Below the pieces are notes generated by a model. The model saw only the letters and a program-made list of their open reading frames with translations, did no database searches and was not told the origin of the DNA. A stretch of DNA of 64,000 bases, from positions 1 through 64,000 of the forward strand of contig JAETNR010000007.1 of the NCBI GenBank assembly GCA_021772055.1. Reading direction: 5' to 3'. Both the position numbers and the translations under genes were made by a program. The stretch is from Blautia sp. GTDB taxonomy: Bacteria > Bacillota > Clostridia > Lachnospirales > Lachnospiraceae. Positions within the stretch are counted from its first letter, which is position 1; each line of letters begins with the position of its first letter. Shown one piece after another: positions 1 through 64,000 of this stretch.

Positions 1-192
1 ATTGATAACACCGTTCAGTACAGTCTATGGACTTAGGACAGTGGAACACATATAAAACCAAATAGAACCATAATGCCGATACAAAAATGTATAGTAACAA
101 GGATTTATTTGCGAGTGGGAATAAAGGGAAATAGTCGAAGAAATTCAGCGGATGCCTGACAAGTGGCTGTAAAGCAAATAAATCCGTATCAG
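1..192. other. left-edge intergenic DNA, no gene assigned
   Basis: No reading frame with a ribosome binding site is visible. A short open stretch ends at a TAA at 170-172, but the same frame has another TAA at 122-124, so at most it is the tail of a decayed gene. The terminator that follows shows that some transcript arrives from the left. Confidence 0.3.
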
Positions 193-235
193 AAAACCCT
201 TAGCTATGGGCAGCAGCTCGTAGCTAAGGGTTTTT
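193..235 (+). terminator. intrinsic terminator of an upstream transcript
   Basis: A perfect 13-bp inverted repeat (193-205 with 222-234) with a 16-base loop is followed by a run of T. Because the stem is flanked by A's and T's it could also work on the other strand. It isolates the opp operon from whatever lies to the left. Confidence 0.75.
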
Positions 236-308
236 AGATAGCTCCCTTCCCCACCCGTGAAATGTAACTGTATAGGAAACAGATGTCTTTTTACGAAAAA
301 CTTGGTAG

Positions 309-337
309 TTGATTAAATGGCAATTCTATGATATAAT
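309..337 (+). promoter_or_regulatory. sigma-A promoter of the opp operon
   Basis: TTGATT at 309-314 and a consensus TATAAT at 332-337 are 17 bases apart. The untranslated leader to oppB would be about 225 bases and contains a short ORF at 436-492. Confidence 0.7.
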
Positions 338-435
338 CCGAATATTGTTTGATAATCCAAGCATGCAAGAGAAAATCCTGTGGATTTTATTTAAACTCTT
401 TTGAGGTAAGTTGGTGAAGTAAGGAGGCGAAATAG

Positions 436-492
436 ATGTCCTGTGCTGCCGGTAAATGCAAGGCAGCCGTAATTCTCAGGTATATGAATTAG
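436..492 (+). CDS. possible 18-codon leader peptide before oppB
   Basis: An ATG lies 8 bases after AAGGAGG and opens an 18-codon frame ending in TAG at 490. The peptide starts MSCAAGKCKAAV. An inverted repeat GCTGCC (445-450) / GGCAGC (462-467) falls inside the frame, so translation could alter leader folding. It lies in the leader of the opp transcript, 77 bases before oppB. No family is recognised. It may be a regulatory leader peptide or chance; the strong ribosome binding site is the main argument for translation. Confidence 0.3.
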   Translation: MSCAAGKCKAAVILRYMN

Positions 493-569
493 CCTGGTGC
501 ATAGCCTGAAGGATTGATTACATATATAGAATGAAAAACCAGGAGAAATAAAATTAGGATGGGATAAAA

Positions 570-1517
570 ATGGGTAAATATTTTCTAAAAAGATTGGGAA
601 TGGCACTGCTCACGATCCTGCTTGTGGCATGTGTTACCTTCCTTCTGATGAATGCAGTGCCGGGAAGTCCCTGGCTTAGTGAAAAAACTCCTTCAGAGAC
701 CACTCTGGCGGCATTAAATGCAAAGTACGGACTGGATCAGCCTGTTCCGGTTCAGTTAGCGAAGTATCTTGGAAATCTGCTTCACGGTGATTTCGGTGTA
801 TCCTTAAAAATGCAGAAGAACCGTGCAGTTTCCAGTATTATTGTTGAAATGTTCCCTATTTCTGCAAAGGTAGGTGCCCTTGCTCTTCTCTGGGCTGTAC
901 TGGTGGGGGTTCCTTTGGGGTGTCTTGCAGCTTTTAAGCGTGGGAAGCTTACGGACAGTATTTTAAGAGTTGTCTGTACCGTTGGTATTTCTATGCCCAG
1001 CTTTGTTGTGGCATCTGCTCTTTTGGTTATTTTTGCCGGTGGTTTGGCATCATTCAAATTTTTTCCAACGATTTTTGATGCTTCCCTTGGGTGGCGATCC
1101 TATGTGTTGCCATGCTTCTCCCTGGGCTTTTATCCGATGTGCTATACAGCCCGCCAGACCCGTTCCGCCATGCTGGATTCCCTGAATCAGGAATACATCA
1201 AAACAGCCAGGGCCAAAGGTTTGAAAAATAAAAAGATCATTTTTAAGCATGCCCTTAGAAATGCACTGATTCCGGTTATCACTTATCTGGGACCGCAGGT
1301 TGCGTTTACTCTTTGCGGAGGTTTTGTTGTTGAGAGCGTTTTTTCGATCCCGGGTCTCGGACGCTATATGGTGCAGTCCATTCAGAACCGTGATTATCCG
1401 GTAATCATGGGGACAACAATTTTTATTGCCAGCTTTATCATTTTGATGAATCTGGTAGTAGATATTCTGTATAAAGTAGCAGATCCGAGAATCAGTTTGA
1501 CGAAGGGAGGAGAATGA
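570..1517 (+). CDS. oppB: oligopeptide ABC transporter permease OppB
   Basis: Inner permease subunit of a peptide importer of the Opp/Dpp family, 315 residues, the usual length. It has an N-terminal membrane helix (about 9-29), the extracytoplasmic segment typical of OppB, and further helices. The EAA loop that docks on the ATPase reads QEYIKTARAKGL near residue 210, and the usual end motif with a DPR is present. It pairs with OppC to form the pore. The stop codon overlaps the oppC start, so the two are translationally coupled. The weak GGGAT-type ribosome binding site contrasts with the strong site of the upstream 18-codon ORF. Confidence 0.95.
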   Translation: MGKYFLKRLGMALLTILLVACVTFLLMNAVPGSPWLSEKTPSETTLAALNAKYGLDQPVPVQLAKYLGNLLHGDFGVSLKMQKNRAVSSIIVEMFPISAKVGALALLWAVLVGVPLGCLAAFKRGKLTDSILRVVCTVGISMPSFVVASALLVIFAGGLASFKFFPTIFDASLGWRSYVLPCFSLGFYPMCYTARQTRSAMLDSLNQEYIKTARAKGLKNKKIIFKHALRNALIPVITYLGPQVAFTLCGGFVVESVFSIPGLGRYMVQSIQNRDYPVIMGTTIFIASFIILMNLVVDILYKVADPRISLTKGGE

Positions 1518-2872
1518 TCGTGGCAGAAGATAAAAAAATGAAGCGCTGTCCTGTCAGTCTCCAGCCGGATATTGAGTCCTTATTGGCGGATTTGTCGGAG
1601 GATGATTTCAGCCCTGCTTCCAAACAGGAGAAGGAGGATTTTATTCAGGACCGCCAGAGTGTATCCTACTGGAAAGATGCATGGCGCAGATTGAGGAAAA
1701 ACATTGTGGCAATGGTTGCTCTTGGTGTTATCATTTTCCTGTTTTTGTTTGCTTTTGTAGGTCCGCTGATCGTTCCTTATGGCTATGAGCAGTTTAACAC
1801 AGGAGCGGAAAATTTGTTCCCGTATCACTACACGTTGGAAGACCAGAAGCGCCTGGATGAGGAAATCGCAGCCAGAACAGAGACAGAGGTTGTGGATGTA
1901 AAAGAGATGATTGCCAAGGCGAAGGCTGAGGCAGAAGCCAAGGGCGAGAAATTTACAAGAAAAGATGAGGCAGTCATCAAAGCCCAGGCAAAGGTTGCTG
2001 CTAAAAAAACTTCCGGAGAGTCCGAGACAGCAGATCCGGAAGCAATCCGCAAGGAGCTTGGAATTAAAAAGCATTTATTTGGATATTCCGTAAGCGAGCT
2101 GGAGCGCAAGGCAGCAGGAGAGAAGGTATTCCCCCATATATTCGGTACAGATATGTATGGACGTGATATTCTGGTCCGTGTAATGTATGGAGCCCGTGTG
2201 TCCATGTCTGTTGGTGTATTTGCAGCGCTTCTGGTATTGGTTATCGGTGCGCTGTACGGTTCCATTTCAGGATACTGCGGCGGTAAGGTGGATGCAGTGA
2301 TGCAGCGTATCGTAGAGCTGATTTATGCGGTTCCGGAAATGCTGGTAGTTCTTTTGATTGCAACGGCAATGAAGCCGATCTTAACAGAATATGTGAACTC
2401 AGGAGGAGGCGGACCTGTTAAATCTTTTGTATCCGTACTTGGTCCAAACCTGATCTCCCTGTTCATTGCATTTGGGATGCTGTACTGGGTTACTATGAGC
2501 CGTATTATCCGCGGCCAGGTGCTCCAGCTGAAGCAGCAGGAGTATGTGACTGCAGCCAGAGCACTGGGGGCATCCGGAGGCCGCATTATCCGCCGCCATC
2601 TGCTTCCTAACTGTATCGGACAGATCGTGGTTACCACCTGCCTTCAGATTCCGTCAGCAATTTTCCTGGAATCCTTTTTATCCTACCTTGGCGTTGGTGT
2701 ATCTGCACCGCTGCCAAGCCTTGGCTCTATGGCAACCGATGCTTTGAGCGGTATGTATACTTATACGTATCGCCTGATCATTCCGGCAATTGTTCTTAGT
2801 GTCATGATCCTGGCCTTTAACCTGTTTGGCGACGGCCTGAGAGATGCTTTGGATCCAAAGCTGAAAAAGTAG
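1514..2872 (+). CDS. oppC: oligopeptide ABC transporter permease OppC with enlarged loop
   Basis: Second permease subunit of the peptide importer, 452 residues against about 300 in typical OppC. The start overlaps the oppB stop as ATGA, after GGGAGGAG. After the first membrane helix (about 65-87) comes an insert of roughly 100 residues rich in Ala, Lys and Glu (about 105-205), before the conserved FGTDMYGRD motif. The insert is predicted to lie outside the membrane and to be helical. The EAA loop (QEYVTAARALGA) and the FLSYLGVGV segment are normal. A longer loop may contact the binding protein or the wall; that part is inference. Confidence 0.95.
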   Translation: MIVAEDKKMKRCPVSLQPDIESLLADLSEDDFSPASKQEKEDFIQDRQSVSYWKDAWRRLRKNIVAMVALGVIIFLFLFAFVGPLIVPYGYEQFNTGAENLFPYHYTLEDQKRLDEEIAARTETEVVDVKEMIAKAKAEAEAKGEKFTRKDEAVIKAQAKVAAKKTSGESETADPEAIRKELGIKKHLFGYSVSELERKAAGEKVFPHIFGTDMYGRDILVRVMYGARVSMSVGVFAALLVLVIGALYGSISGYCGGKVDAVMQRIVELIYAVPEMLVVLLIATAMKPILTEYVNSGGGGPVKSFVSVLGPNLISLFIAFGMLYWVTMSRIIRGQVLQLKQQEYVTAARALGASGGRIIRRHLLPNCIGQIVVTTCLQIPSAIFLESFLSYLGVGVSAPLPSLGSMATDALSGMYTYTYRLIIPAIVLSVMILAFNLFGDGLRDALDPKLKK

Positions 2873-2890
2873 AAGGAAGGGGTACATAAA

Positions 2891-3904
2891 ATGTCTGAAC
2901 AGAAGAATAATACAAAATTATTGGAAGTGAAAGATCTTAGAGTCTCCTTCTTCACTCCGGCCGGAGAGGTAAAAGCGGTAGGAGGAATATCATATGATCT
3001 GAATTACGGAGAAGTTATGGGTGTAGTAGGCGAGTCCGGTTCCGGAAAAAGCCAGGAAGCCTACTCCATCATGGGACTTTTGCAGTCTCCGGGAAAGGTG
3101 ATCGGCGGTTCCGTTACTTTTGAGGGCCAGGATGTCCTTGCATTTTCACCCAGTGAGATGACAGCATTCCGGGGCAATAAAGTTTCCATGATCTTTCAGA
3201 ACCCCATGACCTGCCTGAATCCGGTATATACTATCGGCAACCAGTTAGTAGAGGCACTTCGTGCTCATGATAAGAAGATCAGCAAAGCGGACGCAGAAAA
3301 GCGTGCCATGGAAATGATGGAACTGGTAGGAATCAATAATGTGGAAAAGCGTATGAAGCAGTATCCCCATGAGTTTTCGGGCGGTATGCGCCAGAGGGTC
3401 ATGATCGCCATGGGACTGATCTGCCATCCGAAGCTTTTGATCGCAGATGAGCCTACCACTGCTTTGGATGTAACCATTCAGGCCCAGATCCTGGATCTGA
3501 TGAAGGATCTCCAGAAGAAGACAGGAATGGGAATCATCTTCATTACCCATAACCTTGGTGTTGTGGCAGATATCTGTGACAAAGTATCGGTTATGTATGC
3601 CGGAAAGATGGTAGAGCAGGGGCCTGTGGACGATATCTTTTATGAGCCTGCACATCCTTATACCAGAGGACTGCTGCGCTCCATGCCCCGTGTGGACGCA
3701 GAAAGCTATGAGCGTTTGATCCCTATTGAAGGAACGCCTGTGGATATGCTGAACCCGCCGGAGGGCTGTCCTTTTGCACCCCGGTGCGAGAGCTGTATGA
3801 AAATCTGCCTGAAGAAAATGCCTCCCTATGTAGAAGTGGGAGAGAACCATCGTTCTGCATGTTGGCTTTGCGTACAGAACCAGATGAAAGGGGAGGAAAA
3901 GTAA
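2891..3904 (+). CDS. oppD: oligopeptide ABC transporter ATPase OppD
   Basis: First of two ATPases energising the peptide importer; cytoplasmic, 337 residues. It shows Walker A (GESGSGKS, about residue 48), Q-loop, signature FSGGMRQRV, Walker B LLIADEPTTALD and the H-loop ITHNLG. The C-terminal oligopeptide/dipeptide domain carries the cysteine-rich segment CPFAPRCESC that is common in OppD. It follows oppC by 18 bases, with its own AAGGAAGGGG site. oppF begins 1 base after its stop, so the pair is made together and probably forms a heterodimer. Confidence 0.95.
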   Translation: MSEQKNNTKLLEVKDLRVSFFTPAGEVKAVGGISYDLNYGEVMGVVGESGSGKSQEAYSIMGLLQSPGKVIGGSVTFEGQDVLAFSPSEMTAFRGNKVSMIFQNPMTCLNPVYTIGNQLVEALRAHDKKISKADAEKRAMEMMELVGINNVEKRMKQYPHEFSGGMRQRVMIAMGLICHPKLLIADEPTTALDVTIQAQILDLMKDLQKKTGMGIIFITHNLGVVADICDKVSVMYAGKMVEQGPVDDIFYEPAHPYTRGLLRSMPRVDAESYERLIPIEGTPVDMLNPPEGCPFAPRCESCMKICLKKMPPYVEVGENHRSACWLCVQNQMKGEEK

Positions 3905-3905
3905 G

Positions 3906-4919
3906 ATGGCAAAAGAAGAGAAAAATCTCCTTGAAATAAATAAGCTTAGAAAATATTTCCCGGTTAAGGGGGTAAATGGACCCGGAGTCCAGGCTGTGCA
4001 GGATGTTTCCTTTTTTATTAAAAAAGGAGAGACTCTGGGCCTGGTAGGAGAGTCCGGATGCGGTAAGACAACCCTTGGAAGAACGATTCTCCGGCTCCAT
4101 GAACCAACCGGCGGTTCTATTATTTATGACGGACAGACCATATATGACAACCCTCTTGGGCCGGACGGACAGCCTCTGGGTAAGGTAAAAGCTGTCAAAA
4201 TGCTTCCCTACCGCAGAAAAATGCAGATTATTTTTCAGGATCCCTCCGCTTCCCTTGACCCCAGAATGACGGTTGGGGAGATCATCGGAGAAGCCATTGA
4301 TATCCATAAGCTTGCTGCAAGCAAGAAGGACAGGTCTGATATGATCAAGGAGCTCCTTGGACGTGTAGGACTGAATACCGAACATGCCAACCGTTATCCC
4401 CATGAGTTTTCCGGCGGACAGCAGCAGCGTGTGGGGATTGCCCGTGCCCTTGCGGTGAAACCGGAATTTATTGTGTGTGACGAGCCGATTTCCGCTCTGG
4501 ACGTGTCCATTCAGTCCCAGGTGGTAAATATGCTGGAGGATATGCAGGCAGAGATGGGGCTTACCTATCTGTTTATTGCACATGACCTGTCTGTAGTACG
4601 CCATATTTCCAACAGGATCGGAGTTATGTACCTTGGCTCCCTGGTGGAACTGGGAGAAAGCTATGAATTGAACAGGAACCCCATTCACCCATACACAAAG
4701 ACGCTTCTTTCTGCAGTGCCTGTGCCGGATCCGAAGCTTAGCCGCACACGGCAGAGAATCATCCTGGAGGGGGATGTGCCGAGCCCTATGAATCCCCCAA
4801 GCGGATGCCGCTTCCACACCAGATGTCCTTATGCAACGCCGCGCTGCAGTGAGGAAACACCGGTATTTAAAGAGCATGAGCCCGGACATTGGGCAGCATG
4901 TCATTTGCTGGATAAATAG
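3906..4919 (+). CDS. oppF: oligopeptide ABC transporter ATPase OppF
   Basis: Second ATPase of the importer, 337 residues. Walker A is GESGCGKTT, the signature [15 protein letters not shown], Walker [13 protein letters not shown] and the switch His AHDLSV. The C-terminal extension ends in the CRFHTRCPY-type cysteine segment. The ribosome binding site (GGGGAGG) lies inside the end of oppD. The gene is followed by two small hairpins before oppA, which is the last gene of the unit. Confidence 0.95.
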
Positions 4920-4926
4920 GATCATG

Positions 4927-4972
4927 GTATTAAGCTCTAAGAGAGCTTTACAATACAAACGCTAATGAGCGT
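4927..4972 (+). other. paired hairpins between oppF and oppA
   Basis: Two compact inverted repeats sit in the 74-base gap: AAGCTCT/AGAGCTT (4932-4938 with 4942-4948) and ACGCT/AGCGT (4959-4963 with 4968-4972). No T run follows either one, so they are not obvious terminators. Such hairpins often mark mRNA processing or protection points; a role in raising the amount of binding protein over permease is inferred. Confidence 0.5.
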
Positions 4973-4993
4973 AAAACAAAAGGAGGATGAAAC

Positions 4994-6661
4994 ATGAGTA
5001 AAACAAAGAAAGTGCTGTCTCTGACACTGTCTGCAGCTATGATGGCCAGCATGTCACTTGGCGCAGCAACAACCGTATTGGCAGAAGAAGGCGGAGCTGA
5101 CGGATTTAATATTGCAGTCTGCCTTGCATCTGAACCTCAGAGCATTGACCCGGCTTTGAATTCTGCAGTTGATGGTGCAATTATGATCAACCATATGTTT
5201 GAAGGTCTGGTGAAATGGGTGGATGACGGTGAAGGAAATGCAGTTACTGCTCCCGGCCAGGCAGAATCCTGGGAAAAGGTTGTAAATGATGACGGCACAG
5301 TTACTTACACTTTTAAAATGCGTGACGGAATCAAATGGTCAGACGGCAAAGATGTAACAGCAGGGGATTTTGAATACAGCTGGAAACGTCTTGCAAACCC
5401 GGAGACAGCTGCTGACTATTGCTACATGATCGATATGGTAAAAGGATATGCAGAAGTTGCTGACGGAAGTGCAGATCCGGATACCCTTGCAATCAAGGCA
5501 ATTGATGACAAGACTCTGGAAGTTGTTCTTTCCTATGACTGCCCGTATTTCGAAGAAATCATGGCATTCCCGGCTACTTTCCCGGTACGTCAGGATATGA
5601 CAGAAGGCAACGAAGAGTGGACTTATGACGTAGCAACCTATGTGGGCAACGGACCATACAAGATGCAGGAATGGACACACAATGCATCTATTACAGCAGA
5701 GAAGAACGAAAACTACTATGACTATGACAAACTTGGACCGGACACCATCAAATTCACTCTGTTAGATGATGACAATGCAATCCTTGCAGCTTATAACAGC
5801 GGTGAGCTGGATTTCATTGAGCAGCTTCCGGCAGATGAGCTTCCAAACTACCTGGCATCCGGTGAGCTGGAAATCGTAGATTATATCGGAACCTACTATG
5901 CATGCTTTAATACAGAAGATGAAATCTTCTCTGATGCAAGAATCCGTAAAGCATTCTCTCTGGCTATTGACCGTAACTACATTGTAGAAAACGTTTCTCA
6001 GTCCGGTGAGGTTCCTGCAACAGGTTATGTACCGGCTGGTGTTAATGACGCAGCAGGCCCGGGAAGTGATGACTTCCGTACAGTAGGCGGCGACTACTAC
6101 AGCGTTGCTGAAGAAGATTATGAGAAAAACTGTGAAGAAGCACGTGCACTTCTGGCAGAAGCAGGATATCCTAATGGAGAAGGCTTCCCGACAGTAGAAT
6201 ACTTATACAACACAAATGATAACCACAAGAAGATTGGTGAAGCACTTCAGAATATGTGGCAGGAACAGCTTGGTGTTACAGTTACACTGAACAACCAGGA
6301 CTGGAACGTATTCCTTGAAAACAGAAAAGAAGGTAACTATCAGATTTCCCGTAACGGATGGATTGCAGACTACAATGATCCATGCTCCTTCCTGGATATG
6401 TGGTATACAGACGGCGGAAACAACGACGCACAGTACTCTAATCCGGACTACGATGCGAAGATTGATGAGGCAAAAGCAACAGCCGTACAGGAAGAACGTA
6501 TGGTAGCATTCCATGAAGCAGAAGACATTCTGATGGAACAGGATAGCGTATTGGCTCCGATTTATTTCTATACACAGAAATATATGATGGCAGACGATAT
6601 TGAAGGAATGTACTATACACCTCTTGGATATTTCTTCTTTGGTTATACATCTCAGAAATAA
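4994..6661 (+). CDS. oppA: oligopeptide-binding protein OppA
   Basis: Extracellular solute-binding protein (SBP family 5) that delivers peptides to OppBCDF; 555 residues, a normal length. The start follows AAAAGGAGG. Residues 1-31 form a signal peptide with a basic start, hydrophobic core and a type I cleavage site (VLA before EEGG). No lipobox cysteine is present, although monoderm OppA proteins are usually lipoproteins; the first Cys is near residue 44, inside the mature fold. The sequence shows the expected SIDPALNS, FEGLVKW and GNGPYKM blocks. A strong terminator follows. Confidence 0.93.
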   Translation: MSKTKKVLSLTLSAAMMASMSLGAATTVLAEEGGADGFNIAVCLASEPQSIDPALNSAVDGAIMINHMFEGLVKWVDDGEGNAVTAPGQAESWEKVVNDDGTVTYTFKMRDGIKWSDGKDVTAGDFEYSWKRLANPETAADYCYMIDMVKGYAEVADGSADPDTLAIKAIDDKTLEVVLSYDCPYFEEIMAFPATFPVRQDMTEGNEEWTYDVATYVGNGPYKMQEWTHNASITAEKNENYYDYDKLGPDTIKFTLLDDDNAILAAYNSGELDFIEQLPADELPNYLASGELEIVDYIGTYYACFNTEDEIFSDARIRKAFSLAIDRNYIVENVSQSGEVPATGYVPAGVNDAAGPGSDDFRTVGGDYYSVAEEDYEKNCEEARALLAEAGYPNGEGFPTVEYLYNTNDNHKKIGEALQNMWQEQLGVTVTLNNQDWNVFLENRKEGNYQISRNGWIADYNDPCSFLDMWYTDGGNNDAQYSNPDYDAKIDEAKATAVQEERMVAFHEAEDILMEQDSVLAPIYFYTQKYMMADDIEGMYYTPLGYFFFGYTSQK

Positions 6662-6682
6662 TGAATTAACTTTTTAAAAAAC

Positions 6683-6722
6683 GCCCGGCAGGCGATTGAA
6701 CAAACCTGCCGGGCATTTTTTT
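6683..6722 (+). terminator. opp operon terminator
   Basis: A perfect 10-bp GC-rich inverted repeat (6683-6692 with 6705-6714) with a 12-base loop is followed by a T run to 6722. It ends the opp transcript just before the merR promoter. Confidence 0.92.
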
Positions 6723-6733
6723 GAGGAATTTTC

Positions 6734-6764
6734 TTGACTCTGAACCTGGTTCATGGTGTATCCT
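6734..6764 (+). promoter_or_regulatory. MerR-type promoter with operator in a 19-bp spacer
   Basis: TTGACT (6734-6739) and TATCCT (6759-6764) are separated by 19 bases, the over-long spacing typical of MerR-controlled promoters. Inside the spacer lies a perfect palindrome, TGAACC-T-GGTTCA (6741-6753). This fits autoregulation by the gene that follows at 6803. Confidence 0.8.
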
Positions 6765-6802
6765 ACAGGAAAATGAATCATCAAAGTAAGGAGTGAAGTA
6801 AT

Positions 6803-7465
6803 ATGCGAATCAGTGAAGCAGCAGAAATGACAGGGTTGAGTGTGAGTAATATCCGGTTCTATGAAAAAAAGGGACTGCTTGCTCCGGAGCGGGAGATGGA
6901 AAATAAATACCGGGATTATTCCGATGAAGATATCCATCGGTTAAAAAAAATAGTCCTGTTCCGGAAAATGGACATTCCCATAGAGACGATTTATCTATTG
7001 GAAAAAGGAGATACTTCCCTGGAAAGCGTTTTGAAGCGGCAGGAGGAAGAGCTGCTCGCCAGACAAAAAATGCTGCAGGGCTCCATTGATCTTTGCCAGC
7101 AATTAATGAAGGAAGAAAATCCGGATAAGATCAATGTGGAATATTATCTGAATTATGTGAAAGAGGAGGAAGCGAAGGGATATCTCTTTGCGGAAGCAGA
7201 GGAAGTGCTGGAGGATCTGGTGGAATTTACCGGAATTGGAAAGTTTCGCGGGGATCCCTTCGTGGGGAGGATTTTTCAGAATGTATGGGTTTTAAGAGGA
7301 ATTGCATTGCTGATTTTTGCATGTGCAATTCTTGTTCCGCTGTACCTGATGAAAAGCGCTTTTGATGCGTCGGGAGAGATTAGCCCTTTTGCAGGGCTCT
7401 GGTGGCTTTTGTGGATGTTGGGACTGGGAGGTTCCTGGAACCTGTTTAAGAAAAACAGAAGGTGA
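6803..7465 (+). CDS. membrane-anchored MerR family regulator
   Basis: A MerR-type helix-turn-helix occupies residues 1-70 (start MRISEAAEMTGLSVSNIRFYE, then the wing with RDYSDEDI). A coiled-coil dimer helix follows to about 110. After an acidic middle part come two hydrophobic segments, about 166-186 and 195-213, ending in KKNRR. So the 220-residue protein is probably tied to the membrane by its C-terminus, which is not typical of MerR proteins. The start follows AAGGAGTGAAGTA. Its own promoter carries a palindrome in a 19-bp spacer. The inducer is unknown; a membrane or envelope signal is inferred. Confidence 0.85.
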   Translation: MRISEAAEMTGLSVSNIRFYEKKGLLAPEREMENKYRDYSDEDIHRLKKIVLFRKMDIPIETIYLLEKGDTSLESVLKRQEEELLARQKMLQGSIDLCQQLMKEENPDKINVEYYLNYVKEEEAKGYLFAEAEEVLEDLVEFTGIGKFRGDPFVGRIFQNVWVLRGIALLIFACAILVPLYLMKSAFDASGEISPFAGLWWLLWMLGLGGSWNLFKKNRR

Positions 7466-7480
7466 GAGTATCCTGAAGGA

Positions 7481-7512
7481 GCCTTGCCGACCTGATTTAA
7501 GGCGGGGCTTTT
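7481..7512 (+). terminator. terminator after the merR gene
   Basis: An inverted repeat with G-U pairs (7481-7488 with 7501-7508), 12-base loop, is followed by TTTT. It separates the regulator from the YidC-like remnant. Confidence 0.65.
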
Positions 7513-7514
7513 GA

Positions 7515-7886
7515 GAGGATATCAGGCAGAATGAGAGGTGCCTTTATAACAGTATCCGCCTGATCGCGGCAGCAGGAACAGCAACGGTTCTTCTGCCCTG
7601 GGTTTCGTCCCTTCTGGTACGGGATAAGACCTGTATTTTGCCTGCAGCAACTGTAATCATACAGCTTTTGCCTCAGACATATCCCTATATCCGGTATTTT
7701 AAAGGGCTGAATCTTCAAAAAATGTCCATGCCTATGATCCTGACTGTGGCTTTGACAAACAGTATGTTTGTATTTATAATTCCTTCCGGTGTGGGGCTGT
7801 ATTACCTGGTTTCCGGTCTTTTTACAGCAGCGGAGCAGCTCGTTTTTCATATTTTTGCGCTGAGAAAAACGGCTGAGGGAGTGTAA
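7515..7886 (+). pseudogene. remnant of a YidC/Oxa1 family membrane insertase
   Basis: An open frame without a plausible start follows a TGA at 7512-7514 and ends at 7886. The C-terminal part has membrane segments and the block IIPSGVGLYYLVSGLF followed by AAEQ, which resembles the last transmembrane helix of YidC/SpoIIIJ proteins. Only about 123 codons remain of a protein that normally exceeds 200, and there is no ribosome binding site before the TTG at 7638. I read it as a 5'-truncated relic. It could instead be an unrelated small membrane protein. Confidence 0.45.
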
Positions 7887-7902
7887 GCCTCACCTGTTTT
7901 TC

Positions 7903-7931
7903 TTTACCAAAATTACAGAATATGTTATGAT
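7903..7931 (+). promoter_or_regulatory. promoter of the deoR-type gene
   Basis: TTTACC (7903-7908) and TATGAT (7926-7931), 17 bases apart, lie about 95 bases before the regulator start. Confidence 0.55.
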
Positions 7932-8023
7932 AAAAATAATTGAGAGAAGATAGATTATGAGCGGATTCTGAATGTATGGTATGGAAAGACAGCTGCATCA
8001 GGAGTGAGATGGGAGGATATGAC

Positions 8024-8785
8024 ATGTTTACGGAAGAAAGGCAGGAGGCAATCCTAAAGATGCTGCGGGAAAACGGGAAGGTGAAAGTGCGCTCTTTAAG
8101 CGAGACATTTCTTGTGACAGAAGACTGTATCCGTAAGGACCTGAAAGCACTGGAAAAAGGCGGACATTTGAAACGCACCTATGGAGGTGCCATTTTGTCC
8201 GGGGATTATCCTCTGGAGCGGGATGTAATTGACCGCAGAAGTGTCAATGTAGAGAAAAAGGATATAATTGCCAAAAAAGCATTTAACCTCATTAAAGATA
8301 ATGAAACTATTTTTCTGGATATCTCCACCAGCAACATTAAGCTTGCAAAACTGCTGGCGGAATCCGGAAGGCGTCTTGTGGTTGTAAGCAATATGATTGA
8401 TATTCTTCAGATTCTGGCAGCTTCCTCTGTGATTACGGCGGTGGGAACCGGCGGGATCATGTACCGTACAGTAAACGGATTCATGGGCTCCGCGGCGATC
8501 GAGGTGCTCAGACAGTACAGTTTCGACCGGGCATTTATCGGAACCTGCGGGCTGGATATGACAGACATGTCTGTGACTACTTTTGGAGTAGAAGATGGAC
8601 TTACCAAGAAGGGGGCCATGGCCAGCAGCAGGCATAACTATCTGGTCATGGAGAAGGATAAATTTTATTTTAACGATTCCTATAAATTTGCCCATCTGGA
8701 CGATATTGACGGCATTGTGACAGATGAAGCTCCCGATCCTGCTACCATTGGCGCGCTGGAGTCTGCAGGTGTGCAGTTATACTAA
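8024..8785 (+). CDS. DeoR family transcriptional regulator
   Basis: Cytoplasmic DNA-binding regulator, 253 residues from the ATG at 8024, chosen because GGGAGG lies 7 bases upstream and the DeoR fold begins here (MFTEERQEAILKMLREN). The N-terminal winged helix ends in LKRTYGGAIL. The C-terminal DeoR sensor domain has the sugar-phosphate-isomerase-like DISTSN and GTGGIMYRT segments, so a phosphorylated sugar effector is likely. The neighbours give no sugar operon: the next gene is a transglutaminase-like protein with its own promoter. Confidence 0.88.
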   Translation: MFTEERQEAILKMLRENGKVKVRSLSETFLVTEDCIRKDLKALEKGGHLKRTYGGAILSGDYPLERDVIDRRSVNVEKKDIIAKKAFNLIKDNETIFLDISTSNIKLAKLLAESGRRLVVVSNMIDILQILAASSVITAVGTGGIMYRTVNGFMGSAAIEVLRQYSFDRAFIGTCGLDMTDMSVTTFGVEDGLTKKGAMASSRHNYLVMEKDKFYFNDSYKFAHLDDIDGIVTDEAPDPATIGALESAGVQLY

Positions 8786-8841
8786 GGAAACAGAAAAATG
8801 ATAAAAAACAGGACAAAACAATATTAAACAATTTAAAATAA

Positions 8842-8870
8842 TTGACAGAGAAGGGGAAAAGCGATACAAT
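8842..8870 (+). promoter_or_regulatory. strong promoter of the transglutaminase-like gene
   Basis: Consensus TTGACA (8842-8847), a 17-base spacer and TACAAT (8865-8870), about 60 bases before the ATG at 8932. AT-rich DNA precedes it. Confidence 0.8.
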
Positions 8871-8931
8871 TAGTCAGAACAAGACGGGGATCCCTGTGAA
8901 ACAGCAGGTGTATGAGAAGGAGGAAATCATC

Positions 8932-11367
8932 ATGTTTTTGGAGAAAAGCAGAGCGGTAATCATACAGGAATTTGAGGAATTTTGCAGAAACCTGCCAAAA
9001 CCGGCAGAGGAAATTCAAAAAGAGCTGCAGACTTTGGATGAGGACACGGCTCTCGTGATGAAATTTTATTATGCAAATATGCCCTATAGTGATGTATACA
9101 ATTATTCTTTTTCTACATATCTTGATTTTGCGCAGCACGGAGTTTATCTCTGGAATCATTTTCCCTACTGCAGGGAAATGCCGGAGGATATTTTCCTGGG
9201 AGATGTTTTACATTATCGCATTAATGAAGAGGAAATCAAACCCTGCCGTAAAGTATTCTGCGAAAAAATCTCGCAGAGGATTCAGGGAATGACCATGGAA
9301 AAGGCTGCCTTGGAGGTAAATTACTGGTGTGCAGAAGAAATGACATACCAGTCTACAGATGAACGTACCAGTTCTGCGTGGGATTCCTATGTGAAGGGAT
9401 TTGGACGCTGCGGGGAGGAATCCGTGTTCGGGGTGAACGCCCTTCGAAGTGTGGGAATTCCTGCGAGACAGGTTTATGTGCCGAGATGGGCACATTGTGA
9501 TGACAATCACGCCTGGGTTGAGGTTTGGTGTGACGGAGAATGGCATTATCTGGGAGCGTGTGAGCCGGAAGCGGTTTTGGACAGGGGATGGTTTACCAGT
9601 GCATCTTCCCGTGCTATGATGGTGCATTCCCGCAGTTTCTATGCAGGCAGCGACGGAGATGCCGAGCGTACAGAGGATATTGCAGTGATCCGGAATCAGC
9701 TTGCAAGATATGCTGACACGAAAAGGATCACCATCCGGGTGGAGGATCTGGACGGCTGTCCTGTAGAAGGAGCCAAAGTGAAGGCTGAAGTGCTGAATTA
9801 TTCGGAATTCTTCCCGATTGCAGAGAGAGTAACAGGACCGGATGGAAGTGCGGAACTTGAGACAGGTCTGGGAATTCTGCATATTCTGGCGGTTTTTCAG
9901 GGAGAATCGGGAGAATGCTTTATCAATACCAATACGGAAGATGGTTGCTGCTGTATTTTGGGAGAAGAAAGGACGGAAGATGTATGGGTGGAGTTTGATA
10001 TGGCAGCACCTGTGGATTCCGTGAAAAATTCCAGGATCGTAACCCGCGAACAGGAAGCAGAGAATACCCGGCGTTTTGCAGAAGCATCTGAAATACGTAA
10101 AAAGAAAACAGAGGCTTTCCGCCCTGTGTGGATGGATTCCTTCCTTGCTGACCATCCGGAAAAGGCCGAAAAATATATGTCCGTATTGTCCGAAAAGGAC
10201 AGGCAGGATGCCGATCCGGACGTGCTTATGGAGCATTATAAGGAAGCTGAAATTTACAAAACCCGCTACCCGGAGGAGATATTCCTTCACTATGTATGGA
10301 ACCCAAGAATTGAATTTGAGGTGTTGACAAAATGGCGCCGCACCATTCTGGAATACTTCAGCGGTGAGCAGAAAGAAATATTCCGGAAAAATCCAAAAGA
10401 GATCTGGAACTGGATTGAGGCTAATATGAAATCCAGGCCGGAACGGGAACGCCGGACAATTTATACAGTGCCGTCATCCGCTTTAAAGCTGGGATATGCG
10501 GAAATGCGCTCCAGGCGCGTGCTGTTTACGGCAATTGCAAGGACATTGGGGATTCCGGCCAGGCTTAATAAAACGGACAGTGCTATGGAATATTGGGAGA
10601 ACGGGACATTCGTAAGAGTGCTGCAGGAATGTGAGAAAGATGCTTATCTTACAGTGACAGGAGAAGAGACGATTACCTGGAGTTACTTTCAGAACTGGTC
10701 TTTGGCGAAGCTTTCAGAGGATGGCTACCATTCTCTGGGACTTTGGGATGTCCGTATGGAGCAGGGAAGCCTTAAATTAAATTTGGAGTCAGGAGAGTAC
10801 AGGCTTCTGACAGCCAATCGGCTGCCGACCGGAAATATTTTTGGAAAATATTATGACTTTGGGCTTGCAAAGGGAGAACATAAGGAAATCTGTCTTGAGA
10901 TGCGGGAAGCGTGCCTTGCAGATATGCTGCAGACCCACAGCATCCCGGACTATGACCTTATGGATGCGAAAGGACAAGCGCATTCTGTCGGAGAGCTGAC
11001 AGAAGGTGGCAGGCGGATTCTCTTCTGGCTGGAAGTCAGCAAAGAGCCTACAGAGCACATTTTAAATGAACTCATGGAAATGCAGAAGGAATTTATTCCT
11101 TGTCAGGCTCAGCTCCTGTTTATTGTCAGGACTCCGGAAGACCTGAAGGATCCAACCCTTTCAAAATGCAGAAAAATCCTGCCGGAAGTTCAGGTTCTTT
11201 ATGACACCTTCGGAAAAGATCTGGAAATGACCGCCAGAAGGATGTATGTGGCTCCTGATAAACTGCCCCTCCTGGTAGTGACAGATGGCTCGGCCACAGG
11301 ATTATTTGCTGCAAGCGGATATTCCGTGGGAATGGCAGATATGCTTATGAGAGTTTTGAAAAGCTGA
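8932..11367 (+). CDS. large transglutaminase-like cysteine protein with thioredoxin-like tail
   Basis: 811 residues from the ATG at 8932, set by AAGGAGG 7 bases upstream. A transglutaminase-like core spans about 110-240, with Cys160 in GRCGEES, His193 in NHAWVEVW and Glu211 in GACEPE as the likely triad; family members more often have Asp in third place. A carboxypeptidase-regulatory-like beta domain follows (about 260-340). After a charged helical region and a second alpha/beta part, the last ~120 residues look like a thioredoxin/redoxin fold without the Cys pair. There is no signal peptide, so it is probably cytoplasmic. Substrate unknown; protease, amidase or crosslinking roles are open. 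Confidence 0.75.
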   Translation: MFLEKSRAVIIQEFEEFCRNLPKPAEEIQKELQTLDEDTALVMKFYYANMPYSDVYNYSFSTYLDFAQHGVYLWNHFPYCREMPEDIFLGDVLHYRINEEEIKPCRKVFCEKISQRIQGMTMEKAALEVNYWCAEEMTYQSTDERTSSAWDSYVKGFGRCGEESVFGVNALRSVGIPARQVYVPRWAHCDDNHAWVEVWCDGEWHYLGACEPEAVLDRGWFTSASSRAMMVHSRSFYAGSDGDAERTEDIAVIRNQLARYADTKRITIRVEDLDGCPVEGAKVKAEVLNYSEFFPIAERVTGPDGSAELETGLGILHILAVFQGESGECFINTNTEDGCCCILGEERTEDVWVEFDMAAPVDSVKNSRIVTREQEAENTRRFAEASEIRKKKTEAFRPVWMDSFLADHPEKAEKYMSVLSEKDRQDADPDVLMEHYKEAEIYKTRYPEEIFLHYVWNPRIEFEVLTKWRRTILEYFSGEQKEIFRKNPKEIWNWIEANMKSRPERERRTIYTVPSSALKLGYAEMRSRRVLFTAIARTLGIPARLNKTDSAMEYWENGTFVRVLQECEKDAYLTVTGEETITWSYFQNWSLAKLSEDGYHSLGLWDVRMEQGSLKLNLESGEYRLLTANRLPTGNIFGKYYDFGLAKGEHKEICLEMREACLADMLQTHSIPDYDLMDAKGQAHSVGELTEGGRRILFWLEVSKEPTEHILNELMEMQKEFIPCQAQLLFIVRTPEDLKDPTLSKCRKILPEVQVLYDTFGKDLEMTARRMYVAPDKLPLLVVTDGSATGLFAASGYSVGMADMLMRVLKS

Positions 11368-11378
11368 ATAATTATGAC

Positions 11379-11431
11379 AGCCTGTATTCGCATCCGCCGG
11401 GAATTACAGCGGCTGCGGATACAGGCTTTTT
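11379..11431 (+). terminator. terminator after the transglutaminase-like gene
   Basis: A long, slightly imperfect inverted repeat (outer arms 11379-11387 and 11419-11427, continuing inward for about 19 bp) ends in TTTTT. Confidence 0.8.
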
Positions 11432-11444
11432 GGAGGCGAGACAT

Positions 11445-11657
11445 ATGTTGTTTCACAAAAGCAGAAAAAAAGACCAGAAAACCTTTGACAGAACCATTAT
11501 GGTTCCTGTGGTGCGGGCCAGTATTTGTACAGGAGAGCGCGTGGCCGGCTTTCAGAATATTTCCACCGGGAAATTTGACGAGGTGACGCTGATCCGTATT
11601 GAAGTGATCAATAGTTATACGCGCCCTCATATCTGGGACAATATCCCTTCTTTTTAG
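11445..11657 (+). CDS. short conserved-looking protein, probably truncated
   Basis: 70 codons from an ATG 8 bases after GGAGG. The first ~50 residues (basic start, then IMVPVVRASICTGERVAGF and a GKFDEV segment) look like a real small protein I have seen in Lachnospiraceae genomes (memory, not a search). The last ~19 residues read into DNA that codes on the other strand for the cysteine-rich gene ending at 11608. That tail looks unnatural, so the original 3' end may have been lost. Function unknown. Confidence 0.5.
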   Translation: MLFHKSRKKDQKTFDRTIMVPVVRASICTGERVAGFQNISTGKFDEVTLIRIEVINSYTRPHIWDNIPSF

Positions 11658-11787
11658 ACAAATTTCTGCACTGGCTGCAGCGGTCACAGAACTCTTTCTG
11701 ATAACAGGTGGCACAACTGCAGTCCTTACAGGCATCACGGTCATAACCTGTGATATTGGCTGCCTGATTCTTTTTTTCATTTTCCAT
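11608..11787 (-). CDS. small cysteine-rich protein (59 residues)
   Basis: An ATG at 11787 follows AAAGGAGG on the minus strand and opens a 59-codon frame. Eight cysteines lie in the last 40 residues with spacing CxxCxCxxCx5CxxCxxCx9C (positions 20, 23, 25, 28, 34, 37, 40, 50), the pattern of a metal- or Fe-S-binding peptide. It starts 18 bases after the methyltransferase-like gene at 11806, so both probably share one mRNA. The frame overlaps the convergent gene at 11445 by 50 bases. Length below 60 residues explains why simple ORF callers would miss it. Function unknown. Confidence 0.75.
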   Translation of the reverse strand: MENEKKNQAANITGYDRDACKDCSCATCYQKEFCDRCSQCRNLSKKKGYCPRYEGAYNY

Positions 11788-11805
11788 ATGTAGGTTCCTC
11801 CTTTC

Positions 11806-12666
11806 TTAAAGAGCCTCCCAGCGTCCGGAAGCACCACAGGGCAGAACCAGTCCGTTGGAGGATACAGGGAGACCGATTTCCTGAGAATCTACCTTTCCGG
11901 GGAAGCGTTTCATTTCCGTAGCCAGCATGTATGTCAATACCGCCGGCGCAAGTCCGGTAGTATAGGAATTGATCAGGAAAAATAATGGCTGGTCGCTTAA
12001 AATCTGCGTGCACAATTTAATCAGAGGATGAATGGCATCCTCGATTTTCCAGATTTCGCCTTTGGGTCCCCGTCCGTAGGAGGGCGGATCCATAATAATG
12101 GCATCATAGCGGTTTCCACGGCGGATTTCCCGCTCTACAAATTTCACGCAGTCGTCTACCAGCCAGCGAATAGGTGCATCCCCCAGGCCGGATGCTGCCG
12201 CATTTTCTTTGGCCCAGGTAACCATGCCCTTAGAGGCATCCACATGGGTAACCGCTGCTCCCGCTGACGCTGCTGCCAAAGTAGCGCCGCCTGTATAGGC
12301 AAACAGATTCAAAACCCTGACAGGACGCCCCGCACTGCGGATTTTTTCTCCAAACCAGTCCCAGTTTACTGCCTGCTCCGGAAAGAGGCCTGTGTGTTTA
12401 AAACTAAAAGGTTTCAAATGAAAGGTTAAATTTTTATAGTGAATATCCCATTGCTCCGGGAGATGGAAAAATTCCCATTCTCCGCCGCCCTTTTTACTGC
12501 GGTGATAATGTCCGTTCATTTTTTTCCATCCATTGTCTTTCTTAGGGGTATCCCAGATTACCTGGGGATCCGGCCTCACCAGGAGAAAATCTCCCCACCT
12601 TTCCAGCTTCTCTCCGCAGGAGGTATCAATTACTTCATATTCTTTCCATCCGTCAGCAATCCACAT
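11806..12666 (-). CDS. class I SAM-dependent methyltransferase, RlmI-like
   Basis: 286 residues from the ATG at 12666; an in-frame ATG at 12786 lacks a ribosome binding site, while GAGAGGAA precedes 12666. The Rossmann SAM-binding motif I is LNLFAYTGGATLAAA, and motif IV is MDPPSYGRG, as in the RlmI/RlmK group acting on 23S rRNA. The N-terminal PUA domain of RlmI is absent. A catalytic Cys of the m5C type is not evident near the C-terminal INSYTTG segment, so the modified base is uncertain. The cysteine-rich small gene follows in the same direction. Confidence 0.75.
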   Translation of the reverse strand: MWIADGWKEYEVIDTSCGEKLERWGDFLLVRPDPQVIWDTPKKDNGWKKMNGHYHRSKKGGGEWEFFHLPEQWDIHYKNLTFHLKPFSFKHTGLFPEQAVNWDWFGEKIRSAGRPVRVLNLFAYTGGATLAAASAGAAVTHVDASKGMVTWAKENAAASGLGDAPIRWLVDDCVKFVEREIRRGNRYDAIIMDPPSYGRGPKGEIWKIEDAIHPLIKLCTQILSDQPLFFLINSYTTGLAPAVLTYMLATEMKRFPGKVDSQEIGLPVSSNGLVLPCGASGRWEAL

Positions 12667-12796
12667 GGTCGTATGGTTCCTCTCTATATTTATACAAAAT
12701 ATGGCTATGTCTGAAACGCCAAATATCCCAAAGCACAGCCATAATATGGAGCCACCCGCAAGCGACTCCATCGCTTCAGGACTCATCGTTAATACT

Positions 12797-12824
12797 ATAA
12801 TATCACAGAACCGGAAATAGTCAA
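12797..12824 (-). promoter_or_regulatory. promoter of the methyltransferase-like gene (minus strand)
   Basis: Read on the minus strand: TTGACT (12824-12819), 16-base spacer, TATTAT (12802-12797). The leader to the ATG at 12666 is about 125 bases. Confidence 0.6.
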
Positions 12825-12840
12825 ATAAAACATTCAGGCT

Positions 12841-13761
12841 TTATTTGGAAGCCTTTCTTAATACATCAAGTTCTTTCCTGATAAGGATAAGTTCCTGCTC
12901 TATGCTGGAAGCTTTTTTTTCTGCGTTGTCGGCTCTTTCCTTTGCATTGCAAGCTTCTTTTTGGGCATTACTGGCTCTTTTCTCTGCATCTTCTGCTCTT
13001 TTTTCCGCAGCATCAGCTCTTTGGCGTTCCCGTTCTGTATTTGCCTGTTCTTCTCTGCGTCCCTGTCGGATAAGCATTTCTTCCCGTTCAAAAATTTTCA
13101 TATATTCCAGTGACACCTCCTCATCCTGCTTCACTGTCTTTACCATCTCATGGATATGGAGCAGCGTTTCATTTACTGCATTTTCTTCTTTGGTATCCTC
13201 CATATAATGAAGAAACTGTCTGAGCTTTTCAGGAGGATTTCCCTTTGTTCCCTTTGTGTATAGGAAGATAGTTCTGGCACCGTCCTCATAAGGCATGGAA
13301 GGAACCTCTTCACACATATTGCGAATGGTATAAACCATGCGGTTTTCCCGGAACGGGTCATCCGGCATGATCATAATGACACAGACCCGCTTTAACGAAT
13401 GGTAATCTTCTCCGGATTTCAGACTTTTAGAATCTATTTTAGCATGGTAAAACCGAACTCGTAACGGCAAGGCTTCCAGTGACTCTGCATCTGTTTTTCT
13501 ATCCGGTTCCACATCATAGACAACCGCCTTATTGTCCGGAAGTTCCTCTTCAAGGTAGACATCCAGACGCGCTCCATGCTTGTCCGTATCGGTTCCGTAA
13601 TAGATTTTTTGAGGGATTACGGTAAGACTGCCGAATTCCCTTTCGAAGATGGTTTTCAAAAGTTCTCCGATAAAATCTTCCCCGATTCCAGGGTAGGTAA
13701 CCATACTTCCAAACAAAAAGTCATCTAATAAATTCAATTCTTCCAGTGTCCTTTTGGGCAT
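12841..13761 (-). CDS. Rpn/PD-(D/E)XK nuclease family protein with heptad-repeat tail
   Basis: 306 residues from the ATG at 13761; a second ATG two codons upstream is too close to AAAGGAG. The start PKRTLEELNLLDDFLFGSMV is typical of the Rpn (YhgA-like, 'PD-(D/E)XK nuclease family transposase') group, and ARLDVYLEE followed by VVYDVEPD supplies the likely catalytic Asp and Glu. Residues about 240-290 are five near-perfect seven-residue repeats of the type xxAEKRA, a coiled coil. Rpn proteins promote RecA-independent recombination. It is not an active transposon by itself: no terminal repeats are visible. Confidence 0.8.
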   Translation of the reverse strand: MPKRTLEELNLLDDFLFGSMVTYPGIGEDFIGELLKTIFEREFGSLTVIPQKIYYGTDTDKHGARLDVYLEEELPDNKAVVYDVEPDRKTDAESLEALPLRVRFYHAKIDSKSLKSGEDYHSLKRVCVIMIMPDDPFRENRMVYTIRNMCEEVPSMPYEDGARTIFLYTKGTKGNPPEKLRQFLHYMEDTKEENAVNETLLHIHEMVKTVKQDEEVSLEYMKIFEREEMLIRQGRREEQANTERERQRADAAEKRAEDAEKRASNAQKEACNAKERADNAEKKASSIEQELILIRKELDVLRKASK

Positions 13762-13920
13762 ATGCATTCTCCTTTCTTTTGGGGCGGAAAGGAAAAACAT
13801 ATGTGATGGAGCCTTTGGAAAACTCTTTACGACGTCAGGTCCTTTTCCGCCATGTTTGCGTTGTATTCATATGGGGAAATAGCACCGAATGGTATAGAGT
13901 ATTCCCAGATATGTAAGTTC

Positions 13921-13949
13921 ATTGTAGCAAGGTTTCTGTTGAGTGTCAA
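13921..13949 (-). promoter_or_regulatory. promoter of the Rpn-family gene (minus strand)
   Basis: On the minus strand TTGACA (13949-13944), 17-base spacer, TACAAT (13926-13921). The roughly 155-base leader contains a near-perfect inverted repeat (about 13782-13792 with 13842-13853). Confidence 0.75.
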
Positions 13950-13990
13950 TACAGAAAAGAACAAATCGTTCGACACTGTCCCGAACTGGC

Positions 13991-14245
13991 TACAATACAA
14001 GGGGCAGGGAAGGGCATCCGGGTTTCTGTCTCCGGCAGACTGCGGTTTCGGAGCGTAAGAAACAGTAAGTTCCCTGCACTTCTGCTAAAAACGTTCAGAA
14101 AATCCGTGAACTCGCCTGCGGCTCATACAGCACGGATTTTTTGAACAACGCAGAAGCACAGCGAACTAACTGTTTCTAATGCTCCTGCAAATGCAGTCTG
14201 CCGGAGACAGAAACCCGGATGCCCTTCCCCGCCCCTTGTATTGTA
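13991..14245. repeat. long palindromic element, copy A
   Basis: About 255 bases form one large inverted repeat. The outer 53 bases on each side match with a single mismatch. The inner parts are imperfect, and the centre forms its own hairpin (AAAATCCGTG / CACGGATTTT) with a loop containing CTCGCCTGCGGCTCA. The inner ~150 bases are homologous, in the opposite orientation, to copy B at 15171, while the outer arms are unrelated. It begins 12 bases after the stop of the GNAT gene and has no ORF. It may be a MITE-like or REP-like intergenic element. Confidence 0.85.
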
Positions 14246-14257
14246 ACCCGAGCCGTT

Positions 14258-15028
14258 TTACTCATTCATTTCATCTACCAGTTTCTTCGGCTTCACCGTC
14301 ATTTCCACCCACGCCGGAGAAAACCCGCTCTTAATCGCATTCTTCGCTGACCGTACATTGGACCATGCACAGCAGTAAAAAGGAACTTTATCTCGTTCCA
14401 GAGCTTCCATAGCCAAATTACTGGTAAGCGAAGCAGCAATCCCTCTTTTCCGATAAGCGGGCAGCACATCCACCCCAATCTGCCACATATCATCACAATC
14501 AGCAGAACACCCTGCCAAACCAACCAGCCGCCCTCCATCATATGCTCCAACTCCCAGAACATCCAATTCTTTTCGCACTTCACACAGCGCATTCCCCCAT
14601 TCCGGCAAATACAAATCCGCAAAATCCTCCTGCCCCAGAACCCTGATCTCAAAATCACAAGATAAACGCCCGATCCTCCTCATATCCGGCAGAAAGTACT
14701 CAGCCATAAAACAAACACTCTGCCCGTATTCCTTCATCCTGCTCTCAAGCCAATGCATATTCGGTGTTTCAAAGCAATGAAAAAAAGAAAACTTATCAAT
14801 ATACTCTTCCACGATTCCCCTATACTCCTCCTTAACGGAAGCCACGATGTTATTCCCATAAGAAACCAGATTACAAGCCACCGGCTCCTTATAATACTTC
14901 CTCGCCAATGCACCAATCTCGGAATGAACAACAACATTATCTTCCCTAAAAAAATCCTCCGCACAACAATTAATATCCAATGCAGACTGCCTCACAGCAA
15001 TTTCTAAAACTTCCTGATTAGAAAACAT
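14258..15028 (-). CDS. GNAT family N-acetyltransferase
   Basis: 256 residues from the ATG at 15028, 8 bases after GGGGGAGG; a GTG 18 bases upstream overlaps that site. The C-terminal half is a GNAT fold: DDMWQIGVDVLPAYRKRGIA is the acetyl-CoA-binding motif A, followed by the PFYCCAWSN and AIKSGF segments. The N-terminal 120 residues are a separate domain seen in GNAT proteins of this two-domain type. The acceptor is unknown. The gene is alone and is bracketed by palindromic elements A and B. Confidence 0.85.
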   Translation of the reverse strand: MFSNQEVLEIAVRQSALDINCCAEDFFREDNVVVHSEIGALARKYYKEPVACNLVSYGNNIVASVKEEYRGIVEEYIDKFSFFHCFETPNMHWLESRMKEYGQSVCFMAEYFLPDMRRIGRLSCDFEIRVLGQEDFADLYLPEWGNALCEVRKELDVLGVGAYDGGRLVGLAGCSADCDDMWQIGVDVLPAYRKRGIAASLTSNLAMEALERDKVPFYCCAWSNVRSAKNAIKSGFSPAWVEMTVKPKKLVDEMNE

Positions 15029-15044
15029 CCCGATATCCTCCCCC

Positions 15045-15072
15045 ACTATATTTTAAGCTAACTCCTTAACAA
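15045..15072 (-). promoter_or_regulatory. promoter of the GNAT gene (minus strand)
   Basis: Minus strand TTGTTA (15072-15067), 16-base spacer, TATAGT (15050-15045), very close to the gene's ribosome binding site. Confidence 0.5.
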
Positions 15073-15170
15073 GTCCTCATTTATATTACATATTTCCCCC
15101 ATTACTCTATCACAATCCCCCCAAAAATACTACCCTAATCCCAAATCCACCTACCGCCATCCAACCCACA

Positions 15171-15431
15171 GATACAGAGGGAGGCAGAGGGGAGGCGGGG
15201 AGGGAGACCTGGAGAGATTGGGGGGCTTGTGCAGGAGTGCCGGAAATCGTTAGTTCGCCGTACTTCTGCGTTGGCAGAAAACTCTGTGCTGTCTGAGCCG
15301 CAGGCGAGTTCACAGAGTTTTCTGACGCTTTTAGCAGAAGCACGGGGGACTTACGATTTCCCGCGCTCCGGAACCGCTCCCCAATCTCTCCAGTTCTCCC
15401 TCCCCGCCTCCCCTCTGCCTCCCTCTGTATC
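15171..15431. repeat. long palindromic element, copy B
   Basis: About 261 bases. The outer ~53 bases on each side match with one mismatch and are almost all purine on one strand, including four G runs that fit a G-quadruplex motif at 15179-15204. The inner region shares the conserved halves of copy A (the GTTAGTTCGC, CTTCTGCG and GAGCCGCAGGCGAGTT blocks), inverted relative to A. It has no ORF. It lies between the divergent promoters of the GNAT gene and the aminotransferase. Confidence 0.85.
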
Positions 15432-15477
15432 GTCCCTCCCTTCCCCCCATTCCTCTCACTTTAATTCCCTAAAACAC

Positions 15478-15507
15478 TTGACAACCACGATTTCACCATA
15501 CTACAAT
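15478..15507 (+). promoter_or_regulatory. promoter of the aminotransferase gene
   Basis: TTGACA (15478-15483), 18-base spacer, TACAAT (15502-15507), about 78 bases before the start codon. Confidence 0.75.
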
Positions 15508-15584
15508 GAATAAGATATACAGACTTCAAATAAACTATAACAACACCACAACGCTATATCACAAGCAATACGAGGAGGAAACTT

Positions 15585-16868
15585 ATGAAAAAATACACCG
15601 AAATGACCAGAGAAGAACTTCTTGCTCTGCACCAGCAGCTCACGCAGGACTTTGAATCTACCAAATCAAAAAACCTGTCCCTTGACATGTCCAGAGGAAA
15701 GCCGGGGGCTGACCAGCTTGACATTTCCATGGGAATGATGGAAGTTCTTGCAGACGGAGCTGAATTAAAATGCGAAACAGGCGTAGACTGCCGGAACTAC
15801 GGCGTGATCGACGGAATACCGGAAGCAAAACGCCTTCTGGGTGCAATGTCCGAGGTAGACCCTGACCACATCATTATCTACGGCAACTCCAGCCTGAATG
15901 TGATGTTCGACTCCATCGCCCGTTCCATGACTCACGGCGTAATGGGCCACACCCCATGGTGTAAACTCGATAAAGTAAAATTCCTTTGCCCTGTGCCAGG
16001 CTATGACCGTCATTTTAAGATCACCGAATTTTTCGGAATTGAGATGATCAATGTTCCCATGTCTCCGGAAGGCCCGGATATGGATATGGTAGAAAAACTG
16101 GTAAGCGAGGACGCGTCGATCAAGGGAATCTGGTGTGTGCCGAAATACTCCAATCCACAGGGCTACACTTATTCCAAAGAAACAGTAGAGCGGTTTGCCC
16201 GCCTGAAGCCGGCAGCACCGGACTTCCGGATTTACTGGGATAATGCATACAGCATCCATCACTTATATGATGACAACCAGGACTTTCTGGTAGAGATCCT
16301 GGGAGAATGTGTAAAAGCAGGAAACCCTGACATTGTATACAAATTCACGTCAACCTCCAAGGTAAGCTTCCCCGGCTCCGGTATTGCAGCTGTAGCGGCA
16401 TCTAAAGCAAACCTGGAGGATTTCCGGAAATATATGACTGTACAGACCATTGGTCATGATAAACTGAACCAGTTACGTCATGTGAGATTCTTTAAAGACC
16501 TTGACGGCCTGCACGCCCACATGAGAAAGCATGCAGATCTGATCCGTCCGAAATTTGAAATGGTATTGGAAACACTGGAAAAAGAGCTTGGGGGACTTGG
16601 AATAGGAGAATGGACCAAACCTCACGGCGGCTACTTTATTTCCTTTGAGTCCCTGGAGGGATGCGCAAAAGTCATTGTAGCCAGAGCAAAGGAAGCAGGC
16701 GTTGTAATGACCGGCGCCGGAGCAACTTATCCCTACGGCAAAGATCCGAAAGATTCCAACATCCGTATTGCTCCTACCTATCCGACTCTTACGGAACTGG
16801 AGCAGGCAGCGAAAGTATTTGTACTTTGTGTAAAACTGGCAAGCGTGGAAAAGCTTCTGGCTGAATAA
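15585..16868 (+). CDS. class I PLP aminotransferase, aspartate aminotransferase subgroup Ic type
   Basis: 427 residues after GAGGAGG. The N-terminal LDMSRGKPGADQLD block, GNSSLNVMFD, the cofactor-contacting WCVPKYSNPQGYTYS and WDNAYSIHHL segments, and Lys259 in TSTSKVSFPGSG (Schiff base with PLP) place it in the 'alanine aminotransferase/Asp AT Ic' family. These enzymes exchange the amino group between aspartate and 2-oxoglutarate; the exact substrate is not certain. Monocistronic promoter upstream. It is followed after 26 bases by a cell-wall gene, perhaps in one transcript. Confidence 0.88.
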   Translation: MKKYTEMTREELLALHQQLTQDFESTKSKNLSLDMSRGKPGADQLDISMGMMEVLADGAELKCETGVDCRNYGVIDGIPEAKRLLGAMSEVDPDHIIIYGNSSLNVMFDSIARSMTHGVMGHTPWCKLDKVKFLCPVPGYDRHFKITEFFGIEMINVPMSPEGPDMDMVEKLVSEDASIKGIWCVPKYSNPQGYTYSKETVERFARLKPAAPDFRIYWDNAYSIHHLYDDNQDFLVEILGECVKAGNPDIVYKFTSTSKVSFPGSGIAAVAASKANLEDFRKYMTVQTIGHDKLNQLRHVRFFKDLDGLHAHMRKHADLIRPKFEMVLETLEKELGGLGIGEWTKPHGGYFISFESLEGCAKVIVARAKEAGVVMTGAGATYPYGKDPKDSNIRIAPTYPTLTELEQAAKVFVLCVKLASVEKLLAE

Positions 16869-16894
16869 ATCAATTTTTGAACAAGGGGGTTCCC

Positions 16895-18283
16895 ATGACT
16901 GAAGAAAAGGCAAAAATGAGTACAGGGAGAAAGGTAGTGATCTTTCTCATTATTGTACTGGTGTTACTGACAATTGCGGCTTACTTTGTAGGCGTAAATT
17001 ACTTTACCAAGCATTTTTTGCCGGGCTCCCAGGTAAACGGCTTCAACTGTTCCTATATGACCGCGGAGGAAGCAGAAGCGCTGCTGGCAGAAAAAGCGGA
17101 ATCCTATGCACTGACTGTGAAAACACACGGCAATGGGCAGGAAGGAATTACTGCACAGCAGGTGGGACTCACCTATACACCGGATGGCAGCGTGGAGCGG
17201 ACCATCCGGCAGCAAAACCGCTTCAAATGGTTTCTTGCTTTTGGGCAGAAGCAGACGTATGAACTGGTATCCACCACATCCTACGATAGCGGCAGGCTTT
17301 ATGAGGCTGTCAAAAATCTGAAGTGCATTCAGAATGGCACACCGCCTTCTGATGCATACATTGCAGACACTGGAAGTACCTTTGAGATCATTCCGGAAAA
17401 AGAGGGAACTCAGCTTGATGAAGAAAAAGTACAGAAGGTTATTGCACATGCCATGGTCGTCGGCAGACCCTCCGTCAATCTGGAGGAAGAAGACTGCTAT
17501 AAAAGTCCAGGGGTTTACCGGGATGACGAGAATCTTATAAGGCAGTGTGAACAGGCCAATAAGCTCACGGATGTGATCATTACATATGACTTTGCAGACC
17601 GCACAGAGAAAGTAGACCGCTCTGTGATCAAAGACTGGCTGGTTATTAAAGACGGAGAGTGCACTCTGGACAGAGAGAAGGTGGCTGCCTATGTGTATGA
17701 ACTGGCATACACATATGACACCTTTGGAAATACCAGGACATTCCAGACCTATGACGGCAGGGAGATTACCATTACAGGAGGAGACTACGGATGGGTGATC
17801 AACCAGTCAGAGGAGACCGATGCACTGATCTCTGCCATCAAAAATGGCGAAACCCAGGTACGGGAACCTGTATATGCTTACAAGGGGTGGAGCCGTGCTT
17901 CCAATGATATCGGCTATACTTATATTGAGATCGATCTGACTAACCAGAGAATGGTTTTTTATAAAGATGGATATCCGCTGGTAGACACGCCGGTTGTAAC
18001 CGGAAATCCCAATATTCCGGGCAGGGACACACCCAGGGGCTGTTTCGCCCTGGATGCCATGCAGTCTCCTGCCGTTCTGACAGGAGAAGATTACAAGGCA
18101 GATGTAACCTTCTGGATGCCTTTCTGCGGAAATGTGGGCATTCATGACGCACCCTGGAGAGCGCAGTTCGGAGGCAGCATTTATCAATGGGAAGGCTCTC
18201 ACGGCTGTGTAAATACTCCCTATGATAAAGCACAGATAATCTATCAGAATGTTGATGTAGGGTGCCCGGTTGTGGTATATTAA
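16895..18283 (+). CDS. L,D-transpeptidase (YkuD) with peptidoglycan-binding domains
   Basis: 462 residues from the ATG at 16895, preceded by AAGGGGG; a TTG at 16877 is less likely. A single membrane helix (about 14-36) anchors the protein with the catalytic part outside. Residues about 50-330 carry two PG_binding_4-type repeats. The C-terminal YkuD domain has His in GIHDAPWR and the nucleophile in SHGCVN. Such enzymes make 3-3 crosslinks in peptidoglycan or attach proteins. ddl and murF follow directly in the same direction, which supports a role in wall building. Confidence 0.92.
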   Translation: MTEEKAKMSTGRKVVIFLIIVLVLLTIAAYFVGVNYFTKHFLPGSQVNGFNCSYMTAEEAEALLAEKAESYALTVKTHGNGQEGITAQQVGLTYTPDGSVERTIRQQNRFKWFLAFGQKQTYELVSTTSYDSGRLYEAVKNLKCIQNGTPPSDAYIADTGSTFEIIPEKEGTQLDEEKVQKVIAHAMVVGRPSVNLEEEDCYKSPGVYRDDENLIRQCEQANKLTDVIITYDFADRTEKVDRSVIKDWLVIKDGECTLDREKVAAYVYELAYTYDTFGNTRTFQTYDGREITITGGDYGWVINQSEETDALISAIKNGETQVREPVYAYKGWSRASNDIGYTYIEIDLTNQRMVFYKDGYPLVDTPVVTGNPNIPGRDTPRGCFALDAMQSPAVLTGEDYKADVTFWMPFCGNVGIHDAPWRAQFGGSIYQWEGSHGCVNTPYDKAQIIYQNVDVGCPVVVY

Positions 18284-18333
18284 TTTAAGGATTGTTTGGG
18301 TCTTACAGGAATGCAGTAAAGGAGATAAGGAAC

Positions 18334-19371
18334 ATGAATATTGTTGTTTTAGCAGGCGGTACCAGTACGGAAAGAGATGTTTCCATTGTTTCGGGAACAG
18401 GGATCTGCAGGGCTCTTCGCCAAAAAGGGCACAGGGCGATCCTGGTGGACATTTTCTGCGGTGTGGAATCAGCAGATTATGAAGATCCCTTTCCGGAGAC
18501 TTATGATATAGAGCAGGCAGCAGCCTATATAAAGAGCTTCAATACAAAAATCCCTGAAATGAAGAAAACCAGAAGATGTTTTTTCGGACCAAATGTCCTT
18601 GCGCTTTGCCAGCAGGCAGAGATGGTATTTCTGGGGCTTCACGGAGCCAACGGAGAGGACGGAAAGGTTCAGGCAGCTTTTGACCTGATGGGAATCAAGT
18701 ATACAGGTACGGGCTATCTGAGCAGTGCCATGGCGATGGATAAGGGAATTACAAAAGAAATTTTCCGGATGCACCATGTTCCTACTCCTGATGGAACCAC
18801 CATGGAGAAGAAGAACCGCACCAATGATCTTAAGGAGCTGGGACTGGATTTTCCGGTAGTGGTAAAAACCTGCTGCGGCGGATCCAGTATCGGCGTTTAC
18901 ATTGTCCATGACCAGGCAGAGTATGAAAGTGCCCTGGATCAGGCTTTTGCTTACGAAAACGAAGTGGTTGTGGAGGAATTTGTTCAAGGGATGGAATATA
19001 CTGTTGCCGTTGTGGACGGAACTGCATATCCCATCGTGGAGATCGTTCCCTGTGAAGGATTTTATGATTATGAAAATAAATATAAGCCGGGGGCCACGAA
19101 GGAAACCTGTCCCGCACCTATCTCCGGGGAACTGACGGAAGAGATGCAGGAATATGCAGTAAAAGGCTATCATGCCCTGGGCCTGCAGAGTTATGCGCGG
19201 CTGGATTTTATCATGACAGAGGATCATAAAATGTACTGTCTGGAGGCAAATACCCTTCCGGGAATGACGCCCACCAGCCTGATTCCCCAGGAAGCGGCAG
19301 TCCTTGGAATTGATTACCCAAGCCTTTGTGAGGAACTGATCAGGGTATCTTTGAAGAAATATGAAGAATAA
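18334..19371 (+). CDS. ddl: D-alanine--D-alanine ligase
   Basis: Cytoplasmic ATP-grasp enzyme joining two D-alanines, 345 residues from the ATG at 18334, 9 bases after AAAGGAG. It has the N-terminal LAGGTSTERDVSI, the GLHGANGEDGKVQ serine/glutamate region, the ATP-grasp VVKTCCGGSSIGV and the metal-binding LEANTLPGMT. The omega-loop ENKY tyrosine segment is as in D-Ala-forming rather than D-lactate-forming ligases. murF follows after 15 bases and uses the product. Confidence 0.94.
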   Translation: MNIVVLAGGTSTERDVSIVSGTGICRALRQKGHRAILVDIFCGVESADYEDPFPETYDIEQAAAYIKSFNTKIPEMKKTRRCFFGPNVLALCQQAEMVFLGLHGANGEDGKVQAAFDLMGIKYTGTGYLSSAMAMDKGITKEIFRMHHVPTPDGTTMEKKNRTNDLKELGLDFPVVVKTCCGGSSIGVYIVHDQAEYESALDQAFAYENEVVVEEFVQGMEYTVAVVDGTAYPIVEIVPCEGFYDYENKYKPGATKETCPAPISGELTEEMQEYAVKGYHALGLQSYARLDFIMTEDHKMYCLEANTLPGMTPTSLIPQEAAVLGIDYPSLCEELIRVSLKKYEE

Positions 19372-19386
19372 GGATTGGAACAAACT

Positions 19387-20757
19387 ATGAAAAATCTAAC
19401 ATTGGAAAATCTGACGAAGGTTTGCCGCGGTGAGTACTTTGGCGCTTCGGATGTGCTGAACCGGGAAGTCTCTTCCATCACTACGGACAGTCGTAAAGCG
19501 GAGGAGGGATGCCTGTTCATCCCTATAGCAGGGGAGCGGGTAGATGGTCACAAATTTATTCCGGATGTTATGAAAAAAGGCGCCCTTGCCACACTTTCAG
19601 AAAAAAAACTTGAGAATGCGGATTTTTCCTATATCCGGGTGGAATCTACGCTTCAGGCTATGAAGGACATTGCGGAGTTTTATCTGGAACAGCTGCAGAT
19701 TCCGGTGGTGGGAATTACCGGAAGCGTGGGGAAAACCAGTACCAAGGAAGTGATTGCATCTGTACTTAAGGAGAAATACCGTACATTAAAGACTGCCGGA
19801 AATTTTAACAACGAAATCGGGCTTCCCCTTACGGTTTTCCGCCTGAGAGATGAGGATGAGATTGCTGTTTTGGAAATGGGGATCAGCTTTTTCGGAGAAA
19901 TGACCCGCCTTGCAAAGATCGCAAAACCGGATACCTGCGTGATCACAAACATCGGTACTTGTCACCTGGAAAACCTCGGGGACAGAGACGGAGTTTTAAA
20001 GGCAAAGACAGAGGTTTTCCGGTTTGTGAAGCCGGAGGGCAATATCATTCTTAACGGAGATGATGACAAACTATCTTCCATAAAAGAGTACCATGGGATT
20101 CGCCCTGTTTTCTTTGGCTTTGATAAAAAGCACCCTGTTTATGCAGATGAAATTGTAAGCCACGGCCTGAAGGGAATGTCCTGCAGGATCCATCTTTATG
20201 AGGATTCCTTCCGGGTGATGATTCCCATGCCCGGAATACATATGGTATACAATGCGCTGGCAGCGGCAGCAGTGGGAAGGATCTACGGACTTTCCAATGA
20301 AGAGATCAGGCGTGGGATTGAAAGCCTGGAAGCCATCAGCGGCAGGTTTAAGATGATCGAAACAGAGAAATTCCTCATTGTGGATGACTGTTATAATGCC
20401 AATCCCATGTCTATGAAAGCGTCCCTGGATGTGCTTGGGGACGGCAGCGGCAGGCGTGTGGCGATATTGGGCGATATGGGAGAACTTGGCGAGAATGAGG
20501 CCGCACTTCACGAAGAGGTGGGTGCTCATGCGGCAAAATCCAGGATCGACGTGTGTATCTGTGTGGGCGCGCTCAGCAGACACATGGCAGAGAAAGCGAA
20601 GGAGGGAAATCCGTCCCTTTCTGTGATCTATGAACCGGATCGGGAGAGCCTTCTGGCCCATCTGGATACCTATGTAAAAGAAGGAGATACCATTCTCGTA
20701 AAGGCTTCCCATTTTATGGAATTTGCAAAAGTGGTAGAAGCATTGCAGGAGTTGTAA
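19387..20757 (+). CDS. murF: UDP-MurNAc-tripeptide--D-Ala-D-Ala ligase MurF
   Basis: Adds D-Ala-D-Ala to the UDP-MurNAc-tripeptide, the last cytoplasmic step of the stem peptide. 456 residues from the ATG at 19387; a TTG at 19375 is the alternative, and the ribosome binding site (AAGGA) is weak and distant. The Mur ligase P-loop is GITGSVGKTSTKE, with NFNNEIGLPLT and VDDCYNANPMSM further on. Coupled to ddl upstream; the two make substrate and acceptor step of one reaction chain. Confidence 0.95.
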   Translation: MKNLTLENLTKVCRGEYFGASDVLNREVSSITTDSRKAEEGCLFIPIAGERVDGHKFIPDVMKKGALATLSEKKLENADFSYIRVESTLQAMKDIAEFYLEQLQIPVVGITGSVGKTSTKEVIASVLKEKYRTLKTAGNFNNEIGLPLTVFRLRDEDEIAVLEMGISFFGEMTRLAKIAKPDTCVITNIGTCHLENLGDRDGVLKAKTEVFRFVKPEGNIILNGDDDKLSSIKEYHGIRPVFFGFDKKHPVYADEIVSHGLKGMSCRIHLYEDSFRVMIPMPGIHMVYNALAAAAVGRIYGLSNEEIRRGIESLEAISGRFKMIETEKFLIVDDCYNANPMSMKASLDVLGDGSGRRVAILGDMGELGENEAALHEEVGAHAAKSRIDVCICVGALSRHMAEKAKEGNPSLSVIYEPDRESLLAHLDTYVKEGDTILVKASHFMEFAKVVEALQEL

Positions 20758-20844
20758 GAATTTGACGAACGATTTTTGTTTCCCGGCAGGTGCAGCAGCG
20801 TTATAATAAGACGTAACAAAATCTTATTTTTCAGGGAGGCAAAT

Positions 20845-21438
20845 ATGCTGGAAAACATCATGCACCTGCAGGTATTGCTCTACTGCATGGCGGTCCTTGG
20901 GGCTATCGGAGCAATCGTAATGCTGGCCACGCACCTTACTTACCGAAGAATATTAAGAAAAAACAACGGTGTCAAAAACCTGAAAGAGAAATGGCTGAAT
21001 CTATGGAAGACAAGGGACAGGCTTCTGCGCCGGATGAATCTGATGGTATGGATTCCGTCGCTTTTAAGCACGGCTTTGTTGGGGCTGTCTCTGTTTCTGG
21101 CCACGTTTTTAAAACTGGAAGAGGGACTGCCCCTTCGTTATCTCTATCTGGGAACTGCAGTCCCGGTATGCCTTTTGCTCCTCAGGCAGGCACTGGATTT
21201 TACCTACAGAGAAGAACTGATCATGAATTCCCTTGCAGATTATGTAGAGCAGGCCCGCACCTGGGTGGAGGAGATTCCGGAACCGAAAAAAATGGATCCT
21301 GTTCTTCAGGAGGAAGTGGTAGAAAAAATCACCAACAGCATCCGCCAGACAGCCGCAACCGGCAGTCACTTCAGCAAAATGCTGAGTCAGGAAGAGGAAG
21401 AGATCATGAGGGAAATCATTCGTGAATTTATGCAGTAA
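20845..21438 (+). CDS. small integral membrane protein, unknown function
   Basis: 197 residues from the ATG at 20845 after AGGGAGG. There is a hydrophobic helix at about 10-30, a basic cytoplasmic stretch (40-70), two further helices (about 74-95 and 105-120) and a long acidic, helical cytoplasmic tail with EEEEIMREIIREFMQ at the end. A TATAAT at 20802-20807 may give it a promoter of its own, although the -35 is poor. I do not recognise the family. It sits after murF and before a terminator. Confidence 0.65.
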   Translation: MLENIMHLQVLLYCMAVLGAIGAIVMLATHLTYRRILRKNNGVKNLKEKWLNLWKTRDRLLRRMNLMVWIPSLLSTALLGLSLFLATFLKLEEGLPLRYLYLGTAVPVCLLLLRQALDFTYREELIMNSLADYVEQARTWVEEIPEPKKMDPVLQEEVVEKITNSIRQTAATGSHFSKMLSQEEEEIMREIIREFMQ

Positions 21439-21446
21439 ATAAAAAT

Positions 21447-21496
21447 AGGCCTGGGCTTTTCACGTGCAAACTACATAGAAAGCCGGGCCTGTTTTG
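21447..21496 (+). terminator. terminator after the membrane protein gene
   Basis: Inverted repeat (21447-21459 with 21479-21490, two mismatches) followed by TGTTTT. Confidence 0.75.
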
Positions 21497-21532
21497 GGTT
21501 TTTACAATAAATAATTGACAAAGGAGATTCTG

Positions 21533-22498
21533 ATGAAAATTGTACTTTTAGAAGGAAAAAGCGTGGGTGAAGATATGGACTTTACGTCTTTTCTGCATTT
21601 GGGGGAAGTAACAATCTATCCCAAGACCTCACCGGAAGAGATGCCGGAACGGATTCAGGATGCGGATATCATTGTGGCAAACAAACTTCCCATGTGTGAA
21701 AAAACATTAGCCAGTGCCGAACATCTGAAACTGGTTTGCCTCACTGCTACAGGTACCAATAATCTGGACATGGAATATCTGAAATCCAGAGGAATCCAGG
21801 CGAGAAATGTTGCCGGATATTCTACAGATGCAGTGGCGCAGCACACCTTTGCCCTTTTATTGTATTTGTGGGAGAAGCTGAGATTTTACGATGATTTTGT
21901 AAAATCAGGAGAATATACAAGAGGCAGCTCTTTTTCCTGCTTTCCGGAGCGTTTTCTGGAACTGAAGGGGAAAACCTGGGGAATCATTGGCATGGGGGCT
22001 ATAGGACAAAAGGTGGCGGAAATCGCCTCTGCATTTGGATGCCGGGTCATCTGCTATTCCGCATCCGGCGCAAAGTATCATTTTGAGAATCAAGGGTGGG
22101 AGCAGGTGGATTTTGACACTTTGCTTGGAAAATCGGATATATTGTCCGTTCATGCACCCTTGAACCCCAATACAGAAAATCTTCTGAACCTGGATGCTTT
22201 TTATAAAATGAAAAAAGAAGCGGTGCTTATCAACGTAGCCAGAGGCCCCATTGTAAATCAGGAGGACCTGTATACAGCCCTGACCCGTAACCTAATTGCT
22301 GCCGCAGGTCTTGATGTACTAAAAGAGGAACCTCTGAAAGAAGATAATCCACTTGGAAAGATTAAAGACAGCCGGAAACTGCTCATTACGCCTCATATGG
22401 CCTGGGCACCTGCAGAGACACGTACCCGATGCCTTTGTGAGGTTATAAAAAACATCGAAGCTTTTTTACGGGGTGAAGAGAGAAACAGGGTTGTATAG
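21533..22498 (+). CDS. D-2-hydroxyacid dehydrogenase (NAD-dependent)
   Basis: 321 residues from the ATG at 21533 after AAGGAG. The central Rossmann domain has GIIGMGAIGQKVAEIA. Catalytic residues of the family are visible: Arg in NVARGPIVN, Glu in LKEEPL and His in TPHMAWAP. It reduces a 2-keto acid to a D-2-hydroxyacid or the reverse; hydroxypyruvate/glycerate is a common substrate but not shown here. Single gene between a terminator and a new promoter. Confidence 0.9.
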   Translation: MKIVLLEGKSVGEDMDFTSFLHLGEVTIYPKTSPEEMPERIQDADIIVANKLPMCEKTLASAEHLKLVCLTATGTNNLDMEYLKSRGIQARNVAGYSTDAVAQHTFALLLYLWEKLRFYDDFVKSGEYTRGSSFSCFPERFLELKGKTWGIIGMGAIGQKVAEIASAFGCRVICYSASGAKYHFENQGWEQVDFDTLLGKSDILSVHAPLNPNTENLLNLDAFYKMKKEAVLINVARGPIVNQEDLYTALTRNLIAAAGLDVLKEEPLKEDNPLGKIKDSRKLLITPHMAWAPAETRTRCLCEVIKNIEAFLRGEERNRVV

Positions 22499-22515
22499 AA
22501 AATTCCGGCGGTTCA

Positions 22516-22544
22516 TTGACGTACCTTTCAATCCATAGTAGAAT
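22516..22544 (+). promoter_or_regulatory. promoter of the LacI-GGDEF gene
   Basis: TTGACG (22516-22521), 17-base spacer, TAGAAT (22539-22544), about 70 bases before the TTG start. Confidence 0.65.
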
Positions 22545-22586
22545 AGAATCAGGTAATTGTTTTGGAAGAACGTTAATGATGGGGGA

Positions 22587-22602
22587 ACATGCATCTGCAT
22601 GT
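22587..22602 (+). promoter_or_regulatory. palindrome next to the ribosome binding site
   Basis: Perfect 7-bp inverted repeat ACATGCA-TC-TGCATGT immediately before the AAGGA of the LacI-GGDEF gene. It may be a protein-binding site or an RNA hairpin that limits translation. Confidence 0.45.
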
Positions 22603-22611
22603 AAGGATTAA

Positions 22612-24465
22612 TTGAAAAGAAAAATTTTAATGCTTTCCAGCACATGGAATAATGAATATATGTGCAGGCTTGTCCGGGGAGTCCAGAGACGGATCGGCCG
22701 TGAAAAAATGGACCTGTATATCTTCAATGCGTATGATATTGTAGAGAATTTTGACTATCAGAAAAAAGAACGTGAAATTTATCTGCTGCCGGATCCGGAT
22801 GACTATGACGGGGTGCTGGTGGCTATCAGCAGTGTAGGAAATATTCCTATTGTGCAGGAAATCGTGAAGCCATACCAGGAAAAAGGCAAGAAATTTTTAA
22901 GCATTGAGCAGGAGTTTCCCGGAATTTATTATGCGGGAATTAATAATTATCGAGCAGTCTATAAGCTGGTAGAGCATATGATCATGATTCATGGATGCAA
23001 GATTTTCAATTTTGTGGGAGGACCTCAGAATCATAGGGAATGTCTGGAGCGCTATCAGGCATTTTGTGACTGCCTGAAAGATCATCATTTAGAAATTGAT
23101 GAAAGGCGGATCGGTTTTTATACATTTGAATATACAGACGGTATCCGTGCATATGAAGAGTGGAAGGCCCAGAATCTCCATCTTCCGGATGCGGTTATCT
23201 GCGGAAATGATGAGATGGCGATGGGCTATTGCGTTGCAGCAGAGAAAGACGGAAACTTTGCTCCGGATGATTTTAAAATCACCGGATTTGATAATATTAA
23301 TGAAGGACAGCATTTTTCCCCTTCCATTACCAGCGTGAACAGGCAGTGGGAGCAGCTGGGCTACAATAGTATGGATCGGCTTCTGGAGCTGATCGAAAAT
23401 AGAGAAAATTCCCCGAGATGCTATACAGAGGAGTCCTACAGCCTGAACGAAAGCTGCGGCTGCCGGAATGATGATATGGGTGTCCGGCGAAACTTTATCT
23501 ATCTTTTTAAGCAAAAAAAGTGGGAAGATTTTATGAACAACCGTCAGCGGGTTGCACGTCAGCTTCTTTGCGGCAGCCGTGATGATGAGGAGCTTGCCGG
23601 GAATCTTAAGGAGTGCAGCGAGCTCTTCCACCTTTCGGGAATTGCACTTTTTCTGAATCAGTTTTTAAAAGAAGGGGGATTTCGCCAGACAAAAATCGGC
23701 TATGATGAAAACATGCAGCTTCTGTTTGGAGCTTCAAGAGGTGAGGTTTCTCATACGGAACATCTGATTCCGGAGGAATGGATGAAAGAGGAGCAGCCTC
23801 AGGTATTTATGTTTTCTCCTCTGTATTTTATGAACTGTTCGTTTGGATATTGTGTAATGCGGTATAATGAAAAGCTGATGACAAATCTGAACCATAGAAT
23901 ATTAATGGAAACCATTTCCCTGGCCTTGGAGAACATTCGTCAGAGAATGAGCCTGAATAACATGAATCGGCAGCTTCAGACTCTTTATGTACGCGATTCC
24001 CTCACAGGGCTTTATAACCGCTCCGGCTATGGAGAAAAAGCTACAAAATATTTCCGGGAGCGGAACAGAAGGGTTTATCTTATTTATCTGGATCTGGATA
24101 ATCTGAAGTACCTTAATGATACTTACGGCCATTCCTTGGGAGACAAAGCAATTCTGGTTACTGCAGAGGCAATACGCACGGTTTTCTGCGAGGATGAGAT
24201 CCACGTCCGCATGGGCGGCGATGAATTTCTGGTCATCGGAAGCTTTAAAAGCGAAGAGGAAATCCTGGAAAAAGAGCTTCAAATGGAAAAATCCCTGGCA
24301 GAGCAAAGCCGGAAACATAGTCTCCCGGTTGTTCTGAAAGCCAGCATGGGCCACGTCTGGAACGAAGGCTGCCACGAAAACCTGGAATCCCTGGTACAGC
24401 AGGCGGACGGTGAGATGTATCTGGTAAAGCAGAAAAGAAAAAAGGGGAACCGGGAAGAGATATAG
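22612..24465 (+). CDS. LacI-type ligand-sensor fused to a GGDEF diguanylate cyclase
   Basis: 617 residues from a TTG start 5 bases after AAGGA. Residues about 1-285 resemble the LacI/periplasmic-binding sensor (VVICGNDEMAMGYC-like and ITGFDNI segments) but the DNA-binding helix-turn-helix is missing. A ~170-residue linker domain follows, then a GGDEF domain from about 455 with intact GGDEF at 535-539, so cyclic-di-GMP synthesis is expected. The product-inhibition RxxD motif is absent. No signal peptide or membrane helix: a cytosolic enzyme that may be switched by a small ligand such as a sugar. Confidence 0.85.
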   Translation: MKRKILMLSSTWNNEYMCRLVRGVQRRIGREKMDLYIFNAYDIVENFDYQKKEREIYLLPDPDDYDGVLVAISSVGNIPIVQEIVKPYQEKGKKFLSIEQEFPGIYYAGINNYRAVYKLVEHMIMIHGCKIFNFVGGPQNHRECLERYQAFCDCLKDHHLEIDERRIGFYTFEYTDGIRAYEEWKAQNLHLPDAVICGNDEMAMGYCVAAEKDGNFAPDDFKITGFDNINEGQHFSPSITSVNRQWEQLGYNSMDRLLELIENRENSPRCYTEESYSLNESCGCRNDDMGVRRNFIYLFKQKKWEDFMNNRQRVARQLLCGSRDDEELAGNLKECSELFHLSGIALFLNQFLKEGGFRQTKIGYDENMQLLFGASRGEVSHTEHLIPEEWMKEEQPQVFMFSPLYFMNCSFGYCVMRYNEKLMTNLNHRILMETISLALENIRQRMSLNNMNRQLQTLYVRDSLTGLYNRSGYGEKATKYFRERNRRVYLIYLDLDNLKYLNDTYGHSLGDKAILVTAEAIRTVFCEDEIHVRMGGDEFLVIGSFKSEEEILEKELQMEKSLAEQSRKHSLPVVLKASMGHVWNEGCHENLESLVQQADGEMYLVKQKRKKGNREEI

Positions 24466-24506
24466 ATCCGACAGCTTGTGCAGTCTGATAAAGATTTAAA
24501 ACGGCC

Positions 24507-24535
24507 TTTACCAATTCCTCTCAATACATTATAAT
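24507..24535 (+). promoter_or_regulatory. promoter of upp
   Basis: TTTACC (24507-24512), 17-base spacer, consensus TATAAT (24530-24535). The leader is only about 20 bases, too short for an attenuator. Confidence 0.75.
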
Positions 24536-24561
24536 AAATAAAAACAACGGAGGTACCAGGC

Positions 24562-25191
24562 ATGGAGAATGTATTTATTATGGATCATCCGCTGATCCAG
24601 CATAAGATTTCCCTGATTCGTAATAAGGAGACAGGAACGAATGAGTTTCGGAGATTAATTGAGGAAATTGCTATTTTGATGGGGTTTGAGGCACTGCGGG
24701 ATCTTCCGCTGGAGGACGTGGAGGTGGAGACACCCATTGAGACATGCATGACCCCTATGCTGGCAGGCAAGAAACTGGCAGTGGTTCCGGTACTGCGTGC
24801 GGGACTTGGTATGGTAAACGGCATCACCACCCTTGTTCCTTCCGCAAAAATCGGGCATATCGGATTGTATCGTGACCCAGAGACCCATGAACCCCATGAG
24901 TACTACTGCAAATTGCCGGATCCTATAGAAGAACGTCTTATCGTTGTGGTGGATCCTATGCTGGCAACTGGAGGTTCTGCTGTGGCAGCAGTTGATTTCA
25001 TTAAAAAACACGGCGGCAGAAACATTAAATGTATGTTTATCATTGCAGCTCCGGAAGGCCTGAAACGTCTTCATGAGACACATCCGGATGTACAGATCTA
25101 TGTTGGCCATCTGGATCGGGAGTTAAATGCAAATGCATATATCTGCCCTGGTCTTGGAGATGCAGGAGACCGTATTTTTGGTACAAAATAA
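24562..25191 (+). CDS. upp: uracil phosphoribosyltransferase
   Basis: Salvages uracil with PRPP to UMP; cytoplasmic, 209 residues, the family length. The PRPP-binding motif is [15 protein letters not shown] and the C-terminal uracil-binding [13 protein letters not shown] is intact. Start after ACGGAGGTACCAGGC. The stop TAA shares its last base with the ATG of the next gene, so the two are translationally coupled. Confidence 0.96.
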
Positions 25192-25715
25192 TGCAGGATT
25201 ATACATTGATCCGTTCAGCGCGCAAAACTCTGGCCATCCAGGTAAAACCGGATGGCCAGGTTGTCGTACGTGCGCCAAAACGTTTATCAGCCGACAAAAT
25301 TGAAAAATTTGTTTCAGACCATGAAGCATGGATTTTAAAAACAAGATCGAAAGTTCTGGAAGCAGGGAAAAGCCACAGGGTGTTTACAGAGGAAGAGCGC
25401 CGTGCCGGAATGGAAGCTGCCAGGAGATTTATTCCGGTCCGGGCTGCTTATTTTGCCGACAGAATGGGTGTTTCCTATGGGAAAATTACCATCCGCGAGC
25501 AGAAGACCCGCTGGGGAAGCTGCAGCAGCAGGGGTAATTTGAACTTTAACTGGAAATTGATGCTGATGCCGGAAAAAGTTCTGGATTATGTCGTTGTCCA
25601 TGAGCTTGCACATTTAAAAGAAATGAACCATTCTGCCGCTTTCTGGGCAGTGGTGGAGGCAGAACTTCCGGATTACAGAGAACGGAGGATGCTTTTGAAG
25701 GAATGGGAAATCTAA
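25191..25715 (+). CDS. YgjP/SprT-like zinc metallopeptidase (DUF45, M48-like)
   Basis: 174 residues. The family signature is complete: RWGSCSSRGNLNFNW, then the zinc-binding HELAHLKEMNHSAAFW (HExxH plus distal His). These small cytoplasmic proteins resemble the catalytic half of bacterial SprT/YgjP; their substrate is not settled. It starts on the last base of the upp stop codon and ends with a 4-base overlap with the convergent gene at 25712. Confidence 0.88.
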   Translation: MQDYTLIRSARKTLAIQVKPDGQVVVRAPKRLSADKIEKFVSDHEAWILKTRSKVLEAGKSHRVFTEEERRAGMEAARRFIPVRAAYFADRMGVSYGKITIREQKTRWGSCSSRGNLNFNWKLMLMPEKVLDYVVVHELAHLKEMNHSAAFWAVVEAELPDYRERRMLLKEWEI

Positions 25716-25978
25716 TCTTCTTCAATGACCTGAATCTCCAGAAAGTCAAATTCTATCTGCTCAATGAAATTGTCCTGGTGAAAGCGTGTCTTGGAGCAGC
25801 GCTTAAAATCTGCAATATTGGAATCCAGCCAGATCGGATTTTCCAGGTCAAATTCATAGCAGATCTGTTCTAATGCATGAAATATTTTATGTGTACGGGT
25901 ATCCGATGCATCACTGCAGATTACGGTATCCCGAAGGATGTGATTGTCTTTCCAGATTTTTCCCCACAAGCGAAACAT
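25712..25978 (-). CDS. small protein of unknown function (88 residues)
   Basis: Minus-strand frame with GGAGG 9 bases before its ATG, an acidic C-terminus (QVIEED) and no membrane helix. The block IWLDSNIADFKRCSKTRFHQ reads like a conserved fold, and I recall similar proteins in related genomes (not checked). Its 3' end overlaps the YgjP-like gene tail to tail by 4 bases. Confidence 0.7.
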   Translation of the reverse strand: MFRLWGKIWKDNHILRDTVICSDASDTRTHKIFHALEQICYEFDLENPIWLDSNIADFKRCSKTRFHQDNFIEQIEFDFLEIQVIEED

Positions 25979-26085
25979 GCCGTCTTACCTCCATTTCCAT
26001 TTGATCCCATAACCGGGAGAAGCAGTTTGATGAATTGTTTTCCAGTATAGCTGATTTTGCTAAGAAAGTAAACTATGATTTTGAG

Positions 26086-26114
26086 TTGCGTTATTTTTCA
26101 AAACCTACTATAAT
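26086..26114 (+). promoter_or_regulatory. promoter of the aconitase-family gene
   Basis: TTGCGT (26086-26091), 17-base spacer, TATAAT (26109-26114) in AT-rich DNA, about 80 bases before the start. Confidence 0.6.
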
Positions 26115-26198
26115 AGAGTACAATATTGTTGTGATCTGCAGCTGTGCCTGCGGATGATAACAGGAAAATCCTTGAAAGACAGAATGGAGGAGAATAAG

Positions 26199-28463
26199 AT
26201 GAAATTATACGATGGTGGTATTTACCTTGTAAATGACCATGATATCGTGGAGGAAGCCCATGCAGACCTTAATGTATCCAGGGCAGAGGCGGCTAAGAAC
26301 ACGATCGCATATGGAATTTTGGAAGCTCATAATACTTCCGGAAATATGGACAAGCTCCAGATTAAATTTGATAAACTTACATCTCATGATATTACTTTTG
26401 TAGGAATCATCCAGACGGCCCGTGCGTCGGGCCTGGAGAAATTTCCGGTGCCTTATGTGCTGACGAACTGCCATAACTCTCTCTGTGCAGTAGGCGGAAC
26501 CATCAATGAGGATGACCATGTTTTCGGCCTGACCTGTGCAAAAAAATACGGCGGCATTTATGTTCCGCCTCATCAGGCTGTGATTCACCAGTTTGCCCGC
26601 GAGATGCTCGCCGGAGGCGGAAAGATGATCCTTGGCTCAGACAGCCATACCCGTTATGGTGCCCTTGGCACGATGGCAATGGGTGAGGGCGGGCCGGAAC
26701 TGGTAAAACAGCTCCTTTCTCAGACCTACGATATCAATATGCCTGGCGTTGTGGCCATTTATCTGAAGGGCGAACCCCGTCCGGGTGTCGGACCGCAGGA
26801 TGTTGCGCTTGCCATTATCGGTGAGGTTTTTGCAAATGGTTATGTTAAGAACAAAGTTATGGAATTTGTAGGCCCTGGTGTTGCATCCTTAAGTGCTGAC
26901 TTCCGTATTGGCATTGATGTTATGACAACAGAAACTACCTGTTTGTCTTCCATCTGGCAGACAGACGATAAAATTGAAGAATTTTACGCTATCCATGGCA
27001 GAAGTGAGGATTTCAAAGCGCTGAAACCGGGTGCTGTGGCATATTACGACGGCTGTGTGGAAATTGACTTGGGTGAAATTAAGCCAATGATCGCTATGCC
27101 TTTCCATCCAAGCAACACCTATACCATTGATGAAGTAAATGCAAATTTGGATGATATTCTTGCAGATGTGGAGAAAAAGGCTCTGGTAAGCCTGGACGGC
27201 AAGATTCCCTATACCCTGAGGGACAAAGTGGTAGACGGAAAGCTTTATGTGGAACAGGGAATTATCGCAGGCTGTGCAGGCGGCGGTTTTGAAAATATCT
27301 GTGCTGCGGCAGATATCTTAAGGGGTGCAAGCATTGGTTCCGATGAATTTACCCTGAGTGTATACCCGGCAAGTACACCGATTTACATGGAACTTGCGAA
27401 AAACGGAGTTCTGGCGGATCTTCTTGCTACAGGTGCAGTTGTGAAAACCGCTTTCTGTGGACCGTGCTTCGGCGCAGGAGATACACCGGCAAACAATGCC
27501 TTCAGCATTCGCCATACAACCAGAAACTTCCCCAATCGTGAAGGTTCCAAAATCCAGAATGGACAGATTTCCTCCGTGGCTCTTATGGATGCACGTTCCA
27601 TTGCTGCTACAGCAGCAAATAAAGGCTTCCTGACCTCAGCAGAGGAATATGCAGGTTCCTATACGCATCAGAAATACTTCTTTGACAAAACGATTTATGA
27701 GAACCGTGTCTTTGACAGCAAGGGTGTGGCAGACCCAACTGTAGAGATTAAATTTGGGCCGAACATTAAGGATTGGCCGAAAATGGTTCCTCTGGCAGAG
27801 AATCTGGTGCTGAAGGTGGTTTCCGAGATCCACGATCCTGTTACTACTACAGATGAGCTGATCCCCTCCGGTGAAACCTCTTCCTATCGTTCCAATCCCC
27901 TTGGACTTGCAGAGTTTACCCTTTCCAGGAAGGATCCTGCTTATGTGGGCCGTGCTAAAGAAGTACAGAAAGCACAGCAGGCGATCCAGGATGGCAAATG
28001 CCCTCTGGAAGCTCTGGAGGAACTGAAGCCTGTGATGGAGATGATTCATACCAGGTTCCCGGATGCAGGAGAAGGAAATCTCGGTGTGGGAAGCACGATC
28101 TTTGCTGTAAAACCCGGCGATGGTTCTGCAAGGGAGCAGGCTGCATCCTGTCAGAAAGTTCTGGGCGGCTGGGCAAATATTGCCAATGAATATGCAACCA
28201 AGCGTTACCGTTCCAACCTGATCAACTGGGGAATGCTTCCGTTTTTGATCGAGGAGGGAGAACTTCCTTTCCACAATGATGATTATCTGTTTTTCCCGCA
28301 GATCCGTAGAGCTGTGGAGACAAAGGCGGAATCCATCACGGGCTATGTGGTAAAAGAGGATGGCTTAAAGGGGTTCTCGGTATCTTTGGGCGAGCTGACA
28401 GATGATGAGAGGGAGATTATCCTGAAGGGATGCCTGATCAACTATAATAATAAAAATATCTGA
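26199..28463 (+). CDS. aconitase-family hydratase (YbhJ-like)
   Basis: 754 residues from the ATG at 26199, 8 bases after GGAGG; an ATG at 26154 in the same frame has no ribosome binding site. Cytoplasmic Fe-S dehydratase of the aconitase superfamily. [21 protein letters not shown] is the family's substrate-binding block; the cluster ligands lie in [12 protein letters not shown] and [15 protein letters not shown]. The C-terminal part has the swivel domain with [20 protein letters not shown]. It differs from AcnA and LeuC and resembles the 'hydratase' group of unknown substrate; citrate/isocitrate is possible. Single gene with promoter and terminator. Confidence 0.85.
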
Positions 28464-28469
28464 CATGTG

Positions 28470-28513
28470 AGAGCAGCACGGGGTATGCAGACAGGCCCCG
28501 TGCTGCTCTTTTT
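28470..28513 (+). terminator. terminator of the hydratase gene
   Basis: Perfect 14-bp GC-rich inverted repeat (28470-28483 with 28496-28509), 12-base loop, then TTTTT. Confidence 0.95.
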
Positions 28514-28640
28514 GCTAAGATTCCATTTATTTTTAATAGAATAAATAATCAGAAAATAATAAAAAATTTATATAATTTGCTGTTTTGAGAAAAGTAAAAC
28601 AGATAAAAATAATTAATTTAAAAAATATTTCAAAAATGTA

Positions 28641-28669
28641 TTGACAAAACGGAGCCTGAGTGGTATGAT
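28641..28669 (+). promoter_or_regulatory. very strong promoter with UP element before an ORF-free region
   Basis: Consensus TTGACA (28641-28646), exactly 17 bases, TATGAT (28664-28669). The ~120 bases upstream are almost all A/T with phased A tracts, as in UP elements of stable-RNA promoters. No start codon with a ribosome binding site and no open frame of 60 codons follows. Confidence 0.85.
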
Positions 28670-28675
28670 AAACCC

Positions 28676-29441
28676 ATCAAAACAAAACAAGAGAAACATA
28701 AGAAAATCATTCAATTCATAGTATAAATGTTACTAGAAAGGAATGAGAAAGAAAGGATAAGGTGATTCCAGTGGGAAAGTAACCTGAACATCATCAATAT
28801 GAGTCAGTGATAGGAATCGTATTTCCTGCAAGAAAGACCTGATACAGGACGAATAGAAAGAACGATTTATCCGAAAACCATTTATAAACAAGATTCGGAA
28901 AACAGAGAAAAGTATCCAAGGTATAGAAACGATTTCTCATATTGAATAACTATCACGAACCTGATACAAAGACATTTAAGGATGTGTAAAGAAACATCGT
29001 TAAATAAATAGAACTTCTTATCTTAGAAAATCGTTCAGAAGAAGAGATCTGAAGTATTTCCGGGATAGATAAGCAGGATATTTTGAAATCCATATTGCAG
29101 TTTCAGAATATGAATTGAAGCTTTGCATCAGAAGAATATCTTCTTACAATAGATATTATTTTCAGAAAAAGAATTATAACCCGTGAAATTATAATTCAAA
29201 ATTCTATAAACTTTCTAAGTATATCGGATGATGGTGAAATCATATCGGTTATGAGCAGGAAATAATACGAGATATGTATATATATAGGATACAGAATAGA
29301 AAATAGAATAACGTTTATATTGGGATAGAAACCCAAAGAAGAAGTACCTATCAAAATAGTATAAAGAGGATTAAAAATTGAATAACGAAGATTTTTAGGA
29401 CGGTCATCATTTTTGAAAATAAGTAAAAAATGGTGACCGTC
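28676..29441 (+). ncRNA. candidate large structured noncoding RNA (~770 nt)
   Basis: No frame of 60 codons exists on either strand, and base composition is A-rich, unlike the flanking genes. Many local inverted repeats are visible: nested GTTACT/AGTAAC (28729, 28778) around GGAAT/ATTCC; CCGAA/TTCGG (28871, 28894); GATGT/ACATC (28981, 28994); AGAAGA/TCTTCT (29130, 29139); a perfect 9-bp GAATTATAA/TTATAATTC (29171, 29189); TTGGG/CCCAA (29320, 29332). The octamer CCTGATAC occurs twice (28838, 28960). A 16-bp hairpin at 29399-29441 may mark the 3' end, although it lacks a good T run. I do not recognise a known family. Confidence 0.6.
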
Positions 29442-29457
29442 ATTCTGTTGCAGGGCA

Positions 29458-29486
29458 TTGCCAGAAAAAGATTTTTAGGATATACT
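29458..29486 (+). promoter_or_regulatory. promoter of the pseudouridine synthase gene
   Basis: TTGCCA (29458-29463), 17-base spacer, TATACT (29481-29486), about 15 bases before the ribosome binding site. Confidence 0.6.
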
Positions 29487-29508
29487 CTCCCCATAAGGAG
29501 GTTTTTTT

Positions 29509-30297
29509 ATGCGCAATTTTAAGATAGAGGATTATATTTTGTATGAAGATAAAGAACTTCTGGTATGTCACAAGCCTGCGGGAATTGCAGTGCAGAGTGC
29601 CGGATTTGGGACAATGGATATGGAGAGTGCGCTGAAAAATTATCTGGCTGGGAAGGAATCGAAAGGAATACCCTATGTGGCAGTGGTCCACAGACTGGAT
29701 CAGCCTGTGGAGGGAGTTATTGTATTTGCAAAAACACCGGGTGCAGCAAAGGAATTAAGCCGTCAGTTTGCGAATGGAGAAGCTGATAAAAGATACTTTG
29801 CAGTAACTTCACAGCTTTCTTCGGAACTTTTAAAGAATAAGAAAGGCACAGGAATCACGGCAGGGGAGAATCCCAATGATCCGGTTTTCTGGCATATGCA
29901 GGAACAGAGCCTTACAGACTATTTAAAGAAGGATGGGAGAACCAATACTTCTTCTGTTGTGCCAAAAGGTACATTAGGGAGCAGGGAAGCCAGGCTTTCC
30001 TATCAGGTGCTGCAGAAACTGCGGGATGACCGGACCATAAGCGGAAAACGTTATCTGGTCTCTATCCGTCTGGACACAGGCAGGCATCATCAGATCCGGG
30101 TGCAGATGGCGCATGCAGGAATGCCGCTTTTGGGAGATCGGAAATACAATGGATCGGAAAAGGCAGATTTCCCTTTGGGACTTTGCTCCTGCATGCTGGC
30201 GTTTACGCATCCCGGAAACAGGAAAAAAATGAAATTTGAGATTATTCCCAAAGGGGAAGCATTTCAGGGATTTTTGATGAATAAGATGAATAATTAG
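29509..30297 (+). CDS. RluA family RNA pseudouridine synthase
   Basis: 262 residues after AAGGAGG. It converts uridine to pseudouridine in rRNA or tRNA. The catalytic Asp is in VVHRLDQPVEGVIVF, with LVCHKPAGIAVQ at the start and the RHHQIRVQMAHAGMPLLGD block at the C-terminal part. No S4 domain is present at the N-terminus. The target base cannot be told from sequence. It is the first gene after the ORF-free region. Confidence 0.9.
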   Translation: MRNFKIEDYILYEDKELLVCHKPAGIAVQSAGFGTMDMESALKNYLAGKESKGIPYVAVVHRLDQPVEGVIVFAKTPGAAKELSRQFANGEADKRYFAVTSQLSSELLKNKKGTGITAGENPNDPVFWHMQEQSLTDYLKKDGRTNTSSVVPKGTLGSREARLSYQVLQKLRDDRTISGKRYLVSIRLDTGRHHQIRVQMAHAGMPLLGDRKYNGSEKADFPLGLCSCMLAFTHPGNRKKMKFEIIPKGEAFQGFLMNKMNN

Positions 30298-30345
30298 AAA
30301 GAATCCTGCCATACTAACCGGAAAAAAGTGTGGTGGGATTTTGCT

Positions 30346-31371
30346 ATGGAATGGAAAAGGCGGGGAGCTATTGCAGGAATTTTACTGGGAGTCTATCTTG
30401 GATACAAATATCTTTTGCCTGTTGCCCTTCCCTTTTTGGCAGCATGGATCATGGCAGGGTGGATTTATCCTTTTGCAAAAAAGACAGAAAAAAAGACAGG
30501 AATAAAAAAGTCTGTAACAGGTGCATTTCTTCTGGCAGTCCTGTTTGCTGCCGGAGGCCTGCTTCTTTATAAAGGCATCGTGGAATTACTTTCTCAGATA
30601 AAAACTGCAGTTTCACATTATCAGGTGGTACAGTCGTGGTGTATCTCCCTTCTGAATCAGTTATGCAGGATGATTGAGGATATATCGGGGATTGCGGCTT
30701 TGAAAAGCAGGGCGTATTTGCTGAATAGCTTCAGCGGTATGCAGGAAGAGATGATCGCATCTTTAAGCCCGGGAACCCTTACTGCATTATTCCATGGAGC
30801 CAAAGGTGTTCTGATGCTTTTGTCCGGGCTGGTGGTGACATTTATTTCTGCAACTCTGATCATTAGTGATATGGAGAATATACAGAAAAAAATCTGGGAT
30901 TATTCGTGGCTTGTGGGAACCAGAAGAGTGGTGCGCAGGCTTTCCAGAACAACAGTTACTTATCTGAAGGCACAGGTGATCATTATGGCGCTGGTAGCAG
31001 CGGTATGCGGGGCAGGCTTTTGGATGATGAAAAGTCCGTATTTTCTGATTCTGGGAATTGTACTTGGAGTACTGGATGCGCTGCCGCTGATCGGAACCGG
31101 GACGTTTCTGTATCCCGCGGCAGTGATTTTTCTGATTCGGGGAAATGCGGGGATAGCAGCAGGATGTGTGTTGCTTGACATTGTCACCAGCCTGCTTCGG
31201 GAGTTTTTGGAGCCGCGTCTTCTGGGAGAAAAACTGGGAATTTCACCCATAAGTGTGCTGGCCTCTGTTTATCTTGGAGTGATTCTTTATGGGGGATGGG
31301 GAGTGCTGCTGGGGCCTTTGGCATTTTCTACAGCCTATGAGATTGGAAAAGAGTGGGATATTTGGGATTAA
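30346..31371 (+). CDS. AI-2E/YtvI-like integral membrane protein
   Basis: 341 residues from the ATG at 30346 with GGTGGGA upstream. About eight hydrophobic segments; the C-terminal DALPLIGTGTFLYPAA and EPRLLGEKLGISPISVL blocks are those of the AI-2E transporter family (PF01594-type), of which YtvI is the sporulation-linked member in clostridia. The transported substrate is not known. It begins 48 bases after the pseudouridine synthase stop, probably in the same transcript. Confidence 0.85.
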   Translation: MEWKRRGAIAGILLGVYLGYKYLLPVALPFLAAWIMAGWIYPFAKKTEKKTGIKKSVTGAFLLAVLFAAGGLLLYKGIVELLSQIKTAVSHYQVVQSWCISLLNQLCRMIEDISGIAALKSRAYLLNSFSGMQEEMIASLSPGTLTALFHGAKGVLMLLSGLVVTFISATLIISDMENIQKKIWDYSWLVGTRRVVRRLSRTTVTYLKAQVIIMALVAAVCGAGFWMMKSPYFLILGIVLGVLDALPLIGTGTFLYPAAVIFLIRGNAGIAAGCVLLDIVTSLLREFLEPRLLGEKLGISPISVLASVYLGVILYGGWGVLLGPLAFSTAYEIGKEWDIWD

Positions 31372-31394
31372 AAAATGAAAAAATTATGAAATCT

Positions 31395-31423
31395 ATGGAC
31401 GGAATCCGGAAAAAGTGTATAAT
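31395..31423 (+). promoter_or_regulatory. promoter of the sugar-binding lipoprotein gene
   Basis: ATGGAC (31395-31400), 17-base spacer, TATAAT (31418-31423). Confidence 0.6.
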
Positions 31424-31490
31424 GTAGAAAGTAAAAATTTCTTATTGATGCGGTGATCAATTCTATGCGAATGGAAGAGGAGAATGAAGA

Positions 31491-32600
31491 ATGAGAAAAG
31501 CAGCAGTTGCCACTGCGGGGGTTTTGGTAGTATCTGTCATATTATCCGGATGCCGTAAGGAAGTTGTGGAGGAGGCAATCCAGCCCCTTGTAGCAGAGGT
31601 GTTGGAAGAAGAGGAGACAGAAGCAGAAGAAACAGAGACGGAAGAGTCCCTTTTGAAAATTGATACGGAGCTTTCGATTCAGGCAGGAGCCAGAATCGCA
31701 GTGGTGAGTAAGGGCACCAGCGGTGAATTCTGGGACAGAGTTCATGCAGGAATGGAAGAGGCGGTTAAGAAAGTCAATGAGGCGTATGGCTTTGAGGGAG
31801 ACAATAAGATTGCCATGACTTTTGAAGGACCGGATGATGAACAGAAGGTGGAAGAGCACATCAATACGATTGATGCTGTGATTGCTGAGAATCCGGATGT
31901 CCTCTGCCTGTCCATAGGGGATATGGAGTCCTGTCAGGCTCAATTGGAGGCTGCGCAGGAGAATGGAATTCCGGTGGTGATCTTTGACTCTAATGTAACG
32001 GATACAAAGCTTGTGAAAGCATTTCGTGCCACAGACAACCTGCAGGTTGGCCGGATGGCTGCTTACCGTCTGGGAAGAGCTATGGGGAAAATGGGCAAGA
32101 TCGCTGTTTTTTCCGCACCTGAGAAGGCCGAGAGCGTAAAGAACCGCGTGGAAGGATTTCTGGAATTCATTGCCAATTACTCTGATATTGATGTTGTAGA
32201 AGTCATCTATCAGGATCAGGTGGAAGATATGGAAGCTGCTATGCAGGAAACACTGGAAAAATACCCCAATCTGGATGGCGTTTTTTGTACCAATGCAGAG
32301 GTGGCAGAAATGTATCTGAATATGGACAAGAACGAGGGAAATGAGGAGAACGGCAGGGCTGCCATGGTGGGTGTAGATGGCACGTCGAGGCAGCTGGAGG
32401 CAATTGAGGCAGGAGAGGAAATCGGTCTTGTTTCCCAGGATCCTTATACAATGGGATATCAGACTATTCTGACAGCGCTTTTAACTACACTGCCCGAAGA
32501 GGATGAAGTAGAGATTGAGAAAGAAGTATTGCTGAATCCTGTATGGCTTGACAGGGGCAATCTGGATGACCCGGAATACAGCAATTACATATATAACTAA
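31491..32600 (+). CDS. periplasmic-binding-protein-like lipoprotein (sugar SBP type)
   Basis: 369 residues, start after GAGGAG. The signal peptide ends in lipobox ILSGC, so Cys21 is the lipid anchor. A glutamate-rich linker (about 30-57) precedes a Peripla_BP_4 (ribose/galactose-binding) fold, with DVLCLSIGD, VVIFDSNVTD, RATDNLQVGRMAA and the hinge-side MVGVDGTSRQLEAI. No permease or ATPase gene is adjacent: the promoter and terminator frame it as a single gene. It may serve a distant importer or act as a receptor. Confidence 0.9.
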   Translation: MRKAAVATAGVLVVSVILSGCRKEVVEEAIQPLVAEVLEEEETEAEETETEESLLKIDTELSIQAGARIAVVSKGTSGEFWDRVHAGMEEAVKKVNEAYGFEGDNKIAMTFEGPDDEQKVEEHINTIDAVIAENPDVLCLSIGDMESCQAQLEAAQENGIPVVIFDSNVTDTKLVKAFRATDNLQVGRMAAYRLGRAMGKMGKIAVFSAPEKAESVKNRVEGFLEFIANYSDIDVVEVIYQDQVEDMEAAMQETLEKYPNLDGVFCTNAEVAEMYLNMDKNEGNEENGRAAMVGVDGTSRQLEAIEAGEEIGLVSQDPYTMGYQTILTALLTTLPEEDEVEIEKEVLLNPVWLDRGNLDDPEYSNYIYN

Positions 32601-32640
32601 CATTGGTTTCAGAAGAAACCAGAAGAGGAACCGCAAAGCA

Positions 32641-32688
32641 GCGGGCAGTTGGACGATGGAACTCGTTTCAGGCTGCCCGCCTTTTTTT
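32641..32688 (+). terminator. terminator of the sugar-binding lipoprotein gene
   Basis: Inverted repeat GCGGGCAG/CTGCCCGC (32641-32648 with 32673-32680), 24-base loop, then seven T. Confidence 0.85.
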
Positions 32689-32845
32689 AAAGAGGTGTTT
32701 TTGGGGGAGCTTAGCCTGCCGGGTCGGATGCATAAAACACCCGGAAATAAACCATTCTAAGAATAGCAGCCCAGAAGGAAAAGACAAAATTAACAAAAAT
32801 TGCCATTTGCCTATTCAGATATTTTTCACAATTTGTACAAAGATG

Positions 32846-32874
32846 TTGTAATTTTGGATGTCATGTGGTAAAAT
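32846..32874 (+). promoter_or_regulatory. promoter of the ATP synthase operon
   Basis: TTGTAA (32846-32851), 17-base spacer, TAAAAT (32869-32874), 60 bases before the first gene. No other promoter as good is seen up to 40.3 kb. Confidence 0.65.
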
Positions 32875-32934
32875 TTGTCTATGCTGTTAATCTGGCAGAA
32901 TTTTTTTTAATAAGTAGGATAAGGAGTGGCAGAG

Positions 32935-33198
32935 ATGAAAAACTGGGCGGATATCATGAAAAATATCACAATGCTGACGCAGTTCGGATTTTCCCTTATT
33001 ACACCGCTTCTGGTCTGTCTTGGAATCTGCTGGTGGCTGTCTTCCCGGGCGGGTGTGGGCGGCTGGATCTATATTCCCGGTTTTTTCCTGGGTCTGGGCG
33101 GTTCCGGAATGGTAGCTTATAAGTTTTCTCTATCCATTACAGCCAGCCAGAAAAAAGAAAAGAAAAAACCGAAGATATCCTTTAACAGACATTCTTGA
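32935..33198 (+). CDS. atpZ: AtpZ/AtpI-family assembly protein
   Basis: 87 residues from the ATG at 32935 after AAGGAG. Two hydrophobic helices (about 18-35 and 41-65) with the LTQFGFSLITPLL and GGSGMVAYK segments of the AtpZ family, and a basic tail. Small proteins of this type precede AtpI in ATP synthase operons; a role in assembly or Mg2+/Ca2+ handling has been proposed for the family. First gene of the operon. Confidence 0.75.
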   Translation: MKNWADIMKNITMLTQFGFSLITPLLVCLGICWWLSSRAGVGGWIYIPGFFLGLGGSGMVAYKFSLSITASQKKEKKKPKISFNRHS

Positions 33199-33224
33199 TA
33201 ACAGAAAGATAGAAAGGAAGAAAC

Positions 33225-33638
33225 ATGAGCAGTTTTTGGAATGACATCCAGCCGGCTGTAAAAAAAGAAACCAAAAAGGTTGCAGTCTGTACAGCCATTG
33301 GGGTGGCCCTGATGTGGATCGTATTTGCAGTTCTGCATGGAATCATGCCGGGGAAGGTACCGCTGGATTATACTGTGCTTCTGGGAGGAATCTGCGGCGG
33401 TTTCATTGCAGTGCTGAATTTTTTCCTGATGGGTCTTACGGTGCAGAAGGTGGCGGCAGCTTCCGATGAAGATCTGGCCAGGTCAAAGATGAAGGCCAGT
33501 TACTCTCAGCGGATGATGCTTCAGATGCTGTGGGTGGTGGCTGCAATCGTAGCGCCATGCTTTCAGTTTGCAGCCGGAATCATACCGCTTCTCTTTCCGG
33601 GCATTGGCATCAAGATAACGGGAATCAAGAACCGTTGA
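33225..33638 (+). CDS. atpI: ATP synthase subunit I (AtpI)
   Basis: 137 residues, four hydrophobic segments, basic start (KKETKKVAVCTAIG). Position between atpZ and atpB and the membrane topology identify it as AtpI, the c-ring assembly helper; the sequence of this family is poorly conserved. Start after GAAAGGAAG. Confidence 0.75.
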   Translation: MSSFWNDIQPAVKKETKKVAVCTAIGVALMWIVFAVLHGIMPGKVPLDYTVLLGGICGGFIAVLNFFLMGLTVQKVAAASDEDLARSKMKASYSQRMMLQMLWVVAAIVAPCFQFAAGIIPLLFPGIGIKITGIKNR

Positions 33639-33707
33639 GCCAGGAACGAGTGAAATAAAATAGAATAAAAGATTTTTTAAATCTTCAGATGGGAGGTGGA
33701 AACATAG

Positions 33708-34466
33708 ATGGAATTAGATATTTCAGGGGCCAGAGTCTTTTTTACGATTCCCTTTGATTTTCCCATATTGGGAAAGCTGCAGGTGAGTGAGACCATAGTG
33801 GTAAGCTGGATCGTGATGCTTCTGATCACAGGATTTTGTATCTGGCTGACGCATGACCTGAAGGTGGAAAATATTTCCAGGCGGCAGGCAGTGGCAGAGC
33901 TTCTGGTTGAGAAAGCCAATAGCTTCGTTATCGGAAATATGGGAGAGAAGTTCCGTTATTTTATCCCGTTCGTAGCGGCATTGTTTGCAACCAGTGTAGT
34001 ATCCAATCTCATAAGCCTGATCGGTCTTCGCAGTCCTACAGCGGATCTGTCCACAGAGGCAGCCTGGGCTGTTGTGGTCTTCATCATGATCACATATCAG
34101 AAGATTAAGGCAGGGGGAGTTGGAGGCTATCTGAAAGGCTTTACACAGCCGATTCCGCTGTTGACTCCGTTCAACATCTTGTCGGAGCTGGCGACCCCGA
34201 TCAGTATGGCATGCCGTCATTTCGGAAATATTCTTTCCGGCGTTGTTATTAATGCGCTGCTCTACGGAGCGCTGGCAGTGGCCAGTTCAGCGCTGCTGGG
34301 ACTGATTCCCGGCGTTGTGGGCGATCTGCTGTCAAAGATACCGATTCTTGATGTTGGTATTCCGGCAGTTTTGTCTGTTTACTTTGACTGGTTCTCAGGA
34401 TTTATGCAGGCATTTATTTTCTGTATGCTGACGACCATGTACATTGCCAATGCGGCAGAGGAATAA
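33708..34466 (+). CDS. atpB: ATP synthase F0 subunit a
   Basis: 252 residues, start after GGGAGGTGG. Stator channel subunit that passes the coupling ion to the c-ring. The essential arginine is Arg170 in ISMACRHFGNILSG, and the C-terminal helix has FSGFMQAFIFCMLTTMYI. Five to six membrane helices. Confidence 0.95.
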   Translation: MELDISGARVFFTIPFDFPILGKLQVSETIVVSWIVMLLITGFCIWLTHDLKVENISRRQAVAELLVEKANSFVIGNMGEKFRYFIPFVAALFATSVVSNLISLIGLRSPTADLSTEAAWAVVVFIMITYQKIKAGGVGGYLKGFTQPIPLLTPFNILSELATPISMACRHFGNILSGVVINALLYGALAVASSALLGLIPGVVGDLLSKIPILDVGIPAVLSVYFDWFSGFMQAFIFCMLTTMYIANAAEE

Positions 34467-34538
34467 TTCGTTGCTGGGAACGAAAGGAACAGTAACGATG
34501 ATTCCCGTCAAAAAAAGAAGAAAAAATAAATGAGATAA

Positions 34539-34838
<300 letters not shown>

Positions 34839-34962
34839 TGATCTTGGAATGACTCAGAGAAGGTATTTGCAGCAGTGCGGAAAGCAGGATCCGTAATTCC
34901 ATGGAATTTGGAGAGGACTGCATGGCCTAGGCTGCAGGAAATGAGAACAGGAGGTTACAGAC

Positions 34963-35466
34963 ATGGATGTACAGGAATTAGTCGGTATTGTACCATGGAC
35001 CTTCCTTGCACAGATCGCGAACCTTTTTCTTCAGGTCTATCTGGTGAAGCGCTTTTTATTTAAGCCGATCAATGCGATGCTTGAGAAGCGCAGAGCCATG
35101 GCTGACGCGGAAATCCGGGATGCCGTTAAGGCAAAGGATGAAGCCATTGCCATGAAGAACGAATACGAGCAGAATATGCTGGAAGCGAAAAACAAAGCGA
35201 ATGAGATCGTGACGACAGCCCAGAAAACAGCGGCTGTGCAGAGCGAGCAGCTTCTTTTGGAGGCTTCCAATCAGGCCGCTGCCATGAAGGCGAAGGCGGA
35301 GAGCGATATTGCTCAGGAGAAGAGAAAGGCAGTCAATGAGATCAAGGACGAGATCGGCGGCATGGCAGTAGAGATCGCCGGCAAGGTCATTGAGAGGGAA
35401 ATCTGCGAGGAAGACCATGCGAAACTGATTGACGAGTTTATTTCGAATGTAGGTGAGGCATCATGA
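34963..35466 (+). CDS. atpF: ATP synthase F0 subunit b
   Basis: 167 residues, start after AGGAGG. One N-terminal membrane helix (about 10-30), then a long charged coiled coil (about 40-150) that forms the stator stalk, with AEIRDAVKAKDEA and IAQEKRKAVNEIKDEI. The atpE-atpF gap of 124 bases is larger than others in the operon and holds no gene I can support. The stop overlaps the atpH start. Confidence 0.93.
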   Translation: MDVQELVGIVPWTFLAQIANLFLQVYLVKRFLFKPINAMLEKRRAMADAEIRDAVKAKDEAIAMKNEYEQNMLEAKNKANEIVTTAQKTAAVQSEQLLLEASNQAAAMKAKAESDIAQEKRKAVNEIKDEIGGMAVEIAGKVIEREICEEDHAKLIDEFISNVGEAS

Positions 35467-36002
35467 CACAGACTGCCAGACTGTATGGCGGCAGCCTTTA
35501 CGATCTTGCTGCCGAAGAACAGCTTACGGATACCGTGATGGAGCAGATGGGAGAGGTCCGGGGACTTTTTCGGGAAAATCCGGATTATCTGAAACTTTTA
35601 AGCGAGCCGGCCATTCCCAAGGAGGAGAGAACGAAGCTTATTGAGGAGGCATTTGGAACCCAGGCAGAAAGGTATCTGGTGAATTTTCTGAAACTGCTGT
35701 GTGAAAGAAATCTGTTAGGGGATTATGCAGGATGCTGCGAAGAATTTACACGGCGTTATAATGCGGATCATCATATTGCGGAGGCGGTTGTAACCAGTGC
35801 TGTGACGTTAAGTGACAGTCAGATGGAAGCACTGAAAGCCAGACTTGAGAAATTAAGTGGCAAAAGGGTTTCCCTCATACAGAAAAAGGACGCCTCTGTT
35901 GTGGCAGGTCTGCGTGTGGAAATAGAAGGAAAGCAGCTTGACGGAACAGTGCAGAGCCGTTTGTCCGGTATTTCCAGAAAACTTAATGAAATCATTGTCT
36001 GA
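35463..36002 (+). CDS. atpH: ATP synthase F1 subunit delta
   Basis: 179 residues; ATGA overlap with atpF. OSCP/delta fold: N-terminal YGGSLYDLAAEEQ and C-terminal SVVAGLRVEIEGKQLDGTVQSRL blocks are typical. It links the b stalk to the top of the alpha-beta head. Confidence 0.93.
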   Translation: MTQTARLYGGSLYDLAAEEQLTDTVMEQMGEVRGLFRENPDYLKLLSEPAIPKEERTKLIEEAFGTQAERYLVNFLKLLCERNLLGDYAGCCEEFTRRYNADHHIAEAVVTSAVTLSDSQMEALKARLEKLSGKRVSLIQKKDASVVAGLRVEIEGKQLDGTVQSRLSGISRKLNEIIV

Positions 36003-36067
36003 TGGATGTTTGAATCCATCCTTGAACCTTAATAAATCGCGCAGTAAATGCGCTGCTGGAGGAAATC

Positions 36068-37597
36068 ATGCAATTAAAACCTGAAGAAATATCTAAGGTC
36101 ATCCGCAGCCAGATCAAATACTACGATAATGCAATTGCGCAGAATGAAACAGGTACGGTTTTAATGGTTGGTGACGGTATTGCCAGAGCCAGCGGGCTTG
36201 TGAACTGCATGGCAGGTGAGCTGCTGGAGTTTGAGGACGGCAGTTTCGGTATGGCACAAAACCTGGAAGAAAACAGTGTATCTATCGTATTATTTGGTTC
36301 CGATGAGAACATCGGTGAAGGACAGACCGTAAAACGTACCGGCAAGGTGGTATCTGTGCCGGTAGGCGAAGCCATGATCGGACGTGTTGTAAACGCCCTT
36401 GGCCAGCCTATTGATGGTGCAGGTCCTATTGTAACGGACGAATACAGGGCTATCGAGAGTCCGGCACCGGGAATCTGTGAAAGAAAATCCGTACATGAGC
36501 CGCTGCAGACGGGTATCAAGGCTATCGATTCCATGGTACCGATCGGAAGAGGTCAGCGAGAGCTTATCATTGGTGACCGTCAGACCGGCAAGACGACTTT
36601 GGCTGTGGATACGATCATTAATCAGAAAGGCCAGGATGTTATCTGTATTTATGTAGCAATCGGCCAGAAACGTTCTACTGTAGCAACTCTGGTAGAGACT
36701 CTTACCAGAAACGGTGCTATGGATTATACTATTGTTGTAGCAGCAACTGCTTCAGAAGCAAGTCCGCTGCAGTACATTGCACCTTATTCCGGATGTGCAA
36801 TGGGGGAATATTTTATGTACAAGGGCAGGCACGTGCTGATCATTTATGATGATCTGAGCAAGCACGCAGTAGCTTATCGTGCACTTTCCCTGTTGATCCG
36901 CCGTCCGCCGGGACGTGAGGCTTATCCGGGAGATGTTTTCTATCTTCATTCCAGACTTCTGGAGCGTGCAGCCAAGCTGGATGAAGCACATGGCGGCGGT
37001 TCCATGACCGCGCTTCCTGTGATCGAAACACAGGCAGGCGACGTTTCCGCCTATATTCCTACCAACGTAATTTCCATTACGGATGGTCAGATATTCCTGG
37101 AAACAGAGCTTTTCCATTCCGGTGTTATGCCGGCTGTGAACCCTGGTATTTCCGTATCACGAGTTGGAGGAAATGCACAGATCAAGGCAATGAAGAAGGT
37201 TGCCGGTACTTTGAAGCTGATTTATTCCCAGTACCGTGAGCTGCAGAGTTTCGCTCAGTTTGGCTCCGATCTGGATGCAGATACAAAAGCACGTCTGGAA
37301 CAGGGCGCACGTATCGTTGAGGTTCTGAAACAGAACCAGAATGCTCCGGTTCCTGTAGAAAAGCAGGTGGCTATTCTTTATGCAGTTACAAAAGGAATTC
37401 TTTCCAGGGTTGCTGCAGAAGATGTCCGTGTTTATGAGTCCGGATTGTTTACCTATCTGGATACTGATGCCGAAGGAGTTTCCGTGATGCAGGAGATCCG
37501 CGCTACCGGCAAGCTGGAGGCAGATACAGAGGAGAAGCTGAAACAGGTACTGGATCATTATACAGAGAATTTTCTGAATACAAGACCTGAGAAATAG
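36068..37597 (+). CDS. atpA: ATP synthase F1 subunit alpha
   Basis: 509 residues, start after GGAGGAAATC. P-loop GDRQTGKTT, the alpha/beta signature [14 protein letters not shown] and the C-terminal stalk region [15 protein letters not shown] are all present. It forms the non-catalytic half of the hexamer. Confidence 0.97.
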
Positions 37598-37617
37598 AGT
37601 GATTAGGAGGGCGCAAT

Positions 37618-39920
<2,303 letters not shown>

Positions 39921-39932
39921 AGGAGGCTGTCT

Positions 39933-40334
39933 ATGAGGACATTTCCGTTACGAATCGGAACACCGGACGGTCTCTTGTTCGAGGGCGAAGTGGAGCGTAT
40001 TGTTTGCAGATGCATTACAGGGGACATGGCCATTCTTGCGGGGCACTGTAATTTCTGTACAGCTCTTGGAATGGGAGAAGCTCATGTTGTGATGGCGGAT
40101 GGCACCAGACGTGAGGCTGCCTGTATTGGCGGAATGCTTTCCATGATGGATGGGGAGTGCAGCCTGCTTGCTACGACCTGGGAGTGGAAGGAAGAGATTG
40201 ATGCAGAGCGTGCGTCCGAAGCGAAGAAGCGCGCAGAAGCACTTCTTTCCAAAGGTGGCTTAAGCGACCGGGAATATAAGATTGCAGAAGCCAAGCTTCA
40301 CAGAGCATTGGTTCGGTTAAGTGTAAAGAATTAA
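39933..40334 (+). CDS. atpC: ATP synthase F1 subunit epsilon
   Basis: 133 residues, start after AAAGGAGG. N-terminal beta sandwich (IGTPDGLLFEGEVERIVCR, MAILAGH) and two C-terminal helices with ERASEAKKRAEALL. Inhibitory/coupling subunit of the rotor; last gene of the operon, followed by a terminator. Confidence 0.94.
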   Translation: MRTFPLRIGTPDGLLFEGEVERIVCRCITGDMAILAGHCNFCTALGMGEAHVVMADGTRREAACIGGMLSMMDGECSLLATTWEWKEEIDAERASEAKKRAEALLSKGGLSDREYKIAEAKLHRALVRLSVKN

Positions 40335-40343
40335 AAAAGATGA

Positions 40344-41018
40344 CTATAAAAGACGGTGCAGCCAGGGATGGAGTGCCGTCTTTTTCTGTAATACACAAAA
40401 AGGCGGCAGACCTCGTGAGGGGTCTGCCTGTTTGTCAAAGGCGGAAGTCCAGCTTTTGAAGTCGATGGAGAAGTCATCGTAGATTCCTACGGGAATGGTG
40501 TCCTCAAAGGTGTATTGGGTGAGGAAATTCTCCTTTTCAAAGTTGTAGACCAGGACGCGCTTTGTCTGGGGGTCAACGATCCAGTATTCCCGCACCCCTG
40601 CAGCAGTGTATTTGTCCAGTTTTCGGATGTAGTCCATGGTTTTGGACGAAGGAGACACGATCTCCAGCACAAAATCAGGTCCGCCGTGGCAGCCGTCAGA
40701 CTGAGAACGGTCATCCTCTTCTCCGTGAGGGTAAAGAATCAGAAGATCCGGTTCCAGGTAGTTGTACTCATCGCGGCTGATGAATACGGCATAAGGGGCA
40801 AACAGAGTTTCACATTTTTTGCCGGATTCCTTCTGATAGTGAAGGAAAGCATAGGATAATTCTGCCAGCAAAGCCTGATGAGTATGGTTAGGAGTGGACA
40901 TGTAATAGATTACTCCGTCAATGAGTTCTGCCCGCACTCCATCAGGCAGAGCCATGATATCTTTTGTAGTGTAAAGTTTTGTGGTGTCTAATGCCATAGT
41001 TCCATACACTTCTTTCAT
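40344..41018 (-). CDS. Uma2 family (DUF820) endonuclease-like protein
   Basis: 224 codons from the ATG at 41018, which has AAAGGAG upstream on the minus strand; a second ATG seven codons on is also possible. The PD-(D/E)XK-type Uma2 core has ELIDGVIYYM, EPDLLILY, PDFVLEIVSPSSK and the REYWIVDP strand. The last ~25 codons run straight through a minus-strand terminator (40397-40428) and the ATP operon terminator, which suggests that the original stop codon has been lost or moved. Function of the family is not settled; it is often found in many copies. Confidence 0.8.
   Translation of the reverse strand: MKEVYGTMALDTTKLYTTKDIMALPDGVRAELIDGVIYYMSTPNHTHQALLAELSYAFLHYQKESGKKCETLFAPYAVFISRDEYNYLEPDLLILYPHGEEDDRSQSDGCHGGPDFVLEIVSPSSKTMDYIRKLDKYTAAGVREYWIVDPQTKRVLVYNFEKENFLTQYTFEDTIPVGIYDDFSIDFKSWTSAFDKQADPSRGLPPFCVLQKKTALHPWLHRLL
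40348..40385 (+). terminator. ATP synthase operon terminator
   Basis: AAAAGACGG/CCGTCTTTT inverted repeat (40348-40356 with 40376-40384), with extra pairs inside the loop and a T run. It overlaps the end of the convergent Uma2 frame. Confidence 0.85.
40397..40428 (-). terminator. minus-strand terminator inside the Uma2 frame
   Basis: Perfect 8-bp inverted repeat (40405-40412 with 40421-40428). On the minus strand it is followed by GC and then TTTTT (40401-40397), a good intrinsic terminator, yet it lies upstream of the frame's stop codon. Confidence 0.75.
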
Positions 41019-41039
41019 GTTGTATTTTTTCTCCTTTCT

Positions 41040-41068
41040 ATTATATATGAATCAGTGAATAGTGGCAA
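41040..41068 (-). promoter_or_regulatory. promoter of the Uma2-type gene (minus strand)
   Basis: Minus strand TTGCCA (41068-41063), 17-base spacer, TATAAT (41045-41040). The ribosome binding site follows almost at once, so the leader is very short. Confidence 0.65.
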
Positions 41069-41226
41069 TTAGTGAATGAATAAATATAATAAAAAATGGG
41101 AAAATTGGCGATATAGCCATGGAATTTAGTGATTGGAAACATCCGAACATAAATTTCGGCAAAATGCAAGAGATTGGGACATTAAATGGCAATGTATTAT
41201 CGGATGTGCTATAAAAGTTTAAAAAG

Positions 41227-41268
41227 AAATTCTGCCGCAGGAATATGTTCCCGCGGCAGAATTTTTTT
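41227..41268. terminator. terminator of the AraC-type gene, usable on both strands
   Basis: Perfect 12-bp inverted repeat (41227-41238 with 41253-41264), 14-base loop. T runs are found on either side when read in either direction. It closes the minus-strand araC-type gene. Confidence 0.85.
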
Positions 41269-41275
41269 GCTATTG

Positions 41276-42244
41276 CTACAGAAGAGGATTTTGCAGAGAA
41301 TCTATGCGGATTTTACATTTGGGAAAATGATTCTTTATGTAGATTGCTGCCTGCTCATAAGTGTACCGCTTTTGAACATTCCCTATAGGAAGGGTATCAC
41401 TGATGATATGGGGCTTGCCCGGCATTTTCCTGTATTCTTTTGCAGTACACCCGAAATTCTTCAGAAACATTTGATTCAGATAACGGCTGCTGGAAAAACC
41501 GGTTTCCATGCAGATATCCAGAATGTTCAGATTCGTTTTTCGGATGAGAGTAAGGGCATATGCAAAACGCAATTGGGAGATATACTCCTGAAAGGACATT
41601 CCCATCATTTTCCTGATAAAATGGGATGCATGATAGTCCGTGATATTCTCAAGGTTTGCAATATTCTGCAGAGAAATACGCTCCGTATAATGCTCACTTA
41701 TATAACTGGTAATACGTTTCAGCCTCATGGTATTATGATAAGCAGAAGCAGATTCCTTCTCTGTGGCAATATGGCAATGCGTATTACAGGTCAGATCGTA
41801 CAGGATATTCAGTATAATACCGGAGCACTTCAGGGCATTAAAGGGGCTGTCCTGAAAATAGAAAGAGGCACACTCATACAGGGCATGAGCAAGATCGTCA
41901 TGGAACTGTCCATGGGGAATCAGAGAATCCTCAAACCGAAGGAAGGTCATGGAGTAATCCGCCTGTTTATACAATTCCGTATGCACCTGAAAGGCAAGAA
42001 TCAGATTATCACGGCTGCCTTTTGCAAAAGAATGTACCTGGTGACGATTGAGGACATAAATATCTCCCTCCTGCAGAGCATAGGAATGCTGTTCCAGAAA
42101 GAGGTTTACATTTCCTTTTAAGATCATTCCTATTTCCAGATCGTCATGGCCGTGAGGTTCCCGGGATGTCATTTCCACAAGAAACACTTCCAGGTGATTC
42201 ATATTGGTATGCTGTATCACTTCCACTTCTCTTGTACTGCTCAT
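41276..42244 (-). CDS. AraC family transcriptional regulator with cupin sensor
   Basis: 322 residues from the ATG at 42244, after AAAGGGTC. The N-terminal cupin (about 25-95, with PHGHDDLEIGMILKG and RHQVHSF) probably binds a sugar. The C-terminal double helix-turn-helix (about 190-285) has RISLQNIANLENIT and ILDICMETGFSSSRYLNQMF, ending in the usual KEYRKMPG. It is divergent from the isomerase/kinase/aldolase cluster at 42429, which it most likely activates. Confidence 0.88.
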   Translation of the reverse strand: MSSTREVEVIQHTNMNHLEVFLVEMTSREPHGHDDLEIGMILKGNVNLFLEQHSYALQEGDIYVLNRHQVHSFAKGSRDNLILAFQVHTELYKQADYSMTFLRFEDSLIPHGQFHDDLAHALYECASFYFQDSPFNALKCSGIILNILYDLTCNTHCHIATEKESASAYHNTMRLKRITSYISEHYTERISLQNIANLENITDYHASHFIRKMMGMSFQEYISQLRFAYALTLIRKTNLNILDICMETGFSSSRYLNQMFLKNFGCTAKEYRKMPGKPHIISDTLPIGNVQKRYTYEQAAIYIKNHFPKCKIRIDSLQNPLL

Positions 42245-42428
42245 AGAAGACCCTTTCGTATATGTTCCGAGATAGTTTTTATTTTAACATACATTCGCAA
42301 GAAGGGACAGGGAAAATCACAAGATTGTCATTTTTTAAAGAAGGAAACATGGTATAACCAGAGTATCAGATAATTCACCGGTGAAAAGCAAATAAACGAT
42401 CTATCAAAAAGAAAAGAGGAATAATACC

Positions 42429-43200
42429 ATGTCAAAATTAAAAGGCCCGTGAACTGAAGAAAACTCTGGATAAATACAACCTGAAGGCAGAATTTGTTGC
42501 TCCCCGCCTGTGGATGGATCCCCACACCCAGGACGGCGGATTTATGAGTACCTCCAAAGAGGACAGAGAGTATGCAATGTGGAGAGCCTATCGCTCCATT
42601 GATATTGCAAATGAGCTGGGATGTGATATGATCGTATTATGGCTCGCCCGAGAGGGAACTTTATGTGCAGAAAGCAAATCCCCGGTCTGGGCAACAAAAA
42701 TGCTCATTGAAGCAATCAATAAAATGCTGGAATATGATCCGAAGATTCGTGTATGCATCGAGCCAAAACCAAACGAACCGATTGACAGAAGCATTTGCGG
42801 AACAATGGGACATGTTATGGCAATTTCGGCAGCAACCATCGATCCCTCCCGTGTGGGCGGCAACCTGGAAAGCGCTCATGCAATTCTCGCAGGCCTTGAT
42901 CCTGCACATGAGATCGGATTTGCCATGGCAATGGGCAAATTGATGACTGTACATCTGAATGACCAGAACAGCATCCGGTATGACCAGGATAAATCCTTTG
43001 GTGTAGAAAATCTCCGTGCTGCGTTCAATCAGGTGAAGGTGCTTAAGGAAAACGGTTACGGGGAGCATGGGGAATATGTGGGACTGGATGTGAAGGCTAT
43101 GCGTACGACAAAGGATGAGGATAGCTATAAGCATCTGGAGAACAGAGATTTTGAAGCACTGGAAATGTATGTTATGGAACTTCTGATGGGGATTGCATGA
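42429..43200 (+). pseudogene. xylose-isomerase-like TIM-barrel gene broken by an N-terminal deletion
   Basis: An ATG at 42429 behind AGAGGA starts MSKLK and stops after seven codons. From 42445 another frame (+1) opens and continues without a stop to 43200: ARELKKTLDKYNLKAEFVAPRL, then the metal- and substrate-binding blocks VLWLAREG, CIEPKPNEP, LESAHAILAGLDP and VHLNDQN of short xylose-isomerase-like enzymes (about 320 residues). About 60-70 N-terminal residues are missing, and the join is out of frame. A shortened protein could start at the ATG at 42514, but a barrel lacking its first strands is unlikely to work. The other two pathway genes are intact. Confidence 0.75.
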
Positions 43201-43243
43201 TCCGGAAAATCAGCGGTTTTGGATTTGTGCGGCGGAGGTGAAT

Positions 43244-44368
43244 ATGAAAAAAGTGATTGCAGCCGGGCATATTTGCCTGGATATAACTCCCATGTTTCCG
43301 GAAAGAAACGTAAATTCCCTGAATGATGTGCTGGCACCAGGGAAATTGATCCAGATGGGGGAAGCAGATGTTCATACCGGGGGTTCCGTGGCAAACACAG
43401 GACTGGCCATGAAGCTTCTCGGGGCAGATGTGACTCTTATGGGAAAAATCGGAAACGATGCTTTTGGAAATATGATTTTGAACATTTTAGAAAAATATGA
43501 TGCGAAGGGCGGCATGATCGTTTCGGAAAAAGAAACCACGTCTTATTCGGTGGTGCTTGCTATTCCCGGAATTGATCGGATTTTTCTGCACTGTTCCGGT
43601 GCAAATCATACATTTTGTGCGGATGATATCCCAAAAGAGGCGCTTTCGGAGGCGGCACTGTTTCACTTTGGCTATCCGCCTCTGATGAAATCCATGTATG
43701 AAAACGATGGGGAAGAGCTTCTGAAGATCATGAAACAGGCAAAAGATTTGGGAGCAGCCACTTCTCTTGACATGGCTGCAGTGGACCCGAAATCAGATGC
43801 AGGGACTGCAGATTGGGACAAAATACTGGAACGCGTGATCCCCTATGTGGATTTCTTTGTGCCAAGTGTAGAGGAACTGTGTTATATGCTGGATCGGGAA
43901 CGCTTTGAAGAATGGCAGAAAAGAGCGGCAGGCAGAGATATTACAGAAATCCTGGATATTGAGAAAGATGTAAAACCATTGGCAGAACAGTGTATGAATT
44001 ACGGTGCCAGGGTACTGCTGATCAAATGCGGGGCACCGGGAATGTATTATTGGACTGCAGATAAGGCGATTCTGCGTGAGGCAGGCGAGCGGATCGGGCT
44101 GAACCTGGATGAGTGGGCAGGCCGGGAAGGCTTCGAGAGAAGTTATCTGCCTGAAAAAATTCTTTCCGGTACGGGAGCCGGGGATACCAGTATTGCCGCG
44201 TTTCTGGTTGCCATGCTGGAAGGCTATTCCCTGGAGCGGGCGCTGCAGCTTGCCACTGCTGCAGGAGCCTCCTGTGTGGCTGCCTATGATGCATTGAGCG
44301 GATTAAAACCATTCCCTGAGCTGGAGAAGAAAATAGATGCCGGATGGCAGAAAAACGGAGAAAGGTAA
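43244..44368 (+). CDS. PfkB family carbohydrate kinase
   Basis: 374 residues from the ATG at 43244 after GGCGGAGG, longer than the usual ~310. N-terminal HICLDITP and the HTGGSVANTGLAMKLLGADVTLMGKIG block bind the sugar; the C-terminal LSGTGAGDTSIAAFLVAML is the PfkB signature with the catalytic Asp. Extra residues lie at about 225-245 and 270-290. It phosphorylates a ketose or related sugar made by the upstream isomerase; the product would feed the next gene's aldolase. Substrate unknown. Confidence 0.9.
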   Translation: MKKVIAAGHICLDITPMFPERNVNSLNDVLAPGKLIQMGEADVHTGGSVANTGLAMKLLGADVTLMGKIGNDAFGNMILNILEKYDAKGGMIVSEKETTSYSVVLAIPGIDRIFLHCSGANHTFCADDIPKEALSEAALFHFGYPPLMKSMYENDGEELLKIMKQAKDLGAATSLDMAAVDPKSDAGTADWDKILERVIPYVDFFVPSVEELCYMLDRERFEEWQKRAAGRDITEILDIEKDVKPLAEQCMNYGARVLLIKCGAPGMYYWTADKAILREAGERIGLNLDEWAGREGFERSYLPEKILSGTGAGDTSIAAFLVAMLEGYSLERALQLATAAGASCVAAYDALSGLKPFPELEKKIDAGWQKNGER

Positions 44369-44379
44369 GGAGGAGAAAG

Positions 44380-45345
44380 ATGCTGGTAAATTTAAAGGAT
44401 GTATTGATTCCCGCAAAGAAAAAGCACTATGCAGTAGGCCTTTTTAATGCTGTAAATCTGGAACTGGCAAGGGGAATCATCAGTGCGGCGGAAAGCACGG
44501 GATCCCCGGTGATCATGGGAACTGCAGAGGTGCTGCTTCCTTATGGCCCCCTGGAGGAAGTCTCCTATTATCTGATTCCCATGGCAAAAAAGGCAAATGT
44601 TCCGGTGGTCATTCATCTGGATCACGGACTGAAAAAAGAGACCTGCCTGAAGGCTCTCGAACTGGGTTTTTCGTCCATCATGTATGACTGTTCCACAGAT
44701 TCCTATGAGGAAAATGTGAAAAAAGTGAAAGAAATGGCGGACATCGCCCATTCCTACGGCGCAACTATCGAGGGAGAACTTGGACATGTAGGGGATAATC
44801 CGGATTCCGCGGAAGGGGATTCTCATATGGAGGACCCGGGCAAATTCTTTACGGATCCTAAAATGGCCAAGGATTACGTCGAAAAAACCGGTGTGGATGC
44901 CCTGGCAATCGCAGTCGGAAATGCTCACGGAGCCTATAAGCTTCCCCCAAAACTGGATTTTGAGCGGATCCGTATCATTGCCAATACCGTAGATATTCCG
45001 CTGGTACTCCACGGAGGCTCCGGCCTGACGGACAATGATTTTAAATGTGCGATTCGGGAAGGAATCAGCAAAGTAAACATTTTTACGGACATTAACGTAG
45101 CTGCCGTAAAAGCAGAGTTTGAGAAATTCAGCTCTATGGAAAAAGGGCTGATCGACCTGATCCCTGCTGCAGTAGAAGCAGTAAAACAGGAATCCATGAA
45201 GAAAATGAAGCTGTTTGGTAGTGACGGAAAAGTCCGGGATTTTTCTGCGGCTGACGCAGTCCATGAGGGATTGACCAGCGCAGAAAAGGACCGGATCGTC
45301 CGGCTGGTTACAGCGGAAATACAGAAGTATCTGAGAGAAAAATAA
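44380..45345 (+). CDS. class II (zinc) fructose-bisphosphate-aldolase family enzyme
   Basis: 321 residues from the ATG at 44380 after AAGGAGG. Zinc ligands and active-site blocks of the family are visible: IHLDHGLKKETC, ATIEGELGHVG, AIAVGNAHGAYK and VLHGGSGLTD. It splits a ketose 1-phosphate or 1,6-bisphosphate into two three-carbon units. Given its place after an isomerase and a PfkB kinase, it is probably specific for a side-pathway sugar and not the glycolytic enzyme. A terminator follows. Confidence 0.9.
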   Translation: MLVNLKDVLIPAKKKHYAVGLFNAVNLELARGIISAAESTGSPVIMGTAEVLLPYGPLEEVSYYLIPMAKKANVPVVIHLDHGLKKETCLKALELGFSSIMYDCSTDSYEENVKKVKEMADIAHSYGATIEGELGHVGDNPDSAEGDSHMEDPGKFFTDPKMAKDYVEKTGVDALAIAVGNAHGAYKLPPKLDFERIRIIANTVDIPLVLHGGSGLTDNDFKCAIREGISKVNIFTDINVAAVKAEFEKFSSMEKGLIDLIPAAVEAVKQESMKKMKLFGSDGKVRDFSAADAVHEGLTSAEKDRIVRLVTAEIQKYLREK

Positions 45346-45365
45346 CAAAGTTCATAATACGGCAG

Positions 45366-45407
45366 AAAAGGCAGGACGCTTCGGAAAAGAAACGGGCCTG
45401 CTTTTTT
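45366..45407 (+). terminator. terminator of the kinase/aldolase cluster
   Basis: GCAGG/CCTGC stem (45371-45375 with 45397-45401) flanked by AAAA and TTTTTT. Confidence 0.65.
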
Positions 45408-45470
45408 GAATTGCTTTATCCAGTCAGTAAATGTGCCAAATTTTTCGATCTTTTTCAACCTCCAAATTCA

Positions 45471-45500
45471 TTGACACGTGAACCTGATAGGAGTTAAAAT
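45471..45500 (+). promoter_or_regulatory. promoter of the ior operon
   Basis: TTGACA (45471-45476), 18-base spacer, TAAAAT (45495-45500), 33 bases before iorA. Confidence 0.75.
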
Positions 45501-45532
45501 ATAGTATTAGTAAATCTAAGAGGAGGTAACTT

Positions 45533-47308
45533 ATGAGAAAATTGATGACTGGCGATGAAGCCGTTGCCAGAGGGGCATTTGAAGCTGGAGTTACTTATGC
45601 GTCTGCATATCCCGGAACTCCCAGCACAGAGATTCTTGAGAATCTGGCTACATATAAAGAGATTTATGCAGAGTGGGCGCCCAATGAGAAGGTTGCCATG
45701 GAATCCGCCATCGGAGCATCTGTTGCGGGCGAGCGCAGCATGGTATCCATGAAACACGTGGGAATGAATGTGGCTGCGGATCCTATGTTTACCTGGGCTT
45801 ATATGGGAGTGAATGGCGGCAATGTGATCGTCACGGCAGACGAACCCGGCATGTTTTCCTCACAGAACGAGCAGGACAACCGGAATTATGCAAAAGCTGC
45901 CAAGATCGCCATGCTGGAGCCTTCCGACAGCCAGGAATGTATTGATATGGTAAAAGCAGCTTATGAGCTTGGGGAAGAATACGACACTCCCTTTATCATC
46001 CGTATGACCACCCGTGTCTGCCATTCCAAATCCATCGTGGAACTGAAAGACAGAGCGGAAGTCCAGCCAAAAGAGTGGAAGAAGAATCCTGCAAAATATG
46101 TATGTCTTCCTGCAATTGCCAGAAACCTCCGCGTGAAACTTCAGGAGCGGATGGAAAAGCTGGCTGCATACAGTGAAACCAGCCCCTTTAACCGTGCAGA
46201 GATGGGCGATACCAAAATCGGCATTATCGCATCCGGTATCTGCTACTATTATGCAAAAGAAGTCTTCGGAGATCAGGCTTCTTACTTAAAACTCGGCTTT
46301 ACCAATCCTCTTCCTGCAAATCTCATCAAAGACTTCTGCAGCAAGGTAGAAAAGGTCTATGTTCTGGAAGAGAATGACCCATATATCGAAGAATTTGTAA
46401 AACAGCAGGGATGTAAATGCATCGGGAAGGATCTTTTCCCTGCATATGGCGAGATGACTCCGGATGTGATCCGCGCCTGTGTGACCGGAACTGCCAATAA
46501 GACCATGGAATTTGATAAAACCAAGCTGATCGGACGTGCTCCTACCTTCTGCGCAGGCTGCCCTCACAGAGGACTGTTTTACCGCTTAGGGAAACGCAAG
46601 GACATTATGATCAGCGGTGACATCGGCTGCTATACCCTTGCGGCAGGAAAACCGTATAATGCCATGGATTCCACCGTATGTATGGGAGCCAGCATCAGCC
46701 TTGGACATGGTGCACAGAAGGCCTTCCAGGCACAGGGCTTAAGCCGCAGAGTGGTAACGGTACTGGGAGACTCCACATTCTTCCATACAGGCATCAACTC
46801 CCTCATCAATACAGTTTATAATAAGAGCAACACGGTCAATATTATCCTGGATAACCGTATTACAGGCATGACCGGACACCAGAATAACCCGGGAACAGGT
46901 TATACGGCCAAAGGAGAAGAGACCACGCTCATAAAGATCGAGGATGTGGTAAGAGCCATCGGCATGAAGCATGTGTATGTCATTGACCCCAATAACCTGC
47001 AGGAGGTAGACGATACTTTGGACAAATGCCTTGCGCTGGACGAGCCGTCTGTGATCATTACCCGCTGGCCATGCGCCCTGAAGAAATTCTCCAGGGAAGA
47101 CAAGGAAGAATTTGACAATCTCTTTACTACAAAGAATAAGGTAGACCCGGAAAAATGTGTAGGCTGCAGGCTTTGTCTGAAAGCAGGCTGCCCGGCAATG
47201 TTTTATGATAAAGAAAATAAAAAAGTTACCATCAATCGTGCCCAGTGCGTAGGCTGTGATGTCTGTACACAGGTTTGCCCGAAAGATGCCATCGTGAAGG
47301 AGGATTAA
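45533..47308 (+). CDS. iorA: indolepyruvate:ferredoxin oxidoreductase subunit alpha
   Basis: 591 residues after AGAGGAGG. Oxidatively decarboxylates aryl pyruvates to aryl-acetyl-CoA while reducing ferredoxin. The pyrimidine domain is N-terminal (GVTYASAYPGTPSTEI). The thiamine-diphosphate-binding part has GDIGCYTLA and GDSTFFHTGINSLINTVYN. The C-terminal ferredoxin domain has two 4Fe-4S motifs, CVGCRLCLKAGCPA and CVGCDVCTQVCP. Oxygen-sensitive and cytoplasmic. iorB starts 4 bases after the stop. Confidence 0.95.
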   Translation: MRKLMTGDEAVARGAFEAGVTYASAYPGTPSTEILENLATYKEIYAEWAPNEKVAMESAIGASVAGERSMVSMKHVGMNVAADPMFTWAYMGVNGGNVIVTADEPGMFSSQNEQDNRNYAKAAKIAMLEPSDSQECIDMVKAAYELGEEYDTPFIIRMTTRVCHSKSIVELKDRAEVQPKEWKKNPAKYVCLPAIARNLRVKLQERMEKLAAYSETSPFNRAEMGDTKIGIIASGICYYYAKEVFGDQASYLKLGFTNPLPANLIKDFCSKVEKVYVLEENDPYIEEFVKQQGCKCIGKDLFPAYGEMTPDVIRACVTGTANKTMEFDKTKLIGRAPTFCAGCPHRGLFYRLGKRKDIMISGDIGCYTLAAGKPYNAMDSTVCMGASISLGHGAQKAFQAQGLSRRVVTVLGDSTFFHTGINSLINTVYNKSNTVNIILDNRITGMTGHQNNPGTGYTAKGEETTLIKIEDVVRAIGMKHVYVIDPNNLQEVDDTLDKCLALDEPSVIITRWPCALKKFSREDKEEFDNLFTTKNKVDPEKCVGCRLCLKAGCPAMFYDKENKKVTINRAQCVGCDVCTQVCPKDAIVKED

Positions 47309-47312
47309 TCCT

Positions 47313-47885
47313 ATGACAAAAAGCATTTTATTAGTAGGTGTGGGCGGTCAGGGGACCATCCTTGCCAGCAAGATTTTAACAAACGGGCTTATGGAAGCCG
47401 GATATGATGTAAAAATGAGCGAGATCCACGGCATGTCCCAGCGGGGAGGCAGTGTTTCCTCACAGGTACGCTATGGAGAAAAGGTGATGTCTCCGGTCAT
47501 TGAGAAGGGCAAAGCAGACATTGTAGTTTCTTTCGAAAAAATGGAAGCGCTCCGTGCCCTGGATTATCTGAAAGAGGATGGAACCCTGGTAGTCAATAAT
47601 GAAGAGATTCCTTCCATGTCCGTCATCACAGGAGAGGAAGAATATCCGGATGATGTACTGGAGGAAATCGAGAAGCATGTAAAGGCAAAGGTAGTGGATG
47701 CAACTCGTCTTGCAGGAGAACTGGGGAATGTAAAAGCTGCCAATATCATCCTCCTGGGGACGATTATCAAAGCCATGGGACTGGAGCATATCAACTGGGA
47801 CGAGATCCTGAAAGCGAATATCAAATCTCAGTTTTTGGAGTTAAACAAAAAAGCATTGAAAGTCGGAATGGAGGCTGTTGAATAA
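47313..47885 (+). CDS. iorB: indolepyruvate:ferredoxin oxidoreductase subunit beta
   Basis: 190 residues, start after AAGGAGG that lies in the end of iorA. The gamma-type domain has LLVGVGGQGTILASKIL and MSEIHGMSQRGGSVSSQVRYG, which bind CoA and complete the active site. It forms the alpha2beta2 enzyme with IorA. Confidence 0.94.
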   Translation: MTKSILLVGVGGQGTILASKILTNGLMEAGYDVKMSEIHGMSQRGGSVSSQVRYGEKVMSPVIEKGKADIVVSFEKMEALRALDYLKEDGTLVVNNEEIPSMSVITGEEEYPDDVLEEIEKHVKAKVVDATRLAGELGNVKAANIILLGTIIKAMGLEHINWDEILKANIKSQFLELNKKALKVGMEAVE

Positions 47886-47911
47886 GTCAGCCGGAAGAGA
47901 GGGAAAGAGTA

Positions 47912-49396
47912 TTGAGAGAGCGTGAAAAATTTGGTTCTAGGCTGGGCTTTATTTTAGTTTCCGCCGGATGCGCCATTGGAATCGGGAATGTGTGGAAATT
48001 TCCTTACATGACAGGGAAAAACGGAGGAGCGGCATTTATCCTGATCTACCTGGCTTTCCTGGTAATTCTGGGCCTGCCTATCCTGGTGTGTGAATTTGCC
48101 GTAGGCCGTGCCAGCCGTCAAAGTACAGCAAAGGCATTCCATACCCTGGAGCCGAAAGGTTCTAATTTCCATAATTACAGTTATATGGGTATGATTGGCA
48201 ATTATATGCTGATGATGTTTTATACTATGGTAGCCGGATGGATGATGTATTACTGTTATGCCATGGCCACCGGAGAACTGAAAGGGGCATCCTCAGATCA
48301 GGTGAAAGATTTTTTCGGCAGCCTGCAGAAATCGCCGGGAACTATGACCTTCTGGATGGCTGCAGCAGTGCTGCTGTCCTTTGGTATTTGCTCCATGGGG
48401 CTTCAGAAGGGTGTGGAACGTATTACAAAGGTGATGATGATCTGCCTTCTGCTTTTGATTATCGTTCTGGCAGTGCATTCTGTCAGATTGGAGGGTGCAT
48501 TGGAGGGCGTAAAATTTTATCTGATTCCCAATCTGGATAATATGAAAGAGGTGGGCATTGGAAACGTAACCTTTGGAGCCATGTCCCAGGCATTTTTTAC
48601 ACTGAGTCTTGGAATCGGAGCAATGACCATCTTCGGCAGCTATCTTGGAAAAGAGCATACCCTTGCCGGAGAATCCGTCCATATCCTGATTCTGGATACC
48701 TTTGTGGCGCTGATGGCGGGAATGATCATCATCCCGGCATGCTTTGCTTTCGGCGTTGAGCCGGATGCAGGTCCTGGGCTGGTATTTATTACTTTGCCGA
48801 ATGTATTTAATCAGATGACAGGGGGGAGGATCTGGGGCGCGCTGTTCTTCCTGTTTATGTCCTTTGCAGCATTGTCTACGGTAATTGCCGTATTTGAAAA
48901 TATTCTGTCCTTTGCCATGGATTTATGGGGATGGAGTAGGAAAAAGGCAGTGATGGTGAACATTGTGCTTGTAATCATTCTGTCCATGCCTGCTGTGCTG
49001 GGATTCAATCTCTGGTCCGGCTTTCAGCCGCTGGGACCGGGAAGCAACATTATGGATCTGGAGGACTTTATTGTATCCAATAATATCCTGCCGCTGGGCT
49101 CTGTGGTTTTCGTGCTGTTCTGTGCAGCGAAAAACGGATGGGGATGGGAGTCCTTCCTTAAGGAAGCCAACACAGGAGCCGGAATGAAATTTCCAAAAGG
49201 AATCAGGATTTATATGTTTGCTGTGATTCCGGCTGTGGTTGCTGTTATCTACCTGAAGGGTTATTATGACATGTTCAGCCCCAAGGGAATGCAGTACCTG
49301 ATTCCATGGATGATCGTGGGTGTCCTGATGCTGGCCCTTGTGGGATGGATTGCCTTTGGCGGAAGAAAGAGAAAAGAAAAGGAGCGAGAGCTATGA
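47912..49396 (+). CDS. neurotransmitter:sodium symporter (NSS/SNF) family transporter
   Basis: 494 residues from a TTG at 47912, preceded by GAGAGGGA; an in-frame stop lies 33 bases upstream, so no longer start exists. TM1 has the NSS signature FILVSAGCAIGIGNVWKFPYMTG with its unwound sodium/substrate site; about 11-12 membrane helices follow. Bacterial members (LeuT, TnaT, MhsT) import hydrophobic or aromatic amino acids with Na+. Between iorB and an aminotransferase, aromatic amino acid uptake is the best guess. The stop overlaps the next ATG. Confidence 0.9.
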   Translation: MREREKFGSRLGFILVSAGCAIGIGNVWKFPYMTGKNGGAAFILIYLAFLVILGLPILVCEFAVGRASRQSTAKAFHTLEPKGSNFHNYSYMGMIGNYMLMMFYTMVAGWMMYYCYAMATGELKGASSDQVKDFFGSLQKSPGTMTFWMAAAVLLSFGICSMGLQKGVERITKVMMICLLLLIIVLAVHSVRLEGALEGVKFYLIPNLDNMKEVGIGNVTFGAMSQAFFTLSLGIGAMTIFGSYLGKEHTLAGESVHILILDTFVALMAGMIIIPACFAFGVEPDAGPGLVFITLPNVFNQMTGGRIWGALFFLFMSFAALSTVIAVFENILSFAMDLWGWSRKKAVMVNIVLVIILSMPAVLGFNLWSGFQPLGPGSNIMDLEDFIVSNNILPLGSVVFVLFCAAKNGWGWESFLKEANTGAGMKFPKGIRIYMFAVIPAVVAVIYLKGYYDMFSPKGMQYLIPWMIVGVLMLALVGWIAFGGRKRKEKEREL

Positions 49397-50580
49397 TTTC
49401 AGAGAAAATGAAGCCGTTTGTGCAGAATAATTCAGCCATTCGTATGATGTTTGAAGAGGGAAACCGTCTGAGAGCCATCTATGGTGCGGATAAGGTGTAC
49501 GATTTCAGCCTTGGAAATCCCAGCGTTCCTGCACCGGATTGTGTAAGAGAGGCGATCATCGAACTTGTAAACAAAGAGGAGCCTACCGTACTGCATGGTT
49601 ATATGAGCAATGCCGGATTTGAAGATGTGAGGGAAGCCATTGCAAAGTCCCTGAACCGCCGTTTTGGGACTGCATTTTCTGCAAAGAACCTGATTATGAC
49701 GGTAGGTGCTGCAAGCGGCTTGAATGTGGTTCTGAAAACAATCCTGAATCCGGGGGAGGAAGTGATCGTGTTTGCACCCTATTTCCTGGAGTATGGTGCA
49801 TATGTGAAAAATTATGACGGCAAACTTGTGGAAATCACTCCGGATACAACGACTTTCCAGCCGAATCTGGAGGAACTGGAAGCGAAGATTACCGCAAAAA
49901 CAAGAGCTGTGATCGTAAATACGCCTCATAACCCTACAGGTGTTGTTTATTCTGAGGAAACCATCCGGAATCTGGCAGCGATCCTTGAAAAGAAGCAGGG
50001 GGAGTTTGGCAGCGTGATCTACCTGATCTCCGATGAGCCTTATCGGGAGCTGGCCTATGACGGTGTGGAAGTGCCGTTTCTCACAAAATATTATAAAAAT
50101 ACGTTTGTGGGATACTCCTACAGCAAATCCCTGTCACTTCCGGGGGAACGTATCGGATACGTGGTAATTCCTGACGAGCTTGAGGACAGCGAAACCGTAA
50201 TCACAGCCGCAGCCATTGCCAACCGTATCCTTGGAAGCGTCAATGCGCCGTCCCTGATGCAGAAGGTGATCATGAAGTGCGTGGATGCCGAGGTGGACGT
50301 AGCTGCTTACGACAGAAACCGTATCGCACTGTACAATGGTCTGAAAGAATGCGGATTTGAGTGCATTAAACCCCAGGGAGCATTTTACCTTTTTGTAAAA
50401 TCTCCGGTAGCTGACGAGAAGGAATTCTGTGAGGCAGGAAAGAAATATAATATCCTCATGGTACCGGGCAGTTCCTTCGCATGCCCGGGATATGTAAGGC
50501 TTGCTTACTGTGTTTCCTATGAGACGATTATGAACTCTCTTCCGGAATTCAAGAAGCTGGCGGCAGAGTACGGATTATAA
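49393..50580 (+). CDS. class I PLP aminotransferase, probably aromatic amino acid
   Basis: 395 residues from the ATG at 49393, overlapping the symporter stop as ATGA, with AAGGAGCGAG upstream. Lys245 in YSYSKSLSLPGERIGY binds PLP; IVNTPHNPTG and ISDEPYREL contact the cofactor. The operon partners (aryl-pyruvate oxidoreductase, amino acid symporter) indicate that it converts aromatic amino acids to aryl pyruvates. Substrate assigned by context. Confidence 0.9.
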   Translation: MISEKMKPFVQNNSAIRMMFEEGNRLRAIYGADKVYDFSLGNPSVPAPDCVREAIIELVNKEEPTVLHGYMSNAGFEDVREAIAKSLNRRFGTAFSAKNLIMTVGAASGLNVVLKTILNPGEEVIVFAPYFLEYGAYVKNYDGKLVEITPDTTTFQPNLEELEAKITAKTRAVIVNTPHNPTGVVYSEETIRNLAAILEKKQGEFGSVIYLISDEPYRELAYDGVEVPFLTKYYKNTFVGYSYSKSLSLPGERIGYVVIPDELEDSETVITAAAIANRILGSVNAPSLMQKVIMKCVDAEVDVAAYDRNRIALYNGLKECGFECIKPQGAFYLFVKSPVADEKEFCEAGKKYNILMVPGSSFACPGYVRLAYCVSYETIMNSLPEFKKLAAEYGL

Positions 50581-50589
50581 TAAGAGTAA

Positions 50590-51366
50590 TTGGGCAAGGC
50601 TGCGCGTAATCCAGAAAAATGGATACCGGGAGCATACGTTAAAATTGGTTATTTTGAATCGGATTCCGAGCTGCGGTATCAAGATGAAATTCATGGTTCT
50701 TTAATATCACAGGCAGATCGGGTAGTTGATCTCATTTTTACAAAATATCTGAAAGCTGATATTTCTTATCAAGGAGTAACGAGAGTAGAAACCTACCCTT
50801 TCCCGAAAGATGCAATTAGAGAAGCTGTTTTCAATGCTATCGCACACAAATTCTATGGCGCATTGATACCAATTCAAATCAGTGTGTATGCGGATAAGAT
50901 TTACATTGCGAACGATTGCATTTTTCCGGAAGATTGGACGATAGATGATCTGATGGGGAAGCATCGATCAAGACCGTATAATCCTTTAATTGCCAATACA
51001 TTTTTTAGGGCTGGTTTTATCGAGGCATGGGGACGTGGAATTGAGAAAATTAAAGATAGCTGTAAGAAAGCTGGAAATCCTATGCCGGAATATACGATTA
51101 AACGTGAGGATATTATGGTTATGTTCAAGAGCTTGGTTAGTGATACTAACCAAGATACTGACCAAGCTAACCAAGATGGCGATAATTCCGTTGGCACATG
51201 TATTTTGAAAGTAATTCAAGAGAATCCAACATTGTCCCAGAAAAAAATTGCGGAAGTTATTGGAGAAAAGTACAGTACAGTAAAATATTATATGGAATCC
51301 ATGAAAAAATTTGGTATTATAAAAAGAGAAGGTTCCAGCCAAAAGGGAAAGTGGATTATTCTATAA
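50590..51366 (+). pseudogene. 5'-truncated AlbA/RecG-like ATP-binding protein
   Basis: The frame starts abruptly 10 bases after the aminotransferase stop, with no good start. It encodes the C-terminal half of the AlbA_2 (Schlafen)/'RecG-like' regulator family: TYPFPKDAIREAVFNAIAHK (HATPase_c_4 domain), FRAGFIEAWGRGIEKI, then a winged helix (LSQKKIAEVIGEKYSTVKYY) and the end. The N-terminal DNA-binding domain, normally ~200 residues, is missing. AT-rich codon use differs from the neighbours, which suggests acquired DNA. It might still yield a 258-residue protein from a TTG. Confidence 0.65.
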
Positions 51367-51402
51367 CTATATTTCTTCAAACAATTTTACAAAGATATTA
51401 CG

Positions 51403-51510
51403 CTATTGATACAGCCGGTCCATAAATTCTTTTGGGCTGGCTGCTCTTTCTTTGACAGCCCGTTTTCTCTGCAATGCTTCTTTCTTAAACGTTTCAAAAA
51501 CATCCGGCAT
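51403..51510 (-). CDS. possible 35-codon remnant or small gene
   Basis: A minus-strand frame opens after a TGA and holds an ATG at 51510, then a very basic, helical sequence (FKKEALQRKRAVKERAAS) ending in a TAG at 51403. Amino acid composition looks coding, but no ribosome binding site is visible. It may be the tail of a decayed gene in this foreign patch. Confidence 0.25.
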   Translation of the reverse strand: MPDVFETFKKEALQRKRAVKERAASPKEFMDRLYQ

Positions 51511-51600
51511 TTTTTCCGGCCGGCTAGCTGGGAAGCCTTTTCACACCTTGTGAATGCAACGAATCTTCATGAAACAGCCCTAAAAATCCCAAAATGCGGG

Positions 51601-51628
51601 TTTACAAACCAGGGAAATTATGCTACTA
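51601..51628 (+). promoter_or_regulatory. promoter of the metG leader
   Basis: TTTACA (51601-51606), 16-base spacer, extended -10 TG-C-TACTAT (51623-51628). Confidence 0.6.
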
Positions 51629-51635
51629 TTTCATC

Positions 51636-51984
51636 ATAACGTAGGAAAAACCTGCATAAAGAGAAAAACTCGTGGAAGAAGAGAGTACATGTGCATACCG
51701 CATTACAGAGAAATCCCCGGTGGAACCATAGTTCCCAGGCTGAGAGGGATATGTATGGAGCAGATGGAAGATGGCTTCGGAGAGGTGCAGCTGAAGGCAT
51801 AGTAGGCTGCGACAGGGCCGCCTGTTACAGCGGAAGGGTATCAAGAACTTTTGCATTTGCAGAGGGATTCGTACCTGATAAGGTTCCTGGTGCAGTGATG
51901 CACGAACCGCGAGGCAGGAATGAACAGAAGTGGTAACACGGGTTTTGCTCGTCTTCTCTGGATTGACAGAGGAGGCGTTTTTTT
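51636..51984 (+). promoter_or_regulatory. T-box riboswitch leader controlling metG
   Basis: A ~350-base leader runs from the promoter to metG. Near its end AGAAGTGGTAACACGGG (51927-51943) is a variant of the T-box antiterminator motif, including the UGGU that pairs with the ACCA end of tRNA. It is followed by a terminator hairpin (51950-51960 with 51967-51977) and seven T's. GAGAGTACATG near 51685 resembles the stem I region. The gene after it is methionyl-tRNA synthetase, so the specifier should be AUG, although I cannot place the loop with certainty. Confidence 0.75.
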
Positions 51985-52004
51985 ATCAAAGGAGGAATAG
52001 AACA

Positions 52005-53963
52005 ATGGAAAAGCAGAAGTATTATATTACCACTGCCATTGCTTACACATCCGGTAAACCGCATATCGGAAATACCTATGAGGTCGTGCTGGCAGATGCG
52101 ATCGCACGTTATAAGAGACAGCAGGGATATGATGTCTTTTTCCAGACCGGAACAGACGAGCATGGACAGAAAATCGAGCAGAAAGCAGCAGAGGCAGGCA
52201 TTACGCCAAAAGAATTTGTGGACAATGTGGCAGGACAGATTAAGGGAATCTGGGATCTGATGAATACCTCTTATGACAAATTCATCCGTACCACAGATGC
52301 TGACCATGAGAAACAGGTACAGAAGATTTTCAAAAAAATGTATGCAAAAGGAGATATTTACAAAGGACATTACGAGGGAATGTACTGTACTCCCTGTGAG
52401 TCTTTCTTTACAGAGTCTCAGCTTGTGGACGGCAAATGCCCTGACTGCGGACGTCCCTGCGTTCCTGCAAAAGAGGAAGCTTACTTTTTTAGAATGAGCA
52501 AATATGCAGACCGCCTGATTGAGCATATCAACACACATCCGGAATTTATCCAGCCGGAATCCCGTAAGAATGAGATGATGAATAACTTCCTTCTTCCGGG
52601 GCTTCAGGATCTCTGTGTATCCAGAACTTCCTTTAAGTGGGGAATTCCGGTAGATTTTGACCCGAATCATGTGGTATATGTATGGCTTGACGCGCTGACC
52701 AACTATATCACCGGAATCGGGTATGACTGTGAAGGGGAAAGCACAGAGCAGTTTGCCAGAAACTGGCCTGCTGACCTGCACCTGATCGGAAAAGATATTA
52801 TCCGTTTCCATACGATTTACTGGCCGATCTTCCTGATGTCTCTGGATCTGCCTCTTCCCAAGCAGGTATTTGGCCATCCGTGGCTTCTGCAGGGCGATGG
52901 AAAGATGAGCAAATCCAAAGGAAACGTGCTTTATGCAGATGAACTGGTAGATTTCTTTGGGGTAGATGCAGTACGTTATTTTGTACTTCATGAAATGCCT
53001 TTTGAGAATGACGGTGTGATTACCTGGGAACTGATGGTGGAACGACTGAATTCCGAGCTTGCCAACACTCTTGGAAACCTGGTAAACCGTACCATTTCCA
53101 TGTCCAATAAATATTTTGGCGGTGTTGTGGAGAATAAGGGCGCAGAAGAACCGGTTGACGACGACCTGAAATCCTTTGTTCTGGAAGTTCCGGGCAAAGT
53201 AGCAGCCAAAATGGAAAAACTTCGTGTGGCAGATGCCATGACAGAGGTGTTCTCCCTGTTCAAACGCTGCAACAAATATATTGATGAGACAATGCCCTGG
53301 GCTTTGGCAAAGGATGAGACAAAACAGGATCGTCTTGCTACCGTACTTTACAATCTGGTGGAAAGTATCTGTATCGGCGCCACTCTTCTGGAATCCTTTA
53401 TGCCGGAAACTACAGAGAAGATTCTGGCACAGTTAAACGCAGAAAAGAGAAGCCTGGAAGAGCTGTCTTCCTTCGGCCTGTATCCCACAGGAAACAAAGT
53501 GATCGAAAACCCGGAGATCCTGTTTGCCCGTTTGAAATTGGAAGAGGTAATGGCAAAGGTTGCAGAGATTCATCCTCCTCTTGAGGAAAAGGAAGAACCG
53601 AAGGAAGAAGAAAATGTGATCGACATAGAGGCAAAGCCGGAAATTACTTTTGAGGATTTTGAAAAAATGCAGTTCCAGGTTGGGGAGATCATTGCTTGTG
53701 AGGCTGTGAAAAAATCCCGTAAGCTGCTTTGCTCCCAGGTGAAGATCGGAAGTCAGGTGCGCCAGATCGTATCAGGCATTAAATCCAGCTATTCTCCGGA
53801 AGAGATGGTGGGCAAAAAGGTTATGGTCCTGACAAACTTAAAACCTGCCAAGCTTGCCGGAATTTTAAGCGAAGGAATGATCCTCTGCGCAGAAGATGCA
53901 GAGGGGAACTTATCCCTTGTAACTCCGGAGAAGGATATGCCGGCCGGAGCGGAAATCTGCTGA
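52005..53963 (+). CDS. metG: methionyl-tRNA synthetase
   Basis: 652 residues from the ATG at 52005 after AAAGGAGG. Class I synthetase: TAIAYTSGKPHIGN contains the HIGH-type motif HIGN, KMSKSKGNVLY is the second signature, and the CTPCESFF/CPDCGRPC cysteines form the zinc knuckle. A linker rich in Glu/Lys (about 525-550) joins a C-terminal tRNA-binding OB-fold (EMAP/Trbp111 type), which makes the enzyme dimeric. Loads methionine on tRNA, including initiator tRNA. Confidence 0.97.
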   Translation: MEKQKYYITTAIAYTSGKPHIGNTYEVVLADAIARYKRQQGYDVFFQTGTDEHGQKIEQKAAEAGITPKEFVDNVAGQIKGIWDLMNTSYDKFIRTTDADHEKQVQKIFKKMYAKGDIYKGHYEGMYCTPCESFFTESQLVDGKCPDCGRPCVPAKEEAYFFRMSKYADRLIEHINTHPEFIQPESRKNEMMNNFLLPGLQDLCVSRTSFKWGIPVDFDPNHVVYVWLDALTNYITGIGYDCEGESTEQFARNWPADLHLIGKDIIRFHTIYWPIFLMSLDLPLPKQVFGHPWLLQGDGKMSKSKGNVLYADELVDFFGVDAVRYFVLHEMPFENDGVITWELMVERLNSELANTLGNLVNRTISMSNKYFGGVVENKGAEEPVDDDLKSFVLEVPGKVAAKMEKLRVADAMTEVFSLFKRCNKYIDETMPWALAKDETKQDRLATVLYNLVESICIGATLLESFMPETTEKILAQLNAEKRSLEELSSFGLYPTGNKVIENPEILFARLKLEEVMAKVAEIHPPLEEKEEPKEEENVIDIEAKPEITFEDFEKMQFQVGEIIACEAVKKSRKLLCSQVKIGSQVRQIVSGIKSSYSPEEMVGKKVMVLTNLKPAKLAGILSEGMILCAEDAEGNLSLVTPEKDMPAGAEIC

Positions 53964-53971
53964 TTTTTTGA

Positions 53972-54000
53972 TTGACAAAACTCCCGAAAGACCATATAGT
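53972..54000 (+). promoter_or_regulatory. promoter of the manganese riboswitch transcript
   Basis: TTGACA (53972-53977), 17-base spacer, TATAGT (53995-54000). The riboswitch begins within about 10 bases. Confidence 0.8.
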
Positions 54001-54003
54001 AGA

Positions 54004-54152
54004 TACTAATAAGAGGGAGTAGCTGGCACGCCGGTGTTTGCGATGTCGTCAATCTCGACAGAGAGGAAACCGCCTTTCTGTCCGTATCGTGATGAAACAG
54101 CGAGACTTTTATTGCATAGTTATCTGTATGCAGTAGAGGTCTCGCTTTTTTT
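54004..54152 (+). promoter_or_regulatory. yybP-ykoY (Mn2+) riboswitch with terminator
   Basis: The leader begins AATAAGAGGGAGTAGC and the aptamer closes with CAGCGAGACTTTTATT, the conserved ends of the yybP-ykoY class. AATAAGA pairs with TTTTATT to form the P1 helix. GCGAGAC (54100-54106) can instead pair with GTCTCGC (54139-54145), followed by seven T's, giving a terminator. Mn2+ binding should favour P1 and let transcription reach the P-type ATPase at 54317. Confidence 0.85.
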
Positions 54153-54316
54153 ATTGCTGGATGAGGCATTTTTGCTGCGGCGGTGAGCAGAAATTCTGTT
54201 GTATATGACAGCTCCGACGGGGAAAAATGGATATAGAGGATTTATGATAATGCGGACCGGACTTGTATGCAGAGAAAACCGTTACAAATCAAATACAATG
54301 AAGAAAGGGTGTTTCT

Positions 54317-56914
54317 ATGAAAGCGTATTACAATCAGGAAGCAAAAAAGGTTCAGGAAGAAATCAATGGAAGCCGACAGCCATTGACAGATTCCCAGGTG
54401 AGGGCAAACCAGGAAAAGTATGGCATGAACGAATTGGCGGAAGGCAGGAGGAAGAGTACTGCAAGGATTTTTCTGGAGCAGTTTCAGGATTTTCTGGTCA
54501 TGATCCTTATTTGTTCTGCCTTGGTGTCTTTTTTTCTGGGAGAGGCGGAAAGTGCGGCGGTAATTCTGGCAGTCATTATGATGAATGCACTTTTGGGGAC
54601 AATTCAGACAAAGAAAGCAGAGAATTCCCTGAACAGTCTGAAAAAGCTGTCAGCGCCAAATGCTAAAGTGCTTCGAAATGGTGCCGTGGTGGAAATTCCA
54701 AGCCGTGAGGTGACGGTTGGAGATGAGGTACATCTGGAAGCAGGAGACTATGTTCCGGCAGACGGAAGGATTCTGGAAAGTGCCAGCCTGAAGGTAGATG
54801 AAAGCGCACTCACAGGGGAGAGCCTTGGGGTAGAAAAAATCAGTGAAGCCCTGGAAGGGCAGCTTCCTCTTGGAGACCGGAAAAACATGGTCTATTCCGG
54901 AAGTTTTGTTACCTATGGCCGCGGCGTATATGTGGTAACCGGTATTGGTATGGAGACAGAAGTTGGCAAAATTGCGGGGCTTTTGAAAAATACCTCTGAA
55001 AAAAAGACACCCCTTCAGAGAAATCTGGATGAGTTCGGAAGAAAACTGTCCGTCATCATACTGGTTTTGTGTGGAGTACTTTTTGGAATGCAGGTGATGC
55101 GTGGAGGAAATGCCGGGGATGCCTTCCTTTTTGCCGTTGCCCTGGCAGTGGCGGCGATTCCGGAAGCATTAAGTTCCATTGTAACCATTGTGCTGGCTTT
55201 TGGCACACAGAAAATGGCAAGGGAAGGGGCAATTATCCGAAAACTGCAGGCTGTGGAAGGACTGGGCAGTGTTTCGGTGATCTGTTCCGATAAAACAGGA
55301 ACACTGACCCAGAATAAAATGACTGTGGAGCACTATTTTCTGGATGGGAAGGATATTCCTGCAAAGGAAATTGATCCGGAGAACCCGCTTCATAAGCAGA
55401 TGCTGCGGCTGAGCATCCTCTGCAATGACTCCACGAACCTGGACGGACAGGAAATCGGGGATCCTACAGAAACGGCTTTGATCAATCTGGGAGAGGAGAA
55501 GGGAGTCCCTGCCGGGAGGGTGAGGGATGCTTATCCAAGACTTAGCGAACTGCCCTTTGACAGTGACAGGAAGATGATGTCAACCCTTCATAAACTTCAG
55601 GATGGCTGTACAATGGTGACAAAAGGTGCCGTGGATGTCATGCTGGGGCGCGTGAAATATATTCAGAAAAATGGAGAAGTGAGGGAAATCACCCGGGAAG
55701 ACAGGGAGATGCTGGAAAAGGCCAATGAACACTTTTCCAAAGAGGGACTGCGGGTTCTTGGAGTGGGGTACCGGCCTTTGGATGTGGTAAAGAAGCTTGT
55801 GCCGGAAGATGAGAATGATCTTGTGATCCTGGGGCTGATCGCAATGATGGATCCGCCGAGACCGGAAAGCGCACAGGCTGTTGCTGACTGCAAAAGCGCG
55901 GGAATCCGCCCGGTAATGATCACGGGAGACCATAAAGTAACAGCGGCTGCTATTGCTAAGCGAATCGGTATTTTGGAGGATATGTCAGAGGCATGTGAGG
56001 GCGCCGAGATAGATGGGCTGAGTGATGAGGAACTGAAGGAGTTCGTGGAGCACATTTCCGTGTACGCAAGGGTTTCTCCGGAACATAAGATTCGGATTGT
56101 CCGTGCATGGCAGGAAAAGGGAAATGTTGTTTCTATGACCGGTGACGGTGTAAACGATGCTCCTGCGCTCAGGCAGGCGGATATTGGAGTGGCAATGGGA
56201 ATTACAGGAACAGAGGTTTCCAAGGATGCCTCTTCTATGATTCTGACGGATGATAATTTTGCTACGATCGTGAAAGCTGTGGAAAACGGGAGGAATGTCT
56301 ATGCCAATATTAAGCGTTCCATTCAGTTTCTGCTCTCCGGTAATTTTGCGGGAATCCTGGCAGTACTCCTTGCATCTCTTTTGGGACTTCCGGTACCTTT
56401 TGCACCTGTGCATCTGCTGTTTATCAATCTGGTGACAGACAGTCTTCCGGCCATTGCCCTGGGGCTGGAGCCTCATAAGCATACCGTGATGGGGGAAAAG
56501 CCCCGTTCAGTAAAGGAGTCGATTCTTAGCCAATCTTTTCTTACAAGGATCGGCGTGGAAGGCGGTGTGATCGGTTTCCTTACCCTTGGGGCATTTTTGC
56601 TGGGATACAGGCAGGGAGGAGCCAGGCTTGGAAGTACCTTCGCTTTTGGCACGCTGTGTCTTTCCAGACTAGTCCACGGCTACAACTGTAAGGGGAAAAA
56701 GCCGGTACTTTTTACAAAGGAGTTCCTTAATAACAGATATATGCAGTGGGCGTTTCTGGCCGGCGCCGTGCTGCTGACGGCTGTACTTACCATCCCGGCG
56801 GTACAGACCATATTTGCGGTACAGACCTTAGATCTTACACAACTGCTGACTGTGTATGGCTTCGCACTGGCAAGCCTGCTGATAATTCAATTATTAAAAA
56901 AAATGCAGCATTAA
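54317..56914 (+). CDS. P-type cation ATPase (P2A type), probable Mn2+/Ca2+ exporter
   Basis: 865 residues, start after AAAGGGTG. N-terminal cation-ATPase domain, TGES actuator loop (DESALTGES), phosphorylated Asp325 in CSDKTGTLTQ, KGA and MVTKGAVDV nucleotide domain, and hinge MTGDGVNDAPAL. TM4 has AAIPEALSSIV and TM6 NLVTDSLPAIALGL, the ion sites of the SERCA-like group. About ten membrane helices. The Mn2+ riboswitch upstream points to manganese export as the physiological role (inference); calcium is the alternative. Confidence 0.92.
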   Translation: MKAYYNQEAKKVQEEINGSRQPLTDSQVRANQEKYGMNELAEGRRKSTARIFLEQFQDFLVMILICSALVSFFLGEAESAAVILAVIMMNALLGTIQTKKAENSLNSLKKLSAPNAKVLRNGAVVEIPSREVTVGDEVHLEAGDYVPADGRILESASLKVDESALTGESLGVEKISEALEGQLPLGDRKNMVYSGSFVTYGRGVYVVTGIGMETEVGKIAGLLKNTSEKKTPLQRNLDEFGRKLSVIILVLCGVLFGMQVMRGGNAGDAFLFAVALAVAAIPEALSSIVTIVLAFGTQKMAREGAIIRKLQAVEGLGSVSVICSDKTGTLTQNKMTVEHYFLDGKDIPAKEIDPENPLHKQMLRLSILCNDSTNLDGQEIGDPTETALINLGEEKGVPAGRVRDAYPRLSELPFDSDRKMMSTLHKLQDGCTMVTKGAVDVMLGRVKYIQKNGEVREITREDREMLEKANEHFSKEGLRVLGVGYRPLDVVKKLVPEDENDLVILGLIAMMDPPRPESAQAVADCKSAGIRPVMITGDHKVTAAAIAKRIGILEDMSEACEGAEIDGLSDEELKEFVEHISVYARVSPEHKIRIVRAWQEKGNVVSMTGDGVNDAPALRQADIGVAMGITGTEVSKDASSMILTDDNFATIVKAVENGRNVYANIKRSIQFLLSGNFAGILAVLLASLLGLPVPFAPVHLLFINLVTDSLPAIALGLEPHKHTVMGEKPRSVKESILSQSFLTRIGVEGGVIGFLTLGAFLLGYRQGGARLGSTFAFGTLCLSRLVHGYNCKGKKPVLFTKEFLNNRYMQWAFLAGAVLLTAVLTIPAVQTIFAVQTLDLTQLLTVYGFALASLLIIQLLKKMQH

Positions 56915-56918
56915 AATT

Positions 56919-56958
56919 CTCCCCGGAGACTGTCACTTGACGGACTTCGGGGAGCGTT
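56919..56958 (+). terminator. terminator of the P-type ATPase gene
   Basis: CTCCCCG/CGGGGAG inverted repeat (56919-56925 with 56948-56954) followed by CGTTTTAT. Confidence 0.65.
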
Positions 56959-57019
56959 TTATACTATGAAATAGGAATGAAGTTTTTAAGCAGTTCAGTT
57001 TACTGGGGGACGAGAGAGT

Positions 57020-58915
57020 ATGAGAAAAAGCAGGTATGCAGGACCGAAAATACAAGAGACAAAGAAAACGCGCCATAAAGACAGCGGAAAGAGCGCCAGA
57101 CCTGTCCGGAGCACAGAGGGGCGGCCGCAGGCGAGGGCTGCCGGGAGTCCGTCCTCCAGAAGGATGATGGAACGAAGGCGTGAGCAAAGAGTCAGGAACA
57201 GGAGATTGCTTTTACTGGCAGCAGGCGGCATTCTGTTTCTGGCGCTTCTGGTATTCGGCGCGGTGAAACTATGGGGTGTGTTCCATAAAGAAAACGAACA
57301 GGAAGTTGTCAAAATGATAGAACGGCAGGAGGAATCAGAACAGACGAAGCCGGAAACAGAAATGGAAATAGAAGCCCTTCCGGCCACGTTTTCTCCTCAC
57401 TGTACGGAGCAGACCCGTCCTTCCAATCTGATTGAATATACGGAAATCAATGTAAACGGCAGCACATTGTCCAATCTTTCAGATTATAAGCCGGATGCAG
57501 CTATCACATTCGGAAGCGGCAGGGAATATACCTCTGTGGAGGGCATTGTGACATTCCGGGGCAACAATTTCCGGGACAACCCTGCCTACGGCCATGCAAA
57601 TATGAAGGACTATACCTTAAAAGAGGAATGGTTCCATGAGATCGGCTCTCTCACCTACGGCGATGCCTGCTGGACCGGAAGCGGATGGACAGGCCAGCCT
57701 CTGATGGCAAAATGGCCAAAAGAAACAAAAGCTGCCATGAACATGTATGACTGGGCAAAGCAGGATGACGAACTGGTAGAGGTAATCTATGCCTGCATGG
57801 ACGGATACATTTATTTCCTGGAGCTGGATACAGGAAAGCCCACCAGGGAGCCCATGTATCTTGGCTATACCTTTAAAGGCTCCGGTGCTCTGGATCCCAG
57901 AGGATGTCCCATCATGTACGTGGGAGCAGGCTACAACAGCTATGAAGGAACTGCGAGGGCATTTATCATCAATCTTCTTGACTGCAGCGTGATGTATACC
58001 TTCGGAAATGAGGATTCCTTCTCCCTGCGGGGCTCCTTAAGCTTTTTTGACTCCTCCGCGCTTGTGGATGCCGAGACGGACACCCTGATCTATCCGGGAG
58101 AAAACGGGATTCTTTATCTTATAAAACTGAACACACAATATGACCAGACAGCAGGAACTCTTTCCATATCTCCGGGGAACCTTGTAAAATGGCGTTACAA
58201 CGGCACAAGGAGCAGTCTGGATTCCTACTGGCTTGGCATGGAAGACAGTGCGGTCATTTACCAGGGATATCTGTTTATTGCAGACAACGGGGGGAATTTT
58301 ATGTGCATTGATCTCAATACCCTTCAGCTTGTCTGGGTACAGGATGTCCTGGATGATTCCAATGCAACTCCCGTATTATCTGTGGAGGACGGGCATCTTT
58401 ACCTGTATATCAGCACCTCCTTCCATCTGGGATGGCGAAGTTACGACACTGCGGAAATCCCTATCTGGAAGATTGATGCCGAGACCGGCGAAATTCTGTG
58501 GAAGACGCCTTATGAGTGCTATACGGAGGACGGCGTATCCGGCGGCGTACAGTCAACCATTGCCCTCGGGAAGAATGAACTGTCAGACTACATCTATGTG
58601 ACAGTGGCCAGGACCGGAGAGGCATATGACGGCGTTCTTTCCTGCATTGATAAAAAAACAGGAAAAGTGATCTGGGAGCATAAGGCTTACTATGCCTGGT
58701 CCTCCCCCGTATGCGTCTACAATGAGGATGGAGCCGGTGCAGTGCTCTACTGCAGCTGCGGCGGAAAAATGTATCTGTTAAACGGCAAAACAGGCGAACT
58801 TTTTGACTCCCTTGTGCTGAGTGACGGAGCCATTGAATCATCGCCTGCGGTATATAACGACTATGTGGTAATAGGAACAAGAGATTCCAAAATCTGGGGA
58901 ATCAAATTGCAATAG
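57020..58915 (+). CDS. membrane-anchored PQQ-like beta-propeller protein
   Basis: 631 residues, start after GGGGGACGAGAG. A very basic N-terminal cytoplasmic region (1-60) precedes one membrane helix (about 62-84); the rest should lie outside. Propeller repeats of the PQQ/BamB type recur from about 170 on: YIYFLELDTGKP, ILYLIKLNT, FMCIDLNTLQLVWVQD, IDAETGEILWKTP, CIDKKTGKVIWEH and MYLLNGKTGELFDS. No enzyme residues recognised. It may be a scaffold or ligand-binding protein of the envelope. tatD follows after 13 bases. Confidence 0.8.
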   Translation: MRKSRYAGPKIQETKKTRHKDSGKSARPVRSTEGRPQARAAGSPSSRRMMERRREQRVRNRRLLLLAAGGILFLALLVFGAVKLWGVFHKENEQEVVKMIERQEESEQTKPETEMEIEALPATFSPHCTEQTRPSNLIEYTEINVNGSTLSNLSDYKPDAAITFGSGREYTSVEGIVTFRGNNFRDNPAYGHANMKDYTLKEEWFHEIGSLTYGDACWTGSGWTGQPLMAKWPKETKAAMNMYDWAKQDDELVEVIYACMDGYIYFLELDTGKPTREPMYLGYTFKGSGALDPRGCPIMYVGAGYNSYEGTARAFIINLLDCSVMYTFGNEDSFSLRGSLSFFDSSALVDAETDTLIYPGENGILYLIKLNTQYDQTAGTLSISPGNLVKWRYNGTRSSLDSYWLGMEDSAVIYQGYLFIADNGGNFMCIDLNTLQLVWVQDVLDDSNATPVLSVEDGHLYLYISTSFHLGWRSYDTAEIPIWKIDAETGEILWKTPYECYTEDGVSGGVQSTIALGKNELSDYIYVTVARTGEAYDGVLSCIDKKTGKVIWEHKAYYAWSSPVCVYNEDGAGAVLYCSCGGKMYLLNGKTGELFDSLVLSDGAIESSPAVYNDYVVIGTRDSKIWGIKLQ

Positions 58916-58928
58916 GAGAGTAAGAAAA

Positions 58929-59702
58929 ATGATTTTTGAGACACATGCACATTATGACGATGAGGCATTCGATCCTGACCGGGAGGAACTGCTTTCTTCC
59001 ATGAAGGAGGCAGGAATCGGGACGATCGTAAATGCCTGCGCTTCTGTTGACGGAATGAAGGATACCATCGCCTTAATGGAAAAATATCCGTTTATTTATG
59101 GTGCCGTTGGGGTGCATCCGGATGACGCGGATAAGATGACAGAAGATACGATTAAAGAGATCAGAAGCCTTTCCCGCCACAAAAAAACAGTGGCTATCGG
59201 GGAAATCGGCCTTGACTATTATTGGCATAAAGAAAAAGAGGAACATCTGCTTCAGCAGCAAATGTTCCGTGCGCAGATGGAAATCGCCAGGGAAGAAAAG
59301 CTGCCCTTTATGATCCACAGCAGAGAAGCTGCGGAGGATACCCTGACCATTGTCCGGGAGTATATGCGAAGTGGCATGTACGGCGGAATCATCCATTGCT
59401 TCTCCTACGGAAAGGAGATGGCAAGAGAATACCTGAATATGGGGCTATATCTGGGAATCGGCGGTGTAATCACCTTCAAAAATGCCCGTAAACTGAAAGA
59501 AGTGGTGGCATACGCACCCCTTAGCCAGCTCGTTTTGGAGACAGACAGCCCCTATCTTTCTCCGGAACCCAACCGGGGAAAACGTAATTCCTCCCTGAAT
59601 CTTCCTTATGTGGCAAAGGCCATTGCCGAAATCAAAGGAATTACCTGTGAGGAAGTCATTCAGGAAACCGAAAAGAACGCAAAACTGCTTCTTCGCATAT
59701 AG
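58929..59702 (+). CDS. TatD family metal-dependent hydrolase (DNase)
   Basis: 257 residues, start after AGGAGAG. Metal ligands of the TatD family: ETHAHYDDEAF, GEIGLDYYWHKE, MIHSREAAEDT, IIHCFSYGKE and ETDSPYLSPEPNRGK. Members cut DNA 3' ends or act in quality control of nucleic acids. Cotranscribed with the propeller gene, though the two functions have no obvious link. Confidence 0.92.
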   Translation: MIFETHAHYDDEAFDPDREELLSSMKEAGIGTIVNACASVDGMKDTIALMEKYPFIYGAVGVHPDDADKMTEDTIKEIRSLSRHKKTVAIGEIGLDYYWHKEKEEHLLQQQMFRAQMEIAREEKLPFMIHSREAAEDTLTIVREYMRSGMYGGIIHCFSYGKEMAREYLNMGLYLGIGGVITFKNARKLKEVVAYAPLSQLVLETDSPYLSPEPNRGKRNSSLNLPYVAKAIAEIKGITCEEVIQETEKNAKLLLRI

Positions 59703-59731
59703 GATCAGTGCGCATATAGGATCGATCAGTG
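59694..59731 (+). repeat. short imperfect tandem duplication
   Basis: CGCATATAGGATCAGTG is followed directly by a copy with an extra CGAT. The first copy contains the stop codon of the TatD gene, so the second is noncoding. Confidence 0.7.
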
Positions 59732-59743
59732 CAGGGGCGTGAA

Positions 59744-61150
59744 TCAATCATCTGCTTCATAATCATCGTTTTGCGAGGCGGCACCCCCAAGATCGGAATA
59801 GTACTGGGAAGAGCTTATTGACCAGGTGTCTTCGATGAGATTGCCGGTACCGGGATCAATCATGTCCGTATAATTAAAAATCACATCCAGAAGGTTCGTT
59901 CCGGTGGAAGGAGTAACGTTCATTTTCATAATCTCGTCAAATTTGGCTTTGAGATTCGAAAGGGTAAATTCTTCTCCGATATATTCTTTTACACTGTGGA
60001 CGGATGCCAGCTCTTCCGTATAATCCTCCAGCATATATACCCCATATTCTCCGGTCTCATCGCTGTAATGCATGACAAGAGGTTTTATGGAAGGGGCAAG
60101 AATGCGGATGGAGCTATTGCCGTTAAGCGTGGTCTTTTCAATGGTAAACTGTGCCATACCTCCCAGGAGCTCTTTTAACTCCCGCTGTCCGGAGACGAAA
60201 TTGCCCAGAGAATAGAAGATGACCATTTCATTGCCCTGGTCATCGGACATACGTCCGTATGGCTGAAGGACATGGGGATGACCGCCGATCAGTACGTCAA
60301 CACCCTGCTGCAGCAGAAAAGTAGCCCACTGTTTTTCGTATTCCGTGGGCATTGTTTCGTCCTCCTGGCCCCAATGGGCAACGAAGATGATACAATCGCT
60401 GATCTCCTTCGCCTTTTGGATTGCAGCAGAAACTTTGGCAGTGCTTAAGAAATCAATGGTATATTGATCGCTGGTTCTGGTATCCGGGTTATTGGTGCCG
60501 TATGTATAATCCAGAAATGCGATGGTAATGCCGTTGACTTCTATGGTTTTGATGGAATCGGCATCTTCCTGGCTATCGTGAATCCCCAGGACGGGAATGT
60601 CAGGATAGTTGTTTTTCCAGAAATCCAGGGTCTGCGAGATATAGTCATAGCCGTAATCATCCACATGATTGGTTGCGGATTCTATCACATTGAAGCCAGA
60701 TTTGATCAGTGCATCTGCTACTTCGGCAGGTGTGGCGAAGGAGGGATAGGTACTGACAGAGGCGTGGTCAGGGGCCAAAACGGTTTCCAGGTCTACCATA
60801 GCGATATCCGCAGCCTGAATCTCATCCAGGACATTGGCATATATATGATCATAGTTCCAGATGCCGGAATCGTACTGTCCGGAGCTTAAGAGGGACTGGT
60901 GATAAAGGTTATCCCCCACAGCAATGACCCTGGCTGTGGAAGTGGCAGGCACCTGGGATTCTTCTTCCGCCTTTTGCTGAAGCGCTGCGGCTTCCCGGGC
61001 GGCATCCTGGGCAGGCCTGCGTATCATATAATAGTCGATCTGGTGAAACAGAAGGAGAAGTACGATAAGCACAGCACAGGATCCCAGAAAGCTTAGCCTG
61101 GAGTGATATCTTTCTTTTAAATTCAGCGGGGTATTATGATTATTTTTCAT
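59744..61150 (-). CDS. CapA/PgsA-family metallophosphatase-like protein
   Basis: 468 residues from the ATG at 61150 after AAGGAA. One N-terminal membrane helix (about 24-41) leaves the catalytic domain outside. The CapA fold shows VIAVGDNLYH, AMVDLETVL, NVIESATNHVDDYGYD, FVAHWGQED and IGGHPHVLQPYG, which carry the metal ligands. Relatives take part in poly-gamma-glutamate production, but no capB/capC genes are near. Here it is a single gene; a surface phosphatase or polymer-handling role is possible. Confidence 0.85.
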   Translation of the reverse strand: MKNNHNTPLNLKERYHSRLSFLGSCAVLIVLLLLFHQIDYYMIRRPAQDAAREAAALQQKAEEESQVPATSTARVIAVGDNLYHQSLLSSGQYDSGIWNYDHIYANVLDEIQAADIAMVDLETVLAPDHASVSTYPSFATPAEVADALIKSGFNVIESATNHVDDYGYDYISQTLDFWKNNYPDIPVLGIHDSQEDADSIKTIEVNGITIAFLDYTYGTNNPDTRTSDQYTIDFLSTAKVSAAIQKAKEISDCIIFVAHWGQEDETMPTEYEKQWATFLLQQGVDVLIGGHPHVLQPYGRMSDDQGNEMVIFYSLGNFVSGQRELKELLGGMAQFTIEKTTLNGNSSIRILAPSIKPLVMHYSDETGEYGVYMLEDYTEELASVHSVKEYIGEEFTLSNLKAKFDEIMKMNVTPSTGTNLLDVIFNYTDMIDPGTGNLIEDTWSISSSQYYSDLGGAASQNDDYEADD

Positions 61151-61185
61151 GATGGTTCCTTCTTTATTTGCTAGCATGTTCTTTT

Positions 61186-61213
61186 ATTATACCAAATTCC
61201 CCATAGTAAAGAA
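61186..61213 (-). promoter_or_regulatory. promoter of the CapA-family gene (minus strand)
   Basis: Minus strand TTCTTT (61213-61208), 16-base spacer, TATAAT (61191-61186) with an extended TGG just before it. Confidence 0.6.
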
Positions 61214-61234
61214 AGATTTTTTCACAGATTCGTG

Positions 61235-61270
61235 TCAAGTATTGAAAATATCCCAAAGAGATGTTAAGAT
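61235..61270 (+). promoter_or_regulatory. promoter and possible operator of the marR-type gene
   Basis: TTGAAA (61242-61247), 17-base spacer, TAAGAT (61265-61270). A palindrome TCAA-GTA-TTGA (61235-61245) overlaps the -35 element and could be the MarR protein's own operator. Confidence 0.6.
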
Positions 61271-61317
61271 AAGCACAGCTTGTTCAGAAAGACCAGGATA
61301 GACTGAGGAGAGATGAG

Positions 61318-61755
61318 ATGGATCATTATGAAGCCATTAATGATATTTTGGTAAATCTGTTTAATGAAATTCTGGATATTGAAGAGAAGGCACTGATTTC
61401 CGGAGAGTTTAAGGATATTTCCGTAAACGACATGCATGTGATAGAAGCCATTGGCATCCGCACGCCCAGAAACATGTCCGCAGTTGCCAAAGATCTTTCC
61501 GTCACAGTGGGTACTCTGACCATAGCTATGAACGGCCTGGTAAAGAAGGGATATGTAGAACGTGTCCGAAGCGAGGAAGACCGCCGCGTTGTCCTGGTTT
61601 CCCTTGCACCCAAGGGCAGACGGGCCTACGAACATCATCATAAATTTCATGACCGGATGGTGCTTGCAGTGCTGAAAGATCTGGATGGAAAAGAAACAGA
61701 GGTACTTTCCCGTACCCTGGTGAAACTGCAGAAATTTTTCCTTACCTATAAATAA
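61318..61755 (+). CDS. MarR family transcriptional regulator
   Basis: 145 residues after GAGGAGAG. The winged helix spans about 35-105: MSAVAKDLSVTVGTLTIAMNGLVKKGYVERV is the helix-turn-helix and RSEEDRRVVLVSLAPKG the wing. Overall it resembles FabT-type fatty acid regulators of Firmicutes, but no fatty acid genes are adjacent here. A palindrome over its own promoter suggests autoregulation. Confidence 0.87.
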   Translation: MDHYEAINDILVNLFNEILDIEEKALISGEFKDISVNDMHVIEAIGIRTPRNMSAVAKDLSVTVGTLTIAMNGLVKKGYVERVRSEEDRRVVLVSLAPKGRRAYEHHHKFHDRMVLAVLKDLDGKETEVLSRTLVKLQKFFLTYK

Positions 61756-61758
61756 TGA

Positions 61759-61791
61759 AAAGACGCTGATAAGGTTCAGCGTCTTTTTTTT
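61759..61791. terminator. shared terminator between convergent genes
   Basis: AAGACGCTG/CAGCGTCTT (61760-61768 with 61778-61786), 9-base loop and a T8 run on the plus strand; a weaker T stretch exists on the minus strand for the DUF885 gene. Confidence 0.85.
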
Positions 61792-61799
61792 CGGAAATT

Positions 61800-63590
61800 T
61801 TATTTTGTTTCCATTTGAGGATATGCCATGCGTATGTATTTTTCCAGAACAGGGAAAGGAACGGGACCGATTTCCAGGATTTTCTGGTGAAAATCCCGCA
61901 GGGTAAAGTCTGTTCCAAGAGCATTGGAGCAGGCATTTTTTAAATCCAGAAAATTCAGATATCCCCAGTAGTATTTGAGGTAATTGGCAGGAGTTTCTAC
62001 AATATATTGGAAGATATTCCGGACAGCCGTTTCCTCCCGGATTCCGAAGGCCTGAAGAAAGCTTGCTGCCTGCGCCTGATTCCAGCCTCTGTAGTGGATG
62101 CCGATATCTAAAAGAGAGTATATACAGAGATTCATGCTGCGGTTCAGCCAGGACAGGCGGGCAGTTTCGGGAGCTTTCTCATGTGAGGAAATTTCCCCTG
62201 CGTAGCCGTAGGCATAGGACTCGATATAGGTTGCCCAGCCCTCCACGTAACCGCTGGAGGTAATGAGATAACGGATGTTTTCCGGATGCTGCCTGCCAAA
62301 GAAAACGGTCTGATAAAGATGGCCCGGATATCCTTCATGAGCCAGGGTGGTGAACAGCTCCAGGGAGGAGGTTTTGCCGGAACGGTTGATGTAAATGACA
62401 TTGGGGATTCCTATATCCAGCGGCGGCGTAAGATAAAAGGCAGGGCTTAAAAAATCCTCCATGGATTCATGGACATAGCGGATCTCAAAAGGAGTTTCCT
62501 TCATCCCGGGAAAATCCTCTGCAATCTGCTCCCGCAGTGTATTCAGAATCCGTTCCGGCTCCATGGAAGGAAAGATGCTGTCATCCGATAAGCAGGATAT
62601 TAAGGAAGGATTTTCTTTCAGAATTTCTCCGGCTTCTCTGGTGTCAGTCATCAGCTGTCCAAGAAGCCGTTTTTCTATTTTGGACACAGGAACGTAAGTA
62701 CCCACCTGGTTTTTTAAAAGATAAAGATAATAATCCTGCCCGCCTTCAAAATTGGCAAGGCCCCGGCTTGGTTTGCCCGTGCCCCGAAGTGCGCTGAGAC
62801 CGGCCATCAGTTCCTGATAAGCAGGAATTACTTCCTTTAGGAAAATTTTCTTATGAGAGTTCTTAAGTTTGGCGATTTCTTTCTCGGAAAATTTTCCGTA
62901 ATCACGAATTTTTTTATCAAAGATCTCCAGCATATAGTTGGATTCCGGATTTTTGACAAAAGCACTGCACTGGGTAAGAATTCGCTGCAGAGTGGTGTCA
63001 CTCATAAAAAGCCCTGCACGGGATTTTTCCTGTTCAAAAGCCAGAATGCTTTGAAAATAAGGCCGGATGCTGGTAAGAAGATTCAGGTAATCACTGATAT
63101 CCTGATCTTCATAGAAGGTATATTCTGCCAGAAGAACCGGGAGCTGTGCCTGGATGCCCAGGCTGGGGCCAAGAGGTTCCTCCAGAAGGGACAGCCCATC
63201 CAGGGTTCCCTGGGTGTGATAGTAAAGGAGCAGCGTATCCACTGTAAGCTGATTTTCCCTGGAAAGCTTAGCATAGGAGAACTCTTTTAGCCTGGATTCG
63301 ATTTCCCGGCATTGCTTCAGGGAATCCTCCATATCAGAGCTTACCGTACCAAGGGATGGTGCGGCACGGGAAATCCCCTGCTTTTCCGGATAGGCAAGGG
63401 AATAGTGCATGGTCAGTGCATTCTGGCTGACTTCTTTTTCAAAGATATCCTGCGCAAAAGCTTCGAATTTGGCATCTTCCGAAAGGACATGGCTGGTCAC
63501 ATAACCGACAGAAATGCCCAAAAACAGGGTCAGGCACAGAAGGAATGCAATCTTCAGAGGTTTTTTTAGGCGTGAGGTTTTTAAGAACAT
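61800..63590 (-). CDS. DUF885 family peptidase-like protein, membrane-anchored
   Basis: 596 residues from the ATG at 63590 after AAGGGGG. An N-terminal hydrophobic helix (about 12-32) acts as anchor or uncleaved signal. The family zinc motif is TLAHEGYPGHLYQ (HExxPGH), with the downstream SGYVEGWATYIESYAY glutamate region and ETPANYLKYYWGY near the C-terminus. DUF885 proteins are related to gluzincin carboxypeptidases. An extracellular peptidase role is likely; substrate unknown. Confidence 0.85.
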   Translation of the reverse strand: MFLKTSRLKKPLKIAFLLCLTLFLGISVGYVTSHVLSEDAKFEAFAQDIFEKEVSQNALTMHYSLAYPEKQGISRAAPSLGTVSSDMEDSLKQCREIESRLKEFSYAKLSRENQLTVDTLLLYYHTQGTLDGLSLLEEPLGPSLGIQAQLPVLLAEYTFYEDQDISDYLNLLTSIRPYFQSILAFEQEKSRAGLFMSDTTLQRILTQCSAFVKNPESNYMLEIFDKKIRDYGKFSEKEIAKLKNSHKKIFLKEVIPAYQELMAGLSALRGTGKPSRGLANFEGGQDYYLYLLKNQVGTYVPVSKIEKRLLGQLMTDTREAGEILKENPSLISCLSDDSIFPSMEPERILNTLREQIAEDFPGMKETPFEIRYVHESMEDFLSPAFYLTPPLDIGIPNVIYINRSGKTSSLELFTTLAHEGYPGHLYQTVFFGRQHPENIRYLITSSGYVEGWATYIESYAYGYAGEISSHEKAPETARLSWLNRSMNLCIYSLLDIGIHYRGWNQAQAASFLQAFGIREETAVRNIFQYIVETPANYLKYYWGYLNFLDLKNACSNALGTDFTLRDFHQKILEIGPVPFPVLEKYIRMAYPQMETK

Positions 63591-63627
63591 AGAACCCCCT
63601 TCGCGGATGGTTGTTTTTACTATTTTA

Positions 63628-63656
63628 TTGGAAAAGGGGATAATCTATGCTATCAT
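63628..63656 (+). promoter_or_regulatory. promoter of trxB
   Basis: TTGGAA (63628-63633), 17-base spacer, TATCAT (63651-63656), about 45 bases before the start. Confidence 0.6.
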
Positions 63657-63700
63657 GGGGAAAGATAGAAAGTACATATGCAAAGAAAAGGAGGACTATG

Positions 63701-64000
63701 ATGTCAGAAATTTACGATCTGATCATATTGGGGGCAGGACCGGCTGGGATCAGCGCCGGAATTTATGCAGCAAGGGCAGGGCTTTCTACCCTTTGGCTGG
63801 ATAAGCAGTATGCTTCGGGAGGGCAGATCATCAATACCTATGAAGTGGATAATTACCCGGGAATGCCCGGAATGAGCGGAATCGATCTGGGAGACGCTTT
63901 TGCAGCCCATGCAGAGAAGCTGGGGCTTTCCCCTTCCGTGGAAAATGTCCTGGAAGTAGAGGATGCCGGAGCAGAAAAAATCGTGCGCACGAAAAAAAAT
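63701..64000 (+). CDS. trxB: thioredoxin reductase, 5' part (cut by window edge)
   Basis: The ATG at 63701 is chosen over the adjacent ATG at 63698 for spacing from AAAAGGAGG. The first 100 residues show the FAD-binding LIILGAGPAGISAGIYAARAG, then GGQIINTYEVDNYPGMPGMSG, typical of TrxB. The redox CxxC and NADPH domain lie beyond the window. It would reduce thioredoxin with NADPH. Confidence 0.88.
   Translation, partial: MSEIYDLIILGAGPAGISAGIYAARAGLSTLWLDKQYASGGQIINTYEVDNYPGMPGMSGIDLGDAFAAHAEKLGLSPSVENVLEVEDAGAEKIVRTKKN

Follow-up and report, generated by a model that had tools for sequence, protein, structure and literature searches.

Does the gap between two protein genes in a 64,000-nucleotide stretch of Blautia DNA (hereafter the window, to which all coordinates refer) encode a large structured RNA, as an earlier note on this DNA had suggested, and if so, of what kind? 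The large structured RNA identified in the analysis described here represents a new family, so far found only in the family of Blautia (Lachnospiraceae), with an unusual, translation-linked design; a categorically new mechanism is possible but unproven. Few large structured RNAs are known from bacteria, and their function is mostly obscure. This one is chromosomal, occurs in dozens of genera of a gut family and lies outside Rfam.

Layout of the locus

The window has at 28675-29451 the layout of an RNA gene, i.e. a promoter, a structured stretch and a terminal hairpin:

28513..28640, plus strand: A+T-rich upstream tract (85.9% A+T), a possible UP element
28641..28669, plus strand: promoter TTGACA-17-TATGAT with TG before the -10 element (11/12 consensus bases)
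28675..29451, plus strand: whole RNA as defined here, about 770 nt, putative start site near 28676

Both the almost pure A/T tract and the promoter are thus found where the earlier note had placed them. The promoter match alone proves little, since a scan of 3.5 kb returned 11 promoter-like sites against 7.9 expected. The pattern TTGAC-(17-20)-TAnnnT is present upstream in 68/68 collected sequences (the window and 67 relatives; loci cut by record ends or repeating a genome were not added). Of the 45 loci added later, 40 have a slightly looser one, two of the five misses being cut by contig ends. Shuffled upstream stretches carried the strict pattern in 3.6% and the looser one in 9.6% of cases (37 and 43 sequences with long enough flanks). 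Judged from its promoter, the RNA would be strongly transcribed and abundant. Among the collected relatives with a measured end, its length ranges from 476 nt (L167) to 1088 nt.

As claimed, there is no long frame: no plus-strand ORF of at least 30 aa begins between the putative start site and the terminal hairpin of the window, and the longest minus-strand ORF wholly inside the RNA region has 52 aa. Because the stretch is so A+T-rich, this absence is weak evidence by itself. Directly after the RNA, the rluA-type gene is preceded by a promoter-like site (TTGCCA-17-TATACT, 29458-29486, 10/12 matches), in keeping with the promoter of its own that had been ascribed to this gene.

A covarying pseudoknot core with a probable link to the 3' domain

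The predicted RNA folds with a minimum free energy of -165.3, compared to a mean of -130.7 (s.d. 4.6) for 20 dinucleotide shuffles (z -7.5); without the 3' hairpin (28676-29375), z is -3.9. Over ten sequences (the window and nine relatives), z ranged from -2.6 to -7.9, the compact relatives L161, L163 and L167 being only modestly better than their shuffles (-2.6 to -3.2). The elements of the fold are as follows:

28794..28803, plus strand: P3 5' strand, pairs with 28936-28945; covariation
28807..28813, plus strand: P4 5' strand, pairs with 28950-28956; crosses P3
28815..28820, plus strand: P5 5' strand, pairs with about 28929-28934; covariation
28821..28829, plus strand: L1 5' strand, pairs with 29255-29263, about 430 nt away
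28831..28836, plus strand: candidate L2 5' strand AGAAAG, pairs with 29211-29216; weak
28841..28845, plus strand: P6 5' strand GATAC, pairs with 28912-28916
28912..28916, plus strand: P6 3' strand GTATC, pairs with 28841-28845
28929..28934, plus strand: P5 3' strand (approximate), pairs with 28815-28820
28936..28945, plus strand: P3 3' strand, pairs with 28794-28803
28950..28956, plus strand: P4 3' strand, pairs with 28807-28813
28977..29002, plus strand: P8 hairpin; 72% paired (wider helix) vs 56% slid, 157 double-change cells
29171..29197, plus strand: P10 hairpin with 9-bp stem; 74% paired vs 45% slid
29211..29216, plus strand: candidate L2 3' strand CTTTCT; weak
29255..29263, plus strand: L1 3' strand GCAGGAAAT, pairs with 28821-28829
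29399..29441, plus strand: P12, terminal 16-bp hairpin; 91% paired vs 63% slid, 195 double-change cells

Covariation was assessed in two ways. An all-pairs G-test (65 sequences, 778 columns, a tree-based null with 12 null alignments, our own R-scape-style script) left out three of the 68 sequences, namely the truncated L158 and two near-identical rows; it returned six pairs at E<0.05, all within P3, P4, P5 or P12. The P3 pair 28801/28938 and the P4 pairs 28810/28953 and 28811/28952 lay above every null value. For each helix, we also compared the share of paired cells with that of the best of six slid registers, and with 300 between-sequence shuffles of the partners. P3 was paired in 99% of cells (45% slid) and P4 in 85% (57% slid). 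P3, P4, L1, P8, P9, P10 and P12 exceeded every one of the 300 partner shuffles, P9 being barely above its slid register (65% vs 58%). Double-sided changes were found in 16 of the 26 predicted core pairs. Since P3 and P4 cross, they make up an H-type pseudoknot, which is backed by compensatory changes. As to the samples, an early alignment comprised the window and 29 of 33 relatives' loci, L059, L060, L061 and L063 being out (the first three were restored to later sets, L063 was not), and one core alignment used 23 of 30 core sequences.

L1, which connects the core to the 3' domain, is paired in 87% of cells compared to 50% for the best slid register, and its strands change in step across genera; none of its pairs passes the all-pairs test (best E 34). 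It was examined again in 27 of the 45 second-set loci, all outside any model, where the best helix between the two sites averaged 7.8 bp, compared to 5.8 bp (maximum 6.4) for between-locus shuffles and 4.9 bp for shuffled bases; in 5 of the 27 loci the best helix was one other than L1. A local UUUC/GAAA hairpin may be an alternative to L1, and both could form in turn. The neighboring candidate, L2, is paired in 90% of cells (67% slid, 4 double-change cells), which is no better than block-shuffled partners (mean 89%, maximum 90%).

The perfect 9-bp stem and the 16-bp hairpin singled out in the earlier note correspond to P10 and P12, and both are conserved. P12 is a probable intrinsic terminator, with a U-tract that is poor in the window and better in several relatives. 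Our script recognized a terminal hairpin in 66/68 sequences with a motif list tuned beforehand on the collected 3' ends; of the two misses, L147 does show a hairpin among those 3' ends and L158 is at a contig end.

Altogether, the structured RNA is almost certainly real: the large structured RNA proposed from the window is borne out by the folding energy, by its presence in most Blautia genomes (see below) and by compensatory changes. What was found is a covariation-supported structure on what would be an independent transcript of more than 500 nt (476 nt in L167).

Two short reading frames with probable ribosome entry sites

In its strict form, the description of the region as ORF-free and noncoding was not supported, as two very short ORFs, each preceded by a Shine-Dalgarno (SD) sequence, are conserved:

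28750..28766, plus strand: extended SD stretch of ORF1, AGAAAGGATAAGGTGAT, predicted to form a duplex with the 16S 3' tail
28771..28782, plus strand: ORF1, GTG GGA AAG TAA (an in-frame GTG is also present at 28762)
29365..29369, plus strand: SD of ORF2, AGAGG (4-5 nt match in 60/65 scored sequences, about 30% in shuffles)
29378..29398, plus strand: ORF2, TTG AAT AAC GAA GAT TTT TAG, the stop codon abutting P12

The SD of ORF1 is strong. The computed duplex between the 16S 3' tail and the 22 nt that precede the ORF1 start has a median energy of -16.1 kcal/mol (65 sequences), compared to -6.8 kcal/mol for their own shuffles and -3.9 kcal/mol for random stretches of the same RNAs; the tail was located in three of the six related genomes searched and not in the draft genome of the window itself. 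ORF1 was scored in 109 sequences; 3 of the 68 were left out because they lack the ORF1 motif, as was one of the 45, whose contig ends within the locus. The start codon was TTG in 52, ATG in 35 and GTG in 22; CTG was allowed and never taken. The absence of C at this position over 15 changes has a chance of about 5% given base usage and is only suggestive.

The length of ORF1 varies widely between lineages. In Blautia-type loci it has 3 codons in 33/38 cases and 2-5 codons in 37/38, while in 36 of the 44 distant loci scored it has 24-34 codons. ORF1 is open into P3 in 60 of the 109 sequences, and in 57 of these 60 the same frame is kept relative to P3 (distances of 23, 26, 29 or 32 nt, identical modulo 3), the exceptions being L060, L198 and L206. 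Among the 49 ORF1s that stop early, 31 are in that frame (Fisher p 4e-5, uncorrected for ancestry). The 57 in-frame open ORF1s have 15-34 codons. In the 39 long-ORF loci of the second set, ORF1 spans the 5' strands of P3 and P4 in all 39, that of L1 in 37 and that of L2 in 33, strand positions being taken at fixed distances from P3. The ORF1 peptide itself varies freely and is unconserved outside the stretches fixed by RNA structure; by eye, its conserved residues coincide with RNA helices. Four ORF1 peptides were searched and none of the four matched Pfam or NCBIfam.

ORF2 is tied to the terminal hairpin. In 64/68 sequences it has 5-7 codons, starts with TTG (once GTG), follows an SD (GAGG or AAGG in most cases), and has its stop at a distance of -1 to 7 nt from the hairpin. 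The exceptions are L060 (12 codons according to the script), L163 (none), L158 (contig end) and L147, which by eye has a 6-codon ORF at its hairpin. By a like criterion, ORF2 was found in 64 of the 66 sequences with a scripted hairpin, compared to 12% when the upstream bases were shuffled (relatedness uncorrected). All three stop codons are used, with 21 inferred changes and never a sense codon, a pattern that is only suggestive (P 0.075 under an independent-site tree null). The SD duplex of ORF2 is mildly better than shuffled ones (-6.95 vs -5.1 kcal/mol), 12.5% of the sequences beating 95% of their shuffles. Of the 29 distant loci in which a hairpin was found, 19 have at that place an ORF with 3-9 codons and 10 yielded none; in several of the 19, the TTG of ORF2 has become TTA and an ATG is present three codons upstream of it. 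From these sequence features, translation of both mini-ORFs is likely.

Is the locus the remnant of a longer gene? The earlier note had named, as grounds for that view, homologs with an intact ORF. On the one hand, relatives do carry a longer ORF1; on the other hand, the lineages have the start site and the RNA core in common but not the peptide, and a decayed gene therefore fits poorly. A decayed long gene is also unlikely given that the longest plus-strand ORF in the 68 RNAs has 95 codons (L169; median 38.5), and in the second set 68 codons.

Distribution and genomic neighborhood

The homolog search that had been advised was carried out at several depths. A DNA search of 61 genomes matched the RNA in 37, including 34 of the 37 same-genus genomes (own genome included); the three same-genus genomes that gave no match are drafts, 81-92% complete. 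Three weak matches of 25-45 bases in other families are regarded as chance. Among the records matched by pattern are B. luti, B. schinkii, B. glucerasea and B. massiliensis. A covariance model that represents the 5' core and was built on Blautia matched 12/392 genomes of the order and 23/397 of the family; a broader model matched 68/397 sampled family genomes, in 56 of 334 genera, and 3/391 genomes of a class sample. The matches in the order (12) and in the class (3) are all inside the same family as Blautia. Of the 68 family carriers, 67 have a single match. The remaining genome (G491) has two divergent core matches, L206 (G491:C7:23855-24006) and L162 (G491:C12).

In Blautia, the RNA usually stands between acn and rluA, and AI-2E-type and BMP-type genes often come next, after rluA (names that we assign to the window ORFs from presumed similarity). 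This flanking is frequent, not universal: in tblastn searches, none of nine window proteins was found near the RNA in L161, L162, L163, L165 and L167 (the strands of other neighbors at these loci were called from ORF length alone and are unreliable). The RNA is therefore independent of its neighbors, and a cis-acting leader of rluA is rejected as the general case.

A mobile element was considered and set aside, as blastn of the window copy against 50,697 phage records and 72,556 plasmids gave no match. An exact pattern search in viral contigs also returned nothing, with a pattern that represents the relatives' consensus and does not fit the window's own copy. In one genome (G004), an inverted match to part of the RNA 3' end is present about 450 bases upstream of the RNA (L045:7554-7607, minus strand); it corresponds to query positions 735-787, i.e. 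the ORF2 region and half of the hairpin.

Relation to known RNAs

The earlier note could match the RNA to neither OLE, ROOL nor GOLLD, all three of which we take to be contained in Rfam 15. Indeed, none of them was matched at the Rfam gathering thresholds in the whole window or in 20 of the 25 distant loci L118-L142, and the window (1-64000) as a whole gave no Rfam match at these thresholds, no tRNA and no tmRNA. When 28450-29550 was searched at E up to 10, eight weak matches to other families were obtained, the best being Fusobacteriales-1 with 29.7 bits for a cut-off of 52.1. As far as the models reach, a known Rfam RNA is thus rejected, no Rfam family matching.

ROOL and GOLLD have a size range similar to this RNA, and we know of no ORF in OLE. 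tmRNA combines a reading frame with pseudoknots, and tmRNA and 6S RNA are structured housekeeping-type RNAs. Both exist as separate genes in 14 of the 14 carrier genomes tested, so that a replacement for either is rejected; the window has no RF00023 match and no ARAGORN call, and its genome carries the true tmRNA on a different contig.

Three known RNAs offer partial parallels. OLE, of the Bacillota, is likewise a large ornate RNA and is linked to translation by an SD/anti-SD mimic and by binding of ribosomal protein bS21 (PMC12054373), whereas the Blautia RNA has no sequence or structure match to it at Rfam thresholds. ROOL is predicted to contain several pseudoknots, a feature in common with the RNA studied here, and is described as encoded in phages and prophages, often near tRNA islands (PMC12286853). 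By contrast, the present RNA is on chromosomal contigs, occurs once in 67/68 carriers and has no tRNA in the window. RNAIII of S. aureus is free-standing, has a small ORF and acts on target SDs by C-rich motifs (PMC2837412), and a C-rich, anti-SD-like motif is present in distant members here; the present RNA differs in having no Rfam match, an unconserved peptide, a pseudoknotted core and, in Blautia, an ORF1 of about 3 codons. In titles and the opening lines of abstracts, we recognized no publication describing this RNA, supplementary tables aside, and an earlier listing of pieces of it is possible; the main text of PMC8040213 does not contain Blautia or Lachno.

A model for translation-coupled folding

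The reading that we favor, with a little under even confidence, is that of a stand-alone regulatory RNA of about 770 nt that is coupled to translation, ribosome occupancy and folding being in competition. Shared across lineages are the promoter, the strong ribosome entry site, the pseudoknot core, L1, the terminal hairpin and, mostly, ORF2. We favor a coupling of folding to ribosome occupancy because these RNA parts and the ribosome entry are shared while the peptide is not. In this model, the core (the H-type pseudoknot P3/P4) would be tied to the 3' domain by L1, perhaps also by L2, and ribosomes would have two entry sites, one at ORF1, which borders the pseudoknot on its 5' side, and one at ORF2, next to the terminal hairpin. 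With a 30S subunit or a ribosome on ORF1, the core could not form or would be disturbed; in many relatives, translation of ORF1 would necessarily take the ribosome across the 5' strands of P3 and P4 and, in most cases, that of L1. When initiation slows, the 3' domain would fold back onto the ORF1 region, giving rise to an active, compact form. The strongest form of the competition, translation through the core, would apply to relatives and not to the window, since ORF1 has only 3 codons in the latter. The computed results show the conservation, the promoter sequence, the covariation, the strong SD of ORF1 and the keeping of its frame; the competition, a sensing role and the abundance of the RNA are points that we infer. 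More tentatively still, the RNA could represent a new class of device, in which a mini-ORF for ribosome entry contains the 5' strands of the core and folding is decided by ribosome traffic; it would serve as a translation gauge, the Blautia version being a pure docking site.

Several other readings deserve attention. The size, the small ORF and the terminator would also suit a dual-function RNA resembling RNAIII, in which a small peptide is made from ORF1 (but no longer in Blautia) and the SDs of target mRNAs are paired in trans by the 3' domain. The anti-SD-like motif CCTCCG, which recalls the C-rich motifs of RNAIII (PMC2837412), was seen in 28 of the 45 distant loci (L190-L230) when the 650 nt that follow the core were considered, compared to 0.66 expected. 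However, it is found in only 1/68 first-set RNAs and is absent from the window, and it could equally pair with the RNA's own ORF1 SD (by eye, it mostly lies just after the L1 3' strand); moreover, the peptide varies freely and has no Pfam or NCBIfam match (4/4). We consider this reading rather unlikely. We see about the same low likelihood for a scaffold or ribozyme-like RNA in the style of OLE, ROOL and GOLLD, whose mini-ORFs would be incidental ribosome contacts or would protect its ends. This would agree with a large, pseudoknotted RNA with a near-consensus promoter and no known relative, and the SD/anti-SD mimic and bS21 binding of OLE provide a parallel (PMC12054373), but an SD of -16 kcal/mol and the frame-keeping of ORF1 look selected, not incidental, and there is no sign of multimers or catalysis here.

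The same SD, placed before an ORF1 of 2-5 codons in 37/38 Blautia-type loci, could instead hold 30S subunits or ribosomes on start-stop ORFs, making the RNA a ribosome decoy or hibernation factor. We think this improbable, since ORF1 is not of the start-stop kind in the distant loci with 24-34 codons (36/44) and the elaborate core would be left unexplained. Least probable of all is an mRNA whose product is the peptide, a small protein, and whose 3' UTR is long and structured: a 24-34 codon ORF1 kept in frame in many genera is what such an mRNA would have, but ORF1 shrinks to 15 codons in some lineages and to about 3 in Blautia while the promoter, the core and ORF2 stay, and the residues that are conserved coincide, by eye, with RNA helices.

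Returning to the translation-coupled regulatory RNA, its built-in ribosome link (a strong SD, and mini-ORFs that overlap pseudoknot strands in many relatives) makes the role of large ornate RNAs approachable by simple mutations. If the gauge proposal is true, an RNA-based gauge of translation would be widespread in a family whose members are dominant in the gut.

Note, as separate observations, that CTTTCT, the L2 3' strand, could pair either with the L2 5' strand (28831-28836) or with AGAAAG at 28750-28755, within the SD stretch of ORF1, and that CTTTCTAAG is common to this RNA region and the 16S 3' end. By eye, the Blautia SD and the L2 3' strand look able to pair, which would make a possible switch.
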